This document shows, piece by piece, positions 1 through 33,852 of a DNA stretch of 33,852 bases. The DNA is from Candidatus Magasanikbacteria bacterium CG_4_10_14_0_2_um_filter_33_14 (GTDB lineage Bacteria > Patescibacteriota > Patescibacteriia > Magasanikbacterales > UBA922), in assembly GCA_002793035.1 (NCBI GenBank), contig PFPL01000041.1:1-33852 (forward strand), given 5' to 3'. Numbering within the stretch: position 1 is the stretch's first letter; each line of letters starts with the position of its first letter. Below the pieces are notes generated by a model. It searched no databases and was not told the origin of the DNA. It saw only the letters and a program-made list of their open reading frames with translations. Both the position numbers and the translations under genes were made by a program.

Positions 1-1049
1 TTCAACTCTTTCTTATAATAACTTTCATATATAGCCATAACAGAAAGATAAAGAGCAGCAATCACAGGACCTATCACAAAACCAGAAGCTCCAAACAAAG
101 CCAACCCACCCAAAATACTAAAGAAAACCAACAAAGGATGCATTTGAATATCCTTGCCAATAAAGGCAGGACGAATAAGATTATCAACAAAACTAATAAC
201 TACCGTAGCAATAGCCAGAACGATAGCCTGCCAAATATTTCCAACTACAAGCATTATAATCGCAGCAATCCCAAGGACAAGAGAAGGTCCTACAGCAGGT
301 ATAATAGCTATAATAACCATGATTACACCCCAAACAAAAGCTCCCTTTACACCCGTCAACCAAAATGTCAGACCACCAAGCGTACCTTGGATAGTACCAA
401 CAAATAAAGTACTTTTGAGAGTAGCTCTTACTGTAGAAGTGAATCTATCATAGAGACTTACTTCATATTTATTTCCCAAAGGTGAGATTTTTTCTAACCA
501 AAGCAACAATCTTTTACCATCTTTGAAAAAATAATACAAAGTGTAAAACATTATAAATAATTTGAATAAAAAGATAAGAGAAACTCGAGTACTATCAGTA
601 ATAAAATTGATTATTTGACTACTAAGTTTTTTAGTAAAATCATTGGCATAATTTGTCCAATTACTCTTTATATCTGACAAATATGGAGATAAAGGAGTCT
701 TTTCTATCCAATTGGATACTTGATTAGAATCTTGAAACAAACCACTCTTAGAGACAGCACTATACAGAGAAATAGATTGATTAACCAATAAAACAGATAA
801 TATACTGACTACCAAAATCAACAACAAAAAAACAACACTTGCCGAAATACCAGCACTTAATCCTTCTTTTTTAAATAATTTTAAAAACCATTTGTAAAGT
901 GGATAAAAAACGACAGCAAGCACTGCTGCCCAAAATATAGGATAAAAAAATGGAGCAAAAAGATATAATACTCCCAAAGTCAAAATGCCAATAAGACCGA
1001 AAAAAAATATCGCTCTCATTTTATTAAAATTTGCTTTACCTTTTAACAT
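1..1049 (-). CDS. AI-2E family (PerM/TqsA-like) membrane permease, 3' end cut by window edge
   Basis: The first 349 codons are present and the gene runs off the left edge with no stop. I translated it by hand. The N-terminus has two hydrophobic segments (about residues 13-30 and 33-52), followed by a further membrane segment, a soluble stretch, and a cluster of membrane helices. The C-terminal part carries the family hallmark DNLIRPAFIGKDIQMHP, followed by LLVFFSILGGLALFGASG and GPVIAAL. AI-2E family proteins are multi-pass inner-membrane proteins; members are linked to autoinducer-2 export or ion antiport, but substrates are mostly unknown. An in-frame ATG at 1019 is an alternative start. 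Neither start has a ribosome-binding motif. The family call is secure; the substrate is not. Confidence 0.9.
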   Translation of the reverse strand, partial: MLKGKANFNKMRAIFFFGLIGILTLGVLYLFAPFFYPIFWAAVLAVVFYPLYKWFLKLFKKEGLSAGISASVVFLLLILVVSILSVLLVNQSISLYSAVSKSGLFQDSNQVSNWIEKTPLSPYLSDIKSNWTNYANDFTKKLSSQIINFITDSTRVSLIFLFKLFIMFYTLYYFFKDGKRLLLWLEKISPLGNKYEVSLYDRFTSTVRATLKSTLFVGTIQGTLGGLTFWLTGVKGAFVWGVIMVIIAIIPAVGPSLVLGIAAIIMLVVGNIWQAIVLAIATVVISFVDNLIRPAFIGKDIQMHPLLVFFSILGGLALFGASGFVIGPVIAALYLSVMAIYESYYKKEL

Positions 1050-1095
1050 ATGAAAATTATTAATGATATTTTTAGTATATCATAATATACAAAAA

Positions 1096-1860
1096 TTAAA
1101 CAATTTTATCTTTGGTTATATACTTCCACTTACCAATAGGTAATACTCCAAGTTTTAATTTATTTATTCTAGTACGACGCAGTGACAAAACATTATATCC
1201 AATATTACCAAACATTTTTCTAATTTGACGATTTTTACCTTCTGTAAGAATTGCTGTGATAATGCTTTTTCTACCTTTTTTGAATTCTTTCAATATTTGA
1301 ATTCCTTGCACATAACCACTGTCTATCTTCATTCCTTTGGTCAAAATATTTACAGCATCTTTGTTCAAAAAACCATCTATTGTTACCTCATACTCTTTTT
1401 CATGCTCATACTTAGGATGAGTTAACTCGTTGGTAAGTTCTCCATCATCGGTAAGTAATATCAGACCTTCAGAATCTTTGTCCAATCTACCGACAGGATA
1501 AACTCTAGTATTCAATTTTTGTCCTTTTTGAACACAATTTTGTGATGTAATCAAATCCAAAACAGAAGAACCTTGTTCACTAGAAGCACTACTAATATAA
1601 CCAACTGGTTTATTGAGGGCAATATATATTTTGGAATTATTAGAAAAATTTTGTATATTTTTATCCTTTTCTTTGTATGGTTTTCCCGTAATTTTATTGA
1701 GCAAGACTTCTACAATATCTTTTCCTGCCTCAACTTTTACTCCCATCTCCGTCACCAATTCACCATTCACTTTTACTTTTCTAGCCAAAATAAGCTCTTC
1801 AGCCTTACGACGAGAACATATTCCAATGTCAGCCATGTGTTTTTGTAATCTAATCAACAT
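1096..1860 (-). CDS. RsuA/RluB-family rRNA pseudouridine synthase
   Basis: This 254-residue protein has the two domains of the RsuA/RluB/RluE/RluF family. An N-terminal S4 RNA-binding domain (about residues 3-50, RLQKHMADIGICSRRKAEE...VKVNG) is followed by a catalytic domain. The catalytic motif is GRLDKDSEGLILLTDDG, with catalytic Asp127, and the C-terminal family motif GKNRQIRKMF is present. The enzyme isomerises uridine in rRNA; the choice between 16S and 23S targets cannot be read from sequence alone. The linker between the two domains (about residues 57-78) is Lys/Asn-rich and somewhat long. It is transcribed toward the AI-2E gene 46 bases downstream. The start follows an A/T-rich leader with no Shine-Dalgarno motif. 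Confidence 0.93.
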   Translation of the reverse strand: MLIRLQKHMADIGICSRRKAEELILARKVKVNGELVTEMGVKVEAGKDIVEVLLNKITGKPYKEKDKNIQNFSNNSKIYIALNKPVGYISSASSEQGSSVLDLITSQNCVQKGQKLNTRVYPVGRLDKDSEGLILLTDDGELTNELTHPKYEHEKEYEVTIDGFLNKDAVNILTKGMKIDSGYVQGIQILKEFKKGRKSIITAILTEGKNRQIRKMFGNIGYNVLSLRRTRINKLKLGVLPIGKWKYITKDKIV

Positions 1861-1914
1861 ATCAAAAAAATAGACTGAGTCTGCTGTATTTGCCGATTCT
1901 GCTAATAAATCTCC

Positions 1915-1937
1915 TAAAAAATAAGAGGTACTCTTAA
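1915..1937 (-). terminator. Intrinsic terminator after the 71-residue protein gene
   Basis: Read on the minus strand, a 6-bp stem (TAAGAG / CTCTTA, 3-base loop) is followed by ATTTTTTAGG. It sits 14 bases past the stop at 1951 and would end the 4358-1951 transcript before the pseudouridine synthase gene. The stem is short, so efficiency is uncertain. Confidence 0.5.
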
Positions 1938-1950
1938 AAAATCAAACTAA

Positions 1951-2166
1951 TTAAAACTTGAAAATACTACGAAGCAAAGTTCTAAACCAATTCTTAGCCG
2001 TACTTTTTGCCATGTTTCCTGCCATGTTCTTGGCAAGCATTTTTCCCAAATCTCCTTTGGACATGCCAGCTTGTTTCATAGCGGCGTCCATTTGTTCCTT
2101 TTCACTCATATTTGAGTAATCTGGAGTAGAATTATTACTTGAAGTATTTTGAGTATTATTTTCCAT
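1951..2166 (-). CDS. Hypothetical 71-residue protein with amphipathic C-terminus
   Basis: I do not recognise this family. The N-terminal 25 residues are Asn/Ser/Thr-rich and look disordered. The middle is Met/Lys/Ala-rich and probably helical (KEQMDAAMKQAGMSKGDLGKM). The C-terminus (about residues 58-71, NWFRTLLRSIFKF) alternates aromatic/aliphatic with basic residues, as in membrane-binding amphipathic helices. It is the last gene of the minus-strand cluster starting at 4358 and is followed by a hairpin terminator. Coding status is supported by the clean frame, operon position and protein-like composition; function is unknown. Confidence 0.6.
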   Translation of the reverse strand: MENNTQNTSSNNSTPDYSNMSEKEQMDAAMKQAGMSKGDLGKMLAKNMAGNMAKSTAKNWFRTLLRSIFKF

Positions 2167-2178
2167 AATATTTTTTAA

Positions 2179-2305
2179 TCCCGACTAATTTATCCGCCTT
2201 GGGTGGAGTCGGAACAAGAGGGTTTACTTCCTCGTAGCTTGCTATCCCGACTAAGTCGGGATTCCTTCTCATACCCCATCAGTTTGCTGCAGGGTAGTTA
2301 ATTAA
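2179..2305. repeat. Palindrome-rich intergenic element
   Basis: The gap between the 71- and 146-residue protein genes is less AT-rich than its surroundings. It contains a perfect 9-bp-arm palindrome (2244-2262, ATCCCGACT A AGTCGGGAT). A second imperfect hairpin near 2272-2298 has arms TACCC and GGGTA around CAG/CTG. The 12-mer ATACCCCATCAG at 2271-2282 recurs exactly at 31861-31872, in the tRNA spacer, where a CCCGAC/GTCGGG palindrome also occurs. This looks like a dispersed intergenic repeat family; mobility or function is not shown. Confidence 0.6.
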
Positions 2306-2746
2306 TTATAAACCAAAACTTTCTCTAATAGTTTTTTCCATCTGAGCTGTTTTTCTTTGGTGTATTTCTTTATTTCTTCTTACTTCTGCCGTTCTACGTC
2401 TAGAAGCAGATTCAGCTCTTCTACTTCTTGGTCTAGTCTCCTTAGAAGCACCATCATCTGTTTCACCAGAAAAAACTTCTATACCAAGATCTTCTCTTGC
2501 TTTTTGCTCTGCAAATTTTGCAGGATCAAGAGGAACTTCCACAGTTTTTTCTTCAGAAAATTTATTATCATTGGCAGGTGTACCTTCCAATTGATTATCC
2601 TTTTCTAAAGTACGTCTTGGTTTATTCAAATGTGAGTCTTCCTCTGAGATAGCTTTCAGACGCGCTGCCTCAGCCTCAGCTTTAGCTTGTTTTTTTAAGT
2701 TCCAAGCTTCTATCACTGGATTTCTGAGTCTAGCTTCTACGGACAT
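2306..2746 (-). CDS. Hypothetical 146-residue charged protein
   Basis: No family was recognised. The protein is soluble and highly charged, with no signal peptide or membrane helix. Residues about 15-35 (LKKQAKAEAEAARLKAISEE) look like a charged helix. The centre is acidic and Pro/Glu-rich. Residues about 104-135 are strongly basic, with repeated Arg pairs (RPRSRRAESASRRRT), which could bind nucleic acid. It lies 24 bases downstream of the 383-residue gene on the same strand and is probably cotranscribed with it. It may be part of a set of disordered lineage-specific proteins. Confidence 0.6.
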   Translation of the reverse strand: MSVEARLRNPVIEAWNLKKQAKAEAEAARLKAISEEDSHLNKPRRTLEKDNQLEGTPANDNKFSEEKTVEVPLDPAKFAEQKAREDLGIEVFSGETDDGASKETRPRSRRAESASRRRTAEVRRNKEIHQRKTAQMEKTIRESFGL

Positions 2747-2770
2747 ATATTTGTGTTAAAAGATAAATAA

Positions 2771-3922
2771 TTATTTACCAAGTAGTCTGGCCCAAAAACC
2801 TTTTTTTTCTTTTTTAGCCAATTTTTTGTTAACAGAAGTTTCATCAAATCCAGCTTTTTCAATACTTTTTTGAACACCTGTTTCTATTGTAATTTCATCA
2901 ACAGCATTTTCTGCTTGTACATTAGAATTTGACATTCCTTTTACTCTATCATAATCAGTACTCCACTCTGAACTACTTTTAGATCTACCAAATTCTTTTG
3001 GACCTTTGGCATTCTCAATTGTATAACCTTTTTTTCTGGCTTCTGCAAGAACCTGTTGTTGTTGTTTTACGTCTGCTGTTTTATTATATTCTGTTACAGA
3101 AGAATCGTCTTCATTTTTAACGTCTTCATAAGCTTTAGACCATTTATCTTGACTACCCTTACCTCTATCAAGACCAAGACTATGTCTAAGCTGTTCTATT
3201 TCTTTTAATTTGTTATCAAGGTCAATACCTTGTGCTCTAAATTTTTCTACTTTTTTAATATTTCTTGAAAAAAATCCTTTTGGAATACTACCATCTTCAT
3301 TTATTTTTATTTTAAGATCATCATAGTTTGATCTGATTTCAGATATAAGATAAGCAAGACGATCTTGTCCGTTACCCTCTACTTCTGAAAGACCTTCTTG
3401 TTTTGTACCAGAAAAATTTCTTTGAGAACCTGGCATTTCACTATTTGTGTTACTAGAAAAAACATGACTAGTATTAACATTTGAGTCTCCTACTTTCTCA
3501 CTAGGCTTTCTTAAACTAACAGTATGATCATCTGGAGATCCTGCTTTGTTTATCATGTCAAAAGTAGCTTCTATTTCTTTTTTCTTTTTAGAATTTTCTA
3601 TACTTTTTTGAATATCAACAGAATCCTCAGGAATTGGAGGAGGAACTTCTCTTTGAGCACGTGCCAATTTTAACTGTTCTGTCACAGACATTCCTGTTGG
3701 TTCAACAGTTTTATAACCCTCACCACTAGAAATACGTTTTCTTGCCTGAGCAGCATTTTCATCAGAAAATCTTTGTGCCTTTTCTTTTAAAGTTAATTTA
3801 CGATTATTTTCGACCTGTTGAACAGGTCTCTCTGTTTTTCTAGTATCTGGATGACGTTTTGACGGCATCTTAGACTCTTTTTCTACTTTTGGATCTACTT
3901 TTGGTGATTGTTCTCCTCTCAT
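2771..3922 (-). CDS. Hypothetical 383-residue low-complexity charged protein with PPPIPE motif
   Basis: No known domain was recognised. The sequence is dominated by Lys, Glu, Ser and Asn and is probably largely disordered, with short helical stretches around residues 190-250. A proline motif VPPPIPEDS near residues 93-101 closely matches QIPPPIPENS at the C-terminus of the neighbouring 112-residue protein. The C-terminus (KKEKKGFWARLLGK) is a basic, aromatic amphipathic tail like that of the 71-residue protein. There is no signal peptide. Its position between two other unknown charged proteins suggests a joint function. A possible -10 (TATAAT on the minus strand near 3945) may give it its own promoter. 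Confidence 0.65.
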   Translation of the reverse strand: MRGEQSPKVDPKVEKESKMPSKRHPDTRKTERPVQQVENNRKLTLKEKAQRFSDENAAQARKRISSGEGYKTVEPTGMSVTEQLKLARAQREVPPPIPEDSVDIQKSIENSKKKKEIEATFDMINKAGSPDDHTVSLRKPSEKVGDSNVNTSHVFSSNTNSEMPGSQRNFSGTKQEGLSEVEGNGQDRLAYLISEIRSNYDDLKIKINEDGSIPKGFFSRNIKKVEKFRAQGIDLDNKLKEIEQLRHSLGLDRGKGSQDKWSKAYEDVKNEDDSSVTEYNKTADVKQQQQVLAEARKKGYTIENAKGPKEFGRSKSSSEWSTDYDRVKGMSNSNVQAENAVDEITIETGVQKSIEKAGFDETSVNKKLAKKEKKGFWARLLGK

Positions 3923-4019
3923 ATTTTTATGTTAGAGATGAATTATATTATTTGAAATTTTTTGTAAAACGAGGTTACAAATATTTTTTTCAAATAAATT
4001 TTTATAATTAAAATTGATA

Positions 4020-4358
4020 TTATTTAGAGTTTTCTGGAATTGGTGGTGGTATCTGCATTTTTCTTTCTATTTTTGCTTGTTTACTCATAGCAGAAATCTC
4101 AGCTTTTATATTTGCCAACGTAGCATTTTTATCTACTTCTTTTTCGATTTTTTCTTTTCTTTTTTGTTCTTCTTCTTTTTTGTTTGCAGCTCTTTTTTCA
4201 GCCTTATAAACTGTATTAGCAACCAAAACATCTGCTCTTGTCTGATATCTCATATCAGCTTCTTCTCTAAGAGAAGATCTATCTAGATCACTAGTAGCAC
4301 CAGAAGTGCCCGTAATTCTTTCTAATCCATTCTGTTTTGAATGATTATTTTCTATCAT
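4020..4358 (-). CDS. Hypothetical 112-residue helical protein ending in PPPIPENSK
   Basis: The family is unrecognised. Residues about 30-95 are a long charged helix or coiled coil (AEKRAANKKEEEQKRKEKIE). The C-terminus is QIPPPIPENSK, a proline motif shared with the adjacent 383-residue protein. It has no membrane segment or signal peptide. It is the first gene after the perfect consensus promoter at 4423-4451, so it may be among the more strongly transcribed genes in this window. The start ATG is preceded by A/T-rich DNA with no Shine-Dalgarno. Function is unknown. Confidence 0.65.
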   Translation of the reverse strand: MIENNHSKQNGLERITGTSGATSDLDRSSLREEADMRYQTRADVLVANTVYKAEKRAANKKEEEQKRKEKIEKEVDKNATLANIKAEISAMSKQAKIERKMQIPPPIPENSK

Positions 4359-4422
4359 AATAAAATATTAGAAATAAAAAGTTTTAAAAAAATTTATTAC
4401 TTTTTTAAGTGATTATGTACTT

Positions 4423-4451
4423 ATTATAGCACAAAAAACACGTTTTGTCAA
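4423..4451 (-). promoter_or_regulatory. Perfect consensus sigma70-type promoter for the charged-protein cluster
   Basis: On the minus strand the -35 is TTGACA (4446-4451) and the -10 is TATAAT (4423-4428), separated by exactly 17 bases. The -10 also has an extended TGC in front. Transcription would start near 4416, about 58 bases upstream of the 112-residue protein start at 4358. Confidence 0.85.
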
Positions 4452-4471
4452 TGTCTTTTTTTCGCTAACTA

Positions 4472-4499
4472 TTGCATTTTTTGAAAAAATCATTATAAT
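4472..4499 (+). promoter_or_regulatory. Promoter for miaB-miaA
   Basis: The -35 TTGCAT (4472-4477) and -10 TATAAT (4494-4499) have a 16-base spacer. The predicted start near 4506 leaves a leader of about 90 bases before miaB. That leader contains a 15-codon ORF (4544-4591) ending 6 bases before the miaB ATG; no terminator is visible there. The promoter is divergent from the one at 4423-4451, with 20 bases between them. Confidence 0.65.
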
Positions 4500-4597
4500 T
4501 GTAACACTAATATTAACAAGAATTTATACTAATTATTTTTTTAATGAACATTCCCCGTTCCACATTCCTTATTGTAAATAATAAATGTTAAAATTTT

Positions 4598-5938
4598 ATG
4601 AAAGACCAGCAAGAAAACAAAAAATTCCACTATCATATCATAACATTTGGTTGTCAGATGAACAAAAATGATTCAGAACGTATCGAATCTATTTTTGAGT
4701 CTATGAATATGAGTGCGACTGACAAACCAGAAGATGCTGATGTTATTCTTATGAACAGTTGTTCTATCCGTGAATCTGCTGAAGACCGTATTTATAGTTT
4801 CAGTCATGAATTTGCAAAATTGAAAGAAAAGAAACCAAACTTAATCGTCGCTGTCACTGGTTGTATGCCTGGTCGTGACAAAGACGGGACTCTACGACGT
4901 AGACTAAAAGGTGTGGATCTATTTTTCCCTACCAAAGACGTCATCATGATGCCAAAGTGGCTCAGTGAGCTCAATCCTGAGCTACGACCAATTGACTTAG
5001 AACTCGACTACCTAAGTGTCAAACCACATGTAAAGACCAAATTTCAGGCTTTTGTGACCATACAGACTGGTTGTAATCAGTTTTGTACTTATTGTGTTGT
5101 ACCTTACGCCCGCGGAATGGAAATAAACCGACCTCTCAAAGATATCCTTGATGAAGTAAAGTCGCTGGTAAATGATGGCTGTCTAGAAATCACACTACTA
5201 GGCCAAATCGTCAATCATTGGATTGCCAAAGAAGATGACAAATTTAGTACTGAAAATCCTTATAAACAAAATGACTTTGCCAAATTACTTTGGGAACTAA
5301 ACCAAATCGAAGGACTAGAACGTATTCATTGGACAGCACCTCACCCAATCCATATGGATGACGATGTGATTGACGCTCTAAGTTTGCCAAAACAATTGAA
5401 CTTCATTCACTTGCCTGTACAATCTGGTAGTAGCAAGATTCTAAAAAAGATGAATCGCAAACACACACGTGAATTATATTTGGAAAAGATAAAGAAGATT
5501 CGTGAGAAAAATCCAGACATTGCGATTGGGACAGATATTATAGTTGGTTTTTGTGATGAAACAGCCGAAGACTTTGCTGAAACAATTTCACTCTACAAAG
5601 AATGCGACTTCGATATTTCTTATACGGCAAAATATTCCAATAGATCTGGTACACTGGCAGACAAACTTTTCCCCGACAATGTCACACAAGATGAGAAGAA
5701 AAAACGCTGGTTTGAATTACAACACCTTATGGAAGACATCGTACTCCGTAAAAATCAAGTTTACAAAGGTAAAGAAGTCTCTGTCTTAGTAGACACCTTC
5801 AAAAATGGAATGTGCGGTGGCAACTCTCGAGAAATGAAACGTATCAATTTCCCAGGTAACCAAAACCTTGTGGGGAAAATTGTAAATGTAGAGATTACAG
5901 AGCCCTCACACTGGATTTTGTGGGGGAAAATGCTATAA
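4598..5938 (+). CDS. miaB: tRNA-2-methylthio-N6-dimethylallyladenosine synthase MiaB
   Basis: MiaB is a radical-SAM methylthiotransferase that converts i6A37 to ms2i6A37 in tRNAs reading UNN codons. The 446-residue protein has the three N-terminal cluster cysteines C19 (FGCQMN), C55 (NSCSIR) and C89 (VTGCMPG). The radical-SAM CxxxCxxC motif is at C159, C163 and C166 (CNQFCTYC). A C-terminal TRAM RNA-binding domain (about residues 380-446) follows. Length is normal for the family. The usual GQNVNSY motif reads GQIVNHW here, a modest deviation. It is 25 bases upstream of miaA, whose product makes its substrate, so the pair forms a pathway operon. MtaB/RimO alternatives are less likely given the GCQMN motif and the miaA linkage. 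Confidence 0.95.
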   Translation: MKDQQENKKFHYHIITFGCQMNKNDSERIESIFESMNMSATDKPEDADVILMNSCSIRESAEDRIYSFSHEFAKLKEKKPNLIVAVTGCMPGRDKDGTLRRRLKGVDLFFPTKDVIMMPKWLSELNPELRPIDLELDYLSVKPHVKTKFQAFVTIQTGCNQFCTYCVVPYARGMEINRPLKDILDEVKSLVNDGCLEITLLGQIVNHWIAKEDDKFSTENPYKQNDFAKLLWELNQIEGLERIHWTAPHPIHMDDDVIDALSLPKQLNFIHLPVQSGSSKILKKMNRKHTRELYLEKIKKIREKNPDIAIGTDIIVGFCDETAEDFAETISLYKECDFDISYTAKYSNRSGTLADKLFPDNVTQDEKKKRWFELQHLMEDIVLRKNQVYKGKEVSVLVDTFKNGMCGGNSREMKRINFPGNQNLVGKIVNVEITEPSHWILWGKML

Positions 5939-5963
5939 TAACAGTAGTTACTTATATCTAAAT

Positions 5964-6917
5964 ATGGTGTCAAACGAACATAACGACAACAAGCAACTAC
6001 CCAAACTTATAGTCATCTTGGGGCCAACAGCCAGTGGAAAGACTGAGTGGAGTTTGCATTTGGCAAAAAAATTTGATGGTGAAATAATTTCAGCTGACTC
6101 CCGACAAGTTTTTAAAAAAATGGATATAGGTACAGCCAAAGCACAGGGTGAATGGCGACGTGACGGTTTCAAACGTACTTATTATGTAGATGATGTTCCT
6201 CACTACATGATGGATTTTCTAGATCCTGGTAAATTCTTTACTGCAGCTAAATTTCATGATCAGTCTATAAAACATGTAAAAACCATCCACCGCAAAAACA
6301 AAAATCCTTTTGTCGTAGGTGGTACAGGTATGTACATACAATCTTTGGTGGATAATTATAAAATGCCAAGAATCCCCCCAAATAAAAAGCTACGCAGAAG
6401 CTTTGAAGAAAAAAGTAATGAGGAACTACTAGAATGGCTCAAACAAGTAGACCCAATTTCTGCAGAGATAATAGATCAAAATAATAAAAGAAGACTTATC
6501 CGCGCTCTAGAAGTAAGTATACTTAGTGGAGAACCTTTTTCTAGTCAACAAAAAATGGGAGAAGCTCTTTTTGATATTTTACAAATTGGTATCAAAGTAG
6601 ACAAAGAAACAATACACAAAAGAATTGAAGAAAGAGTAGACAAAATGATTGAAAATAACTTACTAAAAGAAATAGATGCACTCCTCAAACAAAAATATAG
6701 TTGGGATTTACCAAGTATGAGTGGAATAGGCTATCGCCAATTTCGTGAACACCTAGAAGGAACAGAGGAGCTAGAAAAGGCTATAAACAAATTGAAAAAA
6801 GAAACAAAACACTTTGCAAAAAAACAAATGACTTGGTTCAAAAGAGATAAAAGAATAAATTGGGTAGAAAAACGCGAAGAAGCTGAGAAGTTGATTGAAG
6901 AGTTTTTGGGTAAGTAG
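5964..6917 (+). CDS. miaA: tRNA dimethylallyltransferase MiaA
   Basis: MiaA transfers the dimethylallyl group of DMAPP to A37 of tRNA. Of its 317 residues, the P-loop is GPTASGKT (residues 20-27). It is followed by the substrate motif ADSRQVFKKMDIGTAK, the VGGTGMYI motif and the late GIGYRQ motif, all family hallmarks. Between GTAK and the conserved VPHYMMD there is a segment EWRRDGFKRTYYVDD somewhat longer than usual. The C-terminal helices end in a Lys/Glu-rich tail. It follows miaB on the same strand and is closed by the hairpin at 7043-7075. An alternative upstream start is not supported, because the ATG at 5964 fits the N-terminus. Confidence 0.95.
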   Translation: MVSNEHNDNKQLPKLIVILGPTASGKTEWSLHLAKKFDGEIISADSRQVFKKMDIGTAKAQGEWRRDGFKRTYYVDDVPHYMMDFLDPGKFFTAAKFHDQSIKHVKTIHRKNKNPFVVGGTGMYIQSLVDNYKMPRIPPNKKLRRSFEEKSNEELLEWLKQVDPISAEIIDQNNKRRLIRALEVSILSGEPFSSQQKMGEALFDILQIGIKVDKETIHKRIEERVDKMIENNLLKEIDALLKQKYSWDLPSMSGIGYRQFREHLEGTEELEKAINKLKKETKHFAKKQMTWFKRDKRINWVEKREEAEKLIEEFLGK

Positions 6918-7042
6918 TTATAATATAACCCAATAAAAATTTAGATTAAACGAATATTGACCCACTGACCTATTGCTCCATTTTTATTTTTACTATGTCA
7001 GCATGACAATGGGACAATAGAACAATAAAAATTATAATAAAA

Positions 7043-7079
7043 AAAGAAGCTATTCATATATTGAGTAGCTTCTTTATTT
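7043..7079. terminator. Bidirectional intrinsic terminator between miaA and the surface-protein gene
   Basis: A perfect 10-bp stem (AAAGAAGCTA 7043-7052 / TAGCTTCTTT 7066-7075) with a 13-base loop is flanked by A-runs on the left and T-runs on the right. It lies between two convergent genes and could serve both. Confidence 0.85.
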
Positions 7080-7098
7080 TTTATGTAATCAACAAACA

Positions 7099-9840
7099 TT
7101 ACACACTTTTTCTTACTCTATTGATAGCAAGACCAGCACCAGCTACAGCAGCTAGAGCACCACTACCAAAGAGAATCTTGATCCAAGTTGGTAAATTTTG
7201 GTCTCCATTTTCTGGAGTAGAACTTACTGTTTCTTCTGGAGTGTTGTTATTTTCAGTATTTTCTTCAGTTGTGTTTTGTTCTTCACCAGAGTTTGGTTCA
7301 GTTGTATTATTCTCTGTATTTGTAGAACCATTGTTAGTATTGGTTTCAGTATTTGTAGTACCAGTACTTCCTGTTTCTTCTACTGGTGTTGTTGAAGTAG
7401 TGTTTTCTGGAGTTATACCAGTTTCAGTATTTGTATTTTCTGAAGTGTTACCATTATTTTCAGGAGTACTTGGAGTACTACTGCCTTTTACCACATGCAC
7501 TATTACCTCAGCACTGTTTTCTTCACCATAAGAATCTTTTACTTTTGTTGTAAGAGTGTAAATACCCACCTCAGTATAAGTATGAGTAGTAGTTGGTTCT
7601 GTATAATAAACTTCATCACTACCATCTCCAAAATTCCAGAAATAAAATACAATATTATTTTCAGCATCACTACTACCACTCGCATCAAATGTAATTTCTT
7701 TATTTACTTCGATAGTCACTTCTTGACCTGTAGTCAAACCAGCTTGAGGAGCTGTGTTTGATAATAGTGTTGAACCACCACCTGATGAAGTATTTGTAGG
7801 AGGATTTGTTGTATCATCAGGAGTTGTAGAAGAATCATTATCATCAATATTTAAAACAAAAGTATCAGCGTCAGAATTGACATAAGCAGTATTTTCTCCT
7901 TGAACAAGAAATAAACTTATAGATTCTAGTGATTCAATATCTGAGTCATCGTTAATTGTAATATCAAAAGAAGTAGTTGCACTATTGATAGGTATCTCAA
8001 CCACATACAATTTAGCAAATTCTGAATTAGAAATATCTGCTGAAATAGCATAGTCTACATCTTCAGTAGCTGTACTAGTCTCATTTACTTGAAAATAAGC
8101 AATAACAGTACTATTTCCAATTTCACCTTCAGGAGCGCCAGCACCGCTGTCTTTAGCAGGCTTTAAACTGTGTAAATTTACAGTATATGTCCCATCATCT
8201 TCATTAACCTCAACAGAAGACATGTCAAAACTTACTTCATTACCAATTATACTTACCACAAAAGTGTCTTCAAACACACCACCATTGCCATCATCAACTG
8301 TTACAATAACTTCTACGTTAGTTACGTTATCATTTGTAGATAAGATTACAAGATCTCCATTATCCATCATTGTAATAATATTAGCAGGGTCTGAACTGGT
8401 AGCCGTAAAAGTCAAACTATCACCATCTACATCTGTAAAGTAAGAAGCCAAAGTAGTAGATGAGATCATGCCACCATAACCCATAACTACTTTCATATCT
8501 GGGATACCTTCTCCAATAGAAGTAGGCGCACTATTAGTTGTTCCACCGGCTGATTCATCATCATTTAAGATAGTTAAAGTATGCACAGAATTATTTGAAT
8601 CTGCCTCAAAATTAGTCTCACTTGAAAATGCAGATGCTACAAAATCAACTGTTTCATCAGTCTCAACCGTTATATCACCATTTATAATAAAATCAAAATC
8701 CACATAATCAGTACCAGATGTCATTGTAACTATAAATCTATTTGTTACGTCAGTAGCTTGAGTATAATCATCAGTTGATGTAGCTGTACTTGTATCAAGA
8801 ATTTTCACCCAAATACTTCTATCTTCTGTTTGAACTTGATCAGCAACTAAACGGATGGTAGTAGTAGATGTTCCTTCATTTCCTTCTGTAACAGAACTTG
8901 TAGCGGTTTCAAATCCAAAATTGCTAATTGCAGTTACAGTATCATTATCTTGAATAATAGTAGTATGAGAGATATCTGCAAAGTCATAAATTTTCCCTTC
9001 ACTATCAGTAGCGTATGTCAATGTGATAATGACGGTTTCCTCTTCTTCTACGTCGGTATCATCTATTGGTTGAAACAAAAACCTTCTTTTTTCATTAGCA
9101 CCAACATTTTTGATTATACCAGTACCATTATCTAATTCTACGCTATTTTCTATATAAGTTATTTCACTACCTACAATCTGACTAGTGGTACTAACCACAT
9201 AATCAGTAATAGAAGCGTTACCACTAATTTCAAAATGAAAGTCCAAAGTATTACTGTCATTGTTTGTAAAAGAAGCTGTACCACCTCCAAAATTACCTGC
9301 GTTTTCGGTGAATATAGCGCTGCCAGAAGTAAATACAGGAGCAACAATATCATTATCATTAATAATAAAATTTATAGCACCACGAGAACTAAAACCTTCT
9401 ACAGGAGTTCTATTCTCATCATCATAACTAGCTGATTCAAATGTCAAACCAAAAGATTCTGGGTTTTCGTGTTGTATATCATCAATAATATTTATCGGGA
9501 AAGTTACAGATCCACTTGCCGGAACACTTATCACATTTGTGCCAGCATCACCAAAAGGAGAACCTTCACCAACATACAATTCATAATCACCGGTACCATC
9601 TGTACTTCGCACAGCATCACCTGACATTGTAAATGTTAGATTGATAGGAGTAGAAGATGTATTTTGAATTGTTACTAAAGAGATAGGATTAGTATCACCC
9701 TCAGTCAAAGTGGTAGTGTTTACAGATATACCAATTATTTCTGACGGCATAGCATGCACAAACGCTACACCAAAACTATTGAATAAAAGAGCTGAAACTA
9801 GAAAAAAATGACCTAATTTAGCGAAAAAACGTTTTTTCAT
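7099..9840 (-). CDS. Secreted Calx-beta/cadherin-like/PKD surface protein with C-terminal membrane anchor
   Basis: The 913-residue protein begins with a signal peptide (basic MKKRFFAK, hydrophobic core to about residue 30, cleavage near VHA). Repeated Calx-beta-like domains follow (about 35-140, 150-295, 300-425 and 540-670), recognised by TEGD/TVNED openings and NDND-type acidic ends. A cadherin-like segment (about 436-535: ASYFTDVDGDSLTFTATSSD) precedes the last Calx-beta repeat, and a PKD domain follows at about 700-785 (FDASGSSD...FWNFGDGS...TYTEVGIYTLTTKVKD). Then comes a Thr/Asn/Glu-rich stalk (about 785-875). A final transmembrane helix (about 886-906) has a basic RVRKSV tail. It is probably displayed on the cell surface for adhesion or cell contact, with Ca2+ stabilising the beta domains. 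The anchor starts NLPTWIK, not a standard LPXTG. Confidence 0.88.
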   Translation of the reverse strand: MKKRFFAKLGHFFLVSALLFNSFGVAFVHAMPSEIIGISVNTTTLTEGDTNPISLVTIQNTSSTPINLTFTMSGDAVRSTDGTGDYELYVGEGSPFGDAGTNVISVPASGSVTFPINIIDDIQHENPESFGLTFESASYDDENRTPVEGFSSRGAINFIINDNDIVAPVFTSGSAIFTENAGNFGGGTASFTNNDSNTLDFHFEISGNASITDYVVSTTSQIVGSEITYIENSVELDNGTGIIKNVGANEKRRFLFQPIDDTDVEEEETVIITLTYATDSEGKIYDFADISHTTIIQDNDTVTAISNFGFETATSSVTEGNEGTSTTTIRLVADQVQTEDRSIWVKILDTSTATSTDDYTQATDVTNRFIVTMTSGTDYVDFDFIINGDITVETDETVDFVASAFSSETNFEADSNNSVHTLTILNDDESAGGTTNSAPTSIGEGIPDMKVVMGYGGMISSTTLASYFTDVDGDSLTFTATSSDPANIITMMDNGDLVILSTNDNVTNVEVIVTVDDGNGGVFEDTFVVSIIGNEVSFDMSSVEVNEDDGTYTVNLHSLKPAKDSGAGAPEGEIGNSTVIAYFQVNETSTATEDVDYAISADISNSEFAKLYVVEIPINSATTSFDITINDDSDIESLESISLFLVQGENTAYVNSDADTFVLNIDDNDSSTTPDDTTNPPTNTSSGGGSTLLSNTAPQAGLTTGQEVTIEVNKEITFDASGSSDAENNIVFYFWNFGDGSDEVYYTEPTTTHTYTEVGIYTLTTKVKDSYGEENSAEVIVHVVKGSSTPSTPENNGNTSENTNTETGITPENTTSTTPVEETGSTGTTNTETNTNNGSTNTENNTTEPNSGEEQNTTEENTENNNTPEETVSSTPENGDQNLPTWIKILFGSGALAAVAGAGLAINRVRKSV

Positions 9841-9891
9841 AACTTATATATTATACTTATTTAATATGAATTAAAATGACTACACAATACA

Positions 9892-9917
9892 ATGGTTTAT
9901 TATTGATTAAAAACCAT
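9892..9917. repeat. Hairpin in the divergent intergenic region
   Basis: ATGGTTT / AAACCAT arms (7 bp) enclose a 12-base loop. It lies 52 bases upstream of the surface-protein start. A second small GGCT/AGCC hairpin follows near 9944-9957. The role is unknown; one could be an operator or a leftover terminator. Confidence 0.4.
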
Positions 9918-9997
9918 TTGAATTAATGTTTTTTGGCTAAAAAAAGCCTAAAATTATATGTGTAATAAAAGTGCTAATCTAGTAAAAATTCGCAACT

Positions 9998-10026
9998 TTG
10001 TCAACTCCCTCCGCATGTGTTAAAAT
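9998..10026 (+). promoter_or_regulatory. Promoter for the 10062-12241 operon
   Basis: TTGTCA (9998-10003), a 17-base spacer and TAAAAT (10021-10026) place a start near 10033, about 30 bases before the first gene. Both hexamers match consensus at 5 of 6 positions. Confidence 0.65.
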
Positions 10027-10061
10027 AACACAATATTAAGACCTTGTAAAGACCATATACT

Positions 10062-10619
10062 ATGGATAAAATATACTATCCAAACCAAAAAATACACAAC
10101 AAAATACTACTTTGGATCCAAAGAATATTTTCCCTAATTTTCCTATACGCCACTCTCACTCTGCCAACTGGTCTGAAACTAATGGATACACCTCTGGTCA
10201 CTACTATTCGAAAAGAATACCCAACTTGGTGGCATGTAGCGTGGGATATTGTTTTGACTATTTTTATTTTGGGAATTATTATTTTTGTTATCAAATTATT
10301 TTTGCTGTATACAAAAAAACATCACACTTCCCAAAAATATATTAACTGGTTAAAAAAGATGGATGGAAAATTTATTCAAAATTTTCTCAACTTTGATTTT
10401 TTTGTAATCAAATTTATTTTGGCGACGATACTATCTTTAGTCATCTGGCAAATATTAAAACAAGTTTTACAATACTTCCCTATTTTTCATCTACCACAAT
10501 ATTCTACACAACCCGTCGTCTTTGTCATGGTAATACTTGGTCTGATAATTTTTGTCGAGAGTTTTGAAAGTTGGAAAAATAAAATTAGAAAACATTTGCA
10601 TATTACGGAAAGATTTTGA
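10062..10619 (+). CDS. Hypothetical four-helix membrane protein
   Basis: The family is not recognised. This 185-residue protein has four likely membrane helices: about residues 17-40, 60-88, 113-138 and 150-172. They are separated by short basic loops (KKHHTSQK, KNKIRKHLH), and both ends are probably cytoplasmic. There is no signal peptide or catalytic motif. The stop lies 2 bases before the ATG of the SanA-like gene, so the two are surely cotranscribed and perhaps act together at the membrane. The predicted promoter is at 9998-10026. Confidence 0.7.
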   Translation: MDKIYYPNQKIHNKILLWIQRIFSLIFLYATLTLPTGLKLMDTPLVTTIRKEYPTWWHVAWDIVLTIFILGIIIFVIKLFLLYTKKHHTSQKYINWLKKMDGKFIQNFLNFDFFVIKFILATILSLVIWQILKQVLQYFPIFHLPQYSTQPVVFVMVILGLIIFVESFESWKNKIRKHLHITERF

Positions 10620-10621
10620 TT

Positions 10622-11266
10622 ATGAAAAAAGTTTTCAAAAGAATATTTTTAATTTTTTTATTTAGTTTAGCTATCACTTCTATTTGGATTATTGTTACCG
10701 ATAGCATCGTAACAAAAACTGCTAGTAAAAAAATTTATGACTCTCTGGAAAATATTCCCTACAACAAAGTCGGACTGTTGCTCGGCACAAGTAAATACTT
10801 ACGTGATGGCCGAGAAAATGCTTATTATAGATATAGAATAAATGCTGCCGAAGAATTACTAAATGCTCACAAAATAGATTTCATCTTAGTCAGTGGTGAC
10901 AATGGAACTATTCACTACGACGAACCAACTTCTATAAAAAATGATCTTATAGCCGACGGTGTCACCAGCTCAAGTATTTATCTCGACTATGCCGGATTTC
11001 GTACACTTGATTCTGTGGTACGTAGTAAAGAAATATTTGGACAAGAAAGTATCACAGTCATCTCACAAAAATTCCACAATGAACGCGCCATATATATCGC
11101 AAACAAAAAAAGTATAGAAGCCATTGGTTACAATGCCAAAGATGTCAGCACCTACTATAGTCTTGGCGTACAAATCAGAGAAAAATTGGCTCGAGTAAAA
11201 ATGATGTTAGACTTGGCTTTTCACAAACAGCCAAAATTTTTGGGAGAAAAAATAACTATTGAATAA
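10622..11266 (+). CDS. SanA/YdcF-family (DUF218) membrane-anchored protein
   Basis: The 214-residue protein has an N-terminal membrane helix (about residues 5-28), then the family core. The core includes VGLLLGTSKYLRDGRENAYYRYRINAA, LVSGDNG, DEPTSIKNDL and VISQKFHNERAIYIA. These match the SanA/ElyC/YdcF group. SanA affects envelope integrity and vancomycin exclusion in E. coli, and ElyC affects envelope lipid-carrier metabolism; the biochemical activity is not settled. I chose the ATG at 10622; the TTG at 10616 only extends by two residues and overlaps the previous stop. It lies between a membrane protein and a coiled-coil protein in one operon. Confidence 0.85.
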   Translation: MKKVFKRIFLIFLFSLAITSIWIIVTDSIVTKTASKKIYDSLENIPYNKVGLLLGTSKYLRDGRENAYYRYRINAAEELLNAHKIDFILVSGDNGTIHYDEPTSIKNDLIADGVTSSSIYLDYAGFRTLDSVVRSKEIFGQESITVISQKFHNERAIYIANKKSIEAIGYNAKDVSTYYSLGVQIREKLARVKMMLDLAFHKQPKFLGEKITIE

Positions 11267-11287
11267 AAAATTATTAAATAAAAAAAT

Positions 11288-12241
11288 ATGGATATAGATA
11301 AAAAAGGAGAACGTGAAAAACAAGAATGTTTGTATATGGCAGGTGAAATAAAAAAACGTCTTGAGGAGAGAGAGCCAGAAAGCCATGTGATAGAGAGAGC
11401 AAATACTTTTTTGGCTAGATTAAATGACGGCGACACATCAGCACTTGCAGACATCTCAGCTATAAGACCTGATTTAGAGTCCCTGATTGAAAAAGGTCCA
11501 GAAAAACGCTCCGATGTAGCTGCACAATATACTGACTGGGATCTAGAATTTGATATAGAAGAATATTATTATATTTTGTATGGGGTAGAATTTGAACGTA
11601 ACGAAGAATATTTCAGAAATCACCCTCCTACTTATCAAGAAACAGAAACTCCAAAAGAAAAAAGTCCTCGTGAAAAATTATCTACGCAAATAGGGGAACT
11701 CCGAAAACTAGAAGCTCAAATAGAAACACAAAAAATAGAAAATGCTTCAGTAGAAGAAAACTATAAAAAATTTAATGAACTAAACCAAACTGGACAAAAA
11801 CTAATGACAGATATAAGAGAAACTTTGGACCAAAAACCTAAGGGATTTTTTATAAAAAAAGACAATCGTTTGGAAACAATTGATAATCTGATTACCGAAT
11901 TTAAAAAAAATAATATTAATACAAATGAAACCATTGAAGTTCCTAAAATTGAAATAACAAAAATTGAATTGGATCCGAATATGAGCGATGAAGAATTAAC
12001 AAAAAAAATAGATGAAACAAACAAACTGTTAGAAAAAAAACAAAGAGAATTGTCTGGTATAAAAGCACAGGAAGAAACTAACAAAAAATTTATGCTAGAA
12101 AAGTTCAAAGAAGCAATTCTCCTCAGAACAAAACTCATAGAAAAAATATCACAAACAATTTCTGACAATAACATTGATAAATCACAAAAAATAAAAAAAA
12201 TAAAAAGCTTTTTACAACAACCCTTACAACCAAACTTCTAA
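11288..12241 (+). CDS. Hypothetical 317-residue coiled-coil protein
   Basis: No known family was recognised. Residues 1-110 are a mixed helical domain with conspicuous acidic/aromatic runs (DWDLEFDIEEYYYILYGVEF at about 77-96). From about 125 to the end the sequence is Lys/Glu-rich with long coiled-coil potential (KLEAQIETQKIENASVEENYKK; EELTKKIDETNKLLEKKQRE). There is no signal peptide or membrane helix, so it is probably cytosolic. It is the third gene of the plus-strand operon, 21 bases after the SanA-like gene, and is ended by the hairpin at 12280-12303. Confidence 0.7.
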   Translation: MDIDKKGEREKQECLYMAGEIKKRLEEREPESHVIERANTFLARLNDGDTSALADISAIRPDLESLIEKGPEKRSDVAAQYTDWDLEFDIEEYYYILYGVEFERNEEYFRNHPPTYQETETPKEKSPREKLSTQIGELRKLEAQIETQKIENASVEENYKKFNELNQTGQKLMTDIRETLDQKPKGFFIKKDNRLETIDNLITEFKKNNINTNETIEVPKIEITKIELDPNMSDEELTKKIDETNKLLEKKQRELSGIKAQEETNKKFMLEKFKEAILLRTKLIEKISQTISDNNIDKSQKIKKIKSFLQQPLQPNF

Positions 12242-12273
12242 CAAAAAAATTATCTATCAAAAGTATTTATCTA

Positions 12274-12308
12274 AAAAAACACAACTTGTACAGAGTTGTG
12301 TTTTTTTA
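12274..12308. terminator. Bidirectional terminator between convergent operons
   Basis: A stem ACACAACT / AGTTGTGT with a 7-base loop is flanked by A7 on the left and T7 on the right. It can terminate both the 10062-12241 operon and the pyr operon, which ends at 12324. Confidence 0.85.
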
Positions 12309-12323
12309 TATTTTAAAATATTT

Positions 12324-13271
12324 TTAAAATTTGACACCCAAAAGCCAAAGCAATATCGCCTTTTGCATATGCAGACGATTTTCGGCTTGGTCAAAAATTA
12401 TAGAATTCGGATGGTCCACTGCATCACGTGAGATTTCATAACCAATATGACATGGCATACAATGCATTATCTTCGCCTCTGGTGCATAAGTATCTATCAG
12501 CTTGGCATTTAGCTGATATGGCATGAATTGTTCTTTGCGTTTATCGAATTCTGCTTGCATTTCTGGTCGAACATGTCCCGCATCAAAAAATTCCATATTC
12601 ATCCAAGTATCTGTATGAACATAATCAGCATCACGCAAAGCTTCTGCCAAATCCAAAGTGCGAACTACATTGCCAGTTTCTTCTGCTTGTCGGTTCAATT
12701 CTTCGTCCACACTATCTGCGTCAACTTCTGGAGCGACGATGTAAATTTTTATGCCCAACTTGGCACACATGAGCATTAGCGTGTTTGACACATTGTTTTC
12801 AATTCCTAACCAAACAACTTTTTTAATATTTTCTATTCCGCCAGAGTGCTCGACCATTGTTAGTAAATCACTAAGCGCTTGTGCTGGATGATATTTTTCG
12901 GAACATGCATCTATCACCGAAATTTTATTTAGATTGGCAGCAGTTTCTACATCTGAAACTTTCAAAGCTCGGTACATTAGCACAGCTCCAAAACGCATGA
13001 CAGCTTGTATTTCATCTTTGAAATCTGTGAGAGAAAATTGTGAAGTACGTTTGTCAAGAAAAATCGCATGACCACCTAGCTCAGTCATTGCTGCTTCAAA
13101 AGACAATCTAGTACGCGTAGAACTTTTTTCAAAGAACATTATCAAAGTTTTGTTAGGAAGATAATTGGTAATTTCCCCACTATTTCTTTTTTGTTTTAGT
13201 TCTTTTGCAATTCGGAGCATTTCCAAAATATCTTCTTTACTTTGTTCTTTTAGAGATATAAGATGACGCAT
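12324..13271 (-). CDS. Ornithine-carbamoyltransferase-like enzyme in the pyr operon
   Basis: The 315-residue protein belongs to the aspartate/ornithine carbamoyltransferase family. The carbamoyl-phosphate site is intact: SSTRTR (50-55), YR (100-101), HPAQ (128-131), HCMP (270-273) and ENR with Arg299. HCxP and FDQAENRLH resemble ornithine carbamoyltransferase (ArgF) rather than PyrB. However, the amino-acid-binding loop, normally DxWxSMG in ArgF, reads DTWMNME (221-227) and is followed by an insertion of about ten residues. The asparagine expected before the HPxQ segment is replaced by Asp121. So the second substrate is uncertain. It is 17 bases downstream of pyrI and last in the pyrB-pyrI operon. 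No other arginine gene is visible here. Confidence 0.8.
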   Translation of the reverse strand: MRHLISLKEQSKEDILEMLRIAKELKQKRNSGEITNYLPNKTLIMFFEKSSTRTRLSFEAAMTELGGHAIFLDKRTSQFSLTDFKDEIQAVMRFGAVLMYRALKVSDVETAANLNKISVIDACSEKYHPAQALSDLLTMVEHSGGIENIKKVVWLGIENNVSNTLMLMCAKLGIKIYIVAPEVDADSVDEELNRQAEETGNVVRTLDLAEALRDADYVHTDTWMNMEFFDAGHVRPEMQAEFDKRKEQFMPYQLNAKLIDTYAPEAKIMHCMPCHIGYEISRDAVDHPNSIIFDQAENRLHMQKAILLWLLGVKF

Positions 13272-13288
13272 AGTTTTTTGTATTTTAA

Positions 13289-13756
13289 TTAATTATTTTT
13301 GTATTCCAAGATATCACTCTGCAAAAATATTTTTTCACAATAATGACACTGCAATTTCAACTGACCATTGTTTCCTATTGTCTTGAATTTGGTCTCGATA
13401 GCCTCATGATTGGTAATACACTTCGGGTTTGGACAAACTATAATATGCGTAATCAAAGAAGGTAATCTAGTATTGAATTTTTTTACTACTTGAAAATCTT
13501 TGATAATATTCACCGTTCCTTGTGGGGCGAACATCGCCACTCTGTCAGCTTCTTCTTCTGACAATTCCTTACCTGCTACCTTTATAATATCTTTGACACC
13601 CAGACTACCACTAGGTAAATTGAGTCCGATAGTAACGACTTGTTTGTGACTAGCCAAATCAAGTAGTCTCACAATCTTGAGAGCATGCCCAGCTGAGATA
13701 TGGTCTATGACCGTACCATCTTTGATAGCTGAGACTGATAAAGTTTTTTGTTCCAT
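13289..13756 (-). CDS. pyrI: Aspartate carbamoyltransferase regulatory subunit PyrI
   Basis: PyrI binds CTP/ATP and UTP and tunes the PyrB trimer in the classic 2:3 holoenzyme. The 155 residues include the N-terminal allosteric domain (KDGTVIDHISAGHALKIVRLL, about 12-32; IGLNLPSG; KDIIKV). The C-terminal zinc domain has all four ligands: C108 and C113 (CPNPKC), C137 and C140 (CHYC). Length and spacing match the E. coli protein. It sits between pyrB and the ornithine-carbamoyltransferase-like gene. It implies CTP feedback on pyrimidine synthesis in this organism. Confidence 0.96.
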   Translation of the reverse strand: MEQKTLSVSAIKDGTVIDHISAGHALKIVRLLDLASHKQVVTIGLNLPSGSLGVKDIIKVAGKELSEEEADRVAMFAPQGTVNIIKDFQVVKKFNTRLPSLITHIIVCPNPKCITNHEAIETKFKTIGNNGQLKLQCHYCEKIFLQSDILEYKNN

Positions 13757-13871
13757 ACAATTTAGTTTATTAGATTATTTGTTTATTGGATTATTCGTAT
13801 TTAAAATATAGGTTTAATCCGTAAATCCGTATTACATGCCTGCCGGTAGGCTGGTCTGTATATCAGCATTA
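13757..13871. repeat. Short direct repeats and a GCCTGCCGGTAGGC palindrome between pyrI and pyrB
   Basis: The spacer holds a near-tandem duplication (TTTATTAGATTATTTG then TTTATTGGATTATTCG, about 13768-13800) and a second short repeat (AATCCGT twice, about 13816-13831). A GC-rich palindrome with arms GCCTgC/GtAGGC lies around 13840-13853. In such an AT-rich genome the GC-rich palindrome stands out. It may fold in the pyrB-pyrI mRNA; function is unknown. Confidence 0.55.
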
Positions 13872-14789
13872 TTAAATTTTACCTAAAACGCTCGCAATAA
13901 GGGCTTGTCTTACAAACAAACCATTTTGTGCTTCTTCAAAATAATAAGCGTGAGATGTATCATCTATTTTTTCATCTAGTTCATTTACTCTAGGAAGTGG
14001 ATGCATGATTTTCAAATTGTTTCGAACGTCAGACAACATTTCTTTTTTCAATCTAAAAACATTTTTTATTCTTTCATATTCCATTTGATCAGGAAATCTC
14101 TCACCTTGAATTCTCGTGAGATAAAAAATATCTACTTCATTTATCACATCTTCCATTTTGTCATAGATATGAAATTCTACTCCCGCATTTTTCAATTCTT
14201 CACAAATATAATCTGGCATTTGGAGACTGTCTGGTGCTACAAAATGTAAACGCACATTGAAATGTGTGAGAGCTTGGGCTAGCGAATGTGTCGTGCGACC
14301 ATATTTCAGATCACCTACTAGAGCAATATCCAATCCATCAATTCGTCCTTGGCATTCACGAATAGTAAACAAATCAAGCAAAGTCTGTGTCGGATGTTGA
14401 TTGGCTCCGTCACCACCATTTAGTACCGGCTTATTGGTAGCTTCCGAAGCACGACGAGCTGCACCCTCCAACGGATGACGCATAGCAATGACATCTACAT
14501 ATTGTCCAATAATCCGCATACTGTCCCACATCGTCTCACCTTTTTTGGCAGAAGTCACAGCACCATCAGCAAAACCCACGACTTTACCACCTAGTTTGGA
14601 CATCGCTGTCTCAAAGGATAATCTCGTACGCGTGGAAGGTTCAAAAAAACAACTTCCCAAAACCATTCCTTCCAACAATCTTGGTTCTGGATTAATTTTT
14701 AGTCTGTCAGCTTTGCCCAAGACAGACAAAATTTCCTCCTTACTCAAATCTTTTATAGAAACTATACTTCTACCTGCTAAACTTGCCAT
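13872..14789 (-). CDS. pyrB: Aspartate carbamoyltransferase catalytic subunit PyrB
   Basis: PyrB condenses carbamoyl phosphate with aspartate, the first committed step of UMP synthesis. The 305-residue protein has PSTRTR (51-56) and the cross-subunit loop SAKKGE (80-85) with Lys83. It also has MRHP (103-106), GDGANQHPTQ (126-135), VGDLKYGRTTHS (158-169), the aspartate-loop motif TRIQGERF and MHPLPRVNE. All active-site signatures are intact. It is the first gene of the pyrB-pyrI-carbamoyltransferase operon. The start is only 15-25 bases past an intrinsic terminator, preceded by a short leader ORF and its own promoter, so expression is probably set by attenuation. Confidence 0.97.
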   Translation of the reverse strand: MASLAGRSIVSIKDLSKEEILSVLGKADRLKINPEPRLLEGMVLGSCFFEPSTRTRLSFETAMSKLGGKVVGFADGAVTSAKKGETMWDSMRIIGQYVDVIAMRHPLEGAARRASEATNKPVLNGGDGANQHPTQTLLDLFTIRECQGRIDGLDIALVGDLKYGRTTHSLAQALTHFNVRLHFVAPDSLQMPDYICEELKNAGVEFHIYDKMEDVINEVDIFYLTRIQGERFPDQMEYERIKNVFRLKKEMLSDVRNNLKIMHPLPRVNELDEKIDDTSHAYYFEEAQNGLFVRQALIASVLGKI

Positions 14790-14803
14790 AAAATATACGT
14801 TAA

Positions 14804-14829
14804 AAATAAAAAACCGTTACTTGATAGTA
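14804..14829 (-). terminator. Intrinsic terminator/attenuator directly before pyrB
   Basis: On the minus strand a perfect 8-bp stem CCGTTACT / AGTAACGG with a 4-base loop (14814-14833) is followed by TTTTTTATTTTT. It lies about 20 bases upstream of the pyrB ATG. The stop codon of the leader ORF (14817-14819) is inside the 3' arm, so a ribosome finishing the ORF would prevent the hairpin. It may also end read-through from purB. Confidence 0.85.
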
Positions 14830-14927
14830 ACGGCGGTGTTGATAATAAATTGGAAAAAAGAAAATTCAGTCTCTACTTGCAAGCAAGTATTTTTTGGTAA
14901 CAATATTTTTCTTTTTTTGTATTTCAT
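14817..14927 (-). CDS. Candidate pyrB leader peptide (36 residues)
   Basis: This short ORF begins about 8 bases after the predicted transcription start. It reads MKYKKRKILLPKNTCLQVET followed by EFSFFQFIINTAVTIK. It ends inside the attenuator hairpin. The mRNA first passes a perfect palindrome (TACTTGC TT GCAAGTA, about 14870-14885) that could pause RNA polymerase. It then passes a pyrimidine-rich tract (TTTTCTTTTTTCC) encoding the Phe-rich segment FSFF. The same order (leader peptide, pause hairpin, U-rich Phe codons, terminator, pyrB) is known from E. coli pyrL-pyrBI. Translation has not been shown and there is no Shine-Dalgarno, but neither is there one for other genes here. Confidence 0.6.
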   Translation of the reverse strand: MKYKKRKILLPKNTCLQVETEFSFFQFIINTAVTIK

Positions 14928-14941
14928 AATTTATTTTTATC

Positions 14942-14968
14942 ATTATAACATGAATCGAAAAATGTTAA
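14942..14968 (-). promoter_or_regulatory. Promoter for the pyr operon leader
   Basis: The minus strand carries an extended -10, TGT TATAAT (14942-14950). An upstream TTAACA (14963-14968) has a short 15-base spacer, so the extended -10 probably does most of the work. It overlaps the end of purB and predicts a start near 14935. Confidence 0.6.
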
Positions 14969-16302
14969 AAGTGGATACCTGTATAAAATTCTGGTACCAA
15001 CATCTGCAATTTCACTCGGTCTTCTACAGGCAAATCCAAAGTCTCTACAAACTCCAAAAAAACCTCCCTCGTCAGACGCTTACCACGACTAAGACTTTTT
15101 ATTTTTTCATAAGCATCACTATTACCATTTTTTCGTAAAATTGTTTGCAAAGCTTCTGTTACTACTTCAAAATTTTCATCTAATTCCTTTTTTATTTTTT
15201 CAATATTGGGTACTACTTTGTTCAAACCTTTCACAATATTTTTGGATACAAGCAAAGCATGGGCGAGAGCCCCTCCTTGATTTCGAATAACTGTACTACC
15301 ACTCAGATCCCTTTGCATTCGCGACTGTGGTAATTTATCAATAAGAGAATTGAAAATAGCATTGGAGATACTGACATTCCCTTCGGCATTTTCAAAATTT
15401 ATAGGATTTACTTTGTGAGGCATAGTACTTGACCCAACTTCATTTTCTTGTACAACTTGAGAAAAGATTCCACGGCTGATATAGAGCCACATATCCTTGC
15501 TCAAGTCTGACAAAATAATATTGATATGACTGACTATCATAAAACTTTCTACCAAAGAATCATAACTGTTTACTTGGGTAGAAAGTAATAAAGGCTCTAA
15601 GCCAAAAAAACTAATAAACTCTGTACTAAAATTTTTCCAATCTACTGATGAACAAGCAAAGTGATGAGCCGCAAAATTACCAACAGCCCCATTTAGTTTA
15701 CCAGCAAAAGTGTGTGATTCTATTTTCTTTATTTGTCTTTCCAATCTCTCTACATAGACCACGAATTCTTTACCCAAGGTTGTTGGCGTTGCTGGTTGAC
15801 CATGAGTCATAGACAGTATCGCCAAACTTTTGTATTTGTTTGATTGAAATGATAAAATTTCAATGACTTTTTTTATTTGAGGAAGATATATTTTTTGCAA
15901 AGCATGTTTGAAACTAAGAATATAAGCCATATTATTGATATCTTCTGAAGTCAAAGCAAAATGAATGAAAGGAATATATTCTTCAAAACCTAATTCTACA
16001 AATTTGGTTTGTAAAAAATATTCAATAGCTTTGACATCATGCTTAGTTACTTCTTCAATAGTTTTTATTTGTTCAGCATCTTCAAGATTGAAACTCTGAT
16101 AAATATTCCGCAAATTTTTCTTTTCTTCTTTGGAAAAATTTTTTATTTGTACAAAGTTTTTTTCTTTACCCAAAGCTAGTAAGTACTCAATCTCTATCAT
16201 TACACGATAACGAATCAAAGAACTCTCAGAAAAAAATTTACTGAGTTCTTCTGTATCTTTTTGATAACGACCATCAATTGGTGAAATATTTTCTAAATTC
16301 AT
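14965..16302 (-). CDS. purB: Adenylosuccinate lyase
   Basis: PurB cleaves adenylosuccinate to AMP and fumarate, and SAICAR to AICAR in de novo purine synthesis. The 445-residue protein has the fumarase/lyase-superfamily signature SSTMPHKVNP (291-300), the catalytic-loop motif MTHGQPATPTT (165-175) and the TSEDINN motif (118-124). Length is typical of the E. coli-type group. It follows purA by 17 bases on the same strand, so IMP-to-AMP conversion is encoded in one transcript. Only purA, purB and guaB of the purine pathway are visible here, which fits an interconversion role. Confidence 0.95.
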   Translation of the reverse strand: MNLENISPIDGRYQKDTEELSKFFSESSLIRYRVMIEIEYLLALGKEKNFVQIKNFSKEEKKNLRNIYQSFNLEDAEQIKTIEEVTKHDVKAIEYFLQTKFVELGFEEYIPFIHFALTSEDINNMAYILSFKHALQKIYLPQIKKVIEILSFQSNKYKSLAILSMTHGQPATPTTLGKEFVVYVERLERQIKKIESHTFAGKLNGAVGNFAAHHFACSSVDWKNFSTEFISFFGLEPLLLSTQVNSYDSLVESFMIVSHINIILSDLSKDMWLYISRGIFSQVVQENEVGSSTMPHKVNPINFENAEGNVSISNAIFNSLIDKLPQSRMQRDLSGSTVIRNQGGALAHALLVSKNIVKGLNKVVPNIEKIKKELDENFEVVTEALQTILRKNGNSDAYEKIKSLSRGKRLTREVFLEFVETLDLPVEDRVKLQMLVPEFYTGIHF

Positions 16303-16319
16303 AATTTCAAAACTTTTGA

Positions 16320-17615
16320 CTACGCGAAAATAGTCTCACTTCTGTCTGGTCCAAAAGACGCAATAGAAACTTTGCAACCTGCCTGTTCTTCTAGAAATTT
16401 CAAATATTTTTGCATAGTTTCTGGCAAACTTTTGAAACCTTCTTTTTTTATTCTCTCTTTTTCTTCTGGGCTAAAATCTTCCCAACCAGGAAAACTAGTA
16501 TAAACAGGTTTGGCTTTGCGCATGGCTTCTAGACTTGCAGGCATCTCAGTCACCATCTTACCATCGATACTATAAGCTACACAGACTTTTATTTCTTCCA
16601 TTCCAGCCAAAACATCGAGCTTAGTTACCGCCATTTCTGTCAGCCCACTAGTACGTACAGTCTGTCTGACTTGTACCAAATCTAGCCAACCAATACGACG
16701 AGGACGACCTGTTGTGGTACCATATTCAAAACCTTTTTCACGAATGAAATCTCCAGTTTCGTCCAATAATTCTGTGGTAAAAGGACTGTTTCCCACCCGA
16801 CTAACATAAGCTTTGACAATACCCAGAATTCTTTTTTCACAATTTAGTCCTACACCAGCACCAACTTCACAATAGCCCGCGACATTGTTGGAACTAGTAG
16901 TGTGAGGATACATACCATGATCTGGGTCCAGTGACATGCCTTGAGCACCTTCAAACAAAATATTTTGTCCAAATTTGTAAGCCATTGCCAATTCTAATTC
17001 TGTGTCGTAAATATATTCTTTTAATTTTTTGCCATATTCCAAATATTCTGCATAAATATCTTCTTTTGGAGTTGAAAATTCAAAATCAAAAACTTTTTGC
17101 AACATATCAACATTGAACTTGTAAGCTTTGTCCAATTTTTCTTTTAAAATTTCTGGTTCCAACAAATCTCCAATGCGAATTCCATGACGATAAGCTTTGT
17201 CTGCGTAAACTGGGGCGATACCACGCTTGGTACTGCCAGCACCCAGACTTCCTTGATGACCAGAAAGTGCTTCGTCCATAGCAATGTGATATGGCATGAT
17301 GACATGAGCACGCTGACTAACAAGCAACTTTGGTTTTGGATTGTCCACAATAAAATTATTTAATTCTTCAAGCAAAACTTTTGGGTCTACAACTACACCA
17401 TTACCAATGATAGAGGTAACGTGTGGAGAAACTACACCAGAAGGAAGTAAATGAAGTTTGTAAACTTTGTCACCAACTACGACAGTATGACCAGCATTGT
17501 TGCCACCATGAAAACGTACCACATAATCCATATTCTGTGCCAAAAAATCTGTTAATTTTCCTTTCCCCTCATCCCCCCATTGTGCTCCTACTATTACGGT
17601 GATTTGTTTGTTCAT
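16320..17615 (-). CDS. purA: Adenylosuccinate synthetase
   Basis: PurA makes adenylosuccinate from IMP and aspartate using GTP. The 431-residue protein begins with the signature QWGDEGKGK (12-20), where Asp15 is the expected catalytic residue. It continues with RFHGGNNAGHTV, the GSTKRGIAPVYADK loop, the GTTTGRPRRIGW motif and the TKLDVL base-binding segment. Length matches bacterial PurA. It lies 27 bases downstream of the 1531-residue protein and 17 bases upstream of purB, so all three are likely cotranscribed. The start is preceded by A/T-rich sequence without Shine-Dalgarno. Confidence 0.96.
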   Translation of the reverse strand: MNKQITVIVGAQWGDEGKGKLTDFLAQNMDYVVRFHGGNNAGHTVVVGDKVYKLHLLPSGVVSPHVTSIIGNGVVVDPKVLLEELNNFIVDNPKPKLLVSQRAHVIMPYHIAMDEALSGHQGSLGAGSTKRGIAPVYADKAYRHGIRIGDLLEPEILKEKLDKAYKFNVDMLQKVFDFEFSTPKEDIYAEYLEYGKKLKEYIYDTELELAMAYKFGQNILFEGAQGMSLDPDHGMYPHTTSSNNVAGYCEVGAGVGLNCEKRILGIVKAYVSRVGNSPFTTELLDETGDFIREKGFEYGTTTGRPRRIGWLDLVQVRQTVRTSGLTEMAVTKLDVLAGMEEIKVCVAYSIDGKMVTEMPASLEAMRKAKPVYTSFPGWEDFSPEEKERIKKEGFKSLPETMQKYLKFLEEQAGCKVSIASFGPDRSETIFA

Positions 17616-17642
17616 AAACTAATAAATTAATTAGTAAATAAA

Positions 17643-20600
17643 TTAAGATTTATACTGTAGTGCTTCAAACAATCCTTTAAATCCGGCTTTATAAGCCATC
17701 CCTTGTAATACACTTATATTTTTCAAAAGTAAAGTAAAATTTAGAGGAACCTGAATACCAGAGCTCTTAATCGCAACCAACTCTCTTTGGGCTGTAAGTG
17801 AATCTTGAGACTCTAATGCCTTTACAAAACTCTCGACATTTTTCTTAACTTTTTGTAAATTTTTAATTGATACGTCATGACCATCTGTAAGGTATTGCAA
17901 AAATTTTTCAGATCTCTGTTCCAAACCCGCGCCTTTGGAAATAAGTGACATAAACAAAATTTTCTCTTCATTACTAATATCCAAATAAAAATTTCTGTCA
18001 TACACGACTAATTTTTTATCTGAAGTAATTGAAAAATTTCCAGGATGTACATCTGAATGCATCTGCCCATTTTGCATTTGTGTCAAATAAAATCTAATGA
18101 AAATCGCAACAACGTCTTTCATATCATGTCCTTCTTCTTTAAGTTTTTCCCATTCTGTTAAGTTTGTACCACTTGCTTTTTCTTCCATTACAAAATATTT
18201 ATTTTCTGGTCCGTAAGAAGCTGGAACATACACTTCATAAGCAGAACCAAAAGATTGTCCATCATAAGTTTCTTTGAACTTTTTATCTTTTTCTAAAAAA
18301 TCTACGAACCACATGTCTGCCTCTATCCACTTTTTTATATCATCCAAAAGTAATTGAGCCGCTGTATATTTTTCTCTATTTTTTGGTAGAAGTAATTTTA
18401 TAATTGATGAAATGTATGAATGCATTTCTGATAAATGATAATTCAAATTTGGATTTCTTACTTTTAAGACCCTCTTTGAACCATCTTTCATAGCAACTTC
18501 AAAAACAGAGACAATGGAACCCCCTCCAATTCTATTCTCAACTTTTTCTACTGATTCCCACATATCTGGCCATTCTCTTTCTAATAATTTAATTGCCGCT
18601 ATTTTTGTTTGACCCTCCACTCTATCAAAAATTTCTGAAAATTCAACCAATTTTTCTTTTGGAACTTCTGTAATAAGAGGAAGTTGTTGCAAAAATCTAA
18701 CACCCAAGGCTCCCATACGAGAACCAAGATCTTTTACCATTTGAAAAGGAGCTACACGTTTTTGTTCAACTGTATTTACAAAAATTCCTTGTTTCAATAA
18801 AGACTCTCTGATCTTTGACATTTCCTCATTTATTATATACTCTGAATACCTCCAATATTCTTTTCTTTGGGAGCTGCTCAAAGATAAAGTTTTAATTCTC
18901 TTATCAAACTCCGCAGGCTCTTCAAAGTGTAGTTCTATTCCCAGATGGTCACTATTATCCTTTGACTGTTCTGCACTTTTAAGATCCTCGTCAACATCAT
19001 ATATATCCTCCAATTTTGTACTTTCTTTAGGTGGTAGTCCAATATAATCAGATAATATAGCTTGTAAAGACATATAGGTATATTCCCAATCACTATATTT
19101 GGCAATAGCATCACTTATCTGACCTATGACTTCAGAAACTTGCTTTTCCCAAGCAGATCCCTCTTTACCTTCTGGTTTCTCTAAGAAATCTTCTTGTAAC
19201 ATGCCCATCAATTTTTTTCGTCCAGAAAGTTTCAATATAAGACCACCACGACCTACCAATATTTTTCTGAGCAAAGCTGTTCTTGAAAGATTACCAGAAT
19301 TATAAATAGCTCTTCTCAAAGCTTTGGCTTTTTCTATTACACCAACAACATCGTAGATATTTTTTTCACCATCACCAAGTGAAGGTTGAAAAAAATCATA
19401 AATATTTTTGGACAATTCTTCATCTGAAAACCTTGCCGATAGTAATGACCTCAAAAAAGCAAGACTATCTCTAAACTGTAAAGTTGTTGTCTCTAAAAGG
19501 GCAATTGCACCAAGCTTAACAGATCCTTCTTCTACTTCTTGTGTCATTTTATCTTCTAACACTACCATTACCTGTTCATATTCTTCTTTTGTCTGAACAT
19601 CTTCTTCTAGAAATTTTTTCAAGAAATCAAAAGAAACTGAGATACCACTCTCTGTATTTGAAAAACACAATTCAAACTTTTCTGAAAAACTTACTTGTTC
19701 CCATTTATACTCAAGACTTTTTTGAACAGCAGATACTAAACTTTGGTCAAAAACTAAATTTGAAACTTTAAGAGCATCTTTTAAAGATAAGCTACTAAGA
19801 CCCTCAGATTCGATAACTTTTCTTACAGCAATAGCCAGGTTTGGACAAATATTTATATTTTGTTTTAACAGAACAAATAGTTCACCACACTCATTCTTCA
19901 AATTTTCCAAATTAGCAAAAATTTTAGATATATCTTTTTCATGAAAATATCCATCAAGTAACCTTACAAAAAAATGAGTAAGATGTCCCTCAGAAGTAAG
20001 TCTGCTAATACCATGAGGATTTTCTTTGGATACAAAATATTTATAAGCTAACACTATTTTTTCTTCAGTCACCCCACCAACAAAAAGCTTATCAATATCA
20101 AACCAATCTCTTATCGTCTTATCCATCTCTTTTAGTCTTTCCTTATAATCAATCATCGATAAACCTATTATATGTTCAGTTTCAGACTCTTCCAATCTAT
20201 CAGAATCTTCATTATAAGACATCTTATCCTTATTTTTTCTATAAGTGTCCAAACTTCTTTTTGCATTAAAAGAATTTAAAATCTGATGAAGACCAACACC
20301 ATTCCTATGAGCCATTAATTTCTCAATTAACAAATACTCATCTTCTGTAAACATTTTTTTTGCTCCAAATAATGTGATTTCTACCTGCAAGTAATCCATG
20401 TAAGCCATTCGCGCTAATTCTAAATTAGCAGAATAGGCAAACCTATCTGCGTCTACGTTCTTTATAGTTTGTATTCTAGCAGCAAACTCCTTATCATTCT
20501 TCATTTTAAAGAAAAAATAATCTCTAATGTTATCTACAGTCTTTGCATATTCTGCAAAAGTAGCCTCTGAGCAGTTATCCCAAATTTCTTGATACAAATC

Positions 20601-22238
20601 ACTCAGTTTGTATTTTTTATTTAAATCATACAATCTGTCACCAACCTCTATTTCAAAACTACTAAAATTGCTTTCCGTTTTTTCAGCAAGAAAACTTTCG
20701 TCCTCTCTCTCTGTATTTTCTGTCTTTGTTTTTCTTAATAAATTCTTGGACTTTTCATCTTCAAAAGACCCGTACCAAAGATCATAAGCCAATATCTTTA
20801 GTCTCCCCAACGATAAAGTCTTGCTATTACCAAATTTATCAGCAACCTTACCTAGAGAAACCACCCATTCCTCAATAAAAGAATCCAAACTTGAGGTGTC
20901 TCCTTTTTTTATATCATCTTCAAATAATTTTCCTTTCACAGCCTGTCGACAAATGTCACTCCAAAATCCATAAATACTACCCTGACTTAAAACATATTCA
21001 AAAGGTGTTCCTACTTCCAAAATATTTTCTAAACTTTTTTTTAAATCAACAAAGTCTTCTTTTGTTTTCATTTCTAAAAACAAATCAATACCAAATTTGT
21101 TTAAGAATGCTTTTTTTTCTTGTATATCTACAGAATAAACCATACCAAGTCCTTTCCCTATACTAAGCTCTGAAGAAAAAACGTTGACACCACAAAATAA
21201 ATTCAATAATAATAATTCTCTTTGTGAATAATCTTTTGCCTTTAGGACATCCATACTTTCTAAGTCTTCTCTACCCAATAATGAAACAAACTTTTCTAAT
21301 AATTTCTTTAACAATTCGACATCTAATTTTGATTTTTTATCACATTTTATATGAGAAAACAAAGTATCAATGGCAAATTGAATCTGATTCAATGTTATAT
21401 TTTCTACCGCATCAAGTTTTCTTTTATGTCTTGCTTGCAATTCATCTTCTTTAAGAATATAAGCTGGTTTTAACGCCAAGTCTACGTTTCCTTCACTCAT
21501 TTCCCTCTCCATATCAGACAAAGCTTCTTTATCAAGAGTTACAGGGTCATTCAAATCAGCAAGTGATTGAAAATCTACCAAATACGTGGCTGTATTAATA
21601 TTTAAAGCTCTATCCATACTTCCTCCATGTTCTGCACCTATTCTATCTCCTCTCTGATCTCTAGCCAATCTCGTCATAACACTTTTTAAACCTAACGGAG
21701 AAACTCCTATACTATCTAATACTTTGTAAACACCCTCTAAATCAGCTTGTAGTTCTTTTGCTCTACCAGAACCCACTTTTTTCAAAGCACTCTTTGCAAA
21801 GTCTGTTAAAGAACCTTCAAACTTTCCATCTTTTTTACTCTTAATGTGTTCTCGATAAGCGTGTACATATTCATGTGCTAATATGCCCAATAGCTCTTCT
21901 TCAGTTTCTAAATACTTCAAAAGCCCAGAAGAAATCATAATAGTACCGTCTGGAAAACACATAGCATTTTTGTCAGGCATATGTGTCAAAACACAAATAT
22001 CTTTAATAGGAAAACCTTTTTGCTCCGGCAATTTAGCAACTAAATCTTGCAAATATTTACTCATTTTATTTTCCGAACTCAATTCTCCATATCTAAAATG
22101 CATGTATTCCTTTGATTGTTCTATTGCACGATTAAAAGAAGGATCTTCTTCTTCAATTTTTTCCTCTTTTTCAGTATCTTTACTAGGAAGTGCCTCCATG
22201 GCAAATCTCCTTCTGGCATATTCTTCTGAAGAACTCAT
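17643..22238 (-). CDS. Giant protein: N-terminal M48-type metallopeptidase domain and C-terminal ABC1/UbiB-like kinase domain
   Basis: The 1531 residues contain two recognisable ends. At 60-210 lies a peptidase core with HEYVH (122-126) and a second zinc motif ELQAD (162-166), as in M48. At about 1175-1450 lies an ABC1/UbiB-like kinase: candidate lysine K1259 in VLKVRNP, HSDVHPGN (1394-1401) with catalytic D1396, and D1414 in VVYDRN. Departures from UbiB are clear. The Ala-rich AAASIGQ loop is GGGSIVS (1238-1244), KxGQ is replaced by RFLQ (1181-1184), and the DFG glycine is lost. The 900 residues between are helical, acidic and unrecognised. There is no signal peptide or membrane helix, so it is probably cytosolic. 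It heads the purA-purB transcript. Confidence 0.85.
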   Translation of the reverse strand: MSSSEEYARRRFAMEALPSKDTEKEEKIEEEDPSFNRAIEQSKEYMHFRYGELSSENKMSKYLQDLVAKLPEQKGFPIKDICVLTHMPDKNAMCFPDGTIMISSGLLKYLETEEELLGILAHEYVHAYREHIKSKKDGKFEGSLTDFAKSALKKVGSGRAKELQADLEGVYKVLDSIGVSPLGLKSVMTRLARDQRGDRIGAEHGGSMDRALNINTATYLVDFQSLADLNDPVTLDKEALSDMEREMSEGNVDLALKPAYILKEDELQARHKRKLDAVENITLNQIQFAIDTLFSHIKCDKKSKLDVELLKKLLEKFVSLLGREDLESMDVLKAKDYSQRELLLLNLFCGVNVFSSELSIGKGLGMVYSVDIQEKKAFLNKFGIDLFLEMKTKEDFVDLKKSLENILEVGTPFEYVLSQGSIYGFWSDICRQAVKGKLFEDDIKKGDTSSLDSFIEEWVVSLGKVADKFGNSKTLSLGRLKILAYDLWYGSFEDEKSKNLLRKTKTENTEREDESFLAEKTESNFSSFEIEVGDRLYDLNKKYKLSDLYQEIWDNCSEATFAEYAKTVDNIRDYFFFKMKNDKEFAARIQTIKNVDADRFAYSANLELARMAYMDYLQVEITLFGAKKMFTEDEYLLIEKLMAHRNGVGLHQILNSFNAKRSLDTYRKNKDKMSYNEDSDRLEESETEHIIGLSMIDYKERLKEMDKTIRDWFDIDKLFVGGVTEEKIVLAYKYFVSKENPHGISRLTSEGHLTHFFVRLLDGYFHEKDISKIFANLENLKNECGELFVLLKQNINICPNLAIAVRKVIESEGLSSLSLKDALKVSNLVFDQSLVSAVQKSLEYKWEQVSFSEKFELCFSNTESGISVSFDFLKKFLEEDVQTKEEYEQVMVVLEDKMTQEVEEGSVKLGAIALLETTTLQFRDSLAFLRSLLSARFSDEELSKNIYDFFQPSLGDGEKNIYDVVGVIEKAKALRRAIYNSGNLSRTALLRKILVGRGGLILKLSGRKKLMGMLQEDFLEKPEGKEGSAWEKQVSEVIGQISDAIAKYSDWEYTYMSLQAILSDYIGLPPKESTKLEDIYDVDEDLKSAEQSKDNSDHLGIELHFEEPAEFDKRIKTLSLSSSQRKEYWRYSEYIINEEMSKIRESLLKQGIFVNTVEQKRVAPFQMVKDLGSRMGALGVRFLQQLPLITEVPKEKLVEFSEIFDRVEGQTKIAAIKLLEREWPDMWESVEKVENRIGGGSIVSVFEVAMKDGSKRVLKVRNPNLNYHLSEMHSYISSIIKLLLPKNREKYTAAQLLLDDIKKWIEADMWFVDFLEKDKKFKETYDGQSFGSAYEVYVPASYGPENKYFVMEEKASGTNLTEWEKLKEEGHDMKDVVAIFIRFYLTQMQNGQMHSDVHPGNFSITSDKKLVVYDRNFYLDISNEEKILFMSLISKGAGLEQRSEKFLQYLTDGHDVSIKNLQKVKKNVESFVKALESQDSLTAQRELVAIKSSGIQVPLNFTLLLKNISVLQGMAYKAGFKGLFEALQYKS

Positions 22239-22264
22239 ATTTTTAAATTAAAATTAATATCAAT

Positions 22265-22293
22265 ATTATAGCAAATCATAAGCTATTATGTAA
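22265..22293 (-). promoter_or_regulatory. Possible promoter for the M48-kinase/purA/purB operon
   Basis: An extended -10, TGC TATAAT (TATAAT at 22265-22270), lies about 27 bases upstream of the start at 22238. The -35 region (22288-22293, TTACAT) is poor and overlaps the end of guaB. The call rests on the -10 alone. Confidence 0.45.
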
Positions 22294-23719
22294 TCGCAGT
22301 CACATCATGTACACCACTTTCCTGTAATCCTGCTCCACTTATTCTCACAAACTCAACATTTTTTTGTAATTCAGCAATAGTGTGTGAATTAGTATAACTC
22401 ATACCAGATTTTAGACCTCCAACCATCTGATGAATAATACTTCCCACATCACCTTTGAATGGAACGATTGATTCTACACCTTCTGGCACTACCTCACTCA
22501 TGTTTTTCTTTTTTTCTTGATTTATTTTTCTTCTATCATTGGCTTGAGTGAAGCTAGCACTACCACGAGAAATTTTGAATTTTTTGTCTCCCTTGTTCAT
22601 AATTACTCCTGGACTTTCTTCGGTACCAGCGAGCATACTACCAAGCATAATACTATCTGCTCCAGCACCAAGAGCTTTGACCATGTCCCCAGATTTTTTG
22701 ATTCCACCATCAGCAATAACGGGCACACCATATCTCTTAGCGACATTGGCAGCTTCCATCACAGCAGTAAGCTGAGGCATCCCACAACCTGTCACAATAC
22801 GTGTAATACAAATAGATCCTGGACCAACACCTACTTTGACAGCATCTACTCCTGCTTCACAAAGCTCCTCTGCCGCTCGAGCTGTAGCAATGTTACCAGC
22901 AATTAAATCTACTTCTGGTACCACTTCACGAAGTTTGGCGACAGCATTGAACATAAGATCTGAGTGACCGTGTGCGATGTCTATAACTAATACATCTACT
23001 CCAGCTTTGACAAGTTCTTGAGCTCTTTCCAAATAATCTCCATGAACTCCCACACAAGCACCAACAATGAGACGTCCCTCACTATCACGATTGGACAAAG
23101 GATAATTTATAATATGTTTGATATCATCACTAGTAATAAGTCCTACAATATGATTTTCATCATCTACCAATGGCAACTTTTCAACTTTGAATTCAGCAAA
23201 AATTTTCTTAGCTTCTTCAAAAGTTGTGTAAGCATTACCAACTATTAGTTTTTCTCTTGGTGTCATTATTTCTTCAACTCTTTGATTCATGTCAGTAGCG
23301 AAAAGAAAATCACGACGAGAAAGTACACCACGCAATTTGTTGTCTCCATTTGCCACCAACAATCCTGATACGCCAGTTTCAGATGCGAATTCTTTGGCTT
23401 GTGATACAGTACTTGTTGGGTCAACAGTATAAGGATCACTAACAATCAGATTCTGAGCACGTTTCACTCTTTTTACCTCTTCCACATTTTCTTCAATGCT
23501 ATTGAAACGATGCAAAATTCCAATACCTCCCAAACGTGCCATAGCAATTGCCATATCAGATCCAGTCACTGAGTCCATATTGGCAGAAACTATCGGAACA
23601 TTTAGATTGATATGACGAGAAAGCCTAGTCTTGGTTGTTGCTTCATCACGAGATGAAAAACTAGAACGACGAGGAACAATCAAAACATCATCGTAAGTAA
23701 GGGCTAATGGTATATGCAT
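22286..23719 (-). CDS. guaB: Inosine-5'-monophosphate dehydrogenase
   Basis: GuaB oxidises IMP to XMP with NAD+, the committed step to GMP. The 477-residue protein has the N-terminal barrel start ([25 protein letters not shown] at 44-53). A CBS pair lies at about 93-205. The barrel then resumes with DIAHGHS and the catalytic loop [13 protein letters not shown] (299-311), with nucleophile Cys304. IADGGIK and the flap segment before VPEGVE follow. Length is typical, and both CBS modules are retained. It is upstream of the M48-kinase/purA/purB genes, placing both branches from IMP side by side. A promoter and terminator unit lies 170-290 bases upstream of its start. Confidence 0.97.
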
Positions 23720-23731
23720 AGGTTTATATTT

Positions 23732-23887
23732 AACACTGATTACATAGATTATTGAAAATTACACTGATACTTTTTTATAAGCACCAAGAAAAATCAATAT
23801 AATTTATGCATTCAATGGTTTTTAAATTTTAATTAAATAGTTAAATTATTTTCAGTGCAATCTTTTTTAAATCTGTGTAATCAATGT
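23732..23887. repeat. Long imperfect inverted repeat upstream of guaB
   Basis: An arm of about 37 bases at 23732-23768 (ACACTGATTACATAGATT...CACTGA) is repeated in inverted form at 23851-23887 (reverse complement ACATTGATTACACAGATT...CACTGA). Most positions match, and an AT-rich centre of about 80 bases lies between. Transcribed, it would form a long hairpin in the guaB leader. Related words (AATCTGTGTAATC, AAATCCGTA) recur in other gaps of this window. Confidence 0.6.
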
Positions 23888-23888
23888 C

Positions 23889-23912
23889 AAAAAAAACCAC
23901 CGGATATGGTGG
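23889..23912 (-). terminator. Intrinsic terminator between the zincin gene and guaB
   Basis: The minus strand shows CCACC ATATCC GGTGG (23897-23912) followed by eight T residues. It ends any transcript from the promoter at 23981-24009 or from the metalloprotease gene upstream. Confidence 0.8.
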
Positions 23913-23974
23913 CTTGTATGTCAAATAAGGGTTATTCTTTCTCCTTTTAATTTTTGGAAAAATAGTCTCATAGC
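23889..23974 (-). ncRNA. Candidate short terminated transcript or attenuated leader upstream of guaB
   Basis: A good promoter (23981-24009) and an intrinsic terminator (23889-23912) bracket about 85 bases. The transcript could be a small RNA, or a guaB leader with conditional termination. It contains a 16-codon ORF (23921-23971, MRLFFQKLKGERITLI) whose stop is 8 bases before the terminator stem. Its ATG is only about 3 bases from the predicted start, so it would be translated as a leaderless ORF if at all. No known RNA family was recognised. Confidence 0.45.
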
Positions 23975-23980
23975 TAATTT

Positions 23981-24009
23981 ATTGTAGCATGTAATTTTTA
24001 GACTGGCAA
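23981..24009 (-). promoter_or_regulatory. Strong promoter upstream of guaB
   Basis: The -35 is TTGCCA (24004-24009), the spacer is 17 bases, and the -10 is TACAAT (23981-23986) with an extended TGC. Each hexamer matches consensus at five of six positions. The predicted start is near 23974. Confidence 0.75.
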
Positions 24010-24060
24010 GGGATTATTTTTTGACTGAGATTGGATGTTTTTGAGAAAGCTGTGGATTAC

Positions 24061-24981
24061 TTACCTTTCAAAATGATGAAGATACTTTTTAATAAAATCT
24101 GCAGCATCCAATTTTTGATCTTTACCTATACCTTCTAATTTACTACGCACAAGAGCATTCCAAACAGAATTTCTATTCATGTTTTCTTGTTCTGAAATAT
24201 CTTTAATCATAGTATCAAGCTTTGCCACTTGATCATTATAAAGTTGTGATTGATGATACTTTATAAAATGTTTAATAATTTTTTTATTTTTTATAAAGTT
24301 AGTATCCTCCTGCAAATAATCTAAAAAAAGTTTTCTAGCAAGAGCTTCATTTATAGCCTCATCAAAATCTTCAAAAATTTTAGATTTTTCAACCATAAAA
24401 CTTTGTCCAGAGTTATCTCTTGTTCTAGAATCTTTTATTTTTAATACACTAAATGAATAACCAGAGGTAACCACACCTTCAGGGGGCCCTCCATCTTTTG
24501 TAGAAACACTCAATACATTGTTAGATATAGCATGCACTTCTTCATGAATGATAGCATGTAAAACAAAAAGTCTTTCTAAATCTTCAAAATCTTCTTGACT
24601 TTCTAAATCTTCAAAATCCAAGGGGGTATCCTCTCCAAAAATGCTCCTAAGTCTACTGTACATTAATCGAACATTTTCATTAGATATGTCAGCACCATTC
24701 AAAAATATAATATTTTTAAAAATGTCATATTGCGCTGGACCCATTTCTTTTCTAAGAGATTCTGGTACTCCATCTATAGAATCTATACTTAAAAAATTAA
24801 TGTTTTCTCCTTTTAAACCAGAACGATCTGTAATTTTTTCAAACAAAGACTTCAATAAATCAAACTCTATATCACTCAAAATAAGCTTAGTTTCTGGACT
24901 AAGCTCTTGTCTGTTTTTTTCTAAATCCTCAATTGATAGACCGCCCTCCTCTCTAAAAGCAAAATTTTTTCGTGGTGACAT
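24061..24981 (-). CDS. Predicted zinc metalloprotease (zincin), family not recognised
   Basis: The 306-residue soluble protein has HEEVH at 146-150 inside a hydrophobic helix (LFVLHAIIHEEVHAISNN), the HExxH zinc motif. A second helix about 60 residues on (FEDFDEAINEALARKL) carries Glu208 and Glu212, plausible third ligands for a gluzincin. The N-terminal 120 residues are helical and acidic. It has no signal peptide or membrane segment. It starts 9 bases after the gatB stop, so the two are cotranscribed. The M48-like domain of the 1531-residue protein is the second HExxH protein nearby, but the two share no obvious similarity beyond the motif. Its substrate is unknown. Confidence 0.7.
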   Translation of the reverse strand: MSPRKNFAFREEGGLSIEDLEKNRQELSPETKLILSDIEFDLLKSLFEKITDRSGLKGENINFLSIDSIDGVPESLRKEMGPAQYDIFKNIIFLNGADISNENVRLMYSRLRSIFGEDTPLDFEDLESQEDFEDLERLFVLHAIIHEEVHAISNNVLSVSTKDGGPPEGVVTSGYSFSVLKIKDSRTRDNSGQSFMVEKSKIFEDFDEAINEALARKLFLDYLQEDTNFIKNKKIIKHFIKYHQSQLYNDQVAKLDTMIKDISEQENMNRNSVWNALVRSKLEGIGKDQKLDAADFIKKYLHHFER

Positions 24982-24990
24982 AATAGATAA

Positions 24991-26529
24991 TTAAACCAAT
25001 TTCTTCCTCAAAACCTCTTCCACAATTTTTGGATCAGCACTTCCTTCACTCGCTTTCATCACCATACCAATCAAAAACTTGATAACAGTATCTTTGCCTG
25101 CTTTTACTTGTGCGACTTGATCTGGATAATTTTTTATTACATCGTCAACGATACTTTCAATCTGTCCACTATCAGAAACTTGGCCCCAACCTTTTTCTTC
25201 CAAAATATGCGTAGGATCTTTGTCTACTTCTAGTCCTACCATAATAAGCAAAATCTTGTAAGCATTGGTACCGTTTACTTTGTTGTTGTAAATAAGTGCA
25301 ATCAGCTCAGCAAAATTCTCGGCAGAAAATTTCACATCAGTGATACTCATATTTTTTTCTTTTAGTATCCCTAGAAGTTTGCTAGTAAGCCAAGCACCTG
25401 CTAGACGACTAATCTTTTGAGGTACATTCTCAGCTTTGTTTTCTGACTCTGGCATTGTATCCAACCATTCACGAAGCTCACTCATTACCATTTCTGTAAA
25501 GTTGGCAAGTTCTTTGTCATCCGTCAAAATTTTGGCATCAGAATAGGAAAGAAAATATTCTTCACGAAAACGCAATCTCTTTTGAGCAGGTAATTCTGGC
25601 AAAGAAATATTGCCAGCAACTTGCAAAGGATGAAATGGTGGAATGTCTGGATCTGGGAAATAACGATAGTCAGCGGCATTTTCCTTGGTTCTTTGCATCA
25701 CTGTTTCTTGTTTGTTGTCATCCCAACCACGAGTCTGCTGTACCCAACCTTCACCTTTTTCGATCATAGCTGTTTGTCTTTTTATTTCAAAATCAATACC
25801 ACGTTCGACAGCTTTGAAAGAATTTAGATTTTTCAATTCTACTTTGTTATTTAATTTTGTCCCGTTCAAAGGTTTTACCACACCATCAACTATTTCAAAA
25901 CTGCCAACTTCTTGGACAGAGATATTGGCTTCACAACGCATCTGACCTTTTTCCATATCAGCATCACTCACACCAAGATAACGCACAATATTGCGTAATT
26001 CCTGACAATAAGTCTTGGCTTCGATGGCAGATTTGAAATCTGGGTCAGTCACAATTTCGACTAGTGGTACACCAGCACGATTGAAATCTACAAGAGTACT
26101 ACCACCTTCTCCGTGATTCAGCTTAGCTGTATCTTCTTCTAGATGAGCGCGAGTAATACCAATTTTGGCAGTATCTCGGACAGGATTTTCACCTGCAAAA
26201 TCTAGCTCAATGAATCCATGCTCAGCAATCGGTTCTTCATACTGAGAAATCTGGTAACCTTTTGGTAAATCTGGATAAAAATAATGCTTACGGTCAAATT
26301 TAGAAAAATCCAAAATATGACAGTTTAAAGCTTTTCCAACCATGACAGTCCAGGCAATAGCCTTTTTGTTTGGGACTGGTAAAGTACCAGGATGAGCTAG
26401 ACAAACTTCGCAAATATTTTTATTTGGTGTATCAATATTAGGGTTATTTGGGCAAGAACAAAACATTTTGGAGTCAGTCTTGAGCTCCACATGTACTTCC
26501 ATACCAATAATTGGAACGTATTGTTTCAT
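24991..26529 (-). CDS. gatB: Aspartyl/glutamyl-tRNA amidotransferase subunit B
   Basis: GatB is the tRNA-binding kinase-like subunit of GatCAB, which converts Glu-tRNA(Gln) or Asp-tRNA(Asn) to the amide forms. The 512 residues start MKQYVPIIGMEVHVELKTDS. They show the zinc cysteines FCSCPN and NICEVC, then HYFYPDLPKGYQISQY, the DFNRAGVPLVEIVTDPD motif and RCEANISV. YFPDPDIPP and a C-terminal YqeY-like helical domain (about 375-512) follow. It is full length. gatA and gatC are not in this window. It suggests that Gln-tRNA, Asn-tRNA or both are made by transamidation. Confidence 0.97.
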   Translation of the reverse strand: MKQYVPIIGMEVHVELKTDSKMFCSCPNNPNIDTPNKNICEVCLAHPGTLPVPNKKAIAWTVMVGKALNCHILDFSKFDRKHYFYPDLPKGYQISQYEEPIAEHGFIELDFAGENPVRDTAKIGITRAHLEEDTAKLNHGEGGSTLVDFNRAGVPLVEIVTDPDFKSAIEAKTYCQELRNIVRYLGVSDADMEKGQMRCEANISVQEVGSFEIVDGVVKPLNGTKLNNKVELKNLNSFKAVERGIDFEIKRQTAMIEKGEGWVQQTRGWDDNKQETVMQRTKENAADYRYFPDPDIPPFHPLQVAGNISLPELPAQKRLRFREEYFLSYSDAKILTDDKELANFTEMVMSELREWLDTMPESENKAENVPQKISRLAGAWLTSKLLGILKEKNMSITDVKFSAENFAELIALIYNNKVNGTNAYKILLIMVGLEVDKDPTHILEEKGWGQVSDSGQIESIVDDVIKNYPDQVAQVKAGKDTVIKFLIGMVMKASEGSADPKIVEEVLRKKLV

Positions 26530-26582
26530 ATGTTTATTTTTTATTTAAGTATAATGATTGTAACACGAGATTAGACAAAAGA

Positions 26583-26607
26583 AAAGACCCTGTATTTGAG
26601 GGTCTTT
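26583..26607 (-). terminator. Intrinsic terminator after the six-helix membrane protein gene
   Basis: A 9-bp stem AAAGACCCT / AGGGTCTTT with a 7-base loop is followed on the minus strand by a T-rich tract. It separates the membrane-protein gene (stop at 26629) from gatB. Confidence 0.85.
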
Positions 26608-26628
26608 TTTGATATAAAGTTCAAATAG

Positions 26629-27423
26629 CTATGCTAAAAGATTTTCTTCTAAAGCCTCTTTCTTCATATCTTCATTTTGAAGACTCAAATATAATACAGT
26701 AAAACCAACAGGATAAAAAGGTATTGCAAAAATAACAAAAATAAACATAAACAACAAATAAAAAAGTGTTCCTTGGGTAATCATAAACGCCACTTCATTG
26801 TAAAAGAAAAATGTCACAAAAAGAAACAAAAATAAAAATAATAATCTAGTAAAAACTAATCCAAATCTACCTTTTACCATTTGAATACTTTTGGCAAAAG
26901 ATCCCAAACCTTTAGAATTTTCTAAAGGCAAAACAACCATAACAAAAGAAAACCAAAAGAAAAATAAAATACCAACAACAATAATTAATAAAAATAAACT
27001 TATCAAAGCATAAGGAGAAAGATAACCCATTTTACCAATGAAGTAAACTATATAAGTAAGTAAGGCCGGCAAAATCAACAAAGCCAAAGTAAAAAAATTT
27101 TTCAAAGTGATAAAAAATGTTTCTTTGATATTTTTGAATACTTTAGGGAAAACATTGGTAGTATACTTGGAGGCAATTACTTTTATCATAGCCATTGTCA
27201 TCATAAAAGTAACAAAAGTATAAACGACAGCTCCAATAATATTGAAAAATAATCTAAAAAAAGTTCCTGGAACCAAAACCAAATACAAAGCAACCGAATA
27301 TTGTGCAAAAAACACAAAGGTCAAAAACACAAACAACAAAACTAAATAAGGAACTAGTTTTAAAAAACTACTTGTATAAGTTTTAAAAACTTTTACAAAA
27401 AAACTCTGAAGAGAAGTTACCAT
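26629..27423 (-). CDS. Hypothetical six-helix membrane protein
   Basis: This 264-residue protein is very hydrophobic, with six likely membrane helices at about residues 22-50, 57-82, 108-130, 137-165, 190-213 and 218-248. Loops are short and Lys-rich. The layout resembles the membrane domain of YciC/GlpQ-associated families, but I cannot assign it. The C-terminal tail EDMKKEALEENLLA is acidic and probably cytoplasmic. It has its own promoter (27459-27487) and a terminator (26583-26607), so it is a monocistronic unit between tmk and gatB. Confidence 0.75.
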   Translation of the reverse strand: MVTSLQSFFVKVFKTYTSSFLKLVPYLVLLFVFLTFVFFAQYSVALYLVLVPGTFFRLFFNIIGAVVYTFVTFMMTMAMIKVIASKYTTNVFPKVFKNIKETFFITLKNFFTLALLILPALLTYIVYFIGKMGYLSPYALISLFLLIIVVGILFFFWFSFVMVVLPLENSKGLGSFAKSIQMVKGRFGLVFTRLLFLFLFLFVTFFFYNEVAFMITQGTLFYLLFMFIFVIFAIPFYPVGFTVLYLSLQNEDMKKEALEENLLA

Positions 27424-27458
27424 AAAATTATTTTAAATTTTTTCTAATTTCTTCCCAT

Positions 27459-27487
27459 ATTATAGCACAAATCAAAATAATAGTTAA
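27459..27487 (-). promoter_or_regulatory. Promoter for the six-helix membrane protein
   Basis: TTAACT (27482-27487), a 17-base spacer and an extended TGC TATAAT (27459-27464) predict a start near 27452, about 30 bases before the gene. Confidence 0.65.
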
Positions 27488-27495
27488 ATAACAAT

Positions 27496-28173
27496 CTAAA
27501 AATGTTTAGCAATTTCAGACCAAACCATATCATGAATTGTTTCAGGAGCTAATATTTCGTTATTTTCCACACATTCGAGGACTTGAAATTCTGGATAAAG
27601 CCTAGCAATCTCCAAATAAGCCTTTTCAGCATCACGTAAATGATTCAAATCATCTTCATGAATATCCCGTTTTTTACCATGTAAATATTCTCTAGACTCT
27701 TTTTTATCCACCAATTTTTGTGAGACTTCTGGCGTAACATGCAAAATAACATTTACATCTGGTTTTGGTATTCCCATGATATTATATTCCAAATCATAAT
27801 TCCATTCAAAGTATTTTTTTCTTTCTTCATCATTATATATTTTACCTCCTTGATGCCCCATGTTGGAAGCGACATAACGGTTGGCAATCACAATTTTACC
27901 AGTATCGATCCAACTTCTAATTTTACCGGCAGCGGCAAATCTATCTACCGCAAAAAGGATGGAAGCTCTCCTAGGTCCAACTTCTTTGGCACTACCAAAT
28001 TTACCATTTAAATAATCTTCTACGAGAGAGGCACTTGGTTCACCATATTGAGGAAAACTTATTTGTTGAACTACCTTACCTACTTGTTCCAGTTTTTTTA
28101 ACAACATTTCTGTTTGCAAAGTTTTACCAGAACCATCTGTACCTTCTATCATTATAAAAAGTCCTTTTTTCAT
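27496..28173 (-). CDS. tmk: Thymidylate kinase
   Basis: Tmk phosphorylates dTMP to dTDP. The protein shows the P-loop EGTDGSGKT, the DRFAAAGK segment, the base-site motif NRYVASNMGHQGGK and a lid region rich in Lys/Arg/Glu (KKESREYLHGKKRDIHE). I place the start at 28173 (MKKGLFIMIEGTDG), giving 225 residues. The upstream in-frame extension to 28251 is encoded by the GACTTTA repeat block and lacks family similarity. It is the last gene of the dTMP module, after folA. There is no obvious terminator downstream. Confidence 0.94.
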   Translation of the reverse strand: MKKGLFIMIEGTDGSGKTLQTEMLLKKLEQVGKVVQQISFPQYGEPSASLVEDYLNGKFGSAKEVGPRRASILFAVDRFAAAGKIRSWIDTGKIVIANRYVASNMGHQGGKIYNDEERKKYFEWNYDLEYNIMGIPKPDVNVILHVTPEVSQKLVDKKESREYLHGKKRDIHEDDLNHLRDAEKAYLEIARLYPEFQVLECVENNEILAPETIHDMVWSEIAKHF

Positions 28174-28180
28174 ATTTAAT

Positions 28181-28293
28181 AGTCTAAAGTCTAAAGTTAA
28201 TAAAGTCCTTAAAGTCGACCTATCTAAATAAAATAATCTGTAATTATTCAAAAGACTTTATAGACTTTTGACTTTATGAACTTTACAGACTTC
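28181..28293. repeat. GACTTTA-word inverted repeat between folA and tmk
   Basis: Two blocks of the short word GACTTTA and variants face each other. The left block (28181-28216) reads TAAAGTC/TAAAGTT repeatedly, and the right block (28252-28293) reads GACTTTA/GACTTTT/AACTTTA. The arms pair imperfectly over about 35 bases around an AT-rich centre. The right block overlaps the last codons of folA. It looks like an expanded short-word element and may fold in the polycistronic mRNA. Confidence 0.65.
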
Positions 28294-28756
28294 TAATATA
28301 TAAAACAAAATCAAAACCCTCGTGTTTTTTTCTCTCGATTTCCTTAAATAAATTTTTATCAATCTCTGGAAAAAATGCATCACCATCTACTTGTTGATGT
28401 ACTTCGGTAATATAGAGTTTGTCAGCTTGGTCAATAGTCTGTTTGTAAATACTAGCACCACCGATTATGAAAACATTTTCATTTTTATATTTTTCCAGTG
28501 CTTCATCAATGGATGAATATACTTCTACACCTTCAGGCACCATATATTTTATATCACGAGTAATCACAATATTTTTCCTATTTGGCAATGGACGAAATTT
28601 TTCTGGGATTGATTCCCAAGTGTTGCGTCCCATGAGAACAATATGTCCAGTGGTAATATCTTTGAAATGTTTCATGTCTTCAGGAATATTCCAAGGCAAA
28701 GAATTGTCTTTTCCAATACAATTATTTTCTGAGATAGCGGCGATAAGTGAGAGCAT
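28283..28756 (-). CDS. folA: Dihydrofolate reductase
   Basis: DHFR regenerates tetrahydrofolate from the dihydrofolate released by ThyA. The 157-residue protein has the typical start LIAAISENNCIGKDNSLPWNIPEDMKHF. The acidic active-site residue is Asp27 in PEDMKHF. VLMGRNTWESIP and IIGGASIYKQ follow. The DAFFPEID segment near the C-terminus also fits the family. It lies 12 bases downstream of thyA. The last codons overlap the right arm of the GACTTTA repeat, so the C-terminal RSL may be repeat-derived. Confidence 0.96.
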   Translation of the reverse strand: MLSLIAAISENNCIGKDNSLPWNIPEDMKHFKDITTGHIVLMGRNTWESIPEKFRPLPNRKNIVITRDIKYMVPEGVEVYSSIDEALEKYKNENVFIIGGASIYKQTIDQADKLYITEVHQQVDGDAFFPEIDKNLFKEIERKKHEGFDFVLYIRSL

Positions 28757-28768
28757 AATATTTTTAGA

Positions 28769-29641
28769 TTAAACAGCGATATCAAATTTAATTCTGTCAA
28801 AACTTTCATAACCAATGACTTTGGTATCTTTGGCTTCCCAATCAAAAATGGAAGTGAAATTTTCTGTTTCTAACTTTGGTAATTGATATTTATCTGAATC
28901 ACGACTAAGCTGTTCTTTGGCACCTTCTACATGGTTTTCAAACAGATGAACATCAGCCAAAAAACCAACAAGTTTACCTTCTTTGAAACCAGTTTCTTTG
29001 GCAAGTAAATGAAGTAATAATGCATAGCTGGCAATATTAAAAGGTAATCCAAGCATAGTGTCTACAGACCTCTGATTCCACAAAAGATTCAAAGTATCAT
29101 TTATAGTGGTAACTTGAAAAGCATAATGACAAGGAGGTAGCCCCATTTCTCCAAATTGTAAAGGATTCCAAGCATTCACAATCATACGACGGTCACGAGG
29201 ATTAGTTTTCAAAGTATCTACAATTTTTTTTAATTGATCAATGCCCTGTCCAGTATAATCACTATCGTAACTATAATAAGGTGCATTGAAGTGTCTCCAT
29301 TGAAACCCATAAATTGGTCCCAAATCTCTTTCTTCAAACATTCTCTTTTTGCTTTCTTCATCATGACCATAAGGAGCTTTTTGTGGTTTTGCCCACTCAT
29401 CCCAAATGTGATTATTTCTATCTTGCAACCATTTTTTATCAGTTATACCGTTAATGAAAAACTCTAATTCAGTAGCAATTAATCTAAAAGGAACTTTTTT
29501 TGTAGTTAGCAAAGGAAAACCAGTTTTCATGTCGTGTTCAAAAATTGCCCCAGCCATTGTATAAGCAGGGGTTCCTTGACGTGTAGAAACTTTTTCTCCC
29601 TCCTCCAATATTTTTTTGACAATGTCTAGATATGCTTTCAT
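28769..29641 (-). CDS. thyA: Thymidylate synthase
   Basis: ThyA methylates dUMP to dTMP using methylene-tetrahydrofolate. The 290-residue protein carries the nucleophile Cys171 in GLPPCHYAFQV and the phosphate-binding RDRRMIVNAWNP (149-160). QRSVDTMLGLPFNIASYALL and the C-terminal half ending in FDIAV-type sequence (RIKFDIAV) are also present. The small-domain insertion is of intermediate length (about 90-130). It sits between dut and folA, so dUMP supply, methylation and folate recycling are cotranscribed. The dependence on folA is expected because ThyA oxidises the folate. Confidence 0.97.
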   Translation of the reverse strand: MKAYLDIVKKILEEGEKVSTRQGTPAYTMAGAIFEHDMKTGFPLLTTKKVPFRLIATELEFFINGITDKKWLQDRNNHIWDEWAKPQKAPYGHDEESKKRMFEERDLGPIYGFQWRHFNAPYYSYDSDYTGQGIDQLKKIVDTLKTNPRDRRMIVNAWNPLQFGEMGLPPCHYAFQVTTINDTLNLLWNQRSVDTMLGLPFNIASYALLLHLLAKETGFKEGKLVGFLADVHLFENHVEGAKEQLSRDSDKYQLPKLETENFTSIFDWEAKDTKVIGYESFDRIKFDIAV

Positions 29642-29695
29642 AATTTTTTTATTAAAAATATATGTGTAATCAGTTTAAATCTGTTTAACTCAATG

Positions 29696-30130
29696 CTAAA
29701 ACGAACCGGTACTTCCAAAACCACCTCTATTACTTTCTTCCATCTTTTCTACTTCTACAAAATTCCCACTATCAATACGTATAAACATTCCTTGGGCAAC
29801 ACGCTCCCCTTTTTCTACCAGCACTTCTTCATCTGTAAAATTATAAACTGATAATAATATCTCATCATTTTCACCACAATAATCTCTATCAATTGTGCCC
29901 ACACCATTGGCAAGCATGAGCCCTTTTTTCTTAGCAAGACTAGATCTAGCTGACAAAATAAGTCCGTGACTTTCTGGAGTTTTGATAATGAAATTACTTG
30001 GCAAAAGTGACAGAGACTTGGCAGGAACTTTTATCTCTTCACGAGAATACATATCAAAAGCAATCGAGCCCTGTGTCTTATATTCTGGCAATGGCAAACT
30101 TTTGTCGATGCGTTTAATTTTTATATCCAT
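29696..30130 (-). CDS. dut: dUTP pyrophosphatase
   Basis: Dut hydrolyses dUTP to dUMP, keeping uracil out of DNA and feeding ThyA. The 144 residues contain the trimeric dUTPase motifs: GSIAFDMYSRE (motif 1), ARSSLAKKKG (motif 2), GVGTIDRDYCGE (motif 3, with the catalytic Asp), GERVAQG (motif 4) and RGGFGSTG (motif 5). It overlaps the end of the preceding P-loop kinase gene by 17 bases, which suggests translational coupling. All five motifs are intact. Confidence 0.96.
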   Translation of the reverse strand: MDIKIKRIDKSLPLPEYKTQGSIAFDMYSREEIKVPAKSLSLLPSNFIIKTPESHGLILSARSSLAKKKGLMLANGVGTIDRDYCGENDEILLSVYNFTDEEVLVEKGERVAQGMFIRIDSGNFVEVEKMEESNRGGFGSTGSF

Positions 30131-30683
30131 AACTTTGTAAAATATTTTCTATATTATTATATAAATCTTCAATTGTTCCATCATTATTAATTGTTTTTTC
30201 GGCTTTACTTCCCAACTCTTTTATTAATCTATCAGCTTCAGCTTGTTCATCAAGCAAAAATTGTTCAAAAGTTTTGTCTTTTTCATCTGGATTTTCTTGA
30301 CGCTTCACCATTCTTTCCCAACGAGTTTTCGCTTCAGCAGTAATATAAATAAGATGAAAGCCGGGCAGATTTTGTAAATAAGTAATATCAGTTGGTCTAC
30401 GAATACCATCAACTACAACAAGTTCATTTTTGTCCCCAGCAACATCTTTGGCAATCACATTACTCATCACATCTTGCCCAAAATTTTCACGCAAAACTTT
30501 GGAAACAAGTTGTAAATTTTCACGACTTTTTTCTACATAAATTCTATCAAGTACATCACGAAGCATTGTAGAGAATCTATAAGTATTACACTTATATTTT
30601 TCTTGTAAATATTTTGCGAGGGTTCCTTTGCCAGAAGCTAGGTCACCAACAAAACCTAAGATTATTTTTTTATTGTCTGTCAT
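30114..30683 (-). CDS. P-loop nucleoside/nucleotide kinase-like protein, probably acting on dNMPs
   Basis: The 189-residue protein has a Walker A motif GDLASGKGT (13-21) and a DGIRRPTDI motif (about 92-100) similar to dephospho-CoA- and adenylate-kinase-like enzymes. An Arg-rich helix (TRWERMVKRQENPDEKDK) could be the lid. I cannot name a family: dephospho-CoA kinase-like and deoxynucleotide monophosphate kinase-like are both possible. Location is the best clue. It overlaps dCMP deaminase by 14 bases upstream and dut by 17 bases downstream, inside a dTMP-synthesis operon. That favours a nucleotide substrate, but the point is inference. Confidence 0.75.
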   Translation of the reverse strand: MTDNKKIILGFVGDLASGKGTLAKYLQEKYKCNTYRFSTMLRDVLDRIYVEKSRENLQLVSKVLRENFGQDVMSNVIAKDVAGDKNELVVVDGIRRPTDITYLQNLPGFHLIYITAEAKTRWERMVKRQENPDEKDKTFEQFLLDEQAEADRLIKELGSKAEKTINNDGTIEDLYNNIENILQSYGYKN

Positions 30684-31170
30684 ACTTTGCTATTTCTTTA
30701 TTAAGTATATCGAATTCAATTCCTGACTCAGCAAAAATTCTTTTACTGTCCTCTCCTGCATGATAATCCTGACAAACAACAATACGTTTCACACCTGCAG
30801 TCACCACGAGCTTAGCACAAGTATAACAAGGTGTCATAAAACAATATAAAGTTGCCCCATCAAGAGCTATACCTCTTTTGGCTGCCTGGCAAACAGCATT
30901 TTGTTCTGAATGTGTTGTCCGAACACAATGTTCAGAAGTATGACCATCATCGTGCACAGTTTTCTTAAATTCATGCCCAATTTCATCACAATGAGCTATC
31001 CCCGGAGGAGAACCAACGTAACCAGTTACTAAAATTTGTTTGTCTTTGACAATAACACAACCACCACCGTATTTTCGAGCTCTATCACAAGTTGTCCTTG
31101 TCCCAACTTTCTCCATTATCCCAAGAAAATACTCATCCCAAGAAGGACGCTGATAATCATTTTCGGACAT
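30670..31170 (-). CDS. dCMP deaminase
   Basis: This enzyme deaminates dCMP to dUMP, the ThyA substrate. The 166-residue protein has the zinc site HSE (H87, E89) and PCYTC (C115, C118), and ATLYC upstream. The N-terminal half carries GSPPGIAHCDEIGHE, the allosteric dCTP/dTTP-binding segment typical of dCMP deaminases rather than cytidine deaminases. It is the first gene of the dTMP module and overlaps the next gene. Its leader contains a terminator and a short ORF (31210-31287). Confidence 0.95.
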   Translation of the reverse strand: MSENDYQRPSWDEYFLGIMEKVGTRTTCDRARKYGGGCVIVKDKQILVTGYVGSPPGIAHCDEIGHEFKKTVHDDGHTSEHCVRTTHSEQNAVCQAAKRGIALDGATLYCFMTPCYTCAKLVVTAGVKRIVVCQDYHAGEDSKRIFAESGIEFDILNKEIAKYDRQ

Positions 31171-31239
31171 ATAATTTTGTTTAAATATTTAATTCTTTTA
31201 CTTAGTTTATCAAACAAAAGAATTGTCCGCAAGCTGTTT

Positions 31240-31384
31240 TTTTGCAAAACAAAAACCCCCCGAAAAAAGAGGAGTTTCTGTGGCCATACAGTGCGGGCTA
31301 AAATAAATTATAACCCTTGTTCGAAGTATTTCTACTTCAATATTATCAAAACATATTTCTATATCTGATAATAAAACTATTATA
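31240..31384 (-). ncRNA. Candidate structured leader/attenuator upstream of dCMP deaminase
   Basis: From the promoter at 31379-31407 the minus-strand RNA would run about 130 bases to an intrinsic terminator. It contains an outer hairpin (TATTATC / GATAATA). A second 8-bp hairpin follows with a GAAA tetraloop (TTGAAGTA GAAA TACTTCGA, about 31319-31338). A second -10-like TATAAT at 31307-31312 could start a shorter RNA. A 25-codon ORF (31210-31287, MATETPLFSGG...) crosses the terminator. No known riboswitch class was recognised; the fold is a hand reading. Confidence 0.45.
31245..31277 (-). terminator. Intrinsic terminator in the dCMP-deaminase leader
   Basis: On the minus strand AAACTCCTC / GGGGGGTTT (9 bp including two G-U pairs, 7-base loop) is followed by TTGTTTTG. 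It lies about 75 bases upstream of the gene start at 31170. It may be a premature terminator or end a small RNA. Confidence 0.7.
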
Positions 31385-31407
31385 CACATCTTTTTGAAAA
31401 AAGTCCA
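31379..31407 (-). promoter_or_regulatory. Promoter for the dTMP-module leader with adjacent dyad
   Basis: TATAAT (31379-31384) has TGGACT (31402-31407) 17 bases upstream (4 of 6 matches). A dyad CACAGG...CCTGTG (31406-31428, 11-base centre) abuts the -35 and could be an operator. Confidence 0.55.
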
Positions 31408-31459
31408 CAGGCACACCCCTGACCTGTGTATATATTTATTTTATCTAATTTCAAACAAA

Positions 31460-31486
31460 AAACAATCCTGATTTTTAGGATTGTTT
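31460..31486 (-). terminator. Terminator after the tRNA cluster
   Basis: AAACAATCCT / AGGATTGTTT (10 bp, 7-base loop) with flanking T-runs on either strand ends the three-tRNA transcript 6 bases past the tRNA-Gly(GCC) 3' end. Confidence 0.85.
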
Positions 31487-31491
31487 TTATG

Positions 31492-31564
31492 AGCGGCAGA
31501 CCGGATTCGAACCGGCGACCTCTTCCTTGGCAAGGAAGCGTTCTACCAACTGAACTACTACCGC
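31492..31564 (-). tRNA. tRNA-Gly (anticodon GCC)
   Basis: The 73-base cloverleaf reads GCGGTAG (acceptor) ... CTTCC TTGCCAA GGAAG (anticodon arm) ... GGTTCGAATCC (T arm) ... CTGCCGC, with discriminator U. Acceptor pairs are complete with one G-U. CCA is not encoded; the sequence continues CAT. It is the last of three cotranscribed tRNAs. Confidence 0.95.
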
Positions 31565-31618
31565 ATTATTTTTGCGAAATCAATTTTACCATATTTACAA
31601 AAAATGTAAATACCTTTG

Positions 31619-31692
31619 TTGCGGGAGCCGGATTTGAACCGGCGACCTTCGGGTTATGAGCCCGACGAGCTGCCTGACTGCTCTATCCCGCG
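31619..31692 (-). tRNA. Initiator tRNA-fMet (anticodon CAT)
   Basis: 74 bases: CGCGGGA acceptor paired with TCCCGC, leaving the C1-A72 mismatch that marks bacterial initiator tRNA. The anticodon stem TCGGG CTCATAA CCCGA has three consecutive G-C pairs next to the loop, also an initiator trait. CCA is not encoded. The first 10 bases are copied in the spacer upstream (see the 31683-31890 repeat). Confidence 0.95.
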
Positions 31693-31890
31693 ATGTGATG
31701 ACCGCCCGACGTCCCGACCTAAGTCGGGGCTATCCCGCGATGTGATGATCGTTTGAAGTCCTAACAACTAAAACTAAGTCAAGACTATTCTACGATATTT
31801 TGTTATTACTACCAACGTCCCGATTGACCGGAATTATCCCACGATATATTATATCGCCCAATACCCCATCAGGACTATATTGTAGTATTT
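31683..31890. repeat. Degenerate tandem repeat seeded on the tRNA-fMet 5' end
   Basis: CTATCCCGCGATGTGATGA occurs exactly at 31683-31701 and 31730-31748 (period 47). Weaker copies begin near 31785 (CTATTCTACGAT), 31834 (TTATCCCACGAT) and perhaps 31875. Units are 41-55 bases, and several include GTCCCGAC...AAGTCGGG. The first copy overlaps nucleotides 1-10 of tRNA-fMet. It fills most of the 223-base spacer to tRNA-Gly(TCC). It probably arose by duplication and decay. Confidence 0.75.
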
Positions 31891-31915
31891 CTTTAATGTG
31901 ATTAAACACATTTAG

Positions 31916-31988
31916 AGCGGATGACCGGAATCGAACCGGCGTCATCGGCTTGGAAGGCCGAGATAATAAACCATTATACGACATCCGC
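31916..31988 (-). tRNA. tRNA-Gly (anticodon TCC)
   Basis: 73 bases: acceptor GCGGATG / CATCCGC, anticodon arm TCGGC CTTCCAA GCCGA, T arm GGTTCGATTCC, discriminator U, no encoded CCA. It is the first of the three-tRNA transcript, 20-odd bases from the perfect promoter at 32016-32044. Confidence 0.95.
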
Positions 31989-32015
31989 ATATAATAGTAC
32001 TAACGGACGGCTATG

Positions 32016-32044
32016 ATTATATATCATAGTTGATTTTTTGTCAA
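32016..32044 (-). promoter_or_regulatory. Perfect consensus promoter for the tRNA cluster
   Basis: TTGACA (32039-32044), a 17-base spacer and TATAAT (32016-32021). The predicted start near 32009 is about 20 bases before tRNA-Gly(TCC). A perfect match to sigma70 consensus suits tRNA genes. Confidence 0.85.
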
Positions 32045-32073
32045 TCTTTAGCTCAAAATTAATGGTTTAAAAA

Positions 32074-32104
32074 ATAAAAAACACTAGCCACCAACTAGTG
32101 TTTC
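32074..32104 (-). terminator. Intrinsic terminator after the transaldolase gene
   Basis: A stem AAACACTAG / CTAGTGTTT with a 7-base loop is followed on the minus strand by a T-rich stretch. It lies 22 bases past the stop at 32126. Confidence 0.85.
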
Positions 32105-32125
32105 AAATTTCTGCGTAAATCCGCG

Positions 32126-33004
32126 TTATAAGTCCGCTTTCTTCTGCGTCAGAGAATCCCAGTCACTCACAAACTTCTCAAGTCCAGCATCTGTCAAATC
32201 ATGTTGCAAATTATAATCAATAAAATTTTTATCCAGTGCAATATCTTTGAATTCAATATCTTTCAAATCTTTTTTGTCATAAACAAAATTACTATCTGGA
32301 ATTTCTTTATCTCTTTTCCACCACTCTTCTAGGATTTTTAGAGGTGCGGTAATAATATCTACTTCTAGTGCCAAACAAGCTAGAAAATGTTCATAGCTAC
32401 GAATACTAGCTGCCAGTAATTCTACGTGTCCATCACCTTTGCTATAAATTTTTTGAATATTTTCTATCAAACTCATACCATTTTCTTGCTTGTCATCTAG
32501 ACGTCCAATAAATGGTGAAACAAATACATCACCTTTATTTGTACCTGTACTCATATTATAAACAGCAGCAGCTTGTTCTTCTGCAAAACACAATGTCATA
32601 TTTACTTTTATACCTTCTTTTGATAAATCATGCTCTGCCAATAATCCAGCTCCAGTAATTGGCAATTTTATATGAGCATTTGGAATCCATGTGTTCATCT
32701 CTCTTGCTTGTTCCATTATTTTTTCTCTTAGTGTATTTTTGTCAGCATAAACTTCTATTGATATTGATCCATCTGGAATCATAACTTGAATTTCTTCTAC
32801 TACACCTTTATAAAAAGTATTTACATCTTCTGAACTCAGTTTTTCACCCGCGGAAATCTTGGCTTGCAATTCTGGATTCTTAGCAATCAGACTTGGATTG
32901 GTAGTCTGTCCATCAAGAAAACCAAGAAGTTTGATAGCTTCCCTAGTTTCGACAGGGTTACCACTATCGAGAAATATTTTTGTTTTGAGATTTTGTGGTC
33001 GCAT
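32126..33004 (-). CDS. tal: Transaldolase
   Basis: Transaldolase moves dihydroxyacetone units between sugar phosphates in the non-oxidative pentose phosphate pathway. It supplies pentoses for the nucleotide genes nearby. The 292-residue protein shows FLDSGNP (11-17), GQTTNPSL (32-39), IEVYAD (83-88), the Schiff-base Lys113 in NAHIKLPIT, NMTLCFAEEQA, SPFIGRLDD and LLAASIRS. Length lies between the short fructose-6-phosphate aldolase group (about 220) and the E. coli TalB group (about 315). The gene symbol is assigned by family. Confidence 0.92.
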   Translation of the reverse strand: MRPQNLKTKIFLDSGNPVETREAIKLLGFLDGQTTNPSLIAKNPELQAKISAGEKLSSEDVNTFYKGVVEEIQVMIPDGSISIEVYADKNTLREKIMEQAREMNTWIPNAHIKLPITGAGLLAEHDLSKEGIKVNMTLCFAEEQAAAVYNMSTGTNKGDVFVSPFIGRLDDKQENGMSLIENIQKIYSKGDGHVELLAASIRSYEHFLACLALEVDIITAPLKILEEWWKRDKEIPDSNFVYDKKDLKDIEFKDIALDKNFIDYNLQHDLTDAGLEKFVSDWDSLTQKKADL

Positions 33005-33072
33005 ATGTTTTGGTTATTAGTTTATTTGATTATTATAACATGTCAAAAAACAATGACCAAATAACAACAAAC

Positions 33073-33097
33073 AAAAAACTCTCCAAAAAGAGAGTTT
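33073..33097 (-). terminator. Intrinsic terminator after tRNA-Ala
   Basis: AAACTCTC / GAGAGTTT (8 bp, 6-base loop) with a T-run on the minus strand, 6 bases beyond the tRNA 3' end. Confidence 0.85.
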
Positions 33098-33102
33098 TAT
33101 TG

Positions 33103-33176
33103 TGGACCGTACTGGATTCGAACCAGCGACTTCTTCCATGCCATGGAAGCACTCTAGCCAACTGAGCTAACGGCCC
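33103..33176 (-). tRNA. tRNA-Ala (anticodon GGC)
   Basis: 74 bases: acceptor GGGCCGT / ACGGTCC contains the G3-U70 wobble that marks alanine tRNA, with discriminator A73. The anticodon arm is CTTCC ATGGCAT GGAAG, and the T arm is GGTTCGAATCC. CCA is not encoded. It is monocistronic, with a promoter at 33233-33261 and a terminator at 33073-33097. Confidence 0.96.
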
Positions 33177-33191
33177 TTGAAACGCCTAGCC

Positions 33192-33207
33192 TCCCGACGA
33201 GTCGGGA
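33192..33207. repeat. TCCCGAC-GA-GTCGGGA palindrome in the tRNA-Ala leader
   Basis: Perfect 7-bp arms with a 2-base centre, within the predicted 5' leader of pre-tRNA-Ala. The same CCCGAC/GTCGGG palindrome occurs at 2244-2262 and 31713-31728. Confidence 0.7.
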
Positions 33208-33232
33208 AAAGGCCCTTTAAAAACGTAAAAAT

Positions 33233-33261
33233 ATACTAACAAACCAAGAGTTTTTTGTCAA
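33233..33261 (-). promoter_or_regulatory. Promoter for tRNA-Ala
   Basis: TTGACA (33256-33261) is a perfect -35, followed by a 17-base spacer and TAGTAT (33233-33238) with an extended TGT. It lies just before the stop of the TspO gene and predicts a leader of about 50 bases. Confidence 0.65.
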
Positions 33262-33264
33262 AGC

Positions 33265-33747
33265 TTACCAATTCAACATCCAAATTGCAAAATTGAGTAT
33301 TGAAGCAAAAGAAACCCAAGCTAAATATGGTACGAGTAAATAAGCTGCCCAATTGGAAAATTTGTGAAATTTAATAATGGTCATTGATATTGCTAACCAC
33401 AACAACATTATCTCTACAAAAGCCCAAGCAGGACTAAGTAATCCAAAAAATATCGCACTCCACAAAATATTTAATAAAAGTTGTAAAACAAATATTTGTA
33501 ACGCTAGTTTTTTCTTTTTTTGATGAAACATGGTTTTCTTGGTCCAGACTAAATAAACAGCGATACCCATCATCAAAAATAAAATTGTCCAAACAGGTCC
33601 AAAAATCCAGTTTGGTGGATTGAAACTTGGTTTGTTCAAAGTCGTATACCAAGTAGGAATAGAAGCAAAATTAAAAACAGAACCGAGAGCACCAGCAAGC
33701 TGTGTACCCACAATTGAGATTGTTAGTTTTTTGTAATCTATTTTCAT
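33265..33747 (-). CDS. TspO/MBR family membrane protein
   Basis: TspO proteins are small five-helix membrane proteins that bind porphyrins or other hydrophobic ligands; their physiological role is debated. The 160-residue protein has the family signature TWYTTLNKPSFNPPNWIFGPVW (about 32-53), then helices at about 54-70, 80-100, 103-122 and 130-155. It has several conserved Trp/Asn residues (LLLNILWSAIFF; YLVPYLAWVSFASILNFAIW). Length is normal for bacterial TspO. No tetrapyrrole genes are nearby. The region upstream (33748-33852) holds a large palindrome. Confidence 0.93.
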   Translation of the reverse strand: MKIDYKKLTISIVGTQLAGALGSVFNFASIPTWYTTLNKPSFNPPNWIFGPVWTILFLMMGIAVYLVWTKKTMFHQKKKKLALQIFVLQLLLNILWSAIFFGLLSPAWAFVEIMLLWLAISMTIIKFHKFSNWAAYLLVPYLAWVSFASILNFAIWMLNW

Positions 33748-33775
33748 AAATTAATTTTTTAAATTAGTGAATTAA

Positions 33776-33804
33776 CCCTGTGAGTCCTGCGGGACATCAC
33801 AGGG
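33776..33804. repeat. Long palindrome upstream of TspO
   Basis: CCCTGTGA-GTCC / GGAC-A-TCACAGGG forms a 12-bp stem with one bulged A and a 4-base TGCG loop. It is followed by small hairpins (ATGCT...AGCAT, TAGCA...TGCTA) up to about 33833. There is no T-run on the minus strand immediately after, so it may not be a terminator. Confidence 0.6.
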
Positions 33805-33852
33805 CGTCTATGCTATTTAGCATATTTTGCTATAAATCAAATAATTTCAACT

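Follow-up and report, generated by a model that had tools for sequence, protein, structure and literature searches.

The pyrB-pyrI genes of the window (the whole 33,852-nt stretch of DNA analysed) are preceded by a short ORF that ends inside an intrinsic terminator. Because this ORF ends inside the stop signal ahead of the operon, the ribosome on it probably decides whether the pyrimidine operon is switched on. Judging from the sequence, we give a probability of about 0.68 to a pyrBI-type transcription attenuator of the pyrimidine operon that is coupled to translation of a leaderless ORF. Two further genes, one a substitute pyrimidine gene and one a guanine-nucleotide gene, have the same device ahead of them, so that a regulator-free nucleotide sensor is likely. 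By the nearest named pyrB loci, the DNA belongs to a member of the Magasanikbacteria (Patescibacteria).

Leader architecture in the window

All leader elements lie on the minus strand and are directly visible. The extended -10 (TGTTATAAT; 14942..14950) consists of TG at 14950-14949 and TATAAT at 14947-14942. The ATG (14927) of a 36-codon ORF (14817..14927; peptide MKYKKRKILLPKNTCLQVETEFSFFQFIINTAVTIK; TAA at 14819-14817) follows 14 nt after it. A candidate pause hairpin, TACTTGC-TT-GCAAGTA (14874..14889), folds with 6 bp and a 4-nt loop, and a U/C tract TTTTCTTTTTTCC (14852..14864), coding for FSFF, lies between this hairpin and the terminator. The intrinsic terminator (14808..14833) has a perfect 8-bp stem, CCGTTACT-ATCA-AGTAACGG (14833-14814), followed by TTTTTT; the stop codon of the ORF lies within its 3' arm, and the ORF ends 3 nt short of the hairpin end. 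All of these elements were listed in an earlier note on this DNA and match it base for base. The same note placed the pyrB ATG about 20 bases on, and it is found at 14789, 24 nt beyond the terminator stem. Immediately 5' of this ATG stands the sequence TATATT.

The single elements alone are no evidence, because a simple scan of the surrounding 6 kb found such sites at the rate of shuffled sequence (25 promoter-like sites vs 22.1, and three terminator-like sites vs 3.5). The leader as a whole goes beyond chance, since relatives repeat its layout and the fold of 14789-14940 (152 nt) beats 199 of 200 dinucleotide shuffles (z -3.0).

The genes behind the leader, all on the minus strand, are pyrB, encoding the aspartate carbamoyltransferase catalytic chain (13872..14789; Pfam OTCace/OTCace_N; TIGR00670, 373 bits), pyrI, encoding the regulatory chain (13289..13756; Pfam PyrI and PyrI_C; TIGR00240, 176.7 bits), and a third, ornithine-carbamoyltransferase-like gene (12324..13271; Pfam, NCBIfam). 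The latter scores 276.6 bits, slightly below the TIGR00658 cut-off of 280.85, and is 70% identical to the ornithine carbamoyltransferase (OTC) in the pyr operon of genome G032.

TG-extended -10 elements recur upstream of most related leader ORFs. The gap between -10 and ATG is 9 nt in 23 of 49 leaders, the commonest value, while ordinary genes with such a -10 most often show a gap of 24-30 nt (three sampled genomes). Since 9 nt is the most frequent gap, the leader ORFs look leaderless, the transcript start being placed by the -10 spacing. Shine-Dalgarno-like tetramers precede the ATG in two of the 49 leaders. For the genome at large, the claim that it has no Shine-Dalgarno is roughly right: such tetramers are 1.9-fold over background in the sample of this genome (0.9-fold in G031, 4.1-fold in G027).

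Leaders ahead of pyrB in relatives

A terminator stands ahead of pyrB in 24 of 41 informative Patescibacteria loci (22 found by the hairpin detector, L130 and L140 by eye), and the detector found none ahead of pyrB in the other 17. Promoter-defined ORFs could be compared in 20 leaders from 18 genera, the window included, and 18 of them stop within the hairpin or no more than 8 nt ahead of it, where shuffles expect 3.4-4.4; read in the two wrong frames, one and five of the 20 stop in register. The position of the stop is thus constrained. The peptide is not: sister ORFs differ in length by +3 (L115/L118), +6 (L007/L241) and net +3 nt (window/L245), and we found no excess of third-position substitutions between sister leader ORFs. 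On these alignments the reading frame is kept, while the peptide is without visible constraint.

The short ORF and the terminator persist in many relatives although the sequence has drifted completely. This bears out the core of the proposal that a pyrL-like attenuator precedes pyrBI in CPR bacteria, namely a conserved ORF and terminator; U-richness is not common to the leaders. The check suggested with it, that relatives should keep both ORF and U-tract, likewise came out positive for the ORF and negative for the U-tract in part of the relatives: L007, L008, L010 and the first leader of L006 have an ORF and terminator with no visible U-tract. The cassette pattern alone is not enriched genome-wide, because about 1.0 Mb of sequence (G027, G000, G031) gave seven matches in the true frame against 15 over two wrong frames; of these seven, four precede pyrB or guaB and a fifth, which came to light in this way, precedes the amidohydrolase gene PRK06886.

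The leader ATG was picked by a simple -10 score, which is at least 4.5 in the 20 pyrB leaders; two ATGs tied in L011, L115 and L118. Four loci with a terminator (L112, L127, L140, L141) stayed outside the 20-leader test, three of them for want of an ATG preceded by a -10 at a suitable distance. The best ATG of L140 scores 4.0 and would miss, which would make the tally 18 of 21. By eye, the ORFs of L127, L140 and L141 end inside the hairpin or within about 10 nt of it. The leader ORFs of L117, L130 and L240 run past the hairpin rather than stop at it. Besides L130 and L140, one guaB hairpin (L167) missed by the detector was added by eye; L127 and the second L006 leader are by-eye additions used in composition and spacing tests only. 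L015 was excluded (44% identical, lacking residues 1-38 of the match), as were L123 and L131, which end too near pyrB. Five archaeal loci (L046, L050, L052, L060, L091) and one of Omnitrophota (L048) were not counted, and L040 and L137 are identical in sequence. The last two of the seven true-frame matches, L195, right behind a larger gene, and L216, with a 5-codon ORF, look like chance. Tandem cassettes occur in L006 and L236. In L119 we saw, by eye, a leaderless-type promoter straight on pyrB, without an attenuator.

The same device ahead of PRK06886 and guaB

The four same-genus genomes compared with the window all lack pyrB. Two of them, G039 (L245) and G038 (L240), carry a homologous leader before PRK06886, and the other two (G037, G040) have neither gene. 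L240 and L245 keep the window's pause stem, with a single G-C to T-A exchange in both of its arms and another loop sequence, and both have the identical TTTTCTTTTTT of the U/C tract. A second gene swap behind the same leader is seen between L007/L008 (pyrB) and L241/L242 (PRK06886). The leader recurs before another head gene of the pyr operon: in related genomes PRK06886 heads this operon, replacing pyrB-pyrI-pyrC-OTC. Twelve of 14 PRK06886 leaders stop in register (expected 2.1, P 2.7e-9; none and two of 14 in the wrong frames), with L235 having a -10 score of 4.0 and L236, which has two hairpins, being judged on the first; L245 was omitted from the protein alignment. In L232, L233, L234, L235 and L239 the gene upstream of the leader is divergent, so the terminator is not that gene's own.

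These exchanges suggest that the pyrimidine leader stays while the genes behind it are swapped, pyrB-pyrI-pyrC-OTC against PRK06886 with argG/argH. In related genomes, pyrB and PRK06886 each head operons holding pyrD, pyrE and pyrF, and this shared role points to pyrimidine supply. Given its operon place, the absence of pyrB and pyrC from the operon and its relationship to AtzC, the PRK06886 protein may convert argininosuccinate, or the cyclic form of this compound, straight into carbamoyl-aspartate or dihydroorotate, with ornithine set free. Such a route would need no carbamoyl phosphate, aspartate carbamoyltransferase or dihydroorotase; the interchange would suggest a pathway for a gene still named ‘hypothetical protein’ in NCBIfam and would hint at how some genomes without carA may make pyrimidines (carA, sought because carbamoyl phosphate synthase might lie behind the same leader, is present in just seven of 86 genomes). 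A role in cytosine salvage was dropped because the gene stands in a pyr operon.

The window holds a second cassette on the minus strand (23894..23990), before guaB (IMP dehydrogenase, 22286..23719, minus strand; Pfam IMPDH; TIGR01302, 525 bits). It has an extended -10 TGCTACAAT and a 16-codon ORF MRLFFQKLKGERITLI with its ATG at 23971, which stops 5 nt ahead of a terminator, AAGCCACC-ATATCC-GGTGGTTT. This cassette is present in all five same-genus genomes, the window's included, and in 13 of the 33 guaB loci examined (three of 36 matches, in G024, G004 and G066, were left out). Nine of the 13 leaders stop in register (expected 2.5, P 1.2e-4; none and two of 13 in the wrong frames). For L168, with two equal-score ATGs, the one with a 9-nt gap was taken (stop at -18; the other at -22). 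AGGAG or GGAGG occurs in seven of 13 guaB leaders vs three of 22 pyrB and three of 14 PRK06886 leaders in a post hoc comparison. Because overall G content of the guaB leaders is not different (p 0.13), a GTP-tuned G-tract is a hint at most. The guaB copy, the swapped downstream gene and the leaderless start were absent from the earlier note.

Taken jointly, stand-alone leaderless mini-ORF/terminator sensors of Patescibacteria for pyrimidines and guanylate, working without a regulator protein, a leader kept through gene exchange and a PRK06886 route form a picture that we regard as tentative and rather doubtful in its entirety.

Mechanism, alternatives and known systems

We infer a start point, translation of the ORF, blocking by the ribosome and pyrimidine nucleotides as the signal, combined as follows. 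The transcript would begin a few nt ahead of the leader ATG, and by leaderless initiation the ribosome would load at the extreme 5' end and trail the RNA polymerase. With a fast polymerase, the terminator hairpin would fold before the ribosome comes, and transcription would end ahead of pyrB. With a slowed polymerase, the ribosome would reach the stop codon in the hairpin and block its folding, and the polymerase would enter pyrB-pyrI. Ribosome gating of the terminator appears well supported by the placement of the stops. In E. coli, termination fell from about 90% to below 10% when a stop codon was relocated to 5 bp ahead of the terminator, the effect reaching about 27 nt (as excerpted from PMC4824070), and pyrL is described, in the excerpted part of PMC5021804, as requiring tight coupling to prevent its terminator.

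The signal is less firmly placed. The window and two same-genus homologues have pause hairpin and U-tract at E. coli-like spacing, and in this lineage a shortage of UTP and CTP would most likely slow the polymerase at these two elements. Conservation of a UTP tract as a general rule was sought in three ways and not found: U content is 0.284 in pyrimidine-gene leaders (n=36) vs 0.276 in guaB leaders (n=13; p 0.97), U in the last 30 nt is 0.350 vs 0.285 (p 0.14), and the U-richest 12-mers of 35 pyrimidine-gene leaders rank at the 55th percentile among gene starts of matched GC. UTP is a plausible signal that we only infer, because the U-tract is absent in part of the relatives.

The same ribosome-gated terminator might sense general polymerase speed, NTP or ribosome status rather than UTP specifically, pyrimidine and guanylate genes having the cassette in common through a shared need. 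We rate this somewhat below even odds, which overlap with those of the preferred reading because the core is shared. It would account for the guaB cassettes (13 of 33 loci), the pyrB leaders without a visible U-tract and the want of a codon run or peptide common to the leaders. Against it stand a scarcity of G-rich 12-mers in pyrimidine-gene leaders relative to GC-matched gene starts (27th percentile, z -4.8, n=35), which guaB leaders do not show (54th percentile, n=13), and a pyrimidine fraction of the last 30 nt of 0.546 in pyrimidine-gene leaders vs 0.462 in guaB leaders (p 0.013, uncorrected, in 18 tests); these values weakly suggest a leader tuned by its product. Attenuation by a ribosome stalled at given codons, or by a sensed nascent peptide, shares the anatomy of a short ORF ahead of a terminator, but by eye there is no single-codon run and no common residue past the start across 18 genera; substitutions between sister leaders fall on first and second codon positions as often as on third ones, and the fixed place belongs to the stop and not to an upstream codon, so that we consider this improbable.

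The terminator might also be an ordinary one, belonging to purB or a small transcript, with pyrB driven by a promoter of its own and the ORF a product of chance. This would fit the local chance rate of single elements, the TATATT right before the pyrB ATG and the promoter of L119; it is nevertheless only marginally less improbable, as the cassette also follows five divergent upstream genes and is found before three genes unrelated to one another, where stops fall in register much more often than in shuffles. A leader bound by a protein or ligand, of the PyrR type or a riboswitch, is the least probable, PyrR being common for pyr operon attenuation in other bacteria but leaders beyond the sister genomes having no common RNA sequence by eye. 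No known leader RNA family was found in the window by Rfam 15 at the gathering threshold, which returned four tRNAs only.

If the preferred reading, the translation-coupled attenuator, is true, coupling-based nucleotide attenuation would be a property of many Patescibacteria, with genomes near 1 Mb, and not an enterobacterial peculiarity; it would operate from leaderless mRNAs, and with pyrB and guaB, two operons of one genome, direct NTP sensing could be cleanly tested. Among the matches listed, the titles and abstract starts of open-licence literature mention no attenuation in Patescibacteria, no guaB leader-peptide attenuator and no such pyrimidine route.

Descent of pyrB was viewed in a tree of 35 pyrB rows chosen among the 80 best hits, to which pyrB and OTC of the window were added; many of its forks are weak. 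PyrB of 11 Pseudomonadota forms a single clade (100/100) on a long branch; as the CPR rows lie outside it, there is no indication that pyrB was recently acquired from enterics, and this candidate explanation was set aside.

The leader resembles E. coli pyrBI/pyrL in its order of leader ORF, pause hairpin, U/C tract, terminator and pyrB, and the pause stem, U-tract and terminator stand at +38/+63/+94 vs +32/+60/+88, at most 6 nt apart. E. coli pyrL has a Shine-Dalgarno GGGAGGATGT and its ATG lies 25 nt from the -10, whereas the leader in the window has no Shine-Dalgarno and a 14-nt gap; the E. coli ORF stops 27 nt past the hairpin, that of the window inside it. Attenuation by PyrR in Bacillus likewise concerns a pyrimidine operon and an intrinsic terminator, but uses a nucleotide-binding protein and an antiterminator RNA. 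For Salmonella mgtCBR, ATP is reportedly one signal, sensed through coupling. This system, as excerpted from PMC3641672, also has short leader ORFs, in tandem, whose translation is expected to govern stem-loops; its genes and ORFs differ from those of the window. The mycobacterial polycysteine ORFs (Canestrari et al. 2020, as cited in the excerpted part of PMC9031893) are likewise leaderless short ORFs controlling an operon; in E. coli, by the abstract of PMC9031893, leaderless mRNAs are uncommon. The polycysteine ORFs need contiguous cysteine codons and act on downstream translation, according to the same excerpt, whereas the leader in the window is without a codon run and would gate a terminator.

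The pyrB leader in the window and its relatives

The window, contig C62, belongs to a genome of 1.10 Mb in 71 contigs, and the nearest named pyrB loci belong mostly to Candidatus Magasanikbacteria, a Patescibacteria (CPR) lineage. Its minus strand carries purA, purB, the leader, pyrB, pyrI and an OTC-like gene, in this order. All leader elements that an earlier note had claimed from the sequence alone were found on this strand: an extended -10 (TGTTATAAT), an ORF of 36 codons (ATG at 14927) with its stop (14819-14817) within the 3′ arm of the terminator, a TACTTGC/GCAAGTA repeat (candidate pause hairpin), a pyrimidine-rich tract (TTTTCTTTTTTCC, 14852-14864) and a terminator (14808..14833) with an 8-bp stem and T6, pyrB starting 24 nt past the stem. 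The leader RNA folds with a z of -3.0 relative to dinucleotide shuffles, and an Rfam scan of the window returned tRNAs only. Elsewhere on the minus strand (17643-22238), a protein of 1531 residues combines a Peptidase_M48 domain with an ABC1-type kinase domain.

Protein searches for pyrB were done in overlapping sets, with matches in 17 of 46 genomes of the family (E 1e-3; 12 strong matches used), 22 of 86 of the order (1e-60), 24 of 380 of the class (1e-90) and eight of 379 of the phylum (1e-90). Upstream DNA was inspected for 43 loci of the phylum, two of which end too near the gene, leaving 41. A terminator starting at most 260 nt upstream of the pyrB match is present in 24 of these (22 via the detector with a score of at least 11; L130 and L140 added by eye). 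The same measure found no terminator upstream in the other 17, several of which have pyrB after an apparent carB 3′ end (by eye). Twenty of the 24 terminator-bearing loci, from 18 genera, have an ATG after a -10 scoring at least 4.5. In 18 of these 20 leaders, the window's among them, the ORF stop falls in a zone that runs from 8 nt upstream of the hairpin to the hairpin's end. Shuffling both leader and hairpin predicts 3.4 such leaders (P ~1e-12), and shuffling with an intact hairpin 4.4 (P ~4e-14); neither P value corrects for relatedness, and the margin of 8 nt was chosen after the data had been seen. The other two reading frames stop in this zone in one and five of the 20 leaders. When tied ATGs in L115 and L118 are scored as misses the count becomes 16/20, and with L140 included on its best-scored ATG (4.0) it becomes 18/21. 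Both exceptions (L117 and L130) have ORFs that read through the hairpin, that of L130 ending at an ATGA that overlaps the pyrB start. Locus L141 belongs to a different class of the phylum and carries a short SD-led ORF that ends 5 nt before the terminator (by eye).

The same leader before PRK06886, and a second cassette before guaB

A scan of about 1.0 Mb (genomes G027, G031 and G000, the window's own) revealed one further cassette, located before a G031 amidohydrolase that belongs to NCBIfam PRK06886, annotated as hypothetical protein (NF005365, 356.5 bits, cut-off 340). PRK06886 was matched in 14 of the 86 genomes of the order (E 1e-20), with no overlap with the 22 pyrB genomes (chance of zero overlap 0.011, if genomes are independent). 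At each of the 14 loci the gene is preceded by a short ORF and a terminator, and 12 ORFs stop in the same narrow zone (2.1 expected, P 2.7e-9); the stop of L236 lies 13 nt before the hairpin and the ORF of L240 reads through. The window's genus is represented by four other genomes. In two of them (G038 and G039), the PRK06886 leader is plainly homologous to the window pyrB leader, likewise comes after purB, and keeps the hairpin, the TTTTCTTTTTT tract and the terminator. Compared with the window's, their pause hairpins have one base pair replaced in both arms (G-C to T-A) and another loop. Neither pyrB nor PRK06886 was matched in the remaining two (G037 and G040) at E 1e-60 and 1e-20, respectively. 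In genus g28, pyrB leaders (L007, L008) are homologous to PRK06886 leaders (L241, L242) as well.

The window contains a second attenuator-like cassette before guaB (23894-23990, minus strand), with an extended -10 (TGCTACAAT), an ATG 9 nt on and the ORF MRLFFQKLKGERITLI, which stops 5 nt before the terminator; guaB starts 174 nt past the hairpin. Among 33 inspected guaB loci of the 36 found in the order, the cassette occurs in all five same-genus genomes and in 13 of 23 fetched loci with at least 65% identity (the L167 hairpin added by eye), and in none of ten loci at 42-48% identity. The stop lies at most 8 nt from the hairpin or inside it in 9/13 leaders (2.5 expected, P 1.2e-4) and within 20 nt in 13/13 (4.2 expected, P 3e-7; margin chosen after seeing the data), but the five same-genus leaders are close copies and the effective number is therefore about eight genera.

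Tandem cassettes were seen upstream of pyrB in L006 (G027) and of PRK06886 in L236 (G043). A short ORF ends in or close to each terminator (second ORFs identified by eye), and the second ORF of L006 starts directly after the T-rich stretch of the first terminator.

The -10-to-ATG gap, measured in 49 leaders (22 pyrB, 14 PRK06886, 13 guaB), is 9 nt in 23 leaders; of the 48 leaders whose -10 is fair, 47 have a gap of 6-15 nt. ATG assignment allowed only gaps of 5-16 nt, which by itself accounts for part of this range but not for the sharp peak at 9 nt. Given the usual spacing between a -10 and the start point, the predicted 5′ UTR is about 3 nt for a 9-nt gap and about 8 nt for the 14-nt gap of the window pyrB leader. 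In ordinary genes of the sampled genomes, the commonest distance of the same -10 pattern from the start is 24-30 nt. Locus L119 (G083) has a -10 about 10 nt before the ATG of pyrB itself (by eye), and neither the detector nor inspection by eye found an attenuator before this gene; it is a natural leaderless, unattenuated comparison.

Two versions of the pyrimidine operon

We compared 18 operon stretches, nine with pyrB and nine with PRK06886. The pyrB stretches encode pyrI and pyrE (9/9), OTC and pyrD (8/9 each), pyrF (7/9) and pyrC (clear in eight, weak in G027). Within the nine PRK06886 stretches, pyrB, pyrI, pyrC and OTC gave no match at E 1e-6; all nine carry argG and/or argH, and eight carry pyrD, pyrE and pyrF (pyrE weak in G077; G038 with argH alone). 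Pfam scans, run on one stretch of each type, give the same picture. Both pyrB and PRK06886 head a pyrimidine operon, and pyrimidine supply is thus the simplest purpose of the leader before them. PRK06886, accompanied by argG/argH, takes the place of pyrB-pyrI-pyrC-OTC at the front of the pyr operon (L232-L245; operons L253-L259, L266, L268).

A carbamoyl-phosphate-free pyrimidine route is possible for the PRK06886 operons. The HxH motif, two further His and an Asp that align with AtzC, presumably metal ligands, are invariant in all 13 aligned PRK06886 members. AtzC (N-isopropylammelide isopropylaminohydrolase; 2qt3, E 6e-23) is the best solved relative and, going by its name, takes an alkylamine off a ring compound. 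Ornithine removal from cyclic argininosuccinate would yield dihydroorotate and is a candidate PRK06886 reaction. Two PRK06886 operons contain a fumarase/aspartase-type lyase gene (L256, 3333-4658, plus strand; L254, 3625-4945, operon direction), which would fit fumarate or aspartate supply for argininosuccinate. An arginine-to-carbamoyl-phosphate route, reported as recently demonstrated in Thermococcus (PMC13260591), would suit the pyrB-OTC version where a genome has no carA match, as is the case in 79 of the 86 genomes of the order.

In L265 (G027), pyrB and pyrI share one frame of 482 residues (601-2074) and the pyrD and pyrE matches one of 901 residues (3031-5740), hence apparent fusions. 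OMP decarboxylase (PF00215, E 1e-10) was not matched in G000 or the same-genus genomes G037-G040; pyrD (PF01180) was matched in four of these five.

Mechanism, signal and known systems

A ribosome on the leader ORF would act as a roadblock, governing the terminator. For E. coli, it is reported that a stop 5 bp before a terminator almost wholly abolishes termination and that a stop beyond ~27 nt has no effect (PMC4824070). No stop among the 47 tested leaders precedes its hairpin by more than 18 nt; on these two grounds we assign ribosome control of the terminator a probability of about 0.8. Sister leaders show substitutions equally over all three codon positions and ORF length changes in multiples of three, except at the 3′ end of L240. 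What these alignments preserve is the reading frame between 5′ end and terminator, and not the peptide; this fits a roadblock, not a sensed peptide or codon. In L112 (G057), the upstream gene (gatB by eye) has its stop immediately in front of the terminator that precedes pyrB; the last ribosomes on this gene could thus act as those of a leader would.

As the signal for the pyrB operon, pyrimidine nucleotides are slightly favored, and the U/C tract has an even chance of being the sensor in the lineage of the window. The earlier note had proposed a pyrL-like, possibly UTP-sensitive attenuator. The short ORF and terminator are in register in 18 of 20 leaders, and the layout of the window's lineage equals that of E. 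coli pyrL within 6 nt, but U is enriched neither in 36 pyrimidine-gene leaders versus guaB leaders nor in 35 versus GC-matched gene starts. Tuning is hinted at by two weaker signals: G-rich 12-mers are scarce in pyrimidine-gene leaders relative to gene starts (27th percentile; guaB leaders 54th), which may partly reflect absent coding selection, and these leaders hold more pyrimidine in their last 30 nt than guaB leaders do (p 0.013 in one of the 18 tests run).

In the PyrB tree, CPR PyrB lies outside the Pseudomonadota branch, so that the tree gives no indication of the whole device having been transferred recently from enterics; it may have been assembled independently or go back to an old shared origin. 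With the same detector, some Pseudomonadota controls (e.g., L079) have an ORF near a terminator before pyrB and others do not. E. coli pyrL has 25 nt between -10 and ATG and an SD, compared to 14 nt in the window pyrB leader. The kind of control is already known from pyrBI attenuation, and leaderless attenuator ORFs have been described in mycobacteria (reviewed in PMC9031893). To judge by the literature matches listed, the new elements are the phylum (Patescibacteria), the apparently leaderless form of a terminator-gating leader, the occurrence of such a leader in front of guaB, and operon heads that are exchanged behind a common leader.

What the first reader, a model, noticed from the sequence alone, without database searches (positions are those of the whole stretch)
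17643..22238. 1531-residue fusion of an M48-type peptidase with a diverged ABC1/UbiB kinase
HEYVH plus ELQAD at the N-terminus and VLKV/HSDVHPGN/D1414 at the C-terminus are visible in one uninterrupted frame. Between them lie about 900 residues of unrecognised helical sequence. UbiB proteins normally have an Ala-rich AAASIGQ loop and a KxGQ motif. Here the loop is GGGS and KxGQ is replaced by RFLQ. In the human homologue COQ8A, changing an Ala in that loop to Gly alters nucleotide binding and permits autophosphorylation, so this protein may be a more conventional kinase. There is no membrane segment and no sign of ubiquinone synthesis, so the usual UbiB role does not apply.
Basis: partly seen in the sequence, partly recalled or inferred. 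Interest (0 to 1): 0.75.

Follow-up and report, generated by a model that had tools for sequence, protein, structure and literature searches.

The report
Giant fused zinc-protease and UbiB-like kinase
A very large protein in a tiny, probably host-dependent bacterium joins a protein-cutting enzyme to a kinase-like enzyme; we show that this pairing recurs, fused or as neighbouring genes, across many ultra-small bacteria and one archaeon, which points to an undescribed protein-cutting machine controlled by nucleotide binding.

Summary
Confirmed and extended. The ORF (minus strand, 17643-22238, 1531 aa) has an N-terminal M48 zinc-peptidase domain, about 900 helical residues and a C-terminal UbiB/COQ8-fold domain. 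Predicted structures match solved M48 peptidases (BepA, 3c37) and COQ8A. It belongs to an undescribed family. At least 24 further loci encode the same pair, as one protein (1.46-2.47 kaa; an Elusimicrobia ORF exceeds 3.5 kaa) or as two adjacent genes (M48 first, UbiB-like second). Hosts are many Patescibacteria plus Elusimicrobia and Micrarchaeota; a truncated Saganbacteria copy shows the kinase half. Every giant ABC1 protein with an intact N-terminus has, or follows, an M48 domain. The window's subfamily carries RxLQ and a GGGS loop instead of UbiB's KxGQ and Ala-rich loop. The protease motif is kept in essentially every member; kinase catalytic residues less strictly, while Mg-binding Asn and Asp are invariant. 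The gene is sporadic: two same-genus genomes show a precise empty site between guaB and purA, and a second empty site exists for a Kerfeldbacteria copy. Neighbours are not conserved, so the purine context is incidental. Best reading: a soluble M48 protease gated by a UbiB-like nucleotide-binding domain through a helical scaffold. Architecture is near certain; mechanism and substrate are inferred.

The parts
17643..22238 (-). 1531-aa M48-helical-UbiB-like fusion gene (ATG to stop)
21534..22118 (-). M48 metallopeptidase domain, residues about 41-235
   Evidence: Pfam M48; AF2 pLDDT mostly 58-93 with one low loop; Foldseek 3c37/BepA prob 1.00; profile vs PDB 3c37 E 1.2e-17
21861..21875 (-). HEYVH zinc/catalytic motif, residues 122-126
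   Evidence: H, E and H invariant in the 12 aligned type I N-halves
21741..21755 (-). ELQAD third zinc ligand motif (ExxxD), residues 162-166
   Evidence: E162 and D166 invariant in 12 sequences
21609..21629 (-). HGGSMDR, counterpart of the M48 HPxxxxR motif, residues 204-210
   Evidence: H204 and R210 invariant; types II/III have HP here
18774..21533 (-). all-helical middle region, residues about 236-1155, no Pfam hit; residues 236-950 the most variable, 951-1155 moderately conserved
17646..18773 (-). UbiB/COQ8-fold kinase-like domain, residues about 1156-1531
   Evidence: Pfam ABC1; AF2 pLDDT mostly 80-94; Foldseek COQ8A 5i35 E 1.7e-10, TMt 0.69
18687..18698 (-). RFLQ, in place of UbiB KxGQ, residues 1181-1184
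   Evidence: R, L and Q invariant in A2/A4
18516..18527 (-). GGGS loop in place of UbiB Ala-rich loop, residues 1238-1241
   Evidence: invariant in all type I members
18459..18473 (-). RVLKV with beta3 Lys K1259
18036..18059 (-). HSDVHPGN catalytic loop (D1396, N1401)
17991..18008 (-). VVYDRN, DFG counterpart, metal-binding D1414
16320..17615 (-). purA, downstream flank; joined directly to guaB in same-genus genomes
22286..23719 (-). guaB (IMPDH), upstream flank of the insertion

Best explanation
A soluble two-enzyme machine: an M48 zinc protease whose action is gated by a UbiB/COQ8-fold nucleotide-binding domain at the other end of a long alpha-helical scaffold. Shown by sequence and predicted structure: both folds, their order, intact protease motifs, Mg-nucleotide-binding residues, loss of the KxGQ element that in UbiB proteins plugs the active site, the Gly-rich loop, absence of a membrane anchor, and fusion or adjacency across many lineages. 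Inferred: the fast-evolving helical middle captures a substrate or partner; nucleotide binding (with hydrolysis or autophosphorylation in members with full catalytic residues, such as the window protein) switches the protease on or off; the substrate is cytosolic. It is an accessory, laterally moving gene, not part of purine or quinone synthesis.
For: Pfam M48 and ABC1 hits. AF2 plus Foldseek: N half matches BepA/3c37 with prob 1.00, C half best matches COQ8A with E about 1e-10. Same pair fused in further type I copies (one, L089, is truncated and shows only the kinase half) and in seven longer fused proteins, and as adjacent genes in six genomes. M48 and kinase-domain distances correlate strongly (r 0.87 over 25 loci, Mantel p 1e-4), as expected if the two are inherited together. 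HExxH...ExxxD...H[GP]xxxxR kept in essentially every complete member, while beta3 Lys and HxD Asp are lost in a few and N1401 and D1414 in none. No TM segment in the type I Patescibacteria proteins. Giants form one clade against UbiB (100/100) and type I a clade (92/87). UbiB literature: KxGQ and the Ala-rich loop are what inhibit kinase activity (PMC4718504).
Against: No experiment. N- and C-terminal halves were modelled separately, so contact between protease and kinase-like domain is not shown. Residues about 490-760 were predicted poorly. Nothing identifies a substrate or trigger. The relation 'kinase gates protease' could run the other way (the protease frees or removes the kinase-like domain).
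Confidence: 0.45

Rival explanations
1. Phosphorylate-then-cut enzyme: the kinase-like domain is a true protein kinase that phosphorylates a substrate held on the helical scaffold, and the M48 domain cleaves the marked substrate.
For: The window protein has K1259, D1396, N1401, D1414 and a GGGS loop, and lacks KxGQ. In COQ8A, A339G enables autophosphorylation and removal of KxGQ enhances it (PMC4718504). GGGS is invariant in the subfamily.
Against: Beta3 Lys is Arg/Ala in three and HxD Asp is Asn in two type I members; types II/III mostly keep KxGQ and an SAS-like loop, so easy phosphotransfer cannot be general to the family. Trans-phosphorylation has not been shown for UbiB proteins (PMC7263595).
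Confidence: 0.2
2. Conflict system (anti-phage or anti-plasmid): the helical region senses an invader, nucleotide state changes and the protease cleaves a host or invader protein.
For: Sporadic distribution, lone-gene insertions with empty sites at two unrelated loci, cross-phylum and bacteria-archaea occurrence, variable middle region, one copy near a type IIG restriction enzyme.
Against: No PADLOC hit for the proteins other than weak kinase-generic ones; 123 neighbouring proteins are mostly housekeeping, with no visible defence-island signal (no background control was run).
Confidence: 0.17
3. Lipid/isoprenoid handling factor: a UbiB-type role, with the M48 domain turning over a lipid-bound protein, as in plant plastoglobules where ABC1 kinases and an M48 peptidase (PGM48) share one compartment.
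For: UbiB fold; ABC1K and PGM48 are both plastoglobule core proteins (PMC3635846, PMC12587418).
Against: No UbiA in the genome, no membrane anchor, KxGQ and Ala-rich loop, both important for UbiB function, are lost, gene absent from congeners.
Confidence: 0.1
4. Two unrelated genes joined by a sequencing, assembly or annotation error.
For: Window is from a fragmented genome (71 contigs).
Against: Same fusion in many independent assemblies, and the flanks match same-genus empty sites cleanly.
Confidence: 0.01

Closest known systems
COQ8A/ADCK3 and UbiB/AarF family (PF03109)
   Same: Protein-kinase-like fold of the UbiB type; best structural match 5i35 (TMt 0.69); K, HxD, N and D motifs present in the window protein
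   Different: KxGQ replaced by RxLQ, Ala-rich loop by GGGS, ExD not kept, no TM anchor, 56 bits against an equivalog cut-off of 487 for UbiB; fused to a protease
Soluble M48 peptidases: BepA (M48 plus TPR) and Geobacter Q74D82 (3c37)
   Same: M48 fold; HExxH, ExxxD, H..R motifs; protease followed by a helical region as in BepA
   Different: No signal peptide seen; HP replaced by HG in type I; about 900 further helical residues and a kinase-like domain
Plant plastoglobule pair ABC1K + PGM48
   Same: An M48 peptidase and ABC1 kinases in one compartment
   Different: Separate proteins on lipid droplets of plastids; no evidence of fusion or common descent of the pairing
Class III lanthipeptide synthetase LanKC (multidomain with kinase domain)
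   Same: Weak profile similarity in the kinase catalytic region, large multidomain enzyme
   Different: No cyclase or lyase domain matched here; precursor peptide genes were not looked for

Membership tests
UbiB/COQ8 (ABC1) | UbiB/COQ8 fold | tested here: met
   Pfam PF03109 E 1.3e-18; Foldseek COQ8A E 1.7e-10
UbiB/COQ8 (ABC1) | KxGQ motif | tested here: not met
   R1181-F-L-Q1184; RxLQ in all type I. Types II/III mostly keep KxGQ or KxxQ
UbiB/COQ8 (ABC1) | Ala-rich (AAAS) nucleotide loop | tested here: not met
   GGGS 1238-1241, invariant in type I
UbiB/COQ8 (ABC1) | ExD motif in the N-lobe insert | tested here: not met
   Acidic first position (D/E) kept, second Asp absent in the alignment
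UbiB/COQ8 (ABC1) | beta3 Lys, HxD Asp, Asn, DFG Asp | tested here: met
   K1259, D1396, N1401, D1414 in window; some relatives lack K or HxD Asp
UbiB/COQ8 (ABC1) | UbiB equivalog score | tested here: not met
   TIGR01982 56 bits vs cut-off 487.55
UbiB/COQ8 (ABC1) | Membrane anchor and quinone-pathway context | tested here: not met
   no TM segment, no UbiA in genome
Peptidase M48 | M48 fold | tested here: met
Peptidase M48 | HExxH + ExxxD zinc/catalytic residues | tested here: met
   H122 E123 H126 E162 D166, invariant
Peptidase M48 | HPxxxxR motif | tested here: inconclusive
   H204 and R210 invariant but HG instead of HP in type I
Peptidase M48 | Zinc-dependent proteolysis | not testable with these tools
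   needs biochemistry
Known anti-phage defence systems (PADLOC) | Match to a described system protein | tested here: not met

The most novel reading that the evidence does not exclude
A previously undescribed class of laterally mobile, cytosolic, nucleotide-gated M48 proteases shared by ultra-small bacteria and archaea, in which a UbiB-type domain, freed of its own inhibitory elements in one branch, is the switch: a direct coupling of the two families not described before.
Probability: 0.4. Interest if true: 0.8.

Novelty: new variant of a known kind. Interest (0 to 1): 0.66.

Why it matters
UbiB/COQ8 proteins are ancient and widespread, yet what their ATP use does is an open question. Here one is fused to, or encoded beside, a protease in many lineages, which offers a direct read-out (proteolysis) for a UbiB-type domain, and one branch carries natural versions of the two changes that unleash COQ8A in the test tube. 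The family also adds a large, laterally moving gene to the accessory gene pool of Patescibacteria and at least one DPANN archaeon, organisms with about 1 Mb genomes that rarely afford 4.6-7.5 kb genes.

Tried and rejected
Close homologues by sequence search in 46 family genomes, phage records and viral contigs: none; plasmid records gave only ordinary AarF proteins. So there is no sign of a phage or plasmid carrier. Conserved gene neighbourhood: none. Defence association: none visible. Pfam, PHROGs and NCBIfam for the middle region: nothing beyond M48/ABC1-type matches. Viral fold library: only M48 domains of phage and giant virus, no match with E below 0.001. Literature search for the fusion: no held paper describes it; the library is open-access only. 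purA/purB functional link: rejected from empty sites. G001's apparent split into 751+1639 aa was first taken as a gene fission; the frame break lies at a run of nine G, so it is left as an undecided frameshift or split and not counted as a two-gene case.
Full report
What is there. The ORF runs on the minus strand from 22238 to 17643. The finding gave no strand; the plus-strand translation is full of stops. Residue positions: HEYVH 122-126, ELQAD 162-166, HGGSMDR 204-210, RFLQ 1181-1184, GGGS 1238-1241, K1259, HSDVHPGN 1394-1401, D1414. Pfam finds Peptidase_M48 (3.5e-11) and ABC1 (1.3e-18), both above their gathering scores, and nothing between them. The genome is 1.10 Mb in 71 contigs, 97% complete, with one ABC1 protein (this one), a separate 310-aa M48 protein elsewhere and no UbiA.

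Structure. The protein was modelled in two halves because of the length limit, with alignments of 12-13 relatives. N half (residues 1-700): residues about 40-330 are mostly at pLDDT 60-93 and the M48 part matches BepA and 3c37 with probability 1.00 (TMt 0.60 to 3c37); residues beyond about 490 are poorly predicted. C half (701-1531): the last about 370 residues are mostly at pLDDT 80-94 and the best matches are COQ8A structures (5i35: E 1.7e-10, TMt 0.69) followed by mycobacterial ABC1 proteins; residues about 800-1070 are all-helical at moderate confidence. Profile searches of the PDB agree: 3c37 E 1.2e-17 for the N half, Rv3197 (5yjz) E 2.4e-6 for the C half.

A family, in three arrangements. 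Searching ABC1 in the order (86 genomes), class (381) and phylum (380) gives ABC1 ORFs in separate size groups: ordinary proteins of up to about 670 aa, and giants of about 1,270-2,470 aa. The giants were fetched and read. Type I (the window's): single proteins of 1458-1602 aa in Uhrbacteria, Kerfeldbacteria, Daviesbacteria, Levybacteria and another Patescibacteria genome (which holds two copies), a copy in a Micrarchaeota contig interrupted by an assembly gap, and one inside an Elusimicrobia ORF of at least 3512 aa; a Saganbacteria copy is cut at its contig end and shows only the kinase half. The Micrarchaeota contig also carries an archaeal-type alanyl-tRNA synthetase, so a binning error is unlikely there; for the Elusimicrobia and Saganbacteria MAGs the assignment was not checked beyond the record title. 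Type II: two adjacent co-oriented genes, M48 protein 922-1013 aa then ABC1 protein 1415-1529 aa (six genomes; a seventh is cut by its contig). Type III: longer single proteins, 1796-2466 aa, whose longest member matches the type II pair in total length. Every giant ABC1 protein with an intact N-terminus carries, or directly follows, an M48 domain or, in G451, an HExxH..HP..R region too diverged for Pfam; G590 has the same architecture with a kinase domain too diverged for Pfam.

Joint evolution. On a kinase-domain tree the giants separate from ordinary Patescibacteria UbiB with 100/100 support and type I is a clade with 92/87. Pairwise distances of the M48 and kinase domains correlate over 25 loci (r 0.87, Mantel p 0.0001; within type I r 0.58, p 0.0003). 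So the two domains have been inherited together through fusion and fission, a Rosetta-stone signal that they act together.

Motifs. Protease: HExxH, ExxxD and H[GP]xxxxR are present in essentially every complete member; in G451 the E..[AGS]D pattern and in G590 the H[GP]..R pattern were not found. Kinase-like domain: types II/III mostly keep KxGQ (with KxxQ variants), an SAS-like loop, beta3 Lys, HADxHxGN and the DFG Asp. Type I has RxLQ and GGGS throughout; beta3 Lys is Arg in L083 and L084 and Ala in L088; HxD Asp is Asn in L086 and L089; the Asn of the GN pair and the DFG Asp are never lost where the sequence is readable. In COQ8A, KxGQ and ExD occlude the substrate pocket, and A339G, helped by KxGQ removal, allows autophosphorylation (PMC4718504; also PMC7263595).

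Mobility. In the same genus, G039 and G038 carry guaB and purA side by side with 78 bp and about 230 bp between them, while the window has the 4.6-kb gene exactly there. In Kerfeldbacteria (G126, L084) the type I gene sits between a DUF218-like gene and rpmE-prfA; in G264 of the same family those genes are contiguous without it. None of the four sampled congeners has the gene. Neighbours differ between loci and are mostly housekeeping. No phage or plasmid link was found. Thus it is a sporadic, apparently laterally acquired single gene; loss in the relatives is the alternative polarity, less likely given the wide gaps in distribution.

Mechanism. Conserved protease site, conserved nucleotide site, no membrane anchor, a long helical link whose first 700 residues are the least conserved part (pairwise identity about 0.14-0.18 against 0.26 for M48 and 0.31 for the kinase-like domain), and consistent pairing argue for a nucleotide-gated soluble protease with a variable recognition scaffold. 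What is shown: folds, residues, pairing, distribution. What is inferred: gating, recognition by the middle, cytosolic substrate. Rivals (phosphorylate-then-cut, conflict system, lipid handling) are scored in their own sections.

Known or not. No held paper describes an M48-ABC1 fusion or a Patescibacteria giant of this kind. The nearest biological parallel is the plant plastoglobule, where ABC1 kinases and the M48 peptidase PGM48 are both core proteins. The protein is a PF03109 and PF01435 superfamily member but should not be filed as UbiB: KxGQ, the Ala-rich loop, ExD, the equivalog score and the quinone context were tested and not met.

Noticed in passing
window 24061-24981 (-): 306-aa protein with HEEVH (VLHAIIHEEVHAISN), a second possible zincin directly upstream of guaB; no Pfam family; no such gene is seen between guaB and gatB in L145, and L146 has a 161-aa gene there.
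   Followed up: partly
L090 5319-15854 (+): Elusimicrobia ORF of at least 3512 aa running off the contig, with M48 at about 930-985 and ABC1 at 2090-2297; about 930 extra residues before and 1200 after, the latter with a hydrophobic segment.
   Followed up: partly
L087 7887-12374 and L135 5379-10085 (both G381): Two diverged type I copies in one genome.
   Followed up: partly
L022 3905-11009 (G001): Giant gene read as two overlapping frames; frame break at a run of nine G, either an assembly indel or a real frameshift.
   Followed up: partly
L082 12621-15554: Type IIG-like (Eco57I) restriction-methylase next to the Uhrbacteria type I copy, the clearest defence gene noted beside a type I copy.
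   Followed up: no
window 7099-9840 (-): 913-aa surface-protein-like ORF with repeats of Calx-beta/PKD appearance (by eye) and a C-terminal hydrophobic anchor; L147 of the same genus has two related ORFs there.
   Followed up: no
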